Below are positions 1 to 54,488 of a stretch of 54,488 nucleotides of DNA, one piece after another. The stretch is from the NCBI GenBank assembly GCA_945878525.1, contig CAMCTU010000004.1, positions 1 to 54,488 of the forward strand, written 5' to 3'. The position numbers were made by a program, and so were the translations under genes. The notes under the pieces are model-generated. The model ran no database searches. It saw only the letters and a program-made list of their open reading frames with translations, and was not told where the DNA came from. Each line of letters starts with the position of its first letter. Position 1 is the first letter of the stretch. Origin of the DNA: Sphingobacterium thalpophilum. Lineage in GTDB: Bacteria > Bacteroidota > Bacteroidia > Sphingobacteriales > Sphingobacteriaceae.

Positions 1-85
1 GCTAAGCCTTAATAAAAACTTTTTCCCGGACACTACTGATCCTAAAATCGTTAAATCATAGCTCAGACAAAAAGAGCAGATTTCC

Positions 86-913
86 TTAAAACCCAATACC
101 CTGAAGCAACCATTCCATTTCTGATTGGAGTTTTTTAGCTTCTTCCCTAGCACGATCTGCAAAATCCTTACCGGAAGATGCATAAATTATGGATCTTGAT
201 GAATTTACCAGCAATCCACAGCTTGGAGATAAACCATGTTTGCAGACTTCCTGTAAGCTTCCACCTTGTGCCCCTACTCCGGGAACAAGTAAAAAGTGAT
301 CAGGAGCATGTTTGCGGACACTTAAAAATTCTTCTCCACGGGTGGCACCTACTACGTACATCAATCGGTCATTGCCGGCCCAGGTATTTGCCTTTTCAAT
401 TACATTTTCATACAAACGACCGTTTTCGCTTTGAATAAACTGAAAGTCCCTGCATCCTTCATTTGATGTTAATGCAAGCAAAACAACCCATTTATCCTGG
501 AATGCCAAAAATGGCTTAACAGAATCACTTCCCATATAAGGTGCAATGGTGATCGCATCAAAATTCATTCCTGAAGAAGCCGGGTCAAAAAATGCTTTAG
601 CATACATGGATGAGGTATTTCCAATATCCCCGCGCTTAGCATCTATAATGCCGAGACATGAAGAAGGAATGAGTTTTGAGGTTTCAATTAAGCTTTGCCA
701 TCCTGCCAAGCCTCTGCTTTCATAAAATGCGCTATTTGGTTTGTATGCAACACATAAATCCTGGGTCGCTTCAATAATTCGCTTATTAAATTCAAGAACA
801 GGATCTTCATGGTCGAGTAAAAACTGAGGAATAAGTGCTATATCGGTATCTAAACCAATACAAAGGAATGATTTCTTAGCTTTTATCTGTTCAATTAACT
901 GTTCTCTGTTCAT
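86..913 (-). CDS. pyrF: orotidine 5'-phosphate decarboxylase
   Basis: Decarboxylates orotidine monophosphate to UMP, the last step of de novo pyrimidine synthesis in the cytoplasm. The 275-residue product has the bacterial type 2 signature DAKRGDIGNT at residues 91-100, preceded by KPNSAFYE near residue 58, and a near-C-terminal LLVNSSRSIIYAS phosphate-binding segment. Length fits the long type 2 subfamily. I chose the ATG at 913 (MNREQLIEQI); the reading frame stays open upstream to 961 but that extension is not family-like. The gene is divergent from rho. Identity is firm. Confidence 0.95.
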   Translation of the reverse strand: MNREQLIEQIKAKKSFLCIGLDTDIALIPQFLLDHEDPVLEFNKRIIEATQDLCVAYKPNSAFYESRGLAGWQSLIETSKLIPSSCLGIIDAKRGDIGNTSSMYAKAFFDPASSGMNFDAITIAPYMGSDSVKPFLAFQDKWVVLLALTSNEGCRDFQFIQSENGRLYENVIEKANTWAGNDRLMYVVGATRGEEFLSVRKHAPDHFLLVPGVGAQGGSLQEVCKHGLSPSCGLLVNSSRSIIYASSGKDFADRAREEAKKLQSEMEWLLQGIGF

Positions 914-1153
914 TTTTTTGAGCGAAATTTCAGCCAAATTAATGAAAGATGTGCGGTACAAATTAAAAAAATAATTAAAATTTTGTTTTATTAGAGATTA
1001 ATGCATAGAATTGTGTCGAAATCTCATTTTATCCCTGAATTCAGGAAATCACATAAATTCTCTAATTAAATATCGTTTTTAAGAATTTTTGTGTCGTCTA
1101 TTACCAGGATAAGTATTTTGAACTAAAATCCCTAAAAATATAAACCAAATTTA

Positions 1154-2764
1154 ATGCTGGATAGTACCAAATTGAACGATAAGCTCGTTTCCGAGCTACG
1201 TGAAATTGCGCAAACTCTAGGTATTCAGGATACTGATACCCTACGTAAACCGGATCTGATATCAAAGATTCTTGAATTTGCTGAAAGCGCTCCTATTTCT
1301 GATAATAATGAAGAATCATCTGAGATCCTTGATGCAAATGAATCATCAGACAATGGCGGCAAACCGCGTAAACGACTACGTAGCGCAAAATCTGTTGCTG
1401 AAAGCAAACAACACAAAGAAGTTCCATTGGATAATACCAGAACTTTTGATTTTCCTGAAGACGATGATAATCCGGTAATTGACTCTGTTCAAAGTACAAG
1501 TGATTCTGATAATTCTGTTGATAAAGTTCAGGACTTAAAGGAAGTAAAATCCTCAGAACAGTTAGAACCTAGAAAATTTGATCGCAGGCAAAACCAAAAT
1601 CCAAACCAAAATCCAAAAACTCAGGAAGCACCTGCGATGAACATGGATTTTGACAATGTTATTGTTAATGAGGGTATTTTGGAGATCATGCCTGACGGTT
1701 ATGGTTTTCTGAGGTCATCCGATTATAATTATCTTTCATCTCCGGATGATATTTACGTCTCTCAATCTCAGATAAAACTTTTCGGACTTAAAACCGGGGA
1801 TACTGTTAGAGGAAGTATCCGCCCTCCGAAAGAAGGTGAAAAATATTTTCCTTTGGTAAGAGTCGAAGCCATTAATGGTCGTATTCCTGCCGAAGTGCGC
1901 GACAGGGTGCCATTTGACTACCTTACTCCTTTATTCCCAACAGAAAAGCTAAACTTGTTTGTAGATACTGCAAATCACTCCACGAGGATCATTGATTTGT
2001 TCACTCCTATTGGAAAAGGTCAACGTGGACTTATTGTGGCTCAGCCCAAAACTGGTAAAACCATGCTTCTGAAGGATGTGGCGAATGCCATTGCTAAAAA
2101 CCATCCTGAGGTTTACCTGATCATTTTGTTAATTGATGAACGTCCTGAAGAGGTTACTGATATGGCTAGAAGTGTGCGTGCTGAAGTAGTTTCTTCAACA
2201 TTCGATGAACCCGCTGAACGCCACGTTAAAATCGCCAACATCGTTCTTGAAAAAGCCAAGCGTATGGTAGAATGCGGGCACGATGTGGTTATTCTCCTTG
2301 ATTCCATTACCCGTTTGGCAAGGGCATACAATACGGTTGCTCCTGCTTCTGGTAAAATACTTTCGGGTGGTGTGGATGCGAATGCGCTGCATAAGCCAAA
2401 GCGCTTTTTCGGCGCAGCAAGAAATATTGAAGACGGAGGTTCCTTAACTATCCTTGCAACAGCTCTTACCGAAACAGGATCTAAAATGGATGAGGTAATC
2501 TTTGAAGAATTTAAAGGAACAGGTAACATGGAATTACAATTAGACAGAAAGCTATCTAACAAACGTATTTTCCCTGCTATTGATCTTACGGCTTCAAGCA
2601 CGCGGCGTGACGACTTGTTACTTGATAAAGATACTTTACAAAGAATCTGGATTTTGCGTAATCACCTGGCGGATATGAATTCGCAGGAGTCGATGGAGTT
2701 TTTACAATCGCAAATGCGTGGTACAAAAACCAATGAGGAATTCCTGATTTCAATGAATTCCTAA
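1154..2764 (+). CDS. rho: transcription termination factor Rho
   Basis: Hexameric RNA-dependent ATPase helicase that ends transcription. Of 536 residues, about 1-45 form the Rho N-terminal domain, 46-165 are an acidic, Asn/Gln-rich, probably disordered insert, about 170-245 a cold-shock-like RNA-binding domain, and the rest a RecA-like motor. Walker A is AQPKTGKT (296-303), Walker B VVILLDS (378-384), and the Q/R loop region reads [17 protein letters not shown]. The long low-complexity insert is usual in Bacteroidota Rho and absent from the E. coli protein. No exact TAnnTTTG box is visible in the 190-bp leader shared with divergent pyrF. Confidence 0.97.
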
Positions 2765-2781
2765 TCTAAATGGATTAGATT
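2763..2781 (+). terminator. weak hairpin overlapping the rho stop codon
   Basis: AATCTAA, a five-base loop, then TTAGATT form a perfect 7-bp AT-rich stem starting inside the rho TAA. It has no following T-tract, so intrinsic termination is doubtful. Confidence 0.25.
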
Positions 2782-2839
2782 TCAAAGTTTAATTATAATC
2801 AGCGGTTATACCTACCTTTAGGAGTAAGATCAATTTCTG

Positions 2840-3538
2840 ATGAAAAAACATATACCAAATTTTGTTACCTGCCTGAATTTATTCAGCGGCTGTTTGGGAA
2901 TCGTTTTTGCATTTCAGGGAAACCTAACCTGGGCTTCTTATGCTATAGTGATTGCAGCCATTTTGGATTTTTTTGATGGGATGCTGGCTCGCTTATTAAA
3001 AGCCTATTCTGAAATAGGAAAGGAATTAGATTCTCTTGCTGATGTGGTAAGCTTTGGGGTTTTGCCTTCGGTGATTATTTACCATTTATTCGCACTTTCT
3101 CCACAGCCAGCAATTCATTCGACATGGTTAAGCTTTTCGGCATTCGTAATTGCCGTTTTTTCGGCCTTGAGACTCGCCAAGTTCAATATTGACACGCGTC
3201 AATCCGAAAATTTCATAGGGCTACCCACGCCGGCTAGTGCACTCTTAATTGCTTCCTTCCCATTGATAATCGCTGAAAGCAATACATATTTTGCAGATTT
3301 TATTCTGAATTCATGGTTTCTGCTCATTTTCAGTCTGACCATCAGTATGCTTTTGGTAGCTGAAGTACCACTGATTTCCCTTAAGTTTAAAACTCTGGAT
3401 TTAAAAGAGAATATGCTTAAGTATATCTTAATTATTACATCTATACTCCTACTGTTGTTTTTAAAATTTGAAGCAGTTCCGATCATTATTATAGTATACT
3501 TCATGGTATCCCTGATTCAGTTCAGGAGACAAAAATAG
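2840..3538 (+). CDS. pssA: CDP-diacylglycerol-serine O-phosphatidyltransferase
   Basis: Integral membrane enzyme that condenses CDP-diacylglycerol with serine to phosphatidylserine, the precursor of phosphatidylethanolamine. The CDP-alcohol phosphotransferase motif DG-x2-AR-x8-G-x3-D-x3-D is complete: D46, G47, A50, R51, G60, D64, D68. The 232 residues are largely hydrophobic, consistent with several transmembrane helices. It lies 75 bp after rho on the same strand. A near-match promoter box TACCTTTA (2813-2820) sits 20 bp upstream of the ATG, so it may have its own promoter. Confidence 0.93.
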   Translation: MKKHIPNFVTCLNLFSGCLGIVFAFQGNLTWASYAIVIAAILDFFDGMLARLLKAYSEIGKELDSLADVVSFGVLPSVIIYHLFALSPQPAIHSTWLSFSAFVIAVFSALRLAKFNIDTRQSENFIGLPTPASALLIASFPLIIAESNTYFADFILNSWFLLIFSLTISMLLVAEVPLISLKFKTLDLKENMLKYILIITSILLLLFLKFEAVPIIIIVYFMVSLIQFRRQK

Positions 3539-3815
3539 ATCGGGTAGATAATCAGAATTTCAGAGGATAAATTAAATGATTTAAGGAGATAAAATACCTA
3601 CATATTTTTAATATATAAATTCTATAATTGTCAGAAGATTCCAACTTTCGCTTGAATAACAAATCGTTTGGGAAGGAGATTCAGCAAAGGATGGAAACTC
3701 CTAAACATTTCATCTAACGAACCCGAAGAGCTTGAGTGGACTCTTAAATAGTAACACGATTCAGGGTTATTACATGTAAATCAAAGGTAGATGTATCGGA
3801 ATATGGAATATAAAA
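3539..3815. other. 277-bp intergenic region, nothing recognised
   Basis: Lies between the convergent ends of pssA and the Hpt gene. I see no open frame with family similarity, no strong hairpin with a T-tract and no repeat. Confidence 0.5.
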
Positions 3816-4184
3816 TTAGGAAGGGTTTTGAAGACTGGCTTTTACATCAGCTAATTGTTTATAAAGCTGTGAAGAAATATCCTTAAGTAATTGAAATTTA
3901 GGGGGAATAGATTCCAGATTTTTAAGATTTCGGGCATTCTGTTCAATCTCAGCCATGCTTTCCCTTGCCGAATCGACACCCATAAAAGCCAGAGAAGGTT
4001 TAATTCTATGTGCTATTTCAGCTACCCTACTCCAGTTTGATTCATTTATAAACTGATCAAGCTCTTCAAAATATCCTGGAGTTTGATCAATAAATAAATC
4101 AATCATTTCAATCATAAACTCATCGCTACAGTTTACAACATCTTTTAGGTATGATAAATCTACCTCGAAACCGCCTTTATCCAT
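3816..4184 (-). CDS. stand-alone histidine phosphotransfer (Hpt) domain protein
   Basis: A 122-residue all-helical protein that relays phosphate between response-regulator receivers in a phosphorelay. The phospho-acceptor is predicted to be H59 in AEIAHRIKPSLAFMG, which fits the Hpt core HxxKPs with the usual small residue and glycine after it. No histidine kinase or receiver is encoded nearby. It follows folK on the same strand with a 27-bp gap, so the two may be cotranscribed without functional linkage. Family is clear; the partner is unknown. Confidence 0.85.
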   Translation of the reverse strand: MDKGGFEVDLSYLKDVVNCSDEFMIEMIDLFIDQTPGYFEELDQFINESNWSRVAEIAHRIKPSLAFMGVDSARESMAEIEQNARNLKNLESIPPKFQLLKDISSQLYKQLADVKASLQNPS

Positions 4185-4211
4185 ATTTAAGAATTATTTC
4201 AAAATAAAAGG

Positions 4212-4694
4212 TTAAGATAGCTTTTTTACAAACAAATCGTCCGATAATTCAAAAAGTAATTCCTGCATAGTTTTTTTCAATATGGGATGAACAAATTTAG
4301 GGGCGATTTCATTCAATGGCATGAGGCAAAACCTTCTGAAAGCTAATAAAGGATGAGGTATGCTCAGTTCAGGTTCATTGACTATTTGTTGACCATAAAG
4401 CAATATATCAATATCTATAACTCTGGAACCCCATTTTTCAATCCGTTTACGACCTAATTTAATTTCAATATTTAAAACTCCTGTTAATAAATCGTTTGGG
4501 TTGAGGTTTGTTTTTAATTCGATAACCTGATTTAAGAAGTCAGGTTGGTCATGCTTCCCCCAGGAGGCTGTTTCATACAATGATGAACTTATTTCTATTA
4601 TTCCTAATGTTGCACTTATTTCAGAAATTGCAGATGCAATATATTTTTTCCTGTCACCAAGATTACTACCGAGCAAAATGTAACTTGTGTGCAT
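4212..4694 (-). CDS. folK: 2-amino-4-hydroxy-6-hydroxymethyldihydropteridine diphosphokinase (HPPK)
   Basis: Transfers pyrophosphate from ATP to 6-hydroxymethyl-dihydropterin in folate synthesis. The 160-residue length is normal. Visible signatures are LGSNLGDR near the N-terminus (residues 8-15), ETASWG, and the metal/ATP site segment RVIDIDILLYG. Divergent from sppA with an 84-bp shared leader. It complements thyA and folA elsewhere in the window in the folate/thymidylate pathway, though the loci are separate. Confidence 0.95.
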   Translation of the reverse strand: MHTSYILLGSNLGDRKKYIASAISEISATLGIIEISSSLYETASWGKHDQPDFLNQVIELKTNLNPNDLLTGVLNIEIKLGRKRIEKWGSRVIDIDILLYGQQIVNEPELSIPHPLLAFRRFCLMPLNEIAPKFVHPILKKTMQELLFELSDDLFVKKLS

Positions 4695-4745
4695 TTAATT
4701 TGGGGCTCTGTGTAACAAATTTCAAAAATCCATATCTGTTATTTA

Positions 4746-4753
4746 TATCTTTG
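4746..4753 (+). promoter_or_regulatory. candidate -7 promoter box for sppA
   Basis: TATCTTTG matches the Bacteroidota TAnnTTTG consensus and ends 26 bp before the sppA ATG. A second match, TATATTTG (4763-4770), lies only 8 bp from the ATG and is too close for an ordinary leader. No clear -33 TTTG is visible. Confidence 0.45.
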
Positions 4754-4778
4754 CATAGATAATATATTTGTCCATAAT

Positions 4779-6548
4779 ATGAAAGAGTTTTTCAAATTTG
4801 TTTTCGCTTCGATGATAGGTTTTATACTATCGTTTTTCGTTGTTTTTATTCTCCTGATTGCCATTCTTGTTTCTATGGTTTCGTCCGCAGGAAGCGAAGG
4901 AAAAGTAAGTCCGATATCAAACAGTATTTTGCACGTAAGTTTGGATTATCCAATTAAAGAAAGGACAGATAAAAATCCATTTGCTGAATTCGGACTAATG
5001 GGTTTTGACAGTAATGAAACGCTTGGCCTTAATGAGATCCTTGAAAATTTGGAAAAGGCAAAGAAAGATGAGCATATCAAAGGGATATTTCTCGATGTGT
5101 CTTCATTAGCTGCTGGTTTTGCCACCATTGAAGAGGTAAGAAATGCGCTTATTGATTTCAAAAAAAGCGGAAAATTCATTTTAGCTTACAGCGAGATTTA
5201 CACTCAGGGCGCATATTACCTGGCTTCTGTTGCAGATAAGGTTTATATGAATCCAGAAGGTATGATCGATTTCAGAGGATTGAGCACTGAGCTGATGTTT
5301 TTTAAGGGTTCTCTTGAAAAACTTGATATTGAGGCCCAAATCATCAAAGTTGGAACATACAAAAGTGCTGTTGAGCCATTCATTCTTGATAAAATGAGTG
5401 AGCCGAATCGTCAGCAGGTAAATTCCTTCTTAGGATCAATGTATGATCATTTCCTGACTGAAATCTCAAAAAGTAGAAAAATTCCTAAAAGCACATTATT
5501 CACTTTGGCTGACAGTGCCAAAGTAAGAAATCCACAGGATGCTTTGGTTTATAAAATGATCGACGGACTTAAATATAAAGATGAAGTTCTTGATGAATTG
5601 AAATCAAAATCAGGGATAGAAAAGAAAAAAGAACTAAAATCAGTAACTATTGAAGAATATGATCCAGCTCCTGAAGAAAATTCATCAGGCTCATCAGATC
5701 GTATCGCAATTATTTACGCAAATGGAGATATAATCAGCGGAGAAGGCAACGATGAATCAATAGGTTCTGACCGGATTTCAAGAGCGATCAGAAAGGCGCG
5801 CCTCGATGCCAAAGTAAAGGCAATTGTACTCAGGGTAAATTCACCGGGTGGAAGTGCCCTTGCTTCGGATGTTATCTGGCGAGAAATGGTTTTAGCCAAA
5901 AAATCTAAACCTGTGATTGTTTCTATGGGGGATGTTGCAGCTTCTGGTGGATATTATATTGCCTGCGCAGCGGATTCAATTTTTGCACAGCCAAACACGA
6001 TCACAGGCTCTATTGGTGTTTTTGGAATAATTCCAAATATGCAGAAGTTCTTTAAAAATAAGCTGGGAATCACATTTGACGGAGTTAAAACTGGGAAGTA
6101 CGCTGACCTTGGAAATGTTAGTCGACCACTAACCGATGCTGAGAAAATGATTTTTCAGCAAGAAGTAAATAAAGTCTACAGTACTTTCACACAGAAAGTA
6201 GCTGATGGACGAAAAAAATCAAAGTCTTACATCGACAGTATTGGTCAGGGAAGGGTTTGGAGTGGAACAGAAGCCCTTCAAAATGGTCTGGTTGACAGAC
6301 TCGGAAATATTAACGATGCGATTGCTTCTGCTGCTAAGAAAGCGAAATTAAAAGATTTTAAAATTGTAAGTTATCCTGATCAGGTTGACCCAATTAAATC
6401 TTTGTTTGAAAATTCAGGTGATAAAATCAAGAGTTATTTTATGAAAGGTGAATTAGGTAATCAATATATTTATTATGAACAAATGCAGTCTGCGATAAAC
6501 CTATCAGGTGTTCAGGCACGTATCCCTTACAATATTGAGGTGAAATAA
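4779..6548 (+). CDS. sppA: signal peptide peptidase SppA, 67K type
   Basis: Membrane-anchored serine protease that degrades cleaved signal peptides. The 589-residue protein has an N-terminal membrane helix (about 9-36) and two tandem ClpP-like domains, the long E. coli-type architecture. The Ser/Lys dyad is present: lysine K195 in GTYKSAVEP of the first domain and serine S389 in GDVAASGGYY of the second. It is monocistronic: promoter boxes lie just upstream and a strong terminator follows at 6585-6620. Confidence 0.95.
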   Translation: MKEFFKFVFASMIGFILSFFVVFILLIAILVSMVSSAGSEGKVSPISNSILHVSLDYPIKERTDKNPFAEFGLMGFDSNETLGLNEILENLEKAKKDEHIKGIFLDVSSLAAGFATIEEVRNALIDFKKSGKFILAYSEIYTQGAYYLASVADKVYMNPEGMIDFRGLSTELMFFKGSLEKLDIEAQIIKVGTYKSAVEPFILDKMSEPNRQQVNSFLGSMYDHFLTEISKSRKIPKSTLFTLADSAKVRNPQDALVYKMIDGLKYKDEVLDELKSKSGIEKKKELKSVTIEEYDPAPEENSSGSSDRIAIIYANGDIISGEGNDESIGSDRISRAIRKARLDAKVKAIVLRVNSPGGSALASDVIWREMVLAKKSKPVIVSMGDVAASGGYYIACAADSIFAQPNTITGSIGVFGIIPNMQKFFKNKLGITFDGVKTGKYADLGNVSRPLTDAEKMIFQQEVNKVYSTFTQKVADGRKKSKSYIDSIGQGRVWSGTEALQNGLVDRLGNINDAIASAAKKAKLKDFKIVSYPDQVDPIKSLFENSGDKIKSYFMKGELGNQYIYYEQMQSAINLSGVQARIPYNIEVK

Positions 6549-6584
6549 ATATATAGTATAGACAATCATTTTAAAAAATAATCA

Positions 6585-6620
6585 AACCCTTCCCTTTTCA
6601 GGGAAGGGTTGTTTATTTTT
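6585..6620 (+). terminator. intrinsic terminator after sppA
   Basis: AACCCTTCCCT (6585-6595), loop TTTC, AGGGAAGGGTT (6600-6610) make a perfect 11-bp stem followed by GTTTATTTTT. The T-tract overlaps the candidate polX promoter box. Confidence 0.9.
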
Positions 6621-6621
6621 G
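6614..6621 (+). promoter_or_regulatory. candidate -7 promoter box for polX
   Basis: TATTTTTG matches TAnnTTTG and ends 13 bp before the polX ATG. It lies inside the T-tract of the sppA terminator, so a T-rich run could mimic the motif by chance. Confidence 0.35.
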
Positions 6622-6634
6622 AGCCTTTAGCTTT

Positions 6635-8317
6635 ATGGAAAACAAAACTATCGCACGGACTTTAAGATTATTGAGCCAGTTAATGGAACTTCATGATGAA
6701 AACCCATTCAAGGTAAGATCTGTAGCGAATGCGGCGTTTAAAGTTGATAAGCTTCCTTATCCAATAGCCTCTAAAACGCTGGATGAAATTGAACAAGTTG
6801 ACGGACTTGGAAAAAGTATTGCCGGCAAAATATCGGAACTTGTACAATCAAATACCCTTGCAGAACTCAAGGATCTGCTAAGTCAAACTCCTCCTGGAAT
6901 AGTTGAAATGATGCGTATTAAAGGCCTTGGCCCTAAAAAAATCCTGATCATCTGGAAGGATCTTGGTATCGAAAATGTTGGGGAATTATATTATGCCTGT
7001 AATGAAAATCGCCTGATTGAGGCCAAGGGTTTCGGACTCAAAACACAGGAAGAAATAAAGAAGACCATCGAATTTAATATGGCCAGCAATGGACGCTTTC
7101 TCTATGCACAGGTTGAAAGCTTCGCGGAAGCCCTTTTAGATCGTATTAAAACTGAAATTAAGCCAGAATATGTTTGGCTGACAGGACAATACCGGAGAAA
7201 ATCAGAAATTATTGATAGCATTGATCTGGTATTGGTAAAAGAACTCGACCATACTATTTTACCAAAACTTGAAAGCTGGGATTATAAAGATATTGAAGTC
7301 CTCGAAAATCAAATCAAATTTCAATCTGAACAAGGTATAATTGTTCAGTTAAATTTTGTGAACAATAATGAATCAGGATGGGAATTAATCCTCAAAACCG
7401 GAAACCAAGAGCATGTAGATATACTCCAATCTATGTTAAAAGGTGCTGATTTATATGCCAAGACAGAGTCAGAGATTTATAAGCTGGCGGGTATTCCTTT
7501 CATAGAGCCTGAACTACGTGAAGGAGATATGGAATTCAAACTTGCAAAATCAAATTCCCTGCCTCAACTAATTCAATATTCTGATCTGCGGGGAAGTCTG
7601 CATAATCATAGTACCTGGAGCGATGGGATTCATACCTTAGAGGAAATGGCACTTTTCTGTAAAAATGAGCTAAAACTAGAGTATTTAGGAATTTGCGATC
7701 ATTCCAAATCGGCATTTTATGCAAATGGCCTGAATGAAACAATGCTTGCTGCTCAGCAACTTGAAATTGATGAGTTCAATAAAAAGCATTCCCCGTTTAG
7801 AATCTTTAAAGGAATTGAATCTGATATTTTATATGATGGTTCCCTGGATTATTCTGATAAAGTACTTAGTAGTTTCGACTTTATCGTAGCTTCGGTACAC
7901 TCTGTTTTGAATATGAATGAAGATAAAGCAACTGCACGCTTGATCAAGGCCATTGAGAATCCTTATACCACGATCCTGGGACATCCTACAGGTAGATTAT
8001 TGCTTAGCAGAAATGGGTATCCTATTGACCATAAGAAGGTTATAGATGCCTGCGCTGCCAATCAGGTAATTATTGAAATCAATGCCAATCCACTTAGGCT
8101 GGATCTGGACTGGAGATGGCATCAATACGCAATATCGAAGGGCGTGCTTTTATCAATAAATCCGGATGCTCACAGAAAGGAAGGTTTTAATGACATGAGA
8201 TACGGGACTCTCATCGCGAGAAAAGGAGGATTGAGTAAAGAAAATTGTTTGAATGCAATGAATCTTGAACAGATCAGTGTTCTCTTTGAACAGAAAAAAA
8301 AGAAACAGCAGCTTTGA
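6635..8317 (+). CDS. polX: PolX-family protein: HhH/DNA polymerase beta-like domain plus PHP nuclease domain
   Basis: Bacterial family X polymerase with 3'-5' exonuclease, acting in DNA gap repair. In 560 residues: helix-hairpin-helix region (about 1-150, with VDGLGKSIAGK and IKGLGPKK), nucleotidyltransferase palm/thumb (150-300), and a C-terminal PHP phosphoesterase (about 318-555) with LHNHSTWSDG (H323, H325) and further His/Asp ligands. The palm is unusual: where active PolX reads GS-x-RRG...GDID and later VDFR, this protein has GQYRRK (184-189), DSID (194-197) and QLNF (238-241), so two of three catalytic carboxylates appear replaced. Probably a nuclease with a degenerate polymerase. First gene of a three-gene run. 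Confidence 0.88.
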   Translation: MENKTIARTLRLLSQLMELHDENPFKVRSVANAAFKVDKLPYPIASKTLDEIEQVDGLGKSIAGKISELVQSNTLAELKDLLSQTPPGIVEMMRIKGLGPKKILIIWKDLGIENVGELYYACNENRLIEAKGFGLKTQEEIKKTIEFNMASNGRFLYAQVESFAEALLDRIKTEIKPEYVWLTGQYRRKSEIIDSIDLVLVKELDHTILPKLESWDYKDIEVLENQIKFQSEQGIIVQLNFVNNNESGWELILKTGNQEHVDILQSMLKGADLYAKTESEIYKLAGIPFIEPELREGDMEFKLAKSNSLPQLIQYSDLRGSLHNHSTWSDGIHTLEEMALFCKNELKLEYLGICDHSKSAFYANGLNETMLAAQQLEIDEFNKKHSPFRIFKGIESDILYDGSLDYSDKVLSSFDFIVASVHSVLNMNEDKATARLIKAIENPYTTILGHPTGRLLLSRNGYPIDHKKVIDACAANQVIIEINANPLRLDLDWRWHQYAISKGVLLSINPDAHRKEGFNDMRYGTLIARKGGLSKENCLNAMNLEQISVLFEQKKKKQQL

Positions 8318-9291
8318 AAGACAAAAAACTGAAAATTCTGATTATCAGGTTTAGTTCGATTGGAGATATCGTACTCACTAGTCCGGTAATAAGATGCCTT
8401 AAAAAACAAGTTAATGGCATTGAGCTTCATTATTTGACCAAAAAGGCTTTTGAAACAGTTTTGGCAGGGAATCCTCAACTTGATAAAATCCATTACCTTG
8501 AAAACTCTCTTTCAGATTGTATACAGGAACTAAAAAAAGAAAAGTTTGATTATATAATTGATTTACATCATAATCTGAGAACATCATGGATCAAGACTAA
8601 ACTAGGAGTTAGCTCCAGTTCATTTGATAAATTAAACTGGAAAAAGTGGCTTTTGGTCAATTTAAAAAGGAATACCCTCCCACCTGTTCATATTGTTGAC
8701 CGATACCTTGAAACCGTAAAATTTCTTGGTGTAAAAAACGACCATATGGGACTTGACTATTTTTTACTGAAGACTTACACTCTTGCTGAGATGCTTCCGC
8801 CATCGCATCAGTCTTACATTGCATTGGTTATCGGCGCTCAACATGCCACCAAGCGGCTTCCTGTTGATAAATTAACTGAGCTATGCAAGGGAATTAAAGG
8901 CTCTGTCGTACTACTGGGCGGACCTGAAGATAAAGAACGTGGAGAGGAAATTATTAAAGCTGCAGGACATCATGTTTTTAATGCTTGTGGTAAGTTTAAG
9001 CTCGATGAATCGGCTTTTTTAATCAGTAAGGCCCAAAAGGTTATATCACATGATACCGGACTTATGCACATTGCTGCAGCTTTCAATAAACATATTCTAT
9101 CTGTTTGGGGAAATACTGTACCTGAGTTTGGGATGTATCCTTACAAAGCAGATTATTCAAGAATTATACAAGTTAAGGATTTAAGCTGCCGCCCATGTTC
9201 AAAAATTGGATTTAAAAACTGCCCAAAGGGTCATTTTAAGTGTATGAATTTAATTGATTTGAATTTACTAATTAAAGAAAGCAATGTCTAA
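8314..9291 (+). CDS. glycosyltransferase family 9 (heptosyltransferase-like)
   Basis: Likely transfers a sugar to lipopolysaccharide core at the inner face of the inner membrane. The N-terminus KILIIRFSSIGDIVLTSPVI is the typical ADP-heptose:LPS heptosyltransferase start, and SHDTGLMHIAAAF in the C-terminal half is the nucleotide-sugar binding segment. 325 residues. Translation starts at a TTG (8314-8316) that overlaps the polX TGA, implying translational coupling. The acceptor cannot be told from sequence. The C-terminal CRPCSKIGFKNCPKGHFKC is cysteine-rich, as in many Bacteroidota relatives. Confidence 0.85.
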   Translation: MKDKKLKILIIRFSSIGDIVLTSPVIRCLKKQVNGIELHYLTKKAFETVLAGNPQLDKIHYLENSLSDCIQELKKEKFDYIIDLHHNLRTSWIKTKLGVSSSSFDKLNWKKWLLVNLKRNTLPPVHIVDRYLETVKFLGVKNDHMGLDYFLLKTYTLAEMLPPSHQSYIALVIGAQHATKRLPVDKLTELCKGIKGSVVLLGGPEDKERGEEIIKAAGHHVFNACGKFKLDESAFLISKAQKVISHDTGLMHIAAAFNKHILSVWGNTVPEFGMYPYKADYSRIIQVKDLSCRPCSKIGFKNCPKGHFKCMNLIDLNLLIKESNV

Positions 9292-9781
9292 AGTATTACT
9301 TATAGTTCGTCATGCCAAGGCAGAAGAAGCCGATTTCAAAAAACCAGACTTTAAAAGAGCCTTGAGCCACAGGGGAGAAAAAAATGTTCAGGAAATGGCA
9401 AAAAGATTGAAAATAAAGAATTTTATCCCTCAAAAACTATATAGCAGTCCGGCAGTGCGCGCAATCTCAACTGCCAGGTATTTTGCAGATGAATTTGGAA
9501 TAGGTCAAGCAGAAATTATCCAGGATATGGAAATATATGATGCCCTGACCATTACCCTGCTTGATTGTATTAACAAAATAGATGATCATGTTGATTTCGC
9601 TGCATTATTTGGCCATAATCCGGCTGTAACTCATCTTGTCAATAAATTATGCGGGTCAGATATTCATAATATTCCAACCTGCGGAATGGCTATGATAGCC
9701 TTTCCATTTGAAAGCTGGAAAATGATAAGTCATGGGACAGGCGAATTAATTCTTTATGATTTTCCTAAAAATGGGTATTAA
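9284..9781 (+). CDS. sixA: SixA-type phosphohistidine phosphatase (histidine phosphatase superfamily)
   Basis: A 165-residue phosphoglycerate-mutase-fold phosphatase. The catalytic RHAKA motif has H10, and the second half carries LYSSPAVRAISTA and FGHNP, the latter supplying the second catalytic histidine. SixA removes phosphate from Hpt-domain histidines in E. coli; an orphan Hpt protein lies 5 kb away at 3816-4184, but linking them is inference. The start overlaps the preceding glycosyltransferase by 8 bp, so the gene is the last of the polX run. Confidence 0.8.
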   Translation: MSKVLLIVRHAKAEEADFKKPDFKRALSHRGEKNVQEMAKRLKIKNFIPQKLYSSPAVRAISTARYFADEFGIGQAEIIQDMEIYDALTITLLDCINKIDDHVDFAALFGHNPAVTHLVNKLCGSDIHNIPTCGMAMIAFPFESWKMISHGTGELILYDFPKNGY

Positions 9782-10231
9782 CCTGAGTTCGGATATAAAA
9801 TCAAGCCGTGCTGTTTTAGATTAAAGATTTTCTCTTGTTTTAGAAAGCAGGGTCTGTTTCTCTTCGGATCTGCATTCTCCTATTCCAATATAATTTTTTG
9901 CAGCAGATTTGATGTTTATTATGAAATTTAGTGTAGCAAGAAAGGTAGAGCTGCCATTGGTTTATTTCAAATTGCAAATGGTTTTTTCACCGGGGCTATC
10001 TGTTCCAATGAAAAACAGCACCGGGTAAAATAAACCTTGCCGAAGGAGGTATCTTCCGGCTATTCGTAATTTGATATAGAAAGCAATTTCCTGCCGGAAA
10101 TACTCCGTAGGAAAGGGCTAAACTGACCTGTAACACACAGGTATTGCTTTTAAAAAAATGTTATTAGACTGTAGTCTAATCTGATTTATTACTACAGTCT
10201 TATTTAAGCCTTAATATATCGCCTCAGGTTA
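9782..10231. other. 450-bp convergent intergenic region
   Basis: Lies between the ends of sixA and dprA. No open frame with recognisable similarity was seen. The only clear structure is a pair of overlapping inverted repeats at 10163-10200, listed separately. An AAGGAGG stretch at about 10041 is not followed by a plausible coding start. Confidence 0.5.
10163..10200. repeat. two overlapping, mutually exclusive inverted repeats
   Basis: ATTAGACT (10163-10170) pairs with AGTCTAAT (10173-10180) across two bases. AGACTGTAGT (10166-10175) pairs perfectly with ACTACAGTCT (10191-10200) across 15 bases. The two stems share bases and cannot form together. Located downstream of both convergent genes; could be a bidirectional terminator or a protein site. 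Confidence 0.6.
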
Positions 10232-11326
10232 TTAAGTCATTTTATAGACCTTACCAGGTAATGAAATAATACTTCCCTTCATTTCCATACCTAAAATGGT
10301 CATAACTAGCTTACTTTGCTGAAAACCGCTTAAAAGAGATAGTTCATCCACGGCAAGGCTACCATTGGCGTAAAGTATATCTGCAAGAATCTGCTCATCA
10401 CCTGTTAAGTTAATAGGCAAACTCAACTGCGTTTTTACAGATGAAACCTTTTCAGTATTCCAACCCATTAAATATTCCAGATCAGCCACTTTGGTCATTA
10501 AATTGGCTCTGTTTGTTTTAATCAGAAAATTACATCCTCTGCTAAATTCATCATTAATCCTACCGGGATAAGCAAAAACATCCCTGTTGTAGGAATTGGC
10601 TAAATCGGCAGTAATTAATGCTCCACCTTTGATATTGGCTTCCACGACTATGGTCAAATCTGCTAAACCTGCAATAATCCGGTTTCGCTTTGGAAAATTC
10701 TCCCTGTCTGGCACTGTTTCCGACATAAATTCAGTGATCAGTCCACCACATTCCATAATCCTCTCGGCCATTCCCCTATGTTGTGCAGGATAAATACGGT
10801 CGAGCCCGTGAGCAAGTACCGCAATATTCGATAGGTCATTTTTAAGGGCTTCTTTATGTGCCGTAGCATCAATACCATAGGCTAGTCCGCTAATAATCAA
10901 AGGCTGATGGACTTTCAAGTCCTCTACAAGAGTTCTGCAAATCTCTTTTCCATAATCTGTAGCATTTCTGGTTCCAACAATACTGATTACTTTTCCTGCA
11001 TTTAGATCTGCATTTCCTTTAAAATAAACGGTCAATGGCGCGTCCGCACAATTTTTGAGGCGTTTAGGATATTCCTTATCAGTGATAAATAAAGCATTTA
11101 TCTTAAACTTATCTATAAATTTAAGTTCTTGATCTGCCCGTTTCAAAGCAGAATTATTATTTAAAAACTCAAGAGTTTTAGGACCTATTCCAGGTATCTG
11201 GGCAAGGTGTTTGCTTTTTGCTTTAAATACATGCTCTGCATCACCACAATAGTTTAGTAGATTTCTTGCAAGTACCGGTCCGATACCCGGTAGACATGAT
11301 AATGCCAACTGATGAAGCGATGCCAT
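10232..11326 (-). CDS. dprA: DNA-processing protein DprA (Smf)
   Basis: Binds incoming single-stranded DNA and loads RecA during natural transformation. The 364-residue protein has N-terminal helix-hairpin-helix segments (LPGIGPVLARNLL, IPGIGPKTLEFL), a central Rossmann-like fold with VGTRNATDYG, ISGLAYGIDATAHK and AVLAHGLDRIYPAQHR, and a C-terminal winged-helix-like segment (about 300-364). All family motifs appear intact. No other competence genes lie nearby. It stands alone, with about 90 bp before rsmG's end. Confidence 0.95.
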   Translation of the reverse strand: MASLHQLALSCLPGIGPVLARNLLNYCGDAEHVFKAKSKHLAQIPGIGPKTLEFLNNNSALKRADQELKFIDKFKINALFITDKEYPKRLKNCADAPLTVYFKGNADLNAGKVISIVGTRNATDYGKEICRTLVEDLKVHQPLIISGLAYGIDATAHKEALKNDLSNIAVLAHGLDRIYPAQHRGMAERIMECGGLITEFMSETVPDRENFPKRNRIIAGLADLTIVVEANIKGGALITADLANSYNRDVFAYPGRINDEFSRGCNFLIKTNRANLMTKVADLEYLMGWNTEKVSSVKTQLSLPINLTGDEQILADILYANGSLAVDELSLLSGFQQSKLVMTILGMEMKGSIISLPGKVYKMT

Positions 11327-11419
11327 ATTTTAAGAATTTATAACGAAAAAAATAAAACAATAAAAACAAATGAATGGACATTGGGGATGCCAGAATTCAT
11401 TCGAATAAAAATTAAAACT

Positions 11420-12046
11420 TTATTGCGGGATATAAACTACAAACTTCGAATCAAAATAGTCCTCTTTAAAAAATATTGACAGGGGTATCAGTTCTGTTTT
11501 TAACCCTGATTCTTTTATTTCTTCAGCCAAATCACCACCTTTGAGATATAAAATACCATTTTGTATGGTGTTTACAGACTTTTTCTCGAATTTGCCCTTT
11601 ACCCAGGGATAAAATTCAGAAAGTCTGGTTACCGCCCGGGAAACAACAAAATGGAATTTCCCATCAATCTGTTCAGCTCTATCATGGCTGGCCCTCACAT
11701 TCTTTAGACCACAGCCTGAAGCAACCTCCTGAACTACCTTAATCTTTTTCCCTATTGAATCTACCAGATGGAAATCAGTTTCGGGAAAAAGGATAGCTAA
11801 TGGAATTCCAGGGAATCCCCCACCTGTGCCTACATCAAGAACTTTTTCACCCGGCAAAAATGATATAACTTTTGCAATAGCTAATGAATGTAGAATATGA
11901 TGCAGATATAACATATCAATATCCTTCCGTGAAATCAAATTGATTCTGGAGTTCCAAAAACGATAAAGTTCATCCAACTGGGAAAACTGTTCTTTTTGTT
12001 TCGGACTCAGATCAGGGAAATATGATGAAATGATATCAGAAGTCAC
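11420..12046 (-). CDS. rsmG: 16S rRNA (guanine527-N7)-methyltransferase
   Basis: SAM-dependent enzyme that methylates G527 of 16S rRNA. The 208-residue product carries the SAM-binding motif VLDVGTGGGFPGIPLAI (about residue 67 on) and the downstream HDRAEQ and VVSRAV segments of the GidB family. It uses a GTG start (12044-12046) lying 11 bp inside the end of the sigma factor gene, with no other family-compatible start, so it is probably translationally coupled. Confidence 0.94.
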   Translation of the reverse strand: MTSDIISSYFPDLSPKQKEQFSQLDELYRFWNSRINLISRKDIDMLYLHHILHSLAIAKVISFLPGEKVLDVGTGGGFPGIPLAILFPETDFHLVDSIGKKIKVVQEVASGCGLKNVRASHDRAEQIDGKFHFVVSRAVTRLSEFYPWVKGKFEKKSVNTIQNGILYLKGGDLAEEIKESGLKTELIPLSIFFKEDYFDSKFVVYIPQ

Positions 12047-12650
12047 TTCTTAAATTTTTGTTATTTAGATTCATTATGTTCGACATCAGTTCACGTGCAC
12101 GGGACAGCTGTGCTTTAACCGTTCCTAAAGGTAAATCGAGCTGCTGTGAAATCTCTTCATAGGATTTTTCATCATAATACTTCAAAATAATTAGAGTCCG
12201 ATATCGCTGAGGTAAGTGTTCTAAGATATTCTTCAGTTTCTCACTTTCCTCCTTCTTGATAGACGTTTCTTCAGGATTTAGGATATCGGATATAACCTGC
12301 AATTGGCGGTCATTCCTATACTCTTCAGTCAAAGATTGTAATGAAACCACATTTAATCTTTTCTTTCTTATAAAATCTATACAATTATTGGTTGCTATCT
12401 GGAATATCCAGGTACTAAATGCAAAATCAGGCTTATATTTTTCAATATTTTCGAATGCTTTGGCAAAAGTCTCAACTGTAAGATCCATGGCATCATCCTT
12501 ATTATTAACTATTTTAAGAGCCAAAAAATAAAGTGAGTCTGTGTATCGCTGCATTAATGCGGTATATGCCTTCTGATCCCCATCTTTAGCTCTAAGCACC
12601 AACATAAAATCTTTCTTTGCATTTGCCGAAAAGTTAGGATTTATTTCCAT
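12036..12650 (-). CDS. ECF-type RNA polymerase sigma-70 factor
   Basis: An extracytoplasmic-function sigma factor of 204 residues. Sigma region 2 (about 22-95) includes ALKIVNNKDDAMDLTVETFAKA and the aromatic FSTWIFQIATN segment; region 4 (about 140-195) includes LPQRYRTLIILKYYDEKSYE and the recognition-helix stretch LPLGTVKAQLSRARE. No anti-sigma factor is encoded next to it; instead it overlaps a glycosyltransferase upstream and rsmG downstream. Bacteroidota of this order carry similar factors in this position in my recollection; the target promoters are unknown. Confidence 0.9.
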   Translation of the reverse strand: MEINPNFSANAKKDFMLVLRAKDGDQKAYTALMQRYTDSLYFLALKIVNNKDDAMDLTVETFAKAFENIEKYKPDFAFSTWIFQIATNNCIDFIRKKRLNVVSLQSLTEEYRNDRQLQVISDILNPEETSIKKEESEKLKNILEHLPQRYRTLIILKYYDEKSYEEISQQLDLPLGTVKAQLSRARELMSNIMNLNNKNLRSDF

Positions 12651-13756
12651 TCAACCCTCTTTGTGAATAATGCAATAAAGTTAAAAAGTACTATATAAAT
12701 GTAATAAATGAAATCAAATACAGGTGTCCACCAAATTAGATCAATATACTTTAATTTTTTTAGAACGGGGATATAAACCAGAATCTGAGCTATTAATCTG
12801 GGAAAATAAAATGCGGCAATAATCCACCAATCTACCTTAATAACAATTAAAGCACTTAGAAAAACATAAAACAGGAAACCTGACAAAGCCTGAAAGCTTA
12901 ACATTTTCCTGTGGCTGCCTTTGTATACTCTACCGGCACCCTGATGGCGAAATTTTTGAGTAAAGTAGCTTGAAAGTGAGTTTTTGGGTTCAGACCAGAT
13001 ATGCGAGTCAAAATCAATTTCAATTCTGGTATTCGTACTATTGGCATTCTGATTTACAAACAAGTCATCATCACCTGACAGAATGTGCATATGTGAAGCA
13101 AATCCCTTACCCTTAAAAAATAAAGACTTCCTGTAGGCCATATTTCTTCCAACTCCCATGAAGGGTATTCCTTTCAAGGCATAAGAAAGGTAGTTGAGTG
13201 CTGTAATGAATGTTTCATATCGAATAAATCGATTCAAAATGCCCGGCCTGAACTCATAGGGCGAAAAAGCCAGTACAATTTCGGTTTCCTCATTGAAATT
13301 GCGCTGAATACATTTAAGCCATTGATTTGAAGCAGGTCTGCAATCAGCATCTGTAAAGACAAGATTTTCATTTTTTGCAGCCTTTATTCCGAGAGTTACT
13401 GCAAACTTCTTGCCGTGCTTAAAACGAAGATTTTCATTAATTGTGACGACCTTAAGATTCTTATGTTGCAGGGAAAGATCACGTAAATACCAGTCGGATC
13501 CATCATGTGAACAGTCATTTACAATTATAATTTCAAAGTCAGGGTAATCCTGATCGAAAAATGATGGAAGGTTTTGCTTTAGATTTTCCAGTTCATTTTT
13601 TGCACAAATGATGACAGACATTGGTTCTAAAACTTGAGTACCACCTTCAAAACCTTTATAGACAGCTAATTTTCTATGAACAACCAGAATGTAATATAAC
13701 TGCAGAGCCAAACAAAACAGTAGGCAAATTGATATGTATATAACTAAATAATCCAC
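12641..13756 (-). CDS. membrane-bound glycosyltransferase family 2
   Basis: Transfers a sugar from a nucleotide donor to an envelope glycan or lipid. In 371 residues: an N-terminal transmembrane helix (1-23), a GT-A domain with VIICAKNE, IVNDCSHDGSDWYL and the DxD-type VFTDADCRP, a later GDDDLFVNQ and the RHQGAGR (Q/R-rich) motif, and two to three C-terminal membrane helices. It begins at a GTG (13754-13756) immediately after an in-frame stop. It overlaps the sigma factor by 10 bp and heads that run. Product unknown. Confidence 0.85.
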   Translation of the reverse strand: MDYLVIYISICLLFCLALQLYYILVVHRKLAVYKGFEGGTQVLEPMSVIICAKNELENLKQNLPSFFDQDYPDFEIIIVNDCSHDGSDWYLRDLSLQHKNLKVVTINENLRFKHGKKFAVTLGIKAAKNENLVFTDADCRPASNQWLKCIQRNFNEETEIVLAFSPYEFRPGILNRFIRYETFITALNYLSYALKGIPFMGVGRNMAYRKSLFFKGKGFASHMHILSGDDDLFVNQNANSTNTRIEIDFDSHIWSEPKNSLSSYFTQKFRHQGAGRVYKGSHRKMLSFQALSGFLFYVFLSALIVIKVDWWIIAAFYFPRLIAQILVYIPVLKKLKYIDLIWWTPVFDFIYYIYIVLFNFIALFTKRVEWK

Positions 13757-13911
13757 GATTTAGAATTAGCGTTTAACAAGAGTAAATTTCTAATTTTTCG
13801 GCTAAATATTGTCATTTTTATAAAATAAAAAGAAATAGTCTGGCATTTTTCGGGCTCAACCCAGCCTGAGTTTATATTTTGCTATTTTTACGCAGGATAT
13901 TTTTCAATTGG

Positions 13912-15042
13912 ATGAAATTTAAATTAGAGGCTTCAGATAAATTTTCAAAAGCACGGGCTGGAGAAATCAGTACTGACCATGGAATCATTAAAACTCCGAT
14001 TTTTATGCCAGTGGGAACCGCAGGCACTGTAAAGGCAGTGCATCAGCATGAACTTTCTGAAGATGTCAAGGCTCAGATTATACTTGGTAATACCTATCAT
14101 TTATACCTCAGACCAGGTCTTGAAACTCTTAAATTAGCGGGAGGATTACATAAATTTAATGGCTGGTACAAACCGCTGCTTACAGATAGTGGCGGATATC
14201 AGGTATATTCTCTTGCAGGAGTACGAAAAATAAAAGAAGAAGGTGTTACCTTCAAATCCCATATTGATGGCTCCAAACATCTCTTTAGCCCTGAATCAGT
14301 AATGGATACACAAAGGGTTATTGGAGCAGATATAATCATGGCATTTGATGAATGTACACCCTATCCATGCGAATATGGTTATGCACGTCGTTCGATGGAA
14401 ATGACACATCGCTGGCTAAAACGCTGTTGTGAACGTTTTGATACAACGCAGGGAATCTATGGATTTGAACAAACTTTATTCCCTATTGTTCAGGGTTCGG
14501 TTTACAAGGATCTCAGAAAGCAATCGGCTGAAGTTATCGCCTCTTTTGAAAGGGAAGGAAATGCTATTGGTGGACTGTCAGTTGGGGAACCTGCAGAAGA
14601 AATGTATGAAATGACCGATATCGTGACCGATATTCTTCCAAAAGACAAACCACGCTACCTAATGGGAGTAGGTACTCCGGTAAATATTCTTGAGAATATT
14701 GCCTTGGGAATCGATATGTTTGATTGTGTTATGCCTACCCGAAATGCCAGAAACGGTATGTTATTCACTAAAAATGGAATCATAAATATTAAAAATGAAC
14801 GCTGGAAGAACGATTTCTCTGCTTTAGAAGAGGATAGTGATCTTTTTGCTGACAGAAATTATTCAAAGGCCTATCTTAGGCATCTGGCACATTCTAAAGA
14901 AATACTTGGATCACAGATAGCAACTTTGCATAACCTCCATTTTTATTTGTGGCTGGTAAATGAGGCTAGGGAAAAAATCATATCCGGGGATTTTTACGAT
15001 TGGAAAAATAAAATGGTCGTTCAATTATCACATCGCTTATAA
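13912..15042 (+). CDS. tgt: tRNA-guanine(34) transglycosylase, zinc cysteines absent
   Basis: Exchanges G34 for a queuine precursor in tRNAs with GUN anticodons. I chose the ATG at 13912 (MKFKLEASDKF), giving 376 residues; the frame is open upstream to 13879. Catalytic aspartates are present: D92 in DSGGYQVYSL and D271 in DMFDCVMPTRNARNG. The C-terminal zinc site C-x-C-x2-C of the E. coli enzyme is replaced by SDLFAD (309-314), while the partnering histidine is kept in LHNLHFY (H340). Followed closely by the permease gene (3-bp gap). Confidence 0.93.
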   Translation: MKFKLEASDKFSKARAGEISTDHGIIKTPIFMPVGTAGTVKAVHQHELSEDVKAQIILGNTYHLYLRPGLETLKLAGGLHKFNGWYKPLLTDSGGYQVYSLAGVRKIKEEGVTFKSHIDGSKHLFSPESVMDTQRVIGADIIMAFDECTPYPCEYGYARRSMEMTHRWLKRCCERFDTTQGIYGFEQTLFPIVQGSVYKDLRKQSAEVIASFEREGNAIGGLSVGEPAEEMYEMTDIVTDILPKDKPRYLMGVGTPVNILENIALGIDMFDCVMPTRNARNGMLFTKNGIINIKNERWKNDFSALEEDSDLFADRNYSKAYLRHLAHSKEILGSQIATLHNLHFYLWLVNEAREKIISGDFYDWKNKMVVQLSHRL

Positions 15043-15045
15043 ATT

Positions 15046-16125
15046 ATGATTGGAATAATCGACTGGTATATCATAAAGAAATATCTGGGGACATTTGTCT
15101 TTACCCTAAGTATTTTCACGGTGATTATTGTGATTTTTGATGTCTCTGAAAAACTTGATGACTTTTTGAGACATCAGGCACCATTAAAAGAAATTATTTT
15201 CAGTTATTATGTTGGATTTATACCCTTCTATTTAAATTTTCTATCTCCCTTAATCAATTTCATTGCGGTTATTTTCTTTACCGCAAAAATGGCCGACCAG
15301 ACCGAAATTGTACCCATTCTAAGCAGCGGGGTTAGTTTTAAACGATTTTTATGGCCTTACTTAATTTCATCTACCGTAATTTTTATTGTGACTCTAATCT
15401 TCAATCTGTTCATCATTCCTGAGACTAACCGGCTGAAAATTGACTTTGAAAATGTCTATGTGAATCCTAAAACAGACAATTCCAAAATGTATACACACAT
15501 GCAGATTGATAAGAACACATTAGTTTACATTGAAACTTTTGATAATAACTTGAAAACTGGTTACAAATTTACGCTTGAAATATTCTCTGGTCAGAACCTG
15601 AAAGAAAAACTGGTTGCAGACAGAATTACCTGGGACTCAGTGAAAACTAAATGGAAGATTGAGAACTATTCCATCCGAAAAATTGATGGCTTAAAAGAGA
15701 GCATGTCGGCCGGCTTACAAATGGATACTACCCTGGACATGCGCCCAAAGGACTTTCAAATTTACGATAATATCTACCAGGCGATGAATATGGGTGAGCT
15801 GAATGACCGAATTAAGAAGGAAGAAACACGTGGTACAGGAGTCATGTCGGATTTAAAACTTGAAAAATACCAACGTTATGTGTATCCATTTTCAGCCTTT
15901 GTTCTAACATTAATGGGTGTTTCACTCTCCTCACGTAAGGTTCGTGGAGGTGTTGGCCTACCACTTGGTATAGGTATTTTTTTAAGTTTCGCCTACATTT
16001 TATTTATTAGGTTTTCAAGCATGTTTGCATTGAAAGGAGGATTACCTCCCCTCATTGCAGTTTTGATTCCTAACATAGTCTTTGGAATTCTGGGGATTTA
16101 TTTATTGATGAAAGCCCCTAAATAA
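15046..16125 (+). CDS. LptF/LptG family lipopolysaccharide export permease
   Basis: Inner-membrane component of the LPS extraction ABC complex (YjgP/YjgQ family). The 359-residue protein has the family layout: about three N-terminal helices (15-35, 55-80, 100-125), a periplasmic beta-jellyroll stretch of roughly 150 residues, and three C-terminal helices. The segment RYVYPFSAFVLTLMGVSLSS is the conserved start of the C-terminal membrane region. No lptB is adjacent. Whether it is LptF or LptG cannot be decided here. Very likely cotranscribed with tgt. Confidence 0.88.
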   Translation: MIGIIDWYIIKKYLGTFVFTLSIFTVIIVIFDVSEKLDDFLRHQAPLKEIIFSYYVGFIPFYLNFLSPLINFIAVIFFTAKMADQTEIVPILSSGVSFKRFLWPYLISSTVIFIVTLIFNLFIIPETNRLKIDFENVYVNPKTDNSKMYTHMQIDKNTLVYIETFDNNLKTGYKFTLEIFSGQNLKEKLVADRITWDSVKTKWKIENYSIRKIDGLKESMSAGLQMDTTLDMRPKDFQIYDNIYQAMNMGELNDRIKKEETRGTGVMSDLKLEKYQRYVYPFSAFVLTLMGVSLSSRKVRGGVGLPLGIGIFLSFAYILFIRFSSMFALKGGLPPLIAVLIPNIVFGILGIYLLMKAPK

Positions 16126-16131
16126 ACCCTC

Positions 16132-17040
16132 ATGTCGATTCAAAAACCTGCGGTCAGTAAAAATCTGATCATCCTGCATGTAACCGTATTTATTTGGGGC
16201 TTCACCGGAATACTTGGGGCTTTAATCTCAATTGATGCAGTTAATCTTGTTTGGTACAGGGTACTTATCGCATTTATGAGTTTATATGGCTATTTACTGT
16301 ACAAAAAAGTATCCATTCGTGTTTCAAGAAATGCTTTTTTTAAACTGTTCTTTACAGGTGCAATAGTTGCAGCGCACTGGATTCTATTTTTTCAATCCAT
16401 CAAATTGTCGACTGTTTCTGTTACACTGGTAACGCTTTCATCTCTTACCTTATTTACAGCGATTTTAGAACCCTTATTGAAAAGACAAAAAATTTCAGGT
16501 CTTGAAATATTTACTGGTTTATTAATCATCTCAGGAATCTACATGATCTTTAAATTTGAATCACGCTATTCAACAGGAATAATCTGCGGACTTTTAAGCG
16601 CATTATGTGCCAGTATATTCTCAATAATAAATTCTCAACAAATTCAGAATCGACCTGCGCCTATTATAAGCTTCTATGAGCTCATTGGAGCATGGGTCTG
16701 GGTTTCTATTTATTTATTAATTTCAGAAGGCCTGAAGGCTCCTGTTAGCCTTAATTCTTCGGATCTTTTCTTCTTATTCATCCTTGGAACCATTTGTACC
16801 TCCCTTGCTTACGTTGCAGGAGTAGCTGTAATGAAAGAACTATCTGCTTTCAGAGTTGCTCTAATCACGAATCTTGAACCGGTTTATGGCATTATCCTGG
16901 CCTTTATGTTCTTTGGTAAGAAGGAACAGATGACCCCGGGATTTTATGCAGGAGCAATAATTGTACTTGGTACAATCTTCCTTTATCCCTATCTGAAGAA
17001 CATAAAAAGAAAGCCAATTTCCAAAACGCCCATCGTTTAG
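16132..17040 (+). CDS. EamA/DMT-superfamily transporter
   Basis: A 302-residue membrane protein with two EamA repeats and about ten hydrophobic helices, the usual drug/metabolite transporter layout. The first repeat shows VFIWGFTGILGALISID and VTLVTLSSLTLFTAILEPLL; the second ends in ALITNLEPVYGIILAFMFFG, where the EP motif at the repeat end is typical. The substrate cannot be inferred. It starts 6 bp after the permease gene, so probably shares its transcript. No clean terminator follows. Confidence 0.85.
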   Translation: MSIQKPAVSKNLIILHVTVFIWGFTGILGALISIDAVNLVWYRVLIAFMSLYGYLLYKKVSIRVSRNAFFKLFFTGAIVAAHWILFFQSIKLSTVSVTLVTLSSLTLFTAILEPLLKRQKISGLEIFTGLLIISGIYMIFKFESRYSTGIICGLLSALCASIFSIINSQQIQNRPAPIISFYELIGAWVWVSIYLLISEGLKAPVSLNSSDLFFLFILGTICTSLAYVAGVAVMKELSAFRVALITNLEPVYGIILAFMFFGKKEQMTPGFYAGAIIVLGTIFLYPYLKNIKRKPISKTPIV

Positions 17041-17666
17041 GCCAGGTTTTTTTTACACTAAGCAAAAAAAAGGAGGTCAAAACCCTGAAATTATAGTGAG
17101 CCAGAAGCCTTGAATAAGAAACCGGTTCATCATCTACTTTTTAAATAATTCAGGGTAGAGTCATAGCTTTATATCTGTACCATACAGTGCCAATAATTAC
17201 CGTGAAAAGGTATCAATTATAACATGTAAAAATGATGTATATAGTCTGGATAAAATTTAACAGAGGCAGCTGGTTCATTTTAATATCTTCAAAAACGTAA
17301 GTTAATCTGGTAGCTAAAATATTAATCAAAACAACCTGGTAAAATCAGCGATTTAACTTTGAAATACAAGAACAATGAAAAGCATTTTAACAAAACCGGC
17401 AGGCTTATAATTATCTTAATTCTTTAATTATATAAATATCCAAATTAAAATTTTTCGGGCAATGCCATTTTTTTAATTTGAAAAAAACATGCTTAAAGCA
17501 TAATTTAGTGACTAAAATTTGATTTAATTTAAGTTTTATTCAAATATAATATTAATTTAAATTGCTAATAATCAATTATATAGATTATGATTTTAAATTA
17601 AAAATTTACATAAAATTAAAATGATATAACAATAAAAACTAATAGTATTAGCAAAGTAACTATCTG
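17041..17666. other. 626-bp non-coding gap, AT-rich in its second half
   Basis: No coding frame was recognised. The last 250 bp are extremely AT-rich, with runs of A and T and small palindromes (ATGCTT-A-AAGCAT at 17489-17501; CTAATA-G-TATTAG at 17639-17651, 15 bp before the next ATG). This is probably the control region of the 944-residue gene, but no exact TAnnTTTG box was found. Confidence 0.5.
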
Positions 17667-20501
17667 ATGAAAAAATTAATACATAATGTCCTTTATATTA
17701 GTGTATTTACGTCATTTATATTATGTTTGAATGTAGTAACAGTTTTTGCCCAAATTTTTAACTCTGAACAGAACCCTTCGGGTATAAAATGGATGCAGAT
17801 TCGGACTGAAAATTTCCAAATCATCTATTCTCTTGAACTTAGTGATGAGGCTCAAAGAATGGCAAATACCCTTGAACATCTGATTAGCGGGGTCAGTAAA
17901 TCACTCAATAAAAAGCCTAGACCAATAACTATAATACTTCAAAATCAGGCTGTCATTTCCAATGGTTTTGTACAGCTTGCACCCAGACGCTCGGAGTTCT
18001 ACACTACACCACCTCAGAACCTCGACTTCCAGGATTGGCTTAATGGATTGGCCATACATGAACTCAGACATGTAGTACAGTTTGATAAATTGAGTCCCGG
18101 ACTAAAGGCTCCATTTTTCGAAGAATTAGCACTTGCCATTTTCGGAATCAGTCTCCCTCCCTGGTTCTATGAAGGTGATGCTGTTGGAATGGAAACTGCA
18201 CTAAGCCATGCTGGTCGCGGCAGGCTTCCGGATTGGGAGCTGGTTTTCAAAACAAATACACTAAGTACCCTTCCCTACTCTTATTCAAAAAATTATTTCG
18301 GGTCATTAAAAGACTTCACTCCCGGATACTACCAACTCGGTTATTTCATGACCACAAAGCTGAGAAGAGATTATGGGACAAATATTATTGATAGTGTCTT
18401 AACAAGGGTCGGCAGAAATCCGTTAAGACCATTCAACCTCAGTAATTCGATTAAAAAATTTACGGGTCTGAACAGCAAAATGCTTCACGATACAACAGTT
18501 ACTGAACTCAAATCACTTTGGCAAAAACAATCCGCTGCATTGATACCGGTAAATTATGTGGCACTAAACAAGAGAAGGGATTCCTTACCGGCAGACTACC
18601 TGCTGCCGGTAAGCAGTTACAAAGGTGAAATTATTGCTTTGAAGCAAAATCTGACGAATACTCCAGCATTAATACTAATCAACTCTGAAGGCAGTGAGCG
18701 TGTACTTCTTAAAATAGGCTTTCAAACCGAGTATAATTTCAGATATGCTGCAGGGAAAATTGTTTGGGATGAATTGAGATTTGACAAGCGCTATGGAAAG
18801 CGGTCTTTCAATGTAATTAACATTTACGATATAGCAAGTAGGGTAGTTAAACAGATTACTCATAAAAGCCGATTGTTCTCTCCTAGCCTTTCTCCGGATG
18901 CTAAAAAAATTATAGCAGTTAAAATCAGCACCTCTAACCTATTCTCCTTGATTGAACTGGATTCAGAAAATGGAAATATCCTGAAGGAATATCCTGTAAA
19001 AGAAGGATTAAGTCTGCAAAGTCCATCATATAATGAACAGGGAGATAAAATAATTTCTGTTTTGATGAGCAAGGATGGTGCAGCACTCATAGAATTCAAT
19101 CAAGCAGATGGAAGCCAAACTATAATCTCCCCATTTCAAAGACAGCAACTCAGCCGTCCGGTTTATGCCGGCAAAAATATTTTATTCAGAGCACATTATG
19201 AGGGCGTTAACAATATTTATTTTCTTACGCCTGAGAAGAAAGTGATTTCACTGAGCGCGGTATCTTTCGGGGCTACCAATCCATCTTATGACAAGGAAAA
19301 TAACAGATTACTTTTCAATAATTATCAGATCAAGGGGTACGATATAGCGAGTATACCCTTAGATCTGCAGACTCCAAACCGGGAACTAGCAAATACTTTC
19401 ATAGATTATGCATCAATAATTGTTGATCAGGAAGCCAATTCAACTATTCTAGACTCAATACCTCAAAATAAATATCCTGTCAAATCCTACAAGGAAATTA
19501 ATAATTTATTTAATTTCCATAGCCTATCTCCAATTGCAAAAAGCAGTGAAACGAATAATGAACTGAGTATTGGTTTAAAGATAAAATCAAATAATCAGTT
19601 AAACACCCTTGATCTTTTTGGCGGCTATCAATATAATTCAGGTTTGAGAAGGAGTGAATATGTAGCTGGTATAAGTTTTAAACGTTTTTATCCTATTCTG
19701 GACATTACCTATACAAACCGGGCTAATCTAAACTTCTATAAGCAAAACAATCTTTTGGTTCCTGTAAACTGGCGTGAAAATCTTACCGAAGCTGAATTAA
19801 CAATTCCATTTATTTTTAACAGACTCAACAAAACTTACAGAATGGGTTTGAGGAGTTCAACTAGCTTTACCTCAAGGTATGACATTCAAAATAAACCCAA
19901 TAATTTCATTAATAAACTTAAATTTCCAATGAGATATCAAGTATATTTCAGTCGGAATACCCAGCGTAGTTTAAGGGACCTTGCACCTGCCTGGGGACAA
20001 AATTTTTCTTTTTCCTATGCACATCTTCCATTCCAGAACTTACTTATTGGTAGACTAATATCCTTTAAAAGCGTAATTTATATGCCCGGATTAATGAGTA
20101 ACCATTCATTCCAAACCAGTTTCAACTATCAGAATACTAGTGGAGCCTATAATTTTAATATAGAAATTCCAAGAATTAGCGGGTATGCTAATTTAAGGCT
20201 AAATAGCCGGCTCAGAAACACACTCTTGTTAGATTACAACTTCCCACTCTTCTATCCTGACTCTGAGATTGGCCCTTTTGCTTATATTAAACGAGTGAAA
20301 GGCGGTATTTTTGCTGATTTTGAGAATATTGGAAAAAGTGCCCCATTCCAGCCACGTACCTTCGGATTAGAATTAAGCACAGACATGAACCTGATGCGTT
20401 TCCTGCTTCCAAATTTCGAACTTGCTGGAAAACTAATACTATCAAGGGATAATGGAATCCGGAAACCTATCCTGGAATTTGGATTTTTATATGATTTTTG
20501 A
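17667..20501 (+). CDS. secreted HELRH metallopeptidase-like / propeller / probable outer-membrane barrel protein
   Basis: I do not recognise a named family. The 944 residues start with a signal peptide (about 1-29, ending VFAQ). Residues 40-290 resemble a gluzincin (peptidase MA-like) domain: zinc motif HELRH (131-135) in a helix, and WFYEGDAVGME 34 residues later, where E169 could be the third ligand. Residues about 300-570 have TolB/PD40-like strands (SPSLSPDAKKI). The remainder (about 620-944) alternates aromatic and polar residues in strand-turn pattern, ending in FGFLYDF with a terminal aromatic, as outer-membrane barrels do. Protease activity is predicted, not shown. Confidence 0.7.
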   Translation: MKKLIHNVLYISVFTSFILCLNVVTVFAQIFNSEQNPSGIKWMQIRTENFQIIYSLELSDEAQRMANTLEHLISGVSKSLNKKPRPITIILQNQAVISNGFVQLAPRRSEFYTTPPQNLDFQDWLNGLAIHELRHVVQFDKLSPGLKAPFFEELALAIFGISLPPWFYEGDAVGMETALSHAGRGRLPDWELVFKTNTLSTLPYSYSKNYFGSLKDFTPGYYQLGYFMTTKLRRDYGTNIIDSVLTRVGRNPLRPFNLSNSIKKFTGLNSKMLHDTTVTELKSLWQKQSAALIPVNYVALNKRRDSLPADYLLPVSSYKGEIIALKQNLTNTPALILINSEGSERVLLKIGFQTEYNFRYAAGKIVWDELRFDKRYGKRSFNVINIYDIASRVVKQITHKSRLFSPSLSPDAKKIIAVKISTSNLFSLIELDSENGNILKEYPVKEGLSLQSPSYNEQGDKIISVLMSKDGAALIEFNQADGSQTIISPFQRQQLSRPVYAGKNILFRAHYEGVNNIYFLTPEKKVISLSAVSFGATNPSYDKENNRLLFNNYQIKGYDIASIPLDLQTPNRELANTFIDYASIIVDQEANSTILDSIPQNKYPVKSYKEINNLFNFHSLSPIAKSSETNNELSIGLKIKSNNQLNTLDLFGGYQYNSGLRRSEYVAGISFKRFYPILDITYTNRANLNFYKQNNLLVPVNWRENLTEAELTIPFIFNRLNKTYRMGLRSSTSFTSRYDIQNKPNNFINKLKFPMRYQVYFSRNTQRSLRDLAPAWGQNFSFSYAHLPFQNLLIGRLISFKSVIYMPGLMSNHSFQTSFNYQNTSGAYNFNIEIPRISGYANLRLNSRLRNTLLLDYNFPLFYPDSEIGPFAYIKRVKGGIFADFENIGKSAPFQPRTFGLELSTDMNLMRFLLPNFELAGKLILSRDNGIRKPILEFGFLYDF

Positions 20502-20590
20502 GTATTTTTCAACGTTATTTTATAAAACCTTAATTTTTATTGTTAAAGATCAATCTATAGAGGATTCTTCATAAGCAACATTCAGGTAAA

Positions 20591-20598
20591 TAATTTTG
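20591..20598 (+). promoter_or_regulatory. candidate -7 promoter box for the LapA-like gene
   Basis: TAATTTTG matches TAnnTTTG, 51 bp before the ATG at 20650. No -33 element is evident. Confidence 0.35.
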
Positions 20599-20649
20599 TA
20601 TTTTTACATCAATAACCGATAACTGAAATTTTACTTAATAGTTTTCATA

Positions 20650-20946
20650 ATGTCCTTTAAAACCATCTTTATCATCGTTGTATCGGTACTTGTTACCATT
20701 ATTTTAATGAATAATACCGACGAAATAAACTTTTGGCTTTTCGGAAATGCCAGAATACCTAAACTGGCGATTCTAGGACTTATGTTCGGACTTGGACTTA
20801 TTATAGGATTCATTGCAGGCCGACCAGGTAAGAACTCCCAAAAAATTTCCAATAATGATTCTGATCCATCACCTTATAATAGTTCAGATAGTAGTGTGAA
20901 AGACCAGGATCTTTTAAGCGATGAGGACCGCGAATACATCCGGTAG
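20650..20946 (+). CDS. small LapA-domain-like membrane protein
   Basis: A 98-residue protein with two hydrophobic helices (about 3-21 and 38-57) separated by a short loop INFWLFGNARIPK, then a hydrophilic, Ser/Asp-rich tail. The arrangement, with NNTDEINFWLFG between helices and GLIIGFIAGRPG ending the second, fits the LapA/DUF1049 group of small inner-membrane proteins, whose E. coli member assists LPS assembly. Such short proteins give weak assignments. It has its own putative promoter and stands between the 944-residue gene and susC. Confidence 0.6.
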   Translation: MSFKTIFIIVVSVLVTIILMNNTDEINFWLFGNARIPKLAILGLMFGLGLIIGFIAGRPGKNSQKISNNDSDPSPYNSSDSSVKDQDLLSDEDREYIR

Positions 20947-21241
20947 GGTAATATTAAAATCCTTTTAACACTACCTGCTGTCAAGTCGATGTAAACGCTG
21001 GATTTCATCCAGCAATTACCCTAATTTGAATACCAATGATAAGCTGATTCCTACTTACAAGCTGTTAAAAAGCAAAAAAATATTTTAGTTGACTTTCTTA
21101 AACAATAGCAAGCGAAAAACAGGCTTAATGCAACAATTTAAAAGAAAAAGTCACTAATTCGAATAAAATTCCTTGCGATAGAAACATCATTTCCTTAATT
21201 ATTCATATTTTCACGCTTCTTATTAACTAAATCAGTAAATT
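20947..21241. other. 295-bp leader region of the SusC gene
   Basis: Contains a perfect 7-bp hairpin GCTGGAT-TTC-ATCCAGC (20997-21013) without a following T-tract, and no recognisable coding frame. It presumably holds the susC promoter, but no exact TAnnTTTG box was found. Confidence 0.45.
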
Positions 21242-24200
21242 ATGAAACAAATTTCTACTTTTTTATTTTTACCCATTTTATTGTTTCTAACTATCAGTGT
21301 TCAGGCACAGGTAAGGGAGATAAGCGGGAAAGTTACCATCGCCGAAGACGGATCCAGTCTTCCGGGAGTAAGTGTAAGAGTTAAAGGCACTAGTACCGGG
21401 GCAGTTACAAGTCCGGAAGGTACTTACCGCATTCAGGTACCGGGCAACGGTTCGATACTCGTTTTCACTTTCATGGGTTTTTCGGTTAAAGAAGTTGCTG
21501 TAGGCACTCAGAGCACCATCAATGTTGCCATGGATACAGACAGCAAACAACTTCAGGAAGTGATTGTTACCACAGGATTTGGTATTACCAGGCAGCAAAA
21601 ATCTCTGGGATATGCTGCTCAAGGAGTTAATTCGGAAGAATTAAACATCAATCGCCAACCAAATATTCTGAATGCATTGCAGGGTAAGATTGCAGGTGCA
21701 ACCATCAGCAGCGTTGGTGGAGGTCCGGGACAGGGAGCAAACATCCGTATCCGGGGAATTAACTCAATTGATGCATCCGCGTCAAACGATCCACTTTACG
21801 TCATTGATGGAGTACAGATAGATAACTCCACATCAACACAAGGTGCAGGAGCAGGAACAAATGTTCGTTCGGTAGGAAACAGGGCATCCGACCTAAACCC
21901 TGACGATATCGAAACAATAAATATCCTTAAAGGAGGTGCTGCAACAGCCATGTATGGTCTGAGAGGATCAAATGGTGTTGTTTTGATTACCACGAAAAAA
22001 GGTAAAACTAATGAAGTCAGAACCAATTTTTCAAGCACTTATGGCTTAGAAAACATCAATAAGACTCCGGCAGTTCAAACGGAATACACTGCAGGTATTT
22101 TAGGTGTTTATACTCCGGTAGGACTTGGTCCAGCTTGGGGTCCAACCATTGCAGAAGCAAAGGCAATAGACCCGACACATCCTGATTTTCTATACCAGAA
22201 TTATAAAAATGCATTTGACACTGGAAGCCAACTAAGAAACACAGTTTCGGTTACAGGTGGTTCGGATGCTGTAAAAATCTTCTCGTCCGTATCTCAGTTT
22301 AATCATGATGGAATGCTCCCATTTACAGATTATCAAAATCTTTCAGCAAGGTTAAACACTGATATCAAAATCAGTCCGAAAATTATTGCAGGAATGAATT
22401 TGAGCTATAATAATTCGGGAGGTTATCGTTTTGATGCCGACCGTTATGGAGAGAGTTTAACTTATTTCTCAGGTCGCTGGGATGTGAGAGACTATATTAA
22501 TCCAGATGGGACACAGCGATGGAGAGGAACAAACAACCCGATCTTTGGAGCTGCAACAAACCGATTGAAAGACAATGTAAACCGTTTTATTGGTGGAGCT
22601 AATTTTGGATATTCACCTACTTCCTGGTTAAATTTTAATTATCGCTTAGGTGTTGATACTTATACAGATGCCCGTAAACGTACTGCTCCAGGCAGATTAG
22701 GTATTCCTGGAGAAGCTGTATATGATAATGCGGATGGTTTTGTTGGTGAATACCTTACTCAGTATCGTGCAATCAACTCTACCTTTCTTGCCACAGCTTC
22801 GAAGCAGATCACTAAAGACATTAATGGAACGCTAAGATTTGGATATGAACTTTATGACAGAAGTGCAAAAGATTACGGTGTTTTAGGAAGTGTTTTAAGT
22901 ATTTACAATGATTTCAGGTTAATGAATGCCAAAACTCTTCAGGTAAATCAGGGTTTAAATCAATATCGTTCTAATGGTTTTTTTGGAGAAGCTACTTTTG
23001 ATTATAAAAACTATCTTTTCCTGACTTTAACCGGTCGTAATGATATTACCTCAACCCTTTCTTCAGAAAACAGGTCATTCTTTTATCCTTCTGCTAGTTT
23101 GAGTTATGTATTTTCAGATAATATGAAATTACCTGAATTTATTGGTCAGAGTAAATTGAGATTATCTTATGCTAAAATAGGTAAAGATGCAGCTCCTTAT
23201 TCTACATCGTCAGGATTTTCAAATTATAGCGGATTACCTACAGGAACTACCGGCTTGACTTTAGCTTCAAATCTTGGGGATATAAATTTGAGACCTGAGT
23301 TTACTGATACTTACGAGGCAGGACTTGAAATGGCATTCTTTAAAAATAGATTGAGTTTTGACCTTACTTATTATTATTCCTTAAGTAAGGACCAGATTAC
23401 ACAAGCTCAAATATCCTCAACAACAGGTTTTGTTACTGCTTCAATCAATGCAGGATCAATACGCAATAAAGGTATTGAGCTTGTTTTGGGAGGAACACCA
23501 ATTCAAACAAAGGACTTTACATGGGATGCCTCACTTAATTTCTCTGCAAACAGAAACAAAGTAATAAGCCTTAAAGAAGGTTTAACGGAGATTATCTATG
23601 GTGCTGCTACTGGTGGTTATATTAACTCACCGGTACAATTCAGATTGATTCCAGGAGAGCCATATGGTAATATTTATGGGTCCTACTACCTACGTTCTTA
23701 TGGTACTGCTGTAGAAGATCCAAATCGTACGGATAAATCCAAACCATTATTGATTGGCGCTAACGGTTTTCCTATTTCATCGCTTACAAGAAGGAAATTG
23801 TTAGGAAATTCACAACCTGACTGGATTGGTGGTATGTCAAATAACTTCACTTATAAACGTGTAACATTATCAACATTGATTGATGCTCGTTGGGGATTTG
23901 AAAAGTTCAACAGACTGGAAAATTTTAATTCGGCTTTTGGTATTGCTGATTATACATCAAACCGCAGAAGCTATTATACTTTCCCTGGAAATCTTGCTGA
24001 TGGTACTCCTAACACCAAACAAGTGTGGTTAGGTCAGGCAATCGGTCCGGATGGTGTGAATTATGGAGAGGGATATTACAGACTTTACCACAGATCACTT
24101 TCTGAGCCATTTGTTCAGGATGCTTCGTGGATCCGTTTACGTTCAGCAAGTCTCTCTTATGCATTACCATCTAAATGGTTACCTAGAAAGGCAATTCGTA

Positions 24201-24367
24201 ATGCATCTGTCGCATTTACAGGCAATAACTTACTATTACGTACAAACTACTACGGTCTGGATCCCGAATCATTATCTGCTGATAGCGGAAGCAACGTGGA
24301 TGGTTCGGCAGGTATGACATACCCTGCAGCAAGAACATTCCTATTTTCACTTAATGTTGGCTTTTAA
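21242..24367 (+). CDS. SusC/RagA-family TonB-linked outer-membrane transporter
   Basis: Outer-membrane pore that imports oligomers captured by its SusD partner, powered by TonB. In 1041 residues: signal peptide (1-22), a CarboxypepD-regulatory-like domain (about 25-105, ISGKVTIAEDGSSLPGVSVR), a plug beginning LQEVIVTTGFG and containing NIRIRGINSID and VIDGVQIDN, then a large beta-barrel ending LFSLNVGF with a terminal Phe. The plug segment GGAATAMYGLRGSNGVVLITTKKG is typical of SusC. Followed by susD 5 bp later. Substrate is unknown; the S9 peptidase next door suggests peptides. Confidence 0.95.
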   Translation: MKQISTFLFLPILLFLTISVQAQVREISGKVTIAEDGSSLPGVSVRVKGTSTGAVTSPEGTYRIQVPGNGSILVFTFMGFSVKEVAVGTQSTINVAMDTDSKQLQEVIVTTGFGITRQQKSLGYAAQGVNSEELNINRQPNILNALQGKIAGATISSVGGGPGQGANIRIRGINSIDASASNDPLYVIDGVQIDNSTSTQGAGAGTNVRSVGNRASDLNPDDIETINILKGGAATAMYGLRGSNGVVLITTKKGKTNEVRTNFSSTYGLENINKTPAVQTEYTAGILGVYTPVGLGPAWGPTIAEAKAIDPTHPDFLYQNYKNAFDTGSQLRNTVSVTGGSDAVKIFSSVSQFNHDGMLPFTDYQNLSARLNTDIKISPKIIAGMNLSYNNSGGYRFDADRYGESLTYFSGRWDVRDYINPDGTQRWRGTNNPIFGAATNRLKDNVNRFIGGANFGYSPTSWLNFNYRLGVDTYTDARKRTAPGRLGIPGEAVYDNADGFVGEYLTQYRAINSTFLATASKQITKDINGTLRFGYELYDRSAKDYGVLGSVLSIYNDFRLMNAKTLQVNQGLNQYRSNGFFGEATFDYKNYLFLTLTGRNDITSTLSSENRSFFYPSASLSYVFSDNMKLPEFIGQSKLRLSYAKIGKDAAPYSTSSGFSNYSGLPTGTTGLTLASNLGDINLRPEFTDTYEAGLEMAFFKNRLSFDLTYYYSLSKDQITQAQISSTTGFVTASINAGSIRNKGIELVLGGTPIQTKDFTWDASLNFSANRNKVISLKEGLTEIIYGAATGGYINSPVQFRLIPGEPYGNIYGSYYLRSYGTAVEDPNRTDKSKPLLIGANGFPISSLTRRKLLGNSQPDWIGGMSNNFTYKRVTLSTLIDARWGFEKFNRLENFNSAFGIADYTSNRRSYYTFPGNLADGTPNTKQVWLGQAIGPDGVNYGEGYYRLYHRSLSEPFVQDASWIRLRSASLSYALPSKWLPRKAIRNASVAFTGNNLLLRTNYYGLDPESLSADSGSNVDGSAGMTYPAARTFLFSLNVGF

Positions 24368-24372
24368 AGAAT

Positions 24373-25824
24373 ATGAAAATGCTTAAATTAAATAAATATA
24401 CCCTAATCATTTTAGCCACATCCGTATTAGCTTTAAATGGCTGCGGAAAGGAGTACTTTGATGAGCTTAGTACTAACCCTAATCAGGTAAGTATTGCCAC
24501 GCTCCCGGCTCTTCTGTCTACCTCTACGAGCAAGGCAGGCCTCAATACATTCACAGTAGGCAGCAATACCTCAACGTATGTACAATACACTGCAAACCCA
24601 GTTGCTGCTTCAGCTAGTGATATATATGAAACCATTGACCATACCGGAATGTGGGATGCCCTTTATTTCGCGATGGCCGATGTTGATCAAATGAAAAAAC
24701 TAGCTGTTAGTCAGGGTTCAAGTGAATACCTTGGTGTTGCAAATGTGTTAATGGCATATAACCTGATGCTGGTCAACAATCTCTGGGGAGCTGCACCTTA
24801 TTCTGAGGCATTCAATCCAAACAACTTTACTCCAAAGTATGATACCGACCAGGCAGTTTACGCTACGACATTATCACTTATAGACGAAGCAATTACTGAA
24901 TTAGCAAAAACTACTTCGACTATCAAATTAGCTGCTGCGAGTGACTTGATTCATGCCGGTGATCGTACCAGATGGTTAAGAACAGCTCATGCTTTGAAAG
25001 CCAGACTGTTAATCAAAACCAGCAAAACTACCACCTATAATGCAGCCTCAGTTTTAACTGCGGTAACAAACTCTTATGCTTCAAATGCTGATGACGCTGG
25101 TATGGCAACCTTTGTATTGCGAAATAACTGGGCTACTGTTTCCAGAAATAATGCTGCTTTGAGCCTTGGAGGTTGGTTATCAGAACAATTTATTGATCAC
25201 CTAAATGGAAAAACGTATGGTCTTTTTGATCCAAGAATCAGGAGAATAACTGACGTAACTGTTGTTCCTGGGAATCCAAATTATCCTGCTTATATCGGTA
25301 CTGTAAATGGGGCGGGTAACCGACTTAATCCCCCGCACAACAACACCATCAAGGATGAGAATTATATATCGTTCAATTCTCCCTGGACCAGTGATACAGC
25401 TCCAATCTTGATCATGACATTTGCAGAACTGAAATTCATTGAAGCTGAAGCTGCATTAGCCACAGACCGTACCAGAGCATACACAGCTTATCTGGCGGGA
25501 ATCAGGGCTAACATGGATAAATTGCTTGTACCTGTCGCCGAACGTGATGCATATCTGGCTGATGCACGTGTAGCAGTAGGATCAGCTAACCTTACAAGAG
25601 ACCTAATACTAAAAGAAAAGTACGTTGTAACCTACCTTAATCCGGAAGCATTCAATGATGTCCGCAGATATGATTTTATGTATAAAGATTTCACAATGCC
25701 ACTGAATTCGGTTTTGACTTCTCATTTGAGAAGATTCGATTATCCATTGGGTGAACGAGCCAAAAATGGCGCAAGTGTACCCGCTGGTGTTCCTAGAACC
25801 ACTAAATTATGGTGGGATTTATAA
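24373..25824 (+). CDS. SusD/RagB-family surface lipoprotein
   Basis: Substrate-binding lid of the SusCD transporter. Lipobox LNGC places the acylated cysteine at residue 24. The 483-residue protein has helical repeat segments including MWDALYFAMADVDQMKK and NVLMAYNLMLVNNLWGAAPYSEAF, and the C-terminal MTFAELKFIEAEAAL typical of SusD-like proteins (often the SusD/RagB group 2 form). The spacing of 5 bp to susC and the terminator at 25848-25875 indicate a two-gene operon. Confidence 0.92.
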   Translation: MKMLKLNKYTLIILATSVLALNGCGKEYFDELSTNPNQVSIATLPALLSTSTSKAGLNTFTVGSNTSTYVQYTANPVAASASDIYETIDHTGMWDALYFAMADVDQMKKLAVSQGSSEYLGVANVLMAYNLMLVNNLWGAAPYSEAFNPNNFTPKYDTDQAVYATTLSLIDEAITELAKTTSTIKLAAASDLIHAGDRTRWLRTAHALKARLLIKTSKTTTYNAASVLTAVTNSYASNADDAGMATFVLRNNWATVSRNNAALSLGGWLSEQFIDHLNGKTYGLFDPRIRRITDVTVVPGNPNYPAYIGTVNGAGNRLNPPHNNTIKDENYISFNSPWTSDTAPILIMTFAELKFIEAEAALATDRTRAYTAYLAGIRANMDKLLVPVAERDAYLADARVAVGSANLTRDLILKEKYVVTYLNPEAFNDVRRYDFMYKDFTMPLNSVLTSHLRRFDYPLGERAKNGASVPAGVPRTTKLWWDL

Positions 25825-25847
25825 TAAATCTCAAATAATATCCAAGA

Positions 25848-25875
25848 AAGCCCTAACTTCTGTTGGGGCTTTTTT
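25848..25875 (+). terminator. intrinsic terminator after susD
   Basis: AAGCCCTAAC (25848-25857), loop TTCT, GTTGGGGCTT (25862-25871) form a 10-bp stem with one G-T wobble, followed by TTTT. It separates susCD from the peptidase gene. Confidence 0.88.
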
Positions 25876-25944
25876 ATGCAAAATAACCTTGTTGGAAAGT
25901 GGATTTTATCTAATCAGCTTTATATATTTTAAAAATCAAATTCC

Positions 25945-28050
25945 ATGAAAAAATATTCTGTTTTTTTTGTCCTGCTCTTGAACCTAACAATATATACTAC
26001 ACAAATTGCTGCACAATCTTATTCAGTTGAAAGTATTTTAAGCTATCCATTTCCTTCTGAACTTGTGAGTAGCTCAGGAGGTTCAAAAATTGCCTGGGCA
26101 ATGAATGAAAAAGGTTTGCGAAATATTTATGTAGCCGATGGACCGGATTTTAAACCCAGGAAGTTGACAGAATATAGCAAAGATGATGGTCAGGAGATCA
26201 GCAGCTTATCTATTTCTACTGATGGGAAATGGATTGTGTTTGTTCGAGGCGGGGATCATGGCTCGAGAGAAGCAAGTATCCCTGTACAGGCTGCATTTGA
26301 TCCACTCGGTGCGAAAGTTCAAGTAATCAGTATCCCGTTTGACGGAGGAAAGCCTATCATCCTTGGAGAAGCCGATTATCCTGAAATTTCACCGAATAGT
26401 GAAAGGGTCAGCTTCATTAAAGGCGGACAAATCTGGTCTGTAGCCATAAACGGCTCTGCACCGGCAAAAGCCCTCTTCTATGCCCGTGGGTCGAATGGCT
26501 CAGTAAGATGGTCACCGGATGGTTCAAAATTAGCCTTTGTGTCTTCCAGGGGTGATCATTCATTCATTGGTATTTATACTGATGACGAAACCCCAATAAA
26601 CTGGATATTACCATCCTTTTCGAGGGATTCATCACCAAGGTGGTCTCCTGACGGGCAAAAAATCGCATTTATCAGAACACCGGGGTCGGGTGGTGCTCCC
26701 GATTCTATCTTTGCAAGAAAACATCAGCCTTGGGCGATCTGGACAGCCGATATTGCTGCCGGTACAGGAGAACAGGTATGGAAAGCTCCAGAAACTCTTG
26801 AAGGTTCAATTCCTTCCACGGAAGGCGGCACAAACTTAAACTGGGCAAAACAGAACCGCATTGCTTTCGTTTCATTTCAGGATGGATGGCCGCATCTATA
26901 TTCAATTCCTGCTAATGGAGGTAAAGAACTGTTATTAAGTCCAGGGAATTTCATGGTTGAACATGTTAAAATTAGCCCTGACGGTAATTCAATTATTTTT
27001 GCAGCAAATACAGGGGAAGACAAATTCGATCTGGATAGAAGACACATTGGCAAAGTTAAGGTCGATCAAGCAGGCGTTGAAATACTCACAGAAGGTATTG
27101 GGATTGAGTCTAACCCTGTTTTTACCGGTGATCAGCAATCGATTGCCTATTTAAGTTCAACTGCACAAAGGCCTTTACTTCCTGCAGTAATGAATTCGAA
27201 TGGAAAATCTCATAAGCTGCTGTGTGAGGATCTTTTACCGAAAAATTTTCCACAAAATCAACTGGTGAGTCCGAAACATATCACTTTTAAAGCCCCGGAC
27301 GGTCAAATCGTTTACGGGCAATTATTTGAACCCAACAATCGTTCTTCAACTAAAAAACCTGCCATTGTATATGTTCATGGCGGTCCACAGAGGCAAATGC
27401 TTCTTGGATGGCATTTTATGGACTACTATTCGATAGATTATGCACTAAATCAATATTTAACAAGCTTAGGATTTACTGTCTTATCTGTTAATTACAGACT
27501 AGGGATTGGATATGGTTTCAAATTCCAAAAAGCAATCAATGCAGGAGCTTTAGGTGCTTCAGAATACCAGGACGTTAAAGCTGCAGGAGAATGGCTTGCT
27601 GCCCAGCAAGATATAGACCCCGAAAGGATTGGAATTTATGGCGGTTCTTATGGCGGCTATCTGGTAGCATTGGCATTAGGAAAGGATTCAAAGCTATTTG
27701 CCGCTGGAGTTGATATTCACGGGGTAAACAACCGTTTTAGCAGCTCAATGTCCGGTAACAGAGCGCTTGCACCGGATGCCGAATCAGCAGAGCAGGCGAT
27801 GATCAAATCTTCACCAGTAAGCTACCTCGATACCTGGACTTCCTCTACCCTAATCATTCATGCAGATGATGACCGGAATGTTTCTTTTAGTCAGAGTGTG
27901 GATTTGGCGAGAAGATTTGAAGACAAAAAATTCCCTTTTGAATACCTAGCTATCCCGGATGATACCCACCACTGGATGAAATTTAGCAATGCCTTGAAGG
28001 TGAGCGAAGTTACCGCAGATTTTTTGAGGAGAAAACTTGTGAAACGATAA
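25945..28050 (+). CDS. S9-family prolyl oligopeptidase-like secreted peptidase
   Basis: A 701-residue serine peptidase expected to cleave short peptides in the periplasm. A signal peptide (1-23, ending IAAQ) is followed by a beta-propeller (about 40-430, with repeated SPDG-type turns such as VRWSPDGSKLAF and PRWSPDGQKIAF) and an alpha/beta-hydrolase domain (about 440-700). The nucleophile is S568 in GIYGGSYGGYLVA; Asp lies in HADDDRNVSFSQ and His at 675 or 676 in DDTHHWMKF. It has its own transcription unit after the susD terminator. Substrate preference (dipeptidyl versus acylaminoacyl) is undecided. Confidence 0.92.
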   Translation: MKKYSVFFVLLLNLTIYTTQIAAQSYSVESILSYPFPSELVSSSGGSKIAWAMNEKGLRNIYVADGPDFKPRKLTEYSKDDGQEISSLSISTDGKWIVFVRGGDHGSREASIPVQAAFDPLGAKVQVISIPFDGGKPIILGEADYPEISPNSERVSFIKGGQIWSVAINGSAPAKALFYARGSNGSVRWSPDGSKLAFVSSRGDHSFIGIYTDDETPINWILPSFSRDSSPRWSPDGQKIAFIRTPGSGGAPDSIFARKHQPWAIWTADIAAGTGEQVWKAPETLEGSIPSTEGGTNLNWAKQNRIAFVSFQDGWPHLYSIPANGGKELLLSPGNFMVEHVKISPDGNSIIFAANTGEDKFDLDRRHIGKVKVDQAGVEILTEGIGIESNPVFTGDQQSIAYLSSTAQRPLLPAVMNSNGKSHKLLCEDLLPKNFPQNQLVSPKHITFKAPDGQIVYGQLFEPNNRSSTKKPAIVYVHGGPQRQMLLGWHFMDYYSIDYALNQYLTSLGFTVLSVNYRLGIGYGFKFQKAINAGALGASEYQDVKAAGEWLAAQQDIDPERIGIYGGSYGGYLVALALGKDSKLFAAGVDIHGVNNRFSSSMSGNRALAPDAESAEQAMIKSSPVSYLDTWTSSTLIIHADDDRNVSFSQSVDLARRFEDKKFPFEYLAIPDDTHHWMKFSNALKVSEVTADFLRRKLVKR

Positions 28051-28057
28051 TGATTAG

Positions 28058-28104
28058 TTGAAAGTAGAGAATGAAGAATTACATGATTCATTCTCTACTC
28101 TCAA
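28058..28104. terminator. long hairpin between convergent peptidase and ispE genes
   Basis: TTGAAAGTAGAGAATGAA (28058-28075) pairs with TTCATTCTCTACTCTCAA (28087-28104) with a single mismatch over 18 bp and an 11-base loop. It ends beside the ispE stop codon. T-runs on either side are modest (ATTTTTT at 28111), so bidirectional termination is plausible but not certain. Confidence 0.6.
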
Positions 28105-28107
28105 TTC

Positions 28108-28917
28108 TCAATTTTTTACATAAAAAACTTCATTATCATTTTCCAATTGCGGCAATTTAACTGGCTCATTAAAAATTCCATAAACTGATGAACCGCTGCC
28201 GCTCATAGAAGAATACAAGGCCCCGGCCTCATATAATAAATCCTTTATTTGAGCAATTACAGGATATTTTGAAAAGACGGAAGGTTCAAAGTCGTTTTTG
28301 ATATGAAATTTCCATTCAGTAATGGGAAGTTTAATAAGCTCTGTCAATGGCCTAAGGCTTGGGGATACGCGAACCCCCTGATATGCTTCAGCGGTAGAAA
28401 CCTGAACCTTGGGCATTACGAGAACGAAGAAATTCTTTTTAAAATCCAGATCCAAATGGATAAGCTTATCGCCCTTTTCAATGGCATAAGCAGGCTTGTT
28501 ATGAATAAAAAACGCACAATCAGAACCTATTTTGGAGGCATATTGTTCCATTTTGTAATTATCCATTTCGAGATCAAATTTTTGATTCATCATACGGATG
28601 AAAAAAGATGCATCTGCAGACCCACCTCCCAATCCTGCGCCTATTGGTATATGCTTATGTAAATGAATCCTGACGGGGGGCAGTGATTTAAAATCCTGTT
28701 TCAATAAATGATAGGCTTTCATGCAGAGATTAGTGTTCTCATCTCCGGGAATATCTATACCAGATGAGCTGAATTGCAAGGTATCTGCCTCAATGATTTC
28801 CAGTGCATCTTTTATAGCAATCGGATAAAATATCGATTCCAGATTATGATAACCATCAGGACGCTTGCTGACAATATTTAAGCCTATATTGATCTTGGCA
28901 TTTGGAAAAAGTATCAT
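28108..28917 (-). CDS. ispE: 4-diphosphocytidyl-2-C-methyl-D-erythritol kinase
   Basis: GHMP-family kinase of the non-mevalonate (MEP) isoprenoid pathway. Key segments of the 269-residue protein: FPNAKINIGLNI at the N-terminus (residues 4-15), the ATP-binding loop PIGAGLGGGSADASFF (about 90-105), the catalytic DCAFFI segment, and the C-terminal MSGSGSSVYGIF. Length is normal for Bacteroidota. It has an exact promoter-box match upstream on the minus strand (28960-28967). Confidence 0.95.
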   Translation of the reverse strand: MILFPNAKINIGLNIVSKRPDGYHNLESIFYPIAIKDALEIIEADTLQFSSSGIDIPGDENTNLCMKAYHLLKQDFKSLPPVRIHLHKHIPIGAGLGGGSADASFFIRMMNQKFDLEMDNYKMEQYASKIGSDCAFFIHNKPAYAIEKGDKLIHLDLDFKKNFFVLVMPKVQVSTAEAYQGVRVSPSLRPLTELIKLPITEWKFHIKNDFEPSVFSKYPVIAQIKDLLYEAGALYSSMSGSGSSVYGIFNEPVKLPQLENDNEVFYVKN

Positions 28918-28959
28918 ATTGTGAACATACTGATATTTTTATGAACAATTTTAGGATGC

Positions 28960-28967
28960 CAAAATTA
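28960..28967 (-). promoter_or_regulatory. candidate -7 promoter box for ispE
   Basis: On the minus strand this reads TAATTTTG, an exact TAnnTTTG match 42 bp upstream of the ispE ATG. No -33 element is evident. Confidence 0.4.
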
Positions 28968-29049
28968 CATTTATTTTATTTGCACTGATTTGTAAGTATG
29001 AAGTTATAAGTTGTATTTAATAAGTTTTAACAGTTAAACTTTAAACTCC

Positions 29050-29085
29050 AGGTAACAAATAACCAATAACAGGTAACAGATAACC
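29050..29085. repeat. degenerate GGTAACA-ATAACC repeats in the thyA leader
   Basis: GGTAACAAATAACC is repeated as GGTAACAGATAACC after an AATAACA spacer, immediately upstream of the thyA ATG at 29091. Similar AACAGGTAAC pieces occur near 36309-36320. Confidence 0.55.
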
Positions 29086-29090
29086 CGATT

Positions 29091-29885
29091 ATGAAACAAT
29101 ATCATGAATTGATGCAGCATGTTCTGCAAAATGGAACCCAGAAACATGATCGGACAGGGACCGGAACGATCAGTGTGTTTGGATATCAGATGCGTTTTAA
29201 TCTTCAGGATGGGTTTCCGCTGGTAACCACTAAAAAAGTACATCTAAGATCCATAATACATGAATTGATCTGGTTTTTGAAAGGTGAAACTAATATTAAA
29301 TACCTCAAGGATAATGGAGTTAGTATCTGGGATGAATGGGCAGACGAAAGTGGCGAGCTCGGACCGGTTTATGGATCTCAATGGCGCTCCTGGCCTACCC
29401 CAGATGGAGGCCACATCGATCAGATTTCACAGGTTATAAAACAAATTGGTAGTAATCCTAATTCAAGACGTTTGATTGTATCTGCCTGGAATGTTGCGGA
29501 GATCGAAAACATGGCACTTCCACCCTGCCATAGTTTTTTTCAATTTTATATTGCAGACGGTAAATTAAGCTGCCAGCTCTATCAACGAAGTGCCGACATT
29601 TTTTTGGGAGTTCCCTTCAATATTGCCTCATACGCCCTTTTAACCATGATGGTCGCACAAGTTTGTGGATTGCAAGCAGGAGATTTTGTACATACTTTTG
29701 GAGATGCACACCTTTATAATAACCATCTGGAACAAACCAGGCTGCAATTGAGTAGAGAATGTAAAGGGCTTCCATTAATGAAACTAAATCCGGAGATAAA
29801 AGACATCTTTGATTTTAAATTTGAAGACTTTAGTCTTGAAAATTACGATCCACATCCACATATAAAAGGCGCTGTAGCCATTTAA
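29091..29885 (+). CDS. thyA: thymidylate synthase
   Basis: Converts dUMP to dTMP using methylene-tetrahydrofolate, producing dihydrofolate. The 264-residue length equals the E. coli-type enzyme. The nucleophile cysteine is in [12 protein letters not shown]; other landmarks are [13 protein letters not shown] near the N-terminus, [20 protein letters not shown] for dUMP binding, and the C-terminal [10 protein letters not shown]. folA follows after 9 bp, forming the classic thyA-folA pair, in which the second enzyme regenerates the folate consumed by the first. Confidence 0.97.
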
Positions 29886-29894
29886 TTTAAGCAT

Positions 29895-30380
29895 ATGAAT
29901 ATTAATCTGATTGTTGCCATTGATGAGAAGAACGGTATCGGTAAAGACAATCTGTTACCCTGGCATCTACCTGCAGATTTGAAACATTTTAAAATGGTTA
30001 CCACAGGGCATCCGGTTATTATGGGTAGAAAAACCTTTGATTCTATTGGAAAAGCCCTGCCCAATAGAAGAAATATAGTTATTAGCAGACAATCCGGACT
30101 TTTAATCCCGGGAGCAGAGGTTTGCAGTTCACTGAAAAATGCCATTGAATTGTGTTTAAACGAAAAAGATGTATTTGTAATCGGAGGTGCGCAGATATTT
30201 GAGCAGGCAATCTCAATAGCTGATGTCCTTTATCTCACCATTATTCATGAGAATTTTAATGCAGATGTATTTTTTCCTGAGATCAAAATGAATGAATGGA
30301 TCGAAGAAGAAAAAAATCTACACGAATCTGATGAAAAGAACTTATATTCCTATAGTTTTATAAAGTACAGGAAAGGCTGA
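29895..30380 (+). CDS. folA: dihydrofolate reductase
   Basis: Reduces dihydrofolate to tetrahydrofolate with NADPH. The 161-residue protein shows the family's NLIVAIDEKNGIGKDNLLPW, the catalytic acidic residue in LPADLKHFK, the NADPH segment GRKTFDSIGKALPNRRN, and IGGAQIFEQAI. Length is typical. It is the second gene of the thyA-folA operon, so both steps of the thymidylate cycle are coexpressed. An AT-only hairpin lies 3' of it, with no convincing terminator. Confidence 0.96.
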   Translation: MNINLIVAIDEKNGIGKDNLLPWHLPADLKHFKMVTTGHPVIMGRKTFDSIGKALPNRRNIVISRQSGLLIPGAEVCSSLKNAIELCLNEKDVFVIGGAQIFEQAISIADVLYLTIIHENFNADVFFPEIKMNEWIEEEKNLHESDEKNLYSYSFIKYRKG

Positions 30381-30435
30381 AATTCTTCTTTAATTTTCTG
30401 TATTAAAGAATTATTCCAAAAAACAAAAATTTAGT

Positions 30436-30443
30436 TAGCTTTG
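30436..30443 (+). promoter_or_regulatory. candidate -7 promoter box for secDF
   Basis: TAGCTTTG matches TAnnTTTG, 52 bp upstream of the secDF ATG. No clear -33 element. Confidence 0.45.
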
Positions 30444-30495
30444 GCGTCTTAACCAAAAGAGGCTTAAATCAACATTAACAGACAATTAAAATAAA

Positions 30496-33450
30496 ATGCA
30501 AGGTAAAGGATTAGTAAAATTCGCAGCAATTGCGCTGACAATAGCGTGTTTGTATTCCCTCTCGTTTACATGGATAGCGAATAAAGTTGAAAAAGATGCA
30601 AAAGAATTTGCAAAAGGTGATGCCATAAAAGAGAAAATTTATCTTGACTCTGTAGCATCATTGCCTGTTTACAGTAGTCTTGATTATATTACCTATCAAT
30701 ATGCAAAGGAACGTGAAGTACCACTTGGACTAGATCTTAAGGGGGGAATGAACGTAACTATGGAGATCTCGTTGAGTGAAATGGTTCGTAACCTTGCAAA
30801 TAATAGCACAGATGCAAACTTTAATGCTGCAATTAGAAATGCTGATGCAGCAATGGCAACTGGTGAAACTGATTTTATAGGAGCTTTTGGAAGAGCGTTT
30901 GAAAAAATTAGTCCGAATACTAATTTATCTCCATTATTTGCAACAAAAGAAAATTCAGCAAATCTTAAAATTGATGCCAGCAACCAGGATGTTTTAAATT
31001 TCCTCAGGAAATCTGCTGATGGCGCAATCGACCTTTCTTTTAATATTCTTCGTACTCGTATTGATAAGTTTGGAGTAACCTCTCCAAACATACAAAAACA
31101 ACAGGGAACCAATCGTATCCTTATTGAACTTCCCGGAGTCACTGATCCTGATCGTGTACGTAAATTACTTCAGGGATCAGCAAAACTAGAGTTTTGGGAG
31201 ACCTATGAAAATGCTGAGATTTTTGGTTTACTTCAGAATGTAAATAGTATTTTAGCTTCAACCGTTAAATCTGCTGATGCTTCCAGTGCATCTACCGTTC
31301 AGGATACAAGTAAAAGTAAACTTTCTGCCCTGGGTAAAAAAGATAGTTCTGCAGTTGATAGTGCTGCTTTATTAAGCAAAGTACAAGCTGAACAAGCAAA
31401 GCAAAATCCCTTATTTTCGATTTTAAACCCTGCAACATATCAAGGTCAGGATGGTCAGTCTAATTTACGTCCGGGACCGGTGGTTGGATATGCAGCGCTG
31501 AAAGACACTGCAAAAGTAAACTCATACCTTTCATCAACAGCTGTCAGAGCAGTTATTCCACAAAACATCAGATTATATTGGGGAGTTAAAGCTATTTCAG
31601 AAGAGAGTAAAGTTTTTGAACTTTATGCTCTAAAAACCAGTAACCTTGGTGGTGGTCCTGCCTTAGAAGGAGATGTCATTTCTGATGCACGTTCAGATTA
31701 TGACCAGAAGGGTAATCCGGAGGTTGTAATGGTTATGAATGCAGATGGCGGACGTACATGGAGATCAATAACTGCTGCAGCGTCAGCTGATCCAAACAAT
31801 AAAAAAAGCATCGCGATTGTACTCGATAATTTAGTTTACTCTGCCCCTACAGTTCAGGGAGAAATACCAAATGGAATTTCATCAATCAGCGGTACCTTTA
31901 AAGTAGAAGATACACAAGATCTTGCGAACGTTTTAAAAGCAGGAAGATTACCTGCACCTGCAAAAATCGTAAGCGATTATGTTGTTGGTCCATCACTTGG
32001 AGCAGCGTCAATTTCAGCAGGTTTAGTTTCAACTATTGCCGGTATCATATTTATCCTGTTATTCATGGCGATGTATTACAGCACAGCAGGATTGGTGGCA
32101 AATATTGCATTATTAGTAAACTTATTCTTTTTAATGGGAGTTCTTGCATCCCTGGGTGCAGTGTTAACTTTACCTGGTATTGCAGGTATTGTACTATCCT
32201 TAGGTATGTCGGTTGATGCAAACGTTCTGATCTACGAAAGGATACGGGAAGAGCTGTCTGCAGGCAAATCGGCAAGATTAGCAATTACTGAAGGATTTAA
32301 AAAAGCAATGCCCTCTATTCTTGACTCCAATATTACTACTTTCTTAACAGGTGTTATCCTTTATATATTCGGGCAAGGTCCAATTGTAGGTTTTGCTACC
32401 ACCCTGATGATTGGTATTATCACTTCCCTGTTTGCTGCAATATTCATTTCAAGATTAGTATTTGAATGGCTGCTTGACAGAAAAAAACCGATCAGTTTCT
32501 CAATTAAAGCCACAGAGAATCTATTTAAAGATTCTAAGTTTGACTTCATAACTGGCAGAAAGCGTTTCTACATCCTTTCAGCAGCGATAATTGTTGCCGG
32601 AATAATTTCTGCCTTTACTCAGGGATTCAGCCTTGGTGTAGATTTCCAGGGAGGAAGAGCTTATTTTGTAGCATTTGATAAGCCTGTGGAAGTAGAAAAT
32701 GTACGTTTAGTTTTAGTAAAAGAATTCGGTACTGCAGTTGAAGTTAAAACTTTCGGTTCTTCTAATCAGGTTAAGATTACTACAGCTTACCTGATCAATG
32801 ACAATTCAGATCAGGCAAATGATCAGGTTAGTGAAAAACTGGCATCAGGTTTAAAAAAGATAAACCCTGTCTATGAGATAAAAGATTCACAAAAAGTTAC
32901 GCCTACAATTGCCGAGGACATTAAAACCTCAGCTATTTATGCAACTATATTCGCCATACTTGTGATCTTCCTTTATATCCTGGCAAGATTCAAAAGAATG
33001 GCTTTCGGATTTGCTGCGATTCTGGCTCTTGTGCATGATATACTGGTATTACTTGCAATCTTCACCATATTTAATGGTTGGCTTCCTTTCTCATTGGATA
33101 TTGATCAGGCCTTTATTGCAGCTATATTAACTGTAATGGGTTATTCAATCAACGATACTGTAGTTGTCTTTGACAGGGTGCGCGAGTATATCGGTCAACA
33201 TCATTCTAAAAATGAAGATCTTCCTTCTGTTATAAACAACGCTCTGAACAGTACATTAAGCAGAACTGTTATTACTGGTATTTGTACAATTGCTGTATTA
33301 TTGATCATTTTCATTTTTGGTGGTGAAATATTGAGAGGCTTCTCCTTTGCAATGCTAATTGGGGTAATCTTTGGTACTTATTCTTCTCTATTTGTTGCAA
33401 CACCTTTTGTTGTAGAATTCATCAAAGAAAAAGACAAAGCAAAGGCATAA
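30496..33450 (+). CDS. secDF: fused protein translocase subunit SecDF
   Basis: RND-type membrane protein that uses the proton gradient to pull exported proteins through SecYEG on the periplasmic side. The 984-residue fusion has an N-terminal helix, a large periplasmic SecD domain (LGLDLKGGMNVTMEI near residue 78), SecD membrane helices with GMSVDANVLIYERIREEL, and then a SecF half (about 680-984) with FSLGVDFQGGRAYF and GYSINDTVVVFDRVRE. Fused SecDF is usual in Bacteroidota. Residues about 255-300 are Ser/Ala/Lys-rich. A strong terminator follows. Confidence 0.96.
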   Translation: MQGKGLVKFAAIALTIACLYSLSFTWIANKVEKDAKEFAKGDAIKEKIYLDSVASLPVYSSLDYITYQYAKEREVPLGLDLKGGMNVTMEISLSEMVRNLANNSTDANFNAAIRNADAAMATGETDFIGAFGRAFEKISPNTNLSPLFATKENSANLKIDASNQDVLNFLRKSADGAIDLSFNILRTRIDKFGVTSPNIQKQQGTNRILIELPGVTDPDRVRKLLQGSAKLEFWETYENAEIFGLLQNVNSILASTVKSADASSASTVQDTSKSKLSALGKKDSSAVDSAALLSKVQAEQAKQNPLFSILNPATYQGQDGQSNLRPGPVVGYAALKDTAKVNSYLSSTAVRAVIPQNIRLYWGVKAISEESKVFELYALKTSNLGGGPALEGDVISDARSDYDQKGNPEVVMVMNADGGRTWRSITAAASADPNNKKSIAIVLDNLVYSAPTVQGEIPNGISSISGTFKVEDTQDLANVLKAGRLPAPAKIVSDYVVGPSLGAASISAGLVSTIAGIIFILLFMAMYYSTAGLVANIALLVNLFFLMGVLASLGAVLTLPGIAGIVLSLGMSVDANVLIYERIREELSAGKSARLAITEGFKKAMPSILDSNITTFLTGVILYIFGQGPIVGFATTLMIGIITSLFAAIFISRLVFEWLLDRKKPISFSIKATENLFKDSKFDFITGRKRFYILSAAIIVAGIISAFTQGFSLGVDFQGGRAYFVAFDKPVEVENVRLVLVKEFGTAVEVKTFGSSNQVKITTAYLINDNSDQANDQVSEKLASGLKKINPVYEIKDSQKVTPTIAEDIKTSAIYATIFAILVIFLYILARFKRMAFGFAAILALVHDILVLLAIFTIFNGWLPFSLDIDQAFIAAILTVMGYSINDTVVVFDRVREYIGQHHSKNEDLPSVINNALNSTLSRTVITGICTIAVLLIIFIFGGEILRGFSFAMLIGVIFGTYSSLFVATPFVVEFIKEKDKAKA

Positions 33451-33474
33451 TCCAATCTACTGGCATTTTTATTG

Positions 33475-33510
33475 AAGCATCCGCCCTTGGGCGGATGCTT
33501 TTTTTTGTTT
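33475..33510 (+). terminator. strong intrinsic terminator after secDF
   Basis: AAGCATCCGCCC (33475-33486) and GGGCGGATGCTT (33489-33500) are perfectly complementary; the hairpin is followed by TTTTTTGTTT. Confidence 0.95.
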
Positions 33511-33552
33511 TATCATAAAATTATATAGATATTTGTCATACTAACAATAAGT

Positions 33553-34011
33553 ATGGCAATAGAATTATTTAGCACGTATTCCTACCTGCTTGACAGAACT
33601 GCACGCAAAGTAAAGCAGTATGCTCAACGCCGCTTTAATGCAGCAAACTACGATATCACTGTAGACCAGTGGTTGATTATAAAAAATCTGAACAACAATA
33701 ATGATTTAAATCAGAGTCAGTTAGCCGAAATTACTGGTAAAGATCATCCAACCTTAACCCGGATCATAGATCTATTGTGCAAGAAAGGTCTGACAGAAAG
33801 AAAAATTCAGGCTAATGACCGACGATGTTTTACGATACATCTGACTGAACTGGGCATACAGCGGGTCGCAGAATGGGAGCCAAACATGGCTGAAATCAGA
33901 ATGAAAGCATGGCAAAATCTTACGGAAGAAGATTACAAGAATTTGAAGCGGATTCTGGACACGATCTATATGAATCTTGACGAACAGGAGAAGCTTTTAA
34001 CAGAATCATAG
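33553..34011 (+). CDS. MarR-family transcriptional regulator
   Basis: A 152-residue winged-helix dimer. The DNA-binding region is about 50-105: NQSQLAEITGKDHPTLTRII is the helix-turn-helix and RKIQANDRRCFTIHLTELG the wing. Terminal helices (1-35 and 118-150) would dimerise. It lies 27 bp upstream of the ferredoxin-NADP reductase gene on the same strand, so it may control the redox genes that follow. Ligand unknown. The gene comes after the secDF terminator, so it opens a new unit. Confidence 0.88.
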   Translation: MAIELFSTYSYLLDRTARKVKQYAQRRFNAANYDITVDQWLIIKNLNNNNDLNQSQLAEITGKDHPTLTRIIDLLCKKGLTERKIQANDRRCFTIHLTELGIQRVAEWEPNMAEIRMKAWQNLTEEDYKNLKRILDTIYMNLDEQEKLLTES

Positions 34012-34038
34012 ATAAACATTAATAAAACTCATATAAAA

Positions 34039-35043
34039 ATGATTTTTACAGACATTTGTATAATTGGAGCCGGCCCTGTGGGACTGTTTGCTGTTTTTGA
34101 AGCAGGATTGCTCAAAATGAGGTGCCATCTGATTGACACTCTACCCCAAATAGGCGGTCAATTATCGGAGATTTATCCCCAGAAGCCTATTTACGATATA
34201 CCTGGTTACCCGGAAATTAAGGCCCAGGAACTAGTTGAACTTCTAATGAAACAGATTGCACCCTTCGACCCTGGATTTACATTGGGAGAACGAGTGGAAT
34301 CCCTTGAAAAGCAGGAAGACGGTTCGTTTATTGTTGGCACTAATGATGCAACAAAAGTACATTGCCAGGCTGTTGTTATTGCAGGTGGACTGGGTTGTTT
34401 CGAGCCCCGTAAGCCCGATATTCAGGGATTACTGGACTTTGAAGGAAAAGGTGTGGAATATATGGTTAAAAAACCGGAAAACTTCAGAGATAAACGGGTT
34501 GTTCTGGCAGGTGGTGGAGATTCTGCACTAGACTGGACTATATTTTTAGCTGATATTGCCGAAAGGGTAACTTTAATTCATCGTGGGGATACCTTCAGAG
34601 GGGCACCCGACTCTGCAGAAAAAGTGCACGAACTAGCGAGCCAGGGTAAAATTGATTTAATACTTCAATCAAACCTTTTGAGTATTGCCGGCAATGCCAG
34701 TCTCAATGAAGTATCTTTTGTTGGGCGTGACCAGGTTAACAGAACCATTCAGACAGATTATCTGATCCCATTATTTGGTTTAAGTCCGAAACTGGGTCCA
34801 ATTGCTGGCTGGGGTCTGAATATTGATAAATCTGCCATACTAGTTGATACGTTTGATTATTCAACAAATATAGAGCGTATATATGCAATAGGAGATATAA
34901 ATACCTATCCAGGGAAACTGAAGCTAATTCTTTGTGGGTTTCATGAAGCTGCATTAATGGTCCAAAGTGCCTTCAAATATGTATATCCTGACCAAAAATT
35001 AAGTTTTAAATACACAACAGTTTACGGCGTGAATGCATTCTAA
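34039..35043 (+). CDS. thioredoxin-reductase-like ferredoxin-NADP(+) reductase
   Basis: FAD enzyme that exchanges electrons between NADPH and ferredoxin. The 334-residue protein has an FAD-binding IIGAGPVGLFAVFEAG, GQLSEIYPQKPIYDIPGYP, an NADPH-binding VLAGGGDSALDW, and a C-terminal IYAIGDINTYPGK. It lacks the redox-active CxxC of thioredoxin reductases, which marks the TrxR-like FNR family. The ferredoxin gene follows directly (stop at 35043, next ATG at 35045), so the partner is probably encoded next door. Confidence 0.92.
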   Translation: MIFTDICIIGAGPVGLFAVFEAGLLKMRCHLIDTLPQIGGQLSEIYPQKPIYDIPGYPEIKAQELVELLMKQIAPFDPGFTLGERVESLEKQEDGSFIVGTNDATKVHCQAVVIAGGLGCFEPRKPDIQGLLDFEGKGVEYMVKKPENFRDKRVVLAGGGDSALDWTIFLADIAERVTLIHRGDTFRGAPDSAEKVHELASQGKIDLILQSNLLSIAGNASLNEVSFVGRDQVNRTIQTDYLIPLFGLSPKLGPIAGWGLNIDKSAILVDTFDYSTNIERIYAIGDINTYPGKLKLILCGFHEAALMVQSAFKYVYPDQKLSFKYTTVYGVNAF

Positions 35044-35044
35044 A

Positions 35045-35365
35045 ATGATCAATATTACAATTGAAGACAGGAACGGAGAGCAGCAGTCTATTGAGATTCC
35101 TGAAGAAATCAGTCTGAGTTTAATGGAGGTTTTAAAGGCCTCAGAATATAATATCCTTGCAACCTGTGGAGGGATGGCTTTGTGTGCGACATGTCATGTG
35201 CAGGTGCTGAAAGGCTTTGAAACTTTGCCAAAAGCTGGAAATGATGAGATGGACATGCTTGACACCCTTCCTGATGCAAGTTTTGACAGTAGACTTGCCT
35301 GCCAGATTAGAATGTCTGAAAATCTAAATGGCATGATTTTTCGAATTAGAGGGGATGAACTTTAG
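35045..35365 (+). CDS. adrenodoxin-type 2Fe-2S ferredoxin
   Basis: Small electron carrier of 106 residues. The cluster ligands are in the order C-x5-C-x2-C ... C: ATCGGMALCATCHV and, after about 38 residues, RLACQIRM. This matches vertebrate/bacterial-type 2Fe-2S ferredoxins. I chose the ATG at 35045 (MINITIEDR), one base after the reductase stop; the frame is open slightly upstream. It is probably the partner of the adjacent reductase. Downstream use may include the broken NDH-2 region, but nothing ties them. Confidence 0.92.
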   Translation: MINITIEDRNGEQQSIEIPEEISLSLMEVLKASEYNILATCGGMALCATCHVQVLKGFETLPKAGNDEMDMLDTLPDASFDSRLACQIRMSENLNGMIFRIRGDEL

Positions 35366-35395
35366 TCCTCAACAAGAATTGCAAAAAACTTAGCT

Positions 35396-36062
35396 ATGGA
35401 AAAACCCCTCTTTGAATAGACTGCATTTCCCAGAATAATAATTATTGGAGGTGGATTTGGTGGAATTGAATTAGCCAAGCGTTTAAAAGACAAAGAAGTT
35501 GAAATTATTATGCTTGACAGGCATAATTATCATACCTTCCAGCCACTGCTATAGCCACGGGCGGACTTGAAGCTGATTCCATCGTTTTTCCCTTACGGAA
35601 AATATTTAAAAATCAGAAAAATTTCACTTTCAGAGTAACTGAAGTAGAGCGTATTGATCCTGAAAAGAAAATTGTTCAGACTAGCATAGGTGAATTGAAC
35701 TATGATTTCCTGATAATCGCGACTGGTTCAGAAACAAATTACTTTGGTCAAAGAGAAATAGAGCATTTTTCAATGCCAATGAAAACAATATCAGAGGCCT
35801 TAAACCTCAGAAGTATGATTCTTCAAAATCTGGAAGAAGCTTTAATCGAAACTGACCCGGTAAAGAAAAGTGCACTGCTACAATTTGTAGTCGCAGGTGG
35901 AGGCCCTACAGGTGTAGAGCTATCAGGTTCTTTGGCAGAATTAAAAAAGCATGTTCTCCCAACAGATTATCCGGAACTAAGTGTTGATGATATCAAAGTG
36001 TATCTCATAGAAGGATCTTCAGAATTATTAGGCTCAATGTCAAGTCAGGCGTCTACAAAAGC
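35396..36062 (+). pseudogene. NADH dehydrogenase type 2 (NDH-2) remnant, N-terminal half only
   Basis: The translated fragments match the N-terminal half of a single-subunit NADH:quinone oxidoreductase: RIIIIGGGFGGIELAKRL (FAD site), DRHNYHTFQPLL, ATGGLEADSI, DFLIIATGSETN, and VVAGGGPTGVELSGSLAEL (NADH site). Three lesions are visible: an in-frame TAG at 35417-35419 (codon 8), loss of what looks like 7 bp between 35552 and 35553 (YQV removed, creating TAG), and abrupt loss of the C-terminal half near 36062. It starts 30 bp after the ferredoxin gene. The gene is dead unless the sequence is in error. Confidence 0.85.
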
Positions 36063-36239
36063 AGAAGGTTTGATAGTTCACTGGGAGGTTATGGAGGCTG
36101 TCCGATGGCTTATGATCACCTCACCGGAAACATTGCAACAGAAGGCTTAATTTCATTCCTGGAGGCAAAGGGAGAAAACCATAGGCTTGACCTGGAGAAA
36201 TGGAATGAGGCAATTGCCTTTTCCAGTCGAATATTCTGA
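36063..36239 (+). pseudogene. 3' remnant of a hydroxymethylglutaryl-CoA lyase gene
   Basis: In the frame starting at 36063 the sequence reads RRFDSSLGGYGGCPM, then a GNIATEGL stretch, ending with TGA at 36237-36239. This is the C-terminal signature of HMG-CoA lyases (GGxGGCP with the active-site cysteine, then GNxATE). The frame is joined without gap to the NDH-2 remnant; the N-terminal three quarters are missing. The lyase acts in leucine degradation and ketone-body metabolism. Not expressed as a lyase. Confidence 0.75.
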
Positions 36240-36326
36240 TAAAGGTTATCAGTTACTTGGAATTCCTTCTAAATTAAAGAATTTAGCTATATCTGGTAAC
36301 TGGCAACCGCTAACAGGTAACTTAGT

Positions 36327-36758
36327 TCACTCAAGGATCATTTTAAAATGTTGTATCCCCGCCTCCTCAAACTGTTCACCTGCCTTTTCAAACCCAAATT
36401 TAGCATACAATGGTATCGCATCGAGCTGAGCATGCAAATACACAAATTCAGCGTCCTCAGGAAGGTCCTTTAAAACTGTTGCTACAAGTGCCTGTCCAAT
36501 TCCTTTTCCCCTGTATTCTTTTAAAACTGCAAAACGCTCAAGTTTAAATCCCTTTTCTGTTTTACGCCATCGGGATGCTGCAGCAGGGATACCATTGAAG
36601 GTACCGAGAAAATGTACAGACTCATCTTCAAATTCCCATTCAAGTTCAGGAGGACAGTTTTGTTCATCAACAAACACTTTTCTACGAATAGCAAAAACTT
36701 TTTGAAGGTCTTCTTCATTATTTACCCGTTCAACTTTTATTTGATCTTCCATTTTCAT
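36327..36758 (-). CDS. GNAT-family N-acetyltransferase
   Basis: A 143-residue acetyl-CoA-dependent acetyltransferase. The acetyl-CoA-binding motif A is seen as KEYRGKGIGQALVATVL (about residues 80-96), preceded by the N-terminal VFAIRRKVFVDEQNCP and followed by LHAQLDAIPLYAKFGFEKAG, all typical of the ElaA/YjcF-like branch. The acceptor substrate is unknown. An alternative ATG two codons downstream (36752) is equally possible. It reads convergent to the NDH-2/HMG-CoA lyase remnant. Confidence 0.85.
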   Translation of the reverse strand: MKMEDQIKVERVNNEEDLQKVFAIRRKVFVDEQNCPPELEWEFEDESVHFLGTFNGIPAAASRWRKTEKGFKLERFAVLKEYRGKGIGQALVATVLKDLPEDAEFVYLHAQLDAIPLYAKFGFEKAGEQFEEAGIQHFKMILE

Positions 36759-36814
36759 GAACTGATTTAAATATCGAAAAGGGCAAGGTTTATCTAGTAG
36801 CCCTTAAAAATAGA

Positions 36815-37894
36815 CTAAAGTCTGTCGTTAACATTAAGGCAGTTAAGATCTTCAAAAGCCTTGATCAGCCTCTTAACAAAGTTATCTTCACCTTTTCGAA
36901 GCCATACCCGCGGATCATAATACTTCTTATTGGGTGAGTCATCTCCATCCGGGTTACCGATCTGACTTTGAAGATATGCCTCTTTTGACTGGTAATAATC
37001 TTTTATACCTTCCCAGAAAGCCCATTGCATATCTGTGTCGATATTCATTTTGATAGCTCCATAGGATATAGCCTCACGAATTTCTTCCTGTGAAGACCCG
37101 GAACCACCATGAAAAACAAAATTTACAGGTTTTTCGGTACTTATATTAAACTCGGAACGAACAAAGTCCTGAGAATTCTTAAGAATTATCGGCTGAAGTT
37201 TGACATTGCCAGGCTTGTAGACACCATGAACATTCCCGAATGCTGCAGCGACAGTAAATTTCTCGCTAATTGTACTTAATTCTTTAAATGCATAGGCAAC
37301 TTCAGAGGGCTGGGTATATAGTTTTGAGCTGTCAATATCGCTATTATCTACCCCATCTTCTTCCCCACCAGTTACCCCCAATTCAATTTCAAGAGTCATG
37401 CCCATGGCCTTCATCCTTTTAAAATACTGTTTGCTTATTTCAATATTCTCTTCAATTGGTTCTTCAGAAAGATCCAGCATGTGCGAGGAGTAAAGAGGTT
37501 TACCATATTGTGCAAAAAAACGTTCACCATGATCTAATAAGCCATCAATCCAGGGTAAAAGTTTCTTAGCGGCATGGTCAGTATGTAAAATCACAGCTAC
37601 TCCGTAATGTTCTGCCAGCAAGTGTGTATGCTGTGCTGCTGACACACCTCCAAGTATACATGCATTTAAATTATCATTGTTCATTGACTTGCCTGCATAG
37701 AATTGTGCTCCACCATTTGAAAGCTGAATAATTACAGGGGAATTAACAGATTTAGCTGCCTCCATCACTGCATTGATTGAATTGGTACCTATGACATTAA
37801 CAGCCGGGATAGCAAATTGATGTTTTTTAGCTACTTCGAATAATTCCTGGACCGCATCACCATGCAAAACACCCTTAAATTCTTTTAAATTCAT
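36815..37894 (-). CDS. fba: class II fructose-bisphosphate aldolase
   Basis: Zinc-dependent aldolase of glycolysis/gluconeogenesis. I chose the ATG at 37894 (MNLKEFKGVL), giving 359 residues, the length of the E. coli-type (class IIA) enzyme; the frame is open to 37951. Zinc/catalytic residues are in VILHTDHAAK (D106, H107), with further signatures EIELGVTGGEEDG, AAAFGNVHGVYKPG and VFHGGSGSSQEE. Divergent from accD. Confidence 0.95.
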   Translation of the reverse strand: MNLKEFKGVLHGDAVQELFEVAKKHQFAIPAVNVIGTNSINAVMEAAKSVNSPVIIQLSNGGAQFYAGKSMNNDNLNACILGGVSAAQHTHLLAEHYGVAVILHTDHAAKKLLPWIDGLLDHGERFFAQYGKPLYSSHMLDLSEEPIEENIEISKQYFKRMKAMGMTLEIELGVTGGEEDGVDNSDIDSSKLYTQPSEVAYAFKELSTISEKFTVAAAFGNVHGVYKPGNVKLQPIILKNSQDFVRSEFNISTEKPVNFVFHGGSGSSQEEIREAISYGAIKMNIDTDMQWAFWEGIKDYYQSKEAYLQSQIGNPDGDDSPNKKYYDPRVWLRKGEDNFVKRLIKAFEDLNCLNVNDRL

Positions 37895-38029
37895 GACTTT
37901 TTTTTTATTAGGATCATCGAAATTATGAAAAATAGGCTCAAAATCAAGCAATAGGGCTAATTATTATTGTCCATATTGGTTAAGTTTAATTCAATCATTT
38001 TGAAAGGCATTGCTTTCTTAAAATTTTTG

Positions 38030-38037
38030 TTTCTTTG
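38030..38037 (+). promoter_or_regulatory. possible promoter of accD
   Basis: TTTCTTTG matches TAnnTTTG at all but one fixed base and is preceded 17 bp upstream by TTG (38010-38012). It lies 21 bp before the accD ATG. Weak. Confidence 0.25.
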
Positions 38038-38058
38038 TAAGCTATATACAAATCCAAA

Positions 38059-38904
38059 ATGGCCTGGTTTAAGAGAGAAAAAAAGGGGATTATAACTTCC
38101 ACAGAGGAAAAAAAAGAGACTCCCGATGGATTATGGAATAAATGTCCTTCATGTAAGAAACCTTTGCATTATGCAGAACAGGTTGAAAATAAATACGTTT
38201 GTCAGTATTGTGCCTATCACCTGAGAATAGGCTCAAAAGAATATTTTGAAATTCTTTTCGACAACAATGAATTCGCTGAATTATACCCAAATATCCGTTC
38301 AGCTGATCCTTTGAATTTTATTGATTCAAAAAAGTATACAGAAAGACTCGAGGAAAGTTATGAGAAAACAGGCTTGAATGATGCAATACGTGCTGCTTCA
38401 GGTAAATTAGCAGGTCAGGATCTGGTCATTGCCTGTATGGACTTTAATTTTATTGGCGGATCAATGGGTTCGGTTGTAGGCGAGAAAATTGCCCGTTCAA
38501 TTGATTTCAGCATCAAGCACAAAATTCCTTTCATGATGATCTCAAAATCGGGAGGTGCAAGGATGATGGAAGCTGCATTTTCGCTGATGCAAATGGCCAA
38601 AACATCAGCTAAATTAGCTTTACTAAGCAAAGCTAAGATTCCTTATATTTCATTGCTTACAGATCCCACAACTGGTGGAGTTACAGCATCTTATGCAATG
38701 CTTGGCGACATTAATATTTCAGAACCTGGCGCTTTAATTGGCTTTGCGGGTCCGAGGGTTATAAAAGAGACCATTAAAAAAGACCTCCCAAAAGGGTTCC
38801 AAACTTCAGAATTTGTTCTGGAACATGGATTTTTGGACTTTATCGTTGACAGAAGGCAAATGAAGGAGAAATTGGGATCTTTTCTCAAGATGCTCAAGCC
38901 ATAA
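38059..38904 (+). CDS. accD: acetyl-CoA carboxylase carboxyltransferase subunit beta
   Basis: Half of the carboxyltransferase that moves CO2 from biotin to acetyl-CoA, making malonyl-CoA for fatty acid synthesis. The 281-residue protein has an N-terminal zinc ribbon (C29, C32, C48, C51; CPSC and CQYC) and a crotonase-fold body with [26 protein letters not shown] and [17 protein letters not shown]. Length and motifs are typical. accA is not in the window. It runs tail to tail with the ceramidase-like gene, 4 bp apart. Confidence 0.95.
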
Positions 38905-38908
38905 AAAT

Positions 38909-40414
38909 CTATAGTTTCCTTAATATTTCTGCTGCCTTATTTTCAAAAATCAACTGCCATTCGGGGGCTAAGTTCGTATCTGAATCTTCTTGTGCTTCTC
39001 CTGTATTTCTAAGTTGTTCAGCAGTAGGTGCATAATAAATATATCCATTTGTATATGCTGCAATGAATGTATTCTCATTTGGAGCGCTCTTTTTAATATT
39101 GAGGCCAAGTTGTACAGTCAGTTCACCTGGAAAAGTAATTAGTTGCATATTTCCAATTTTGACACCAAGAATTTCAACTTTAATCATTTTGGCGCCCGAT
39201 GATTTTAGCTGATGCATTTTAACCAATGATAAATTTTCACGAATTCTGGTTAAACGTTCCATCATGTAAATATTAGAACGATAATTTTCCATGTCTCTTC
39301 TGTTTATAGAATCCATTCGGATCATATCAATTCTATTCTGTTTCCCTTCTTGCATGTATCGTTGTTTATAAAAAGAAGGATACTCAGAATCAATATTATG
39401 CTTTGTATTCAAAGCAATAAATGTTTTCAGATTTATATTTGTTCCTTTAAGTGAATTCAATATTCGTCTTTGTTCAGCCTCTAAAGTTGTAATTCGTTCA
39501 GCGAAATTCGCTCTTGGAAGTTCCAGATATTCATTAAACACGTTTATTTCTGTATGATTTGCAGTTTTAATGCGCTGCAATGCATTAAGAACACTTAAGC
39601 CAAGCATATTACCCAACGGCTCCGCATCTGTAGGATTATCTATTCCTTTATAATTGACCGGGTTAATGTCTCCGCCGCAGCCCTGTAAGAAAAGAGCCAT
39701 TGAACCTTTTAAGTTATCCTCAATTACTTTGGAAGCAAAACCAATGATATCTGCCGTATTGCCTCCATTTGGCACACCCTGTATTGGATGTACTGCAAAA
39801 TTATAGAGTACTGCAAGGGCTTCTCCATTTAATTTATTCAATCTGAATATCCCTATCTGTGGATCCGTTGGACCAACTTCTGCGATATCATTATCGGGTG
39901 GAAGTGAATATGCCCGCCTTGCATCTGTTTGCGAGCCATCTTTCATTTTATACCTTCGGTTCTCCATGATTCGATTCTCATACCCAATACCTGCTCCAAC
40001 ACTTACAGGAACCAAATTTTTCATGGCTTCTTTTACCGCAAGTACGGTCAAACTATCCGTATCAGCCCGTACAATTCCATGACAATGACTTGCATTAATA
40101 AGAATGTTTGAGGCTGGTATATTCAATTCCTTATGTATCTGTGACCGAACTTTTGAAAGATATCCTTCCTTAAGTGGGCCTATTTCTTCAAGCGCCACTA
40201 CATCCAAGGTAATAATTGCCATTTTTATCAGGCCGTTATCCAATACCAGTGCTTTTACATAAAGCGGATCATTAACTAAACCTGCAGTTCGGTCGGTAAT
40301 ATCTAGTTTAGCTACTCCTGCCCTAATTATAGCATGGACATTTTGAGAAATTATAAAAAAACTCAAAAAAGAGATCAACCTGAGTTTGTTGAATATTGGC
40401 TTGATAAAATACAT
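38909..40414 (-). CDS. secreted neutral/alkaline ceramidase-like protein
   Basis: Resembles the N-terminal catalytic domain of neutral ceramidases, zinc amidases that hydrolyse ceramide to sphingosine and fatty acid. I chose the ATG at 40414 (MYFIKPIFNK), which begins a signal peptide ending near NVHA; the frame is open to 40504. Recognisable pieces are GVAKLDITDR, INASHCHGIVRADTD (zinc-type His), NFAVHPIQGVPNGGNTAD, LFLQGCGGDINP, FPGELTVQ and YTNGYIYYAP. The residue matching the catalytic Ser looks like Thr in NTADIIG. Sphingobacteria make sphingolipids, so a role in their turnover is plausible but inferred. Confidence 0.7.
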   Translation of the reverse strand: MYFIKPIFNKLRLISFLSFFIISQNVHAIIRAGVAKLDITDRTAGLVNDPLYVKALVLDNGLIKMAIITLDVVALEEIGPLKEGYLSKVRSQIHKELNIPASNILINASHCHGIVRADTDSLTVLAVKEAMKNLVPVSVGAGIGYENRIMENRRYKMKDGSQTDARRAYSLPPDNDIAEVGPTDPQIGIFRLNKLNGEALAVLYNFAVHPIQGVPNGGNTADIIGFASKVIEDNLKGSMALFLQGCGGDINPVNYKGIDNPTDAEPLGNMLGLSVLNALQRIKTANHTEINVFNEYLELPRANFAERITTLEAEQRRILNSLKGTNINLKTFIALNTKHNIDSEYPSFYKQRYMQEGKQNRIDMIRMDSINRRDMENYRSNIYMMERLTRIRENLSLVKMHQLKSSGAKMIKVEILGVKIGNMQLITFPGELTVQLGLNIKKSAPNENTFIAAYTNGYIYYAPTAEQLRNTGEAQEDSDTNLAPEWQLIFENKAAEILRKL

Positions 40415-40541
40415 TAGAATTGAATTTAATCTATTAGTATTTAGCATAATAGGATCTAAATGAATGGGAGTACCAGTATATTTATCTTTGACATTCGATA
40501 ACAATAAAAAAGCTCTGCTTCAGAAGACTTCAGTATAAAGA

Positions 40542-41444
40542 CTAACTGCCCAAGGTTAGTTCCTCAAAAGCTGCGGTCAAACTCCTTTGTATCCCCTGCC
40601 CCTGGAAGTCTTCTGCGCCCGGAATACTTTGAGCTTTTAATATATCTTCTTTAGTTTTTCTTGACTTAATTTCATTTTTTACGAACAGAAGTAACTTTTC
40701 GAGGTAATTCTGCATAGCTCTAATTTCCTCTTTGCCCCCGATAACTTTTACTGGATCAGCAGAATGACCAAATACAAATAAAGTATCCTTATCGAATTTT
40801 GCAACTGTTTTATCCAAGACATTGATCCAGCTTTGAATATTTGCACCTCCTGCCCTATCTATGAAGGGATACCTTTTATTGAACATAAGATCACCCATAT
40901 GTGCAATATTAGCATTTTCAAAGTGCACAACTATATCCCCATTAGTATGCCCAGCTCCAAAATAATGCGCTTTAATTAGCTCTGATCCTACTCTTGCCTT
41001 CCATTGATCCTGAAATACAGTATCAGCAAAAAGTTGTTTATCTTCAGATTTCTGGGCAATTGCTGTTTTTTGATGATTTGCAAGACAATTTGCATGACCA
41101 ACAACTTTCTCAGCAAATCCCTTAAAAGCCAGGTTCCCTCCTGTATGATCCCCATGATGATGAGTATTGATCAGGTAATTTAATGGCCCGGAAGAAATTT
41201 TCTTTAGTTCTGCAATCAAATGAGTGGCCGGATCGACAAACTGAGTATCTACCACCACCATGCCGGAATTATTTGATAACCACGCTATAGTACCACCCTG
41301 TTCTGTGAAGATACCAACATCATTTCTTAAGGGAGTGAATTTATAAGCGGGCTGCATCAGAAAATTAGCCAGGGCATTATTATTAGATATGGCGAGCAAT
41401 GCCATTGAAAGTCCAGTTCCTTGTAAAAATTTTCTGCGTTGCAT
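40542..41444 (-). CDS. exported metallo-beta-lactamase-fold hydrolase
   Basis: A 300-residue MBL-fold protein. The N-terminus MQRRKFLQGTGLSMALLAIS has an RRKFLQG twin-arginine-like motif and a hydrophobic stretch, suggesting Tat export. The zinc motif NTHHHGDHTGGN (about 116-127) gives HxHxDH, followed by downstream ligands in AHYFGAGHTNGDIVVH, AHMGDLMF and FGHSADPV. It could be a glyoxalase-II-like, quinoprotein-relay or class B-like enzyme; antibiotic hydrolysis cannot be claimed. Same strand as the ceramidase-like gene, 128 bp from that gene's chosen start. Confidence 0.85.
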   Translation of the reverse strand: MQRRKFLQGTGLSMALLAISNNNALANFLMQPAYKFTPLRNDVGIFTEQGGTIAWLSNNSGMVVVDTQFVDPATHLIAELKKISSGPLNYLINTHHHGDHTGGNLAFKGFAEKVVGHANCLANHQKTAIAQKSEDKQLFADTVFQDQWKARVGSELIKAHYFGAGHTNGDIVVHFENANIAHMGDLMFNKRYPFIDRAGGANIQSWINVLDKTVAKFDKDTLFVFGHSADPVKVIGGKEEIRAMQNYLEKLLLFVKNEIKSRKTKEDILKAQSIPGAEDFQGQGIQRSLTAAFEELTLGS

Positions 41445-41505
41445 GGAAAATCAGTTTAAATGAACTTAAATGTAAATAAAAAAAAATCAATTAAATTTTA
41501 AAGAA

Positions 41506-42642
41506 CTAAACCTCGACCTGGCATAATTCCTTTAGCTTGGAAATGACATAATCAATTTCTTCCTTTGAGTTGTATTTGCTAAAAGAAAAACGCACTGCAG
41601 GACGATTAGGGTTGGCTTGAATTCCATTGAGTACATGGGATCCTATGTTCGTTCCAGAGCTGCAAGCGCTACCTCCAGATACAGAAATTCCGGCAATATC
41701 AAGACTAAAAAGTAACATTTCAGCCATTTCCATTTCAGGAAAGGAAACATTTAAAACTGTGTAAAGGCTCTTTTCAGGATCAGTTTCACCATTAAACTCT
41801 ATTCCGGGAATATTTTTCCTTAGCTGATTTATCATATAGGTTTTAAGTCCCTGGATATATTCTTGATGTTCCTCCATTTCAGCGTAAGCAATTTCAAGAG
41901 CCTTAGCCAAACCAACAATGCCATAAACATTTTCGGTCCCGCCTCGCATATTACGTTCCTGAGAACCGCCAAAAATCATTGGATTGATTTTTATTTTATG
42001 ATTAATATATAAAAAACCTATACCCTTGGGTCCATGTAATTTATGTGCAGCACATACCAGAAAGTGAACCTTTAGTTTACTAAGATCGTGAATGTAGTGT
42101 CCCATACTCTGCACCGTGTCACAATGAAAGATTGCATTATACTTTTCACATAAGTCACCTACCCTTTCAATATCTGTCAGCGTTCCTAATTCATTATTAC
42201 CCTGCATAAGAGAAACAAAACTACGATCATTGATATTTAAAAGTTCTTCCAGATGCTGATAATCAACAGAACCCTTTGCATCAGTGTTTACATAATTCAG
42301 CTTTATCAAATCACTTTTTTCAAGTGCCTGAAGGCTGTGTAAAACTGCATGATGTTCAATTACACTGGTGATTACATTTTTGATACCGTGGTCAATTATG
42401 CCACAGCGAATAGCCATATTATCTGCTTCTGTACCACCCGAAGTAAAGAAAAATTCGGAAGGTGAAGCGCGCAAGAGGGATGCAACACTCTTTCTTGCCT
42501 TTTCTATTAAAGTACGTGCTTCACGGCCATGGGCATGTATGGAAGAAGGATTCCCATAATTACTTTCCATTACTTCATAAACAGACTTTAGTACCTCTTT
42601 GTCTATAGGAGTTGTAGCCGCATTATCCAGATATACACGCAT
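41506..42642 (-). CDS. cysteine desulfurase (NifS/IscS family)
   Basis: PLP enzyme that takes sulfur from cysteine for iron-sulfur clusters and thio-modified tRNA. I chose the ATG at 42642 (MRVYLDNAAT), giving 378 residues. The PLP lysine is K201 in CAAHKLHGPKGIGF and the persulfide cysteine is C327 in GGSACSSGT. FTSGGTEADN binds PLP phosphate. No iscU or iscR is adjacent, so it may be IscS or a NifS-like homologue. It supplies the cluster chemistry used by the ferredoxin encoded elsewhere, but that is general inference. Confidence 0.92.
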   Translation of the reverse strand: MRVYLDNAATTPIDKEVLKSVYEVMESNYGNPSSIHAHGREARTLIEKARKSVASLLRASPSEFFFTSGGTEADNMAIRCGIIDHGIKNVITSVIEHHAVLHSLQALEKSDLIKLNYVNTDAKGSVDYQHLEELLNINDRSFVSLMQGNNELGTLTDIERVGDLCEKYNAIFHCDTVQSMGHYIHDLSKLKVHFLVCAAHKLHGPKGIGFLYINHKIKINPMIFGGSQERNMRGGTENVYGIVGLAKALEIAYAEMEEHQEYIQGLKTYMINQLRKNIPGIEFNGETDPEKSLYTVLNVSFPEMEMAEMLLFSLDIAGISVSGGSACSSGTNIGSHVLNGIQANPNRPAVRFSFSKYNSKEEIDYVISKLKELCQVEV

Positions 42643-42753
42643 AAAATTTATATTCAACAGGTTACTTTTTCTATCTGCCATTGGTCGAAACAGATTTAAA
42701 AATTAAGGATTTCTACTCATTAGATGAGCATTCATTATTTTTTTATAGCTCTA

Positions 42754-44142
42754 TTAAGTAAGACGTAATATTTCCTTAATATCTGAAATGATTTTTTGGG
42801 CGAGATATTCTGCTTCCGTCTCTGAACTACTTTCTGAATAAATTCTGATTATGGGTTCTGTGTTTGATTTCCGTAGATGTACCCATTGTTTATCGAATTC
42901 AATCTTTAATCCATCAATAGTTGAATGGGGTTGGTTTTGATATCTCTTTTCAACTTCAATTAAAAGTGAATCGATATCCATCTCAGGCGTCAGTGTGATC
43001 TTATTTTTTGAAATATAATAAGTAGGATAGGAAGCCCTTAGCACAGAAACAGATTGCTTATTTATTGCAAGATGAGTTAAAAACAAGGCAATTCCTACAA
43101 GAGCATCACGTCCATAATGAGATTCAGGATAAATAACCCCACCATTTCCTTCCCCGCCAATAATAGCCTTAGTCTCCTTCATTTTATTAACCACATTTAC
43201 TTCTCCAACAGCTGCAGCATTGTAAGTTCCACCAGCCGCATCAGTTACATCTCTTAATGCACGCGTTGAGGATAAATTAGAAACAGTATTACCAGGGGTA
43301 TGTTTCAATACATAATCTGCAACAGCAACAAGTGTATATTCTTCTCCAAACATCGAACCGTCTTCACAAACGAAACACAATCTATCTACATCAGGGTCAA
43401 CAGCTATACCTAGATCAGCCTTTTTAGCGAGCACCAAGCGTGAAAGTTCAAACAGATTTTCAGGTAATGGCTCGGGATTATGCGGGAACTCACCATCAGG
43501 TTCACAATAAAGTTCGTGAATAATCTTTACCCCAAGAGCTTTTAAAAGGGCCGGCACAAAAATTCCCCCGGAGGAATTTACACAGTCGATGGCAATTTTG
43601 AAATTAGCATTACGTACAGCTTCGGCATTGACCAATGGTAATGCCAAAACTTTATCAATATGCTTTTGCAGATAGCTTTCATCGTATCTAACTTTACCCA
43701 GATTATTAACTTCAGTAAACTCAAAATCGTTCTCCTCTGCCATAATCAGAACTAATTTTCCTTCCTCATCAGAAATAAACTCTCCTTTATCGTTCAAAAG
43801 CTTCAGTGCATTCCATTGCTTGGGATTATGACTGGCAGTAAGAATAATTCCTCCACCGGCATTTTCATCGGGAACGGCAAGCTCAACGGTAGGAGTTGTT
43901 GACAGACCTAAATCTACAACATCAATTCCTATACTTTGCAAGGTTCCGACTACCAGATTCCGGACCATTTCGCCAGAAATTCTTGCATCTCTTCCAATTA
44001 CTACTTTATTTTTGCCTGTACTTGCTATAACCCAACGGCCATATGCTGAGGTAAATTTTACTATGTCAGTTGGTGTCAGGCCATTTCCTGCCAGTCCACC
44101 AATTGTTCCTCTGATTCCGGAGATTGATTTTATTAATGCCAC
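42754..44142 (-). CDS. glmM: phosphoglucosamine mutase or related phosphohexomutase
   Basis: Alpha-D-phosphohexomutase; GlmM converts glucosamine-6-P to glucosamine-1-P for peptidoglycan and LPS. The 462-residue protein has the phosphoserine site TASHNPKQWNALK (S104), an N-terminal SGIRGTIGG, the Mg-binding DPDVDRLCF, the sugar-binding GGEGNGGVIYP and the C-terminal RKSNTEPIIRIY. It starts with GTG (44140-44142), directly preceded in frame by a stop. An exact promoter box lies 17 bp upstream. Substrate may instead be mannose or glucose phosphate. Confidence 0.88.
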   Translation of the reverse strand: MALIKSISGIRGTIGGLAGNGLTPTDIVKFTSAYGRWVIASTGKNKVVIGRDARISGEMVRNLVVGTLQSIGIDVVDLGLSTTPTVELAVPDENAGGGIILTASHNPKQWNALKLLNDKGEFISDEEGKLVLIMAEENDFEFTEVNNLGKVRYDESYLQKHIDKVLALPLVNAEAVRNANFKIAIDCVNSSGGIFVPALLKALGVKIIHELYCEPDGEFPHNPEPLPENLFELSRLVLAKKADLGIAVDPDVDRLCFVCEDGSMFGEEYTLVAVADYVLKHTPGNTVSNLSSTRALRDVTDAAGGTYNAAAVGEVNVVNKMKETKAIIGGEGNGGVIYPESHYGRDALVGIALFLTHLAINKQSVSVLRASYPTYYISKNKITLTPEMDIDSLLIEVEKRYQNQPHSTIDGLKIEFDKQWVHLRKSNTEPIIRIYSESSSETEAEYLAQKIISDIKEILRLT

Positions 44143-44159
44143 GATTTTAAATTATGGGA

Positions 44160-44167
44160 CAAAAATA
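44160..44167 (-). promoter_or_regulatory. candidate -7 promoter box for glmM
   Basis: Minus strand TATTTTTG, exact TAnnTTTG, 17 bp upstream of the glmM GTG start. Confidence 0.45.
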
Positions 44168-44207
44168 ACAATTACATCGTATTCATAACTCTAAAACAGT
44201 AAATGTA

Positions 44208-44215
44208 TATATTTG
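44208..44215 (+). promoter_or_regulatory. candidate -7 promoter box for the methyltransferase operon
   Basis: TATATTTG, exact TAnnTTTG, 23 bp before the ATG at 44239. It lies inside the upstream extension of the frame (from 44203) and so argues for the later start. Confidence 0.5.
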
Positions 44216-44238
44216 CTTTTATACACTCTGTTCTGCAT

Positions 44239-44976
44239 ATGCCTAAAAAGTGGTTTCAAAACTGGTTCAATTCGCCTTATTATCATATTCTGTATGATCA
44301 GCGAAATGATGAAGAGGCTGAATTTTTTATAGATAATTTATGTGCACACCTCAAACCAGGTATAAAATCCAATTTACTCGATATTGCCTGCGGCCGGGGA
44401 AGGCACTCTGTTTATCTAAACAAAAAAGGATACAATGTTACGGGAATAGACTTATCGGTATCTAACATAAAGTTTGCCCAGCAGTTTGAAAATGAAAAAA
44501 TGCAGTTTTATGTGCATGATATGCGGTATCCGTTTTACATCAATTACTTTGATATTGCATTTAACTTATTTACAAGTTTCGGATACTTTGACTCAGAAAA
44601 AGACCATATAAATGTCTTAAAAACATTCAAAAAATCTTTAAAAAAAGGCGGAATTCTGGTTCTTGACTACTTTAACAGTCATAAGATTATGAATCATTTA
44701 ACCAATCAGGAGATTAAACATGTAGATGGAATTGATTTTTATATCAGTAAAAAAATTACTGATGGCAAGATCATTAAAAGCATATGCTTTGAACATAAAA
44801 ATAAGAATTACTCATTCAAAGAAGAAGTTAAAGCTTTTACTATTAGCGACTTTAGAAATCTGTTTGAAAAAAGTGACTTTATGATTTTAAATCACTTTGG
44901 TGATTATTCACTGAATCCATATAACGAGGTAAAATCAGACCGTCTGATTTTTATTTGCCAAAAAGCCCATGCTTGA
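44239..44976 (+). CDS. class I SAM-dependent methyltransferase
   Basis: A 245-residue Rossmann-fold methyltransferase. Motif I is LLDIACGRGRHSVYLNKKG and the next acidic strand end is NVTGIDLSVSN; LNLFTSFGYF and GGILVLDYFN follow. I chose the ATG at 44239 (MPKKWFQNWFN), since the promoter box at 44208-44215 precedes it and the upstream residues look unlike the family. The substrate is unknown. It overlaps the PAP2 gene by 8 bp. Confidence 0.85.
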   Translation: MPKKWFQNWFNSPYYHILYDQRNDEEAEFFIDNLCAHLKPGIKSNLLDIACGRGRHSVYLNKKGYNVTGIDLSVSNIKFAQQFENEKMQFYVHDMRYPFYINYFDIAFNLFTSFGYFDSEKDHINVLKTFKKSLKKGGILVLDYFNSHKIMNHLTNQEIKHVDGIDFYISKKITDGKIIKSICFEHKNKNYSFKEEVKAFTISDFRNLFEKSDFMILNHFGDYSLNPYNEVKSDRLIFICQKAHA

Positions 44977-45550
44977 ACAGATTATTCAATTTGACCAGAA
45001 TTTATTCTTTGGCATCAATCAGGGCCTGAGTAATTCCTTTTTCGACTGGCTGATGCCAGCCTTGAGAAATCGCTATTTCTGGACTCCCCTTTATTTGTTT
45101 ATCATAATCTTTTTGGTAAGAAACTATGGTAAAAAGGGATGGTTAATCCTCCTATTTGCAATCATAACCTTTGGTATAACTGATTACTTTTCATCATCAA
45201 TAATCAAACCCTCAGTTGAACGTCTAAGGCCTTGTAATGATCCTGAATTAAAGAAAGAAGTTAAAAATTTAATTGCATGTGGAACTGGATATAGTTTTCC
45301 TTCATCTCATGCAGCTAACCATTTTGGATTAGCTGTTTTTCTTATAGTAATTTTTTACCATAAATGGAAGTTTATTCTACCTGTTGGGATATTTTGGGCT
45401 TTTTCAATCAGCTTTGCCCAGATTTATGTTGGTGTCCATTTTCCACTCGACATACTCGCTGGAGCCTTGCTGGGTTCTATGATCGGATATGTAGTAGGTA
45501 CATTATTACTCTTGAATAAATTATTTCAAAAATGGGAATTTGGAAATTAA
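44969..45550 (+). CDS. PAP2-family membrane phosphatase
   Basis: A 193-residue integral membrane phosphatase with about five helices. The three-part PAP2 signature is complete: KPSVERLRP, SFPSSHAAN and VGVHFPLDILAGALLG, whose two histidines and arginines form the active site. Such enzymes dephosphorylate undecaprenyl pyrophosphate, phosphatidate or lipid A; which one is unknown. It sits between the methyltransferase and a ZIP transporter and overlaps both, so the three are translated together. Confidence 0.9.
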   Translation: MLEQIIQFDQNLFFGINQGLSNSFFDWLMPALRNRYFWTPLYLFIIIFLVRNYGKKGWLILLFAIITFGITDYFSSSIIKPSVERLRPCNDPELKKEVKNLIACGTGYSFPSSHAANHFGLAVFLIVIFYHKWKFILPVGIFWAFSISFAQIYVGVHFPLDILAGALLGSMIGYVVGTLLLLNKLFQKWEFGN

Positions 45551-46251
45551 TTCTACTTTTTGGTAGCTCGATGGCAGGAGGACTGGCAATCTTCCTTTTG
45601 AAGAAGGATAATAGCAACCGATTGAAACTTGTTCTTTCTTTTAGCGGTGCATACTTATTTGCGATAACCATTCTACATCTTATGCCTGATGTCTATAAAA
45701 CAGGTAACACAGCTATAGGTTTGTTTATTTTAGGTGGCTTTATGTTACAGATTGTAATGGAACAGTTTTCAGAAGGAATAGAACATGGTCATATCCACAA
45801 AAATAAAAACCATCAGCAGCACTACATTTTTCCGATCGGAATTATGGGAAGCTTATGCTTACATGCCTTTCTGGAAGGTATGCCATTAGCGCAGAAACAA
45901 CATTCTGAACTTGTTTTTGGAATTGCAATTCACCACATACCTGCCGCCTTTGCATTAGGAAGTGTTTTACTGCAAAACAATATTGGCAAATCCAGGATTA
46001 TAGCATTACTGATTATTTTTGCTGTTATGAGTCCCATGGGCTACTGGCTGAGTTTTGCAATTGCCAGAGGGGCAATTGGCAATATAGATTCCTATTTTGA
46101 CCGGATCATGGGCGTAGTAATCGGTATATTTCTGCATATTTCAACCACCATTTTGTTCGAATCAAGTGTAGATCATAAATTTAACCTTAAGAAAATGGTT
46201 GCCGTACTACTTGGTGTCGGAATTGCGCTGTTTGCGTTTTATTTTCATTAG
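45532..46251 (+). CDS. ZIP-family divalent metal transporter
   Basis: A 239-residue membrane protein with about eight helices. The helix IV-V metal site is visible as SLCLHAFLEGMPLAQ and GIAIHHIPAAFALGSVLL, the latter with the HHIPA typical of ZIP transporters; a His-rich loop HGHIHKNKNHQQHY is between helices. It probably imports zinc or iron. It overlaps the PAP2 gene by 19 bp. The repeats at 46279-46382 follow. Confidence 0.88.
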   Translation: MGIWKLILLFGSSMAGGLAIFLLKKDNSNRLKLVLSFSGAYLFAITILHLMPDVYKTGNTAIGLFILGGFMLQIVMEQFSEGIEHGHIHKNKNHQQHYIFPIGIMGSLCLHAFLEGMPLAQKQHSELVFGIAIHHIPAAFALGSVLLQNNIGKSRIIALLIIFAVMSPMGYWLSFAIARGAIGNIDSYFDRIMGVVIGIFLHISTTILFESSVDHKFNLKKMVAVLLGVGIALFAFYFH

Positions 46252-46278
46252 AGGAGTTATTAGTTATAGGGGCATGTA

Positions 46279-46306
46279 AGCTTAAAGCAGAAAGCTTAAA
46301 GCAGAA
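46279..46306. repeat. tandem 14-bp repeat
   Basis: AGCTTAAAGCAGAA occurs twice in perfect tandem (46279-46292 and 46293-46306) in the convergent gap between the ZIP gene and the MarR gene. Confidence 0.9.
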
Positions 46307-46350
46307 TTCCGATTTCGAGGAAAACTTATTATGTTGAATACGCATTTTCC

Positions 46351-46382
46351 AACTGTCAACTGTCAACCCGATAGCTATCGGG
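46351..46382. repeat. direct repeat plus 16-bp perfect palindrome
   Basis: AACTGTC is repeated in tandem (46351-46364), then CCCGATAGCTATCGGG (46367-46382) forms a perfect palindrome. I recall this palindrome as a widespread intergenic element in Bacteroidota. It could act as a convergent-gene terminator or processing site. Confidence 0.8.
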
Positions 46383-46388
46383 TCTCAA

Positions 46389-46838
46389 CTATCCCCTCAT
46401 CTTATCAAGTAAACCACTTAATTCAATTGCCTCTTCTTCGCTTAAATTGTGAGAAAGCATATCCTTTATTGAGATTTCATTGTCAAGCTTTTGAAGAATT
46501 TCTAAACCTTTCTGACTGATGAGAATATCAACTGCCCTGCGATCCTTATTGCTTACACATCGTTTAACCAAGTCTTTCTGAACGAGTCTCTCAACAATTC
46601 TGGATGCATCAGACATTTTATCAAGCATACGTTCTTTCAGGATATTTATGGTTGCAGGATTAGGATACTGACCTCTCAAAATTCTCAAAACATTGTATTG
46701 CTGTAGAGTTATATTGTGATTGTTGAGCCTCAGCCTTAGTAAATTGGTGATCCATCCATAGGTATACAAAAGGTTTACAACCACTTTTTGGTGGCTATTT
46801 TCAAACTTCCTGTTGTAAATTTCCTTTTCTATTTCCAT
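46389..46838 (-). CDS. MarR-family transcriptional regulator
   Basis: A 149-residue winged-helix regulator. I chose the ATG at 46838 (MEIEKEIYN); a TTG nine codons upstream (46865) would extend it. The DNA-binding domain is about 45-105: ILKERMLDKMSDASRIVERLV for the recognition region and RCVSNKDRRAVDILIS for the wing. The C-terminal helix is EEEAIELSGLLDKMRG. Its target is not evident: it lies downstream of the DUF5522/MBL genes on the minus strand and could belong to their transcript. Confidence 0.85.
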   Translation of the reverse strand: MEIEKEIYNRKFENSHQKVVVNLLYTYGWITNLLRLRLNNHNITLQQYNVLRILRGQYPNPATINILKERMLDKMSDASRIVERLVQKDLVKRCVSNKDRRAVDILISQKGLEILQKLDNEISIKDMLSHNLSEEEAIELSGLLDKMRG

Positions 46839-46882
46839 TTTATCAGGTGAGGTAAATGAAGCCAAAATAACATAAAAACAAA

Positions 46883-47041
46883 TTATTTAGGCTTAGTCTT
46901 AACTGATTTGTCCTGCCCATATTTCCACGGACAGTTTAAACATTTATTTTTACAGCAATATCCTCTTTTTAAATGGTACTTTTCTGTGAAAACCAGGTTA
47001 CCATCCTCATTTATATAGAAATCCACGTTCTCAACCAGCAT
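46883..47041 (-). CDS. DUF5522-like small cysteine-rich protein
   Basis: A 52-residue protein. Its sequence reads INEDGNLVFTEKYHLKRG, then YCCKNKCLNCPWKYG with four cysteines (CC-x3-C-x2-C), and a lysine-rich tail. This matches the short Bacteroidota DUF5522 group (FTxxYHLxRGxCCxxGCxHCPY). The cysteines suggest a metal site, but the function is unknown. The ATG at 47039-47041 overlaps the end of the MBL nuclease gene by 11 bp, implying cotranslation. Confidence 0.75.
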   Translation of the reverse strand: MLVENVDFYINEDGNLVFTEKYHLKRGYCCKNKCLNCPWKYGQDKSVKTKPK

Positions 47042-47981
47042 AATTTAGCAATTTAACTGTTAACTGGTCTTTGAAATAGGATTTAAGATGTTTTCCGTCT
47101 CCATGAAGTGTCCATATCTCAGTGGGATCAACTTGCTTAACCATGGTGAGTATGTCATTCCAGTCTACATGATCAGAAATCAAAATTTTAAGGTCATTAG
47201 TTGACTGTAAATTTATCCATCCTGAAGCGAAAGCCCTGACCACGTTTTTGGCTCTGATGTAGCTGTTGAATGTTAAAGGAGGAACTATATAAACTAAATT
47301 TTGATCGGGATTTTTCATTTGCTTCCTGGTATATAAATCATATTTGCCTGGCGGAAAGCCAAATTGCTCATAAATCTTGTTTAGTCCGATAATCGAATGA
47401 TGAACCAAAACATGACGCTGCGGACAATATTCAGATAATAAATGGATAAGTCGTTGTGCTTTACCCAAAGAATAAGCCCCTAGCAATACATTATGACTGA
47501 AGGAATTTAGCTTTTTGATTTCATCAGATGCTGGAGGATGAAGAACCTCAGGATCTGCAAAAGTAGATTCGCTAATTAAAACATCAGCCTTGACAAACTC
47601 AATTTTCTCGCAGGTAGAATCAAGCTGTAATTTATAATCACCTGTATATAAGTATCTTACATCCTTATAAACCATAAGTACCTGGGCTGAGCCCAATATA
47701 TGTCCTGCTGGAATGAAGCTTATCAAAACACCATTTAAATCGAAAGATTCAGACCAATTATAAGTGAGGAAAGTTTTACCAGCATTCTTTTGATACCTTT
47801 GTTTCATAATAGCGGCAGTTGCCGGGGTACAATACACGATATCGTTGCCTCTTACAGCATGGTCACCATGTGCATGAGAAACAACAGCATATGCCGAAGG
47901 CTCATTCGGATCAATATAAAAATCACCATACCTGCAATACAAACCCCGTTCATTGATTACCAAAAAATCTTCAACAATCAT
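47031..47981 (-). CDS. MBL-fold nuclease, DNA-ligase-associated exonuclease-like
   Basis: Beta-CASP-like or related metallo-beta-lactamase hydrolase of 316 residues, similar to exonucleases found beside ATP-dependent DNA ligases in other bacteria. Zinc ligands are in VVSHAHGDHAVRGN (HxHxDH) and IPAGHILGSAQVL, with YTGDYKL and the later SDHVDW and WTLHGDG. No ligase or helicase is adjacent here; the neighbours are coaE (1-bp gap) and the DUF5522 gene (overlap). Role in DNA repair is inferred from the family. Confidence 0.75.
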   Translation of the reverse strand: MIVEDFLVINERGLYCRYGDFYIDPNEPSAYAVVSHAHGDHAVRGNDIVYCTPATAAIMKQRYQKNAGKTFLTYNWSESFDLNGVLISFIPAGHILGSAQVLMVYKDVRYLYTGDYKLQLDSTCEKIEFVKADVLISESTFADPEVLHPPASDEIKKLNSFSHNVLLGAYSLGKAQRLIHLLSEYCPQRHVLVHHSIIGLNKIYEQFGFPPGKYDLYTRKQMKNPDQNLVYIVPPLTFNSYIRAKNVVRAFASGWINLQSTNDLKILISDHVDWNDILTMVKQVDPTEIWTLHGDGKHLKSYFKDQLTVKLLNYAG

Positions 47982-47982
47982 A

Positions 47983-48576
47983 TCAGGATCTAATCGTTAA
48001 AAACTGCTGATGCAATTGAATAATTTTGGGAATTAATAGTTCTGTCTCATCATTGTTTAGAATATGATCTGCAAACTTTATCTTAATTTCATCACTAAAC
48101 TGACGGTTCATTCTTAATTTAACATCTTCATCACTAAAACCATCTCTAACCTTAACTCTACTAATTTTTGTTTCGGTTGGAGCAATAACAAGTATCGATT
48201 CATCGCACATCTTATAAGAATCACTTTCGTATAAAAGGGCTGCTTCTTTAATAACATAAGGAGCGTCTTTTTGTTCTAAAAGCCAGTTATCAAAAGCTCT
48301 GAAAACTGCAGGATGTACCAAAGAATTCAATTTCTCCAATTCCAGCTTGTTATTGAACACTAATGAAGAAATATAGCTACGATTCAATGTCCCTTCCTTT
48401 GTATAGGCACTTTCTCCAAAGGTATTTAGTATATCGGTTTTTAAAACCTGATCGGTATGCATAATAGACTTTGCAACATCGTCTGCATAGAAGACGGGGA
48501 TCCCTAAAAGCTCAAATACCTTACATACGGTTGTTTTACCACTACCTATCCCACCAGTAACACCTACTTTCAACAT
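47983..48576 (-). CDS. coaE: dephospho-CoA kinase
   Basis: Last enzyme of coenzyme A synthesis, phosphorylating the 3'-hydroxyl of dephospho-CoA. The 197-residue protein has the P-loop VGVTGGIGSGKTTVCKVFE (about 4-22), the ADDVAKSIMH and NSLVHPAVF segments and IKEAALLYES, as in other CoaE proteins. Length is normal. Its start overlaps the final base of ybbR, so translation is probably coupled. Confidence 0.95.
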   Translation of the reverse strand: MLKVGVTGGIGSGKTTVCKVFELLGIPVFYADDVAKSIMHTDQVLKTDILNTFGESAYTKEGTLNRSYISSLVFNNKLELEKLNSLVHPAVFRAFDNWLLEQKDAPYVIKEAALLYESDSYKMCDESILVIAPTETKISRVKVRDGFSDEDVKLRMNRQFSDEIKIKFADHILNNDETELLIPKIIQLHQQFLTIRS

Positions 48577-49523
48577 TATTTCTGAATTATAAAATCTAAA
48601 GTCTGAGGTTCAATTTTAACAAGCTTTGAAAACTCAGGAAGTCGAATAATCCTAACAGGTAACTGGCTATATCCATCTTCCTTCCAATTATTTAGGTCAA
48701 CATATAGATCAAAATCCTTCCGTTCGGTTATCGGATATTTACTTAAAGGACTGAGAATAGTAACCTTTACCTTATCAGGCAATAATTTCACATTCCTAAA
48801 CTCTTTATTATTGATGATACTAACAGGTATTTCAATTACCTTTTCCGTAAACTCATCAATGTTCAATCTGACATTAACATAATTGGGATAAATGGTAATA
48901 TTAGCCTTAAGTGGTCGCTTCAGATTGATTTTCATATCCAAACTTCGACTCAAATCATTCAAATATAATGGTTCAGTTTCCCAATATTTTACTTCTGAAA
49001 GCTCTTTAAAAGGACCGGTAATGGTAATAAATGCTGGGTTTAACTGGACAGAATCAGAAATTCCAAACTGGGATTTAAATTGGATTTTCTGCTTAAACAC
49101 AACGGGGATTTTCTTAACCGTACTTGAAGAAAAGTCAAAATACAAGGTATCGGGATTAACATAAACCACTTTTTGTGTAGAACCAATCTGAGTATTGATT
49201 TTTTGAATCTGACCTGAAAGTTCAATAAAATTCTGCTTCTTTAAATCCTTCAACTCAATATCAACCGATTGAGGATTTATTCGCAGCTTAGAAAACAGCA
49301 ATTGCCAGCCGGTTCCCTCTACCTGTAGCCGAAGTGTATCTGATTGAAGTGGATTAAATGCTCTTTTTTCAGGCAGATTAACAAAACGGACCAGGGTTTG
49401 AACCTGATAAACGTATCTATCTGAAAGTGAAAAAAATAGCCATGCCCCTACTGCGATAAAAAAGCAGAGAAAAAACAGGGAAATCCTGCGTCTTTCGATT
49501 TTTGTAAATTTAAATAAAGGCAT
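48576..49523 (-). CDS. YbbR-like domain protein
   Basis: A 315-residue protein with an N-terminal transmembrane helix (about 13-31, FFLCFFIAVGAWLFFSL) and a mostly beta-strand extracytoplasmic body with internally similar repeats, as in the YbbR/CdaR group; members regulate diadenylate cyclase in Firmicutes. No cdaA homologue lies here, so this link is not supported by context. It follows the yajC terminator and has its own putative promoter. Cotranscription with coaE is very likely. Confidence 0.8.
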   Translation of the reverse strand: MPLFKFTKIERRRISLFFLCFFIAVGAWLFFSLSDRYVYQVQTLVRFVNLPEKRAFNPLQSDTLRLQVEGTGWQLLFSKLRINPQSVDIELKDLKKQNFIELSGQIQKINTQIGSTQKVVYVNPDTLYFDFSSSTVKKIPVVFKQKIQFKSQFGISDSVQLNPAFITITGPFKELSEVKYWETEPLYLNDLSRSLDMKINLKRPLKANITIYPNYVNVRLNIDEFTEKVIEIPVSIINNKEFRNVKLLPDKVKVTILSPLSKYPITERKDFDLYVDLNNWKEDGYSQLPVRIIRLPEFSKLVKIEPQTLDFIIQK

Positions 49524-49536
49524 TACGTATTCAATT

Positions 49537-49544
49537 CAAATTTA
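49537..49544 (-). promoter_or_regulatory. candidate -7 promoter box for ybbR-coaE
   Basis: Minus strand TAAATTTG, exact TAnnTTTG, 13 bp upstream of the ybbR ATG and just downstream of the yajC terminator. Confidence 0.4.
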
Positions 49545-49547
49545 GGC

Positions 49548-49582
49548 AAATAAAAACGCCGCTTCAAAAATGAGGCGGCGTT
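49548..49582 (-). terminator. intrinsic terminator after yajC
   Basis: Read on the minus strand: AACGCCGC, an 12-base loop and GCGGCGTT (49582 to 49555), followed by TTTTTA. An 8-bp GC-rich stem with a T-tract, 21 bp after the yajC stop. Confidence 0.88.
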
Positions 49583-49602
49583 CTTTAAAACAAATAATTA
49601 AA

Positions 49603-49893
49603 TTACTTAGCTGCTGCCTGAACTAGTGCTTTTGAAGATTCTAAAGATACCGAAGATTTTTCGAAACGAATCTTTGTACCACTTTCAACTTCAATTAGGA
49701 ATGTAGTTTCATTCAGGTCAACTATTTTCCCATGAATACCGGAAGTAGTTATCACTTTATCTCCCTTTTTTAATTCCTCTACAAATTTTTTGTGATCCTT
49801 TGCCTTCTTCATTTGCGGACGAATCATAAAAAAATAAAACACCACAATAATTAGTAGCATAGGTAAAAACTGGCCAATCTGTTGCATATCCAT
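49603..49893 (-). CDS. yajC: preprotein translocase subunit YajC
   Basis: Small inner-membrane accessory of the SecDF translocase. The 96-residue protein has one membrane helix (about 9-25, FLPMLLIIVVFYFFMIR) and a cytoplasmic body with KKGDKVITTSGIHGKIV and TTFLIEVESGTKIRFEKSSV, all characteristic. It complements secDF at 30496-33450, though the loci are unlinked here. Last gene of the unit ending at the 49548-49582 terminator. Confidence 0.93.
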   Translation of the reverse strand: MDMQQIGQFLPMLLIIVVFYFFMIRPQMKKAKDHKKFVEELKKGDKVITTSGIHGKIVDLNETTFLIEVESGTKIRFEKSSVSLESSKALVQAAAK

Positions 49894-49914
49894 ATATTAT
49901 ATTTTAAGTTAAAT

Positions 49915-50364
49915 TTATTTAGTTTCTACTTCCATCACCATTCCAAGAATATTCAGCTCAGTTAGAGAAGGTATTGTATTTGCTGTGATACTTATTACTT
50001 TATTTTGCATTCCAGGTTTTCCTGCACTGTTAAATACCACGCGGATTACACCTTCAGCACCAGGAGCAACAGGCTCTTTTGGATAATCGGGCACAGTACA
50101 GCCACAAGTTGCAGTTGCACTACTTATAATTAAAGGGCTGTTACCAATATTCTTAAATTTGAAATCATAGGTTACAACATCTCCATCTGTGATCTTACCA
50201 AAGTCATAAACTTCCTTTTCAAACTTGAAAGCAGGGGCATTAGCCGTATCGGGCGCTGCAATTTCACTTGATTGTTTTAAATCAGCAGTACTTTCAACTG
50301 CTTTTTGATTATTACATGCTGTTAAACTAATAAGGCAGGCAATTGATAAAAAATAATTTCTCAT
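49915..50364 (-). CDS. DUF1573 lipoprotein
   Basis: A 149-residue lipoprotein whose lipobox LTAC puts the acylated cysteine at residue 17. A low-complexity linker (about 20-45) precedes an Ig-like DUF1573 domain with FKFKNIGNSPLIISSATATC, GCTVPDYPKEPVAPG and VFNSAGKPGMQNK. These domains are abundant in Bacteroidota and often have chaperone-like or scaffolding roles, but the function is not established. It lies between nusB and yajC on the minus strand. Confidence 0.88.
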   Translation of the reverse strand: MRNYFLSIACLISLTACNNQKAVESTADLKQSSEIAAPDTANAPAFKFEKEVYDFGKITDGDVVTYDFKFKNIGNSPLIISSATATCGCTVPDYPKEPVAPGAEGVIRVVFNSAGKPGMQNKVISITANTIPSLTELNILGMVMEVETK

Positions 50365-50416
50365 TGGTAATTATATTATTGTATTTAAAAAAATGAATAA
50401 AAAATCTTGTTCAAAT

Positions 50417-51364
50417 TTACTCGATTAATCCACGACCTGATTTATGAAGCTTTCCAGAAGCTTTCAATTCTGCCAATATTTTATCTAAAATACCGTTAAT
50501 AAATGAATTGCTTTTCGGAGTACTAAATTCTTTTGCAATTTCAATATATTCATTCATAGTGACTTTTACTGGAATAGAGTGGAAATGTACAAGTTCTGTA
50601 ATAGCCATTCGCATTAAAAGCGTATCCATCACAGCAATTCTTTCTGAATCCCAATTTTTAGTCTTTTGCGCAATCATTGCCTGATATTCAGATTCAAATG
50701 CGACAACTTTTTTGAATAGATCCAGCATATATGGTCTGTCTTCTTCCCAATTGGGACAAACCATAGCAAGTTTATTCTCATTAGGGTTTTCACTCGAAAA
50801 ATTCTTAAATGTTTTCGCTACCAGCGCTTGAAGAACTTCCTTGTCTACCGGCCAGTTAATGAACTTTTCTTCAAAAGTCTGCTCAATACCCGGAGATTTT
50901 AAGATCAGTTTTTTGAATATATATTTGATAACATCTTTGTCTAACTGGATGGTATGAACAGAAAGATTGTTGAATGAAGCAAACTCAGGAGAATTCTTTA
51001 AAGAAATAAAAATTGATTTACTTATTTCCGGATCAAAACTCCAGGATATTTTATACTTTTTAACAGCAGCCAGATACTCGGTATTCTGTTTTAATGAATT
51101 AATAAAGAGATTGTTGTGGAGTTTTGCGTTTACATTAAGATCGGCTTCTGAAGGCAAATGCTTATTGGCCCTTTCATCAGCATCAATAATACTATAATCT
51201 GCAACCTCAATTAAAAGTGAAAGTAGCCAGAAATACATTTCGTGTACCTTATCTACACTTAATAAGAGTGCTTTCTCAAAAGGCAAAATTTCATTAATTT
51301 CAGATTGCTGGTAGGAATACAAAACCTGCAATGCTTTTACTCTCAGATGCCTTCTATTTAACAT
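50417..51364 (-). CDS. nusB: transcription antitermination factor NusB, long Bacteroidota form
   Basis: RNA-binding antitermination factor for rRNA transcription. At 315 residues it is about twice the usual bacterial length. The NusB fold core is at both ends: MLNRRHLRVKALQVLYSYQQ at the N-terminus and the C-terminal IAVMDTLLMRMAITELVHF with NEYIEIAKEFSTPKS (about 200-310); the middle is a long insert. This layout is common in Bacteroidota NusB. It lies 33 bp after leucine dehydrogenase on the same strand. Confidence 0.9.
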   Translation of the reverse strand: MLNRRHLRVKALQVLYSYQQSEINEILPFEKALLLSVDKVHEMYFWLLSLLIEVADYSIIDADERANKHLPSEADLNVNAKLHNNLFINSLKQNTEYLAAVKKYKISWSFDPEISKSIFISLKNSPEFASFNNLSVHTIQLDKDVIKYIFKKLILKSPGIEQTFEEKFINWPVDKEVLQALVAKTFKNFSSENPNENKLAMVCPNWEEDRPYMLDLFKKVVAFESEYQAMIAQKTKNWDSERIAVMDTLLMRMAITELVHFHSIPVKVTMNEYIEIAKEFSTPKSNSFINGILDKILAELKASGKLHKSGRGLIE

Positions 51365-51397
51365 GTATAAGAACGATTTTTATTTCTTGGTCCTAAA

Positions 51398-52486
51398 TTA
51401 ATAGGAAGCTTTTATTTTTCTGATATCCTCGATCCTCTTTTCAGCAATTTTGTTTGCCGCTTCATTAGCCGGGATATTATCTTGTTTTGATTTTTGCAAC
51501 ACTCTCCTGGTGGCTTCGTAAATATTCTCTGCCATCTGAAATGTTTTTTTCTTGTTGAATCCTGCAATTTCAGAATAACAGTTGATTAAACCGCCGGCAT
51601 TGATCAGGTAATCTGGAGCATACATAATCCCCTTCTCGAGTAGCATATTACCGTGAACCACTTCATCTGCAAGCTGATTATTTGCAGAGCCTGCAATAAT
51701 TGAACATTTTAAACGGTTTATTGTTTCTGTATTTACTGTGGCACCTAAAGCACATGGAGAATAAATATCGAAATGTAGATCAAAAAGATTATTGTTGGCT
51801 ACTGCTATTGCACCATATTTTTGAGCGATTTGTCCCAAACGCTCCTCATTAATATCGCTGATATAAACTTTTGCATTTTCTGTCCTAAGTAAAGAGACAA
51901 GATTTTCACCGACCTGACCTATACCCTGAACAGCAACTGATTTTCCGGCAAGACTATCATTTCCAAAGCACTCTTTCAAACATGCTTTAATACCCATAAA
52001 CACACCTCTGGCAGTTACAGGAGAAGGATCACCGCTACCTCCAATTGATTCAGGTACACCAGTCACGTATTTTGTCTCCATTCGTATGTATTCCATATCC
52101 CTGGGGGTAGTTCCAACTTCTTCTGCAGTGATAAATGATCCGTTCAGATTCTCGATAAACCGGCCGTATCTGCGCATCATAGCTTCTGATTTTTGCAAGC
52201 GGCTATCTCCAATTATCACTGCTTTACCTCCACCGAGATTTAAACCTGTTATTGCTGCTTTATAAGTCATACTACGCGATAAACGTAGTACATCATGAAG
52301 TGCTTCTGATTCTGATTTGTAAGGCCACATTCTGGTTCCACCCAATGCAGGACCTAAAGTGGTATCATGTATGGCAATAATTGCTTTCAATCCTGTACCG
52401 GGATCACTGCAATAAACTAACTTTTGATGACCAAACTCGTCAAGCTGACTAAAAACTGAATGTTCTTCAAATTGAGATAAAATCAT
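51398..52486 (-). CDS. leucine dehydrogenase-type Glu/Leu/Phe/Val dehydrogenase
   Basis: NAD-dependent oxidative deaminase of branched-chain amino acids. The 362-residue length matches leucine dehydrogenases rather than glutamate dehydrogenases (about 450). Landmarks are the catalytic lysine region GLNLGGGKAVIIGD (about 90), the dinucleotide-binding VQGIGQVGENLVSLL, and LGGTRMWPY near residue 50. Leucine catabolism would link to the HMG-CoA lyase whose remnant lies at 36063-36239, but they are 15 kb apart. It is the first gene of the minus-strand run. Confidence 0.88.
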   Translation of the reverse strand: MILSQFEEHSVFSQLDEFGHQKLVYCSDPGTGLKAIIAIHDTTLGPALGGTRMWPYKSESEALHDVLRLSRSMTYKAAITGLNLGGGKAVIIGDSRLQKSEAMMRRYGRFIENLNGSFITAEEVGTTPRDMEYIRMETKYVTGVPESIGGSGDPSPVTARGVFMGIKACLKECFGNDSLAGKSVAVQGIGQVGENLVSLLRTENAKVYISDINEERLGQIAQKYGAIAVANNNLFDLHFDIYSPCALGATVNTETINRLKCSIIAGSANNQLADEVVHGNMLLEKGIMYAPDYLINAGGLINCYSEIAGFNKKKTFQMAENIYEATRRVLQKSKQDNIPANEAANKIAEKRIEDIRKIKASY

Positions 52487-52509
52487 GTTGGATGGCTGGC
52501 TCTACCCGA

Positions 52510-52517
52510 CAAAAGTA
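52510..52517 (-). promoter_or_regulatory. candidate -7 promoter box for the leucine dehydrogenase-nusB unit
   Basis: Minus strand TACTTTTG, exact TAnnTTTG, 23 bp upstream of the ATG at 52486. Confidence 0.45.
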
Positions 52518-52690
52518 GTAAAAAATGTTGTTTTAATTAACTTATTGGGTTTCAATACTTTTTCAAATAAATTGGGTTTCCGTTATAGCCTGAACCAAAC
52601 ATAGGGTTTATCAGATTATTCTTCATAAGCTACGAAACAAATTTGAAATTTAAAAACATAAAACTTAGGAGTCAATACTTAAATTCTGGC

Positions 52691-52698
52691 TACTTTTG
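52691..52698 (+). promoter_or_regulatory. candidate -7 promoter box for the ABC exporter
   Basis: TACTTTTG, exact TAnnTTTG, 15 bp upstream of the ATG at 52714. Confidence 0.45.
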
Positions 52699-52713
52699 CA
52701 ACACAAGGATTAG

Positions 52714-54488
52714 ATGAAAGAACTGGCTTACCTTAATAAATTTTTCTACAAATATCGTTGGCGCTTGTTGCCTGGCGTTCTTTTCGTGATCATTTCAAAT
52801 CTTTTCGCAGTGCTTCCGGCTCAGGTAATACGCATAGCATTTGATCTTGTTAATGAGAACATAGCCCTATTCAGACTTTTCAACGGATTCAATCGACAGG
52901 AACTGATATCTAAAATCTTTGGTCAGAGTTTATTGTTTTTCGGAGTAATCGTTCTTTTACTTGCCTTAATCAGAGGTTTATTTCTGTTTTTTATGAGGCA
53001 AACAATTATTCTGATGTCAAGACACATAGAATATGATCTGAAAAATGAGATCTATTTCCATTATCAGAAACTGTCTATGGCCTTTTATCGCCGAAATAAT
53101 ACAGGTGATCTGATGAACAGGGTTACTGAGGATGTAAGCAGAGTAAGGATGTACCTTGGACCGGCAATTATGTACACGATAAACACAATTGTTCTTTTCA
53201 TATTGGTCATCATATCAATGTTCAATGTAAATGCCAGACTTACAGTATTTTCATTATTGCCGCTTCCTCTACTTGCAATCACAATTTATTATGTTCACTC
53301 CATGATCAACCATAGAAGTGAAAAAATACAACAGCAGCTGTCCGCATTATCAAGTTTTGTTCAGGAGACCTTTTCTGGTATCCGGGTGATAAAAGCATAT
53401 GTACGTGAAGATGACATCCGTAGAAAGTTTAATATTGAAAGTGAAAATTATAAATCACATTCCATGTCACTGGTACAGATTCAGGCCCTTTTTTATCCAA
53501 TGATGCTGTTACTTGTCGGACTAAGTACAATTATCACTGTTTACATCGGTGGAGTTGAAGTCATTAATGGGAATATCAGTTCAGGAAATATTGCCGAATT
53601 TATAGTTTATGTAAACCAGCTCACATTTCCGGTCATGTCACTGGGCTGGGTTACATCCCTGATACAACGCGCTGCAGCATCACAAAAAAGAATCAATGAA
53701 TTTTTAAATACCAATCCTGAGATTAATTCAATATCAGGAGAAAAGACTGTGCTGCAAGGAAACATAACTTTTAAAAATGTTAGCTTCAAATACCCTGTTA
53801 CCGGAATTCAAGCCATAAAAAATATTTCATTTGAGGTTAAAAATGGAGAATTCCTTGCCATAATAGGCAGAACAGGTTCAGGAAAATCAACCATTGCGAA
53901 TCTTTTAATGAGAATGTATGATGCAGATGAAGGTCAAATATTACTTGATGGAAAACCAATTGGCCAACTTGATCTGCAACATTTCAGGCAACAAATCGGA
54001 TTTGTGCCACAAGAGGTTTTTCTGTTCTCAGAAACCATTTACAATAATATTGCCTTCGGGATGACTTTTACAGAACAGGATAAAGTGGAACTTGCCGCAA
54101 AAAACGCATCTGTTTTTGATAACATAATGGAGTTCAGTAAAGGTTTTGATACGATGATTGGGGAAAGGGGAATTACCTTGTCAGGGGGTCAAAAACAAAG
54201 ACTTTCTATTGCCAGAGCAATAATCAAAGAACCACAAGTGCTCATTTTTGACGACTGCCTCTCGGCCGTAGACACCCGTACAGAAGAAGAAATCCTTAAC
54301 AATCTGAGCAGAATAATGAAAGATAAAACCAGTATTCTGATTGCTCACAGGGTCTCTACAATCAAAAATGCAGACAGGATATTGGTTTTGGACAATGGCG
54401 AAATCATAGAACAAGGCACACACAACAAGCTGATGGCTCTCAAGGGTGTTTATTTTGATTTATTTGAAAAGCAACTTTTAGAGGAACA
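52714..54488 (+). CDS. MsbA-type ABC exporter (permease plus ATPase), 3' end cut off
   Basis: Half-transporter of 591 visible residues, probably missing only a few at the C-terminus (no stop before the window end). Residues about 1-320 form six membrane helices with an N-terminal YRWRLLPGVLFVIIS; the ATPase follows: Walker A GRTGSGKS (385-392), signature LSGGQKQR (489-496), Walker B VLIFDDC (509-515). The catalytic glutamate after Walker B is replaced by aspartate D514 (FDD). MsbA-type exporters flip lipid A or export lipids and drugs; the cargo here is not known. An SAAVD-like D-loop reads LSAVDTRTEEE. Confidence 0.9.
   Translation, partial: MKELAYLNKFFYKYRWRLLPGVLFVIISNLFAVLPAQVIRIAFDLVNENIALFRLFNGFNRQELISKIFGQSLLFFGVIVLLLALIRGLFLFFMRQTIILMSRHIEYDLKNEIYFHYQKLSMAFYRRNNTGDLMNRVTEDVSRVRMYLGPAIMYTINTIVLFILVIISMFNVNARLTVFSLLPLPLLAITIYYVHSMINHRSEKIQQQLSALSSFVQETFSGIRVIKAYVREDDIRRKFNIESENYKSHSMSLVQIQALFYPMMLLLVGLSTIITVYIGGVEVINGNISSGNIAEFIVYVNQLTFPVMSLGWVTSLIQRAAASQKRINEFLNTNPEINSISGEKTVLQGNITFKNVSFKYPVTGIQAIKNISFEVKNGEFLAIIGRTGSGKSTIANLLMRMYDADEGQILLDGKPIGQLDLQHFRQQIGFVPQEVFLFSETIYNNIAFGMTFTEQDKVELAAKNASVFDNIMEFSKGFDTMIGERGITLSGGQKQRLSIARAIIKEPQVLIFDDCLSAVDTRTEEEILNNLSRIMKDKTSILIAHRVSTIKNADRILVLDNGEIIEQGTHNKLMALKGVYFDLFEKQLLEE

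Follow-up and report, generated by a model that had tools for sequence, protein, structure and literature searches.

A probable outer-membrane-anchored zinc metallopeptidase with a TolB-like propeller and a POTRA-less Omp85-type barrel in Sphingobacterium thalpophilum

The gene and its neighbours

The window, by which we mean the whole stretch of 54,488 nucleotides analysed here, contains an uninterrupted open reading frame with an ATG start (17667-20501, +) that encodes a protein of 944 amino acids. The gene is present once in the host draft genome of 3.07 Mb. Compared with close relatives it has an overall dN/dS of 0.07-0.12, so purifying selection acts on it, which rules out a chance reading frame. 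For the peptidase domain the value is 0.04-0.05 in the same kind of comparison, with dS near saturation in two of the three comparisons.

The genes on the 5' side are tgt, one for an LptF/LptG permease and one for an EamA transporter; on the 3' side comes a small membrane ORF of 98 amino acids, followed by SusC, SusD and an S9 peptidase. The order from tgt through the LptF/LptG permease, the EamA transporter and our gene to the small ORF is retained in about 19 related loci, all in the home family. Outside this family the neighbours of the homologues differ, and we found no conserved operon partner. Because the synteny is restricted to the home family, we dropped the idea of reading a function from the operon context and draw no functional claim from the neighbours.

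The small ORF (20650-20946, +) has two hydrophobic segments and looks LapA/DUF1049-like by eye; it had no Pfam match at E 0.001, and its relatives adjoin the barrel gene in the 19 home-family loci. Further on, the SusC/SusD pair (21242-25824) is directly followed by an S9 prolyl-oligopeptidase with a PD40 propeller (25945-28050, +), which suggests a peptide-uptake locus. A few of the related loci contain the same trio. The neighbour of the gene in a distant genome is an ORF of 1619 amino acids (L066:3383-8242, -) whose start is TamB-like by eye; we did not see this ORF in the remaining loci that we inspected. Rfam gave zero matches over the window, and a search of a plasmid collection gave none.

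Domains of the predicted protein

The chain begins with a Sec signal peptide, recognised from the sequence at residues 1-28 (17667..17750, +), with an expected cleavage site at A28|Q29. We aligned 49 sequences, which share between about 26% and 97% identity with the 944-aa protein along its full length; 48 of them retain Q29. Cleavage before a residue conserved in this way fits the Bacteroidetes Q-rule for signal peptides (PMC10653852).

We modelled the full chain with AlphaFold2 from 20 sequences (pLDDT 75.8, pTM 0.64). A fold search with the full model probed the propeller alone, and we therefore folded the barrel separately.

Residues 36-292 (17772..18542, +) make up a Peptidase_MA_2-like gluzincin domain, which was placed by hhalign comparison to relatives and is the most conserved part of the chain. 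It carries HELRH at residues 131-135 (18057..18071, +) in a predicted zinc-binding helix. E169 (18171..18173, +), in the motif P-x-W-x-x-E-G-D-A, is the presumed third zinc ligand. In the full-chain model HELRH is helical (helix 93-114 in mature-chain numbering) and E169 sits in the next helix (137-151); parts of the domain have a low pLDDT of 37-60. An HExxH with a downstream glutamate is the zinc site of a gluzincin (clan MA), and zinc binding is predicted on this basis.

A Pfam scan of the 944-aa protein gave nothing significant (Peptidase_MA_2 stayed under the threshold) and NCBIfam gave a weak TolB match only. PDB sequences were searched with the 944-aa protein and with separate profiles of the N-terminal domain and the barrel, and no match was found. 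Weak Pfam matches to CIDE-N, Imm26, DUF1360 and others had few members and low scores, and we put them down to chance. The domain is instead recognised through longer relatives of 1070-1300 aa from the same phylum. Seven of these were scanned with Pfam, and PD40 and Peptidase_MA_2 both score in six; Omp85 scores also occur among these relatives. By hhalign, the N-terminal domain matches the longer relatives that score with PF13485 at 99.5% (E 2e-23) and proteins above the PF13485 cut-off at 95.7% (E 9e-9); in the latter comparison the reversed, FadL and Omp85 controls gave 0.1-0.2%. M1 aminopeptidase reached only 1.4%, and we rejected it as the nearest gluzincin. In these alignments E169 falls on the WxxEG glutamate of the Peptidase_MA_2 relatives. 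Each of the 17 longer relatives of this kind has both HExxH and this glutamate. About 10 of them had been chosen by propeller match alone, so that the peptidase head was not a criterion of their selection. The search for peptidase MA and PD40 profiles that had been proposed from the sequence alone thus found none significant in the protein itself, while its longer relatives do match and are tied to it by hhalign.

The peptidase domain is followed by a six-bladed TolB-like beta-propeller at residues 293-569 (18543..19373, +). Its match to TolB is strong by structure (VIA-align Z 23.8 with 243 residues aligned at an rmsd of 3.1; Foldseek E 7e-8) and weak by profile (TIGR02800, E 1e-4, 21 bits against a cut-off of 343). 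TolB shares the fold, but is a soluble Tol-Pal component with an N-terminal domain of its own. Between propeller and barrel the model has a linker of about 50 residues (19374..19520, +), in which the only secondary structure predicted is a pair of short helices and a strand of three residues, with no POTRA and no alpha/beta domain. Omp85 subfamilies without POTRA have been published, WD40-Omp85 and noNterm among them (PMC4104836), so the missing POTRA is no bar to Omp85 membership.

The chain ends in a predicted 16-strand Omp85-type transmembrane barrel (19521..20498, +). The 16 strands appear in two separate AlphaFold2 runs, one of the full chain and one of the barrel alone (pLDDT 80, pTM 0.72). 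With the barrel alone, all 50 matches listed by Foldseek (E down to 3e-6) and all 50 listed by VIA (Z 16.0-19.2) belong to the Omp85 superfamily, and they include BamA from several phyla, TamA, Sam50, FhaC, CdiB and Toc75-type proteins. The best VIA match listed has a Z of 19.2 with 302 residues aligned at an rmsd of 4.1. As modelled, the barrel has an Omp85 superfamily fold. At the level of sequence, a direct Pfam scan of the barrel gave no Omp85 match, and direct hhalign to BamA barrels was not significant (4%, score 27, with controls at 15-19). The homology therefore rests on an intermediate family together with the predicted fold: the barrel of the 944-aa type matches that of the longer relatives at 90% (E 1.6e-6), and the latter matches BamA barrels at 96% (E 1.5e-9), with FadL, SusC and reversed controls at most 0.4%. 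A comparison with the barrels of other PF13485 proteins was invalid, since those loci end before the C-terminus, and we left it out.

A long L6-like loop lies between strands 11 and 12 (20133..20216, +) in both models, with (R/S)GY at residues 838-840, which we compared to the Omp85 L6 motif (V/I)RG(F/Y). G839 is present in 48/49 sequences and Y840 in 38/49, while residue 838 is R in 19/49 and S in 19/49, including the 944-aa protein. The barrel closes with the strand E-F-G-F-L-Y-D-F, which resembles a beta-signal; its terminal residue is F here, and F or Y in 39/49.

The sequence-only reading had picked out the signal peptide, HELRH with E169 as a gluzincin-type third ligand, the TolB-like propeller and a barrel-like C-terminus closing on an aromatic residue, and all of these are supported; none of the outcomes that it had named as refuting was observed.

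Conservation and relatives

The catalytic part is the one most strongly guarded by selection, as seen in both the dN/dS and the conservation of each domain. Identity to distant homologues is 38% in the peptidase domain, 22% in the propeller and 21% in the barrel, and the invariant columns number 23, 2 and 5, respectively. H131, E132, R134, H135, Q138, P164, W166 and E169 are invariant in 49/49 sequences; the four zinc-site residues whose conservation the earlier reading had singled out for checking are among them. G170, D171, A172, E176, T177 and G183-G185 are also invariant in 49/49.

The nearest named relatives are a metagenome-assembled genome labelled Sphingobacterium (97%), then Daejeonella, Arcticibacter and Olivibacter; one Prolixibacteraceae metagenome-assembled genome has a homologue at 30% identity. 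Of 395 genomes drawn from across the phylum, 158 had some match and about 38 had a strong, near full-length match. A profile of the N-terminal domain matched 24 of 198 genomes of the class, in a single copy each time. With so patchy a distribution, its role is not generally essential.

By its architecture the 944-aa protein would belong, as a divergent form without POTRA, to the WD40-Omp85 subfamily, which was described in 2014 by Heinz and Lithgow as a propeller joined to an Omp85 barrel (PMC4104836). In both, a TolB-like propeller immediately precedes the Omp85 barrel and POTRA is absent, and both are uncharacterised. The difference is the zinc-peptidase domain ahead of the propeller. The word 'peptidase' has zero occurrences in the main text of PMC4104836, and the 'Metallo' class of that paper is based on PF00149 and is unrelated to the zinc peptidase head. 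The claim that no named family has this order of domains therefore stands in part. Propeller and barrel are a published pair, and Pfam models cover all three domains in one of the longer relatives (L112), which is jointly above the curated cut-offs for Peptidase_MA_2 (33.2 vs 32.4), PD40 and Omp85 (33.7 vs 24). For the three-domain form itself we found no paper in the open-access literature.

With Peptidase_MA_2 (PF13485) the protein shares HExxH and the WxxEG third ligand, and with the longer relatives it shares the domain order as well. It differs from the longer relatives in length (944 aa against about 1070-1300 aa) and in having a barrel that falls under Pfam Omp85 detection. Compared with close Peptidase_MA_2 relatives, it carries a distinct motif, GDAVxxETxLSxxGRGR, and the long insert that those relatives have between HExxH and WxxEG is mostly missing.

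Topology and proposed role

The even number of strands, the C-terminal beta-signal and the L6-like loop put both ends of the modelled barrel most likely in the periplasm, and the head, that is, peptidase domain plus propeller, would then be periplasmic too. We think it probable that the protein works as a zinc metallopeptidase anchored in the outer membrane, and that it is a divergent WD40-Omp85 in which a Peptidase_MA_2-like domain and a TolB-like propeller precede a POTRA-less 16-strand barrel. The three-domain architecture is well supported; the periplasmic topology, zinc binding, proteolysis and a quality-control role are what we infer. In the open-access literature we found no biochemistry on any member.

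After Sec export and removal of the signal peptide, BAM would insert the barrel, and the peptidase domain and propeller would hang on the periplasmic side of the outer membrane. Zinc held by H131, H135 and E169 would activate a water, with E132 as the general base, and the propeller might be a docking platform or a gate. The role of such a periplasmic metallopeptidase is likely to be quality control or processing of envelope proteins. By analogy with BepA, its task would most likely be to cleave misassembled or immature envelope proteins near the outer membrane. In E. coli such cleavage at BAM is done by BepA, a separate protease of the M48 family (PMC8423444). This is an analogy only, in that both would be zinc peptidases that cut outer-membrane proteins close to BAM; BepA is soluble and has a TPR domain.

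The sequence-only reading had placed the protease at the cell surface, which would require that the head crosses the membrane, either in an autotransporter-like way or by one of the surface-export routes typical of the phylum. The Omp85 relatives FhaC and CdiB do transport proteins outward, and surface proteins are abundant in Bacteroidota. Against this, the strand number, beta-signal and L6-like loop all place the barrel ends in the periplasm, and the signal peptide is a Q-rule one and not of the lipoprotein type. There is also a precedent in PlpD of Pseudomonas aeruginosa, a patatin-Omp85 protein with an enzyme head N-terminal to its barrel: the head was formerly thought to be secreted and was found by experiment only in the periplasm (PMC11116518). 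PlpD differs from the 944-aa protein in having a lipase-type head and POTRA and no propeller. We regard a surface location as unsupported and very improbable, and note as a caution that 'protease plus barrel' need not mean 'protease outside'.

The protein might instead be mainly an assembly factor or insertase, with a barrel that inserts or moves clients, a BamB-like propeller and a zinc domain that trims or holds clients. Every characterised Omp85 member before PlpD works in protein assembly or translocation (PMC11116518), and Heinz and Lithgow liken WD40-Omp85 to a BamA-BamB fusion (PMC4104836). However, the model of the 944-aa protein has no POTRA domain, the barrel is conserved far less than the peptidase domain (21% vs 38%), and the arginine of the L6 RG(F/Y) motif is missing. 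The genome also holds three further Omp85 proteins recognised by Pfam, so the 944-aa protein is no substitute for BamA. We consider a main role in assembly somewhat unlikely. In a more novel reading, a single chain could carry out outer-membrane quality control as a BamA-, BamB- and BepA-like fusion in which the barrel engages intermediates, the propeller holds them and the protease destroys the failures. We hold this to be unlikely; if true, it would give a biochemical function to the orphan WD40-Omp85 subfamily. The HExxH-E site might also bind zinc and cleave a non-peptide substrate, or be a non-catalytic metal-binding scaffold. E176-T177 and G183-R184-G185 beside the site are invariant and specific to this family, which has no characterised member. 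What makes this distinctly doubtful is that the four catalytic residues, including E132, are invariant in the 49 aligned sequences and in the 17 longer relatives, and that the closest curated family is Peptidase_MA_2.

If outer-membrane proteins are indeed what the metallopeptidase we favour acts on, Bacteroidota would have in it an equivalent of BepA that is part of an Omp85 protein. WD40-Omp85 is a barely studied Omp85 subfamily without a known function, and the PlpD paper calls its members intriguing targets (PMC11116518). With a conserved zinc-protease head, one active-site mutation could separate the enzyme from the barrel.

Another common Peptidase_MA_2 group in the same phylum (L160-L179) has proteins of about 1050-1130 aa with HELVH...WFNEGLA, in one to several copies per genome; the loci analysed stop short of their C-termini. 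The protein at L116:1823-5047 (+), of 1075 aa, has HELVH and PD40 without the WxxEG pattern; its Pfam scan gave PD40 only, and it is probably a separate multidomain metalloprotein.
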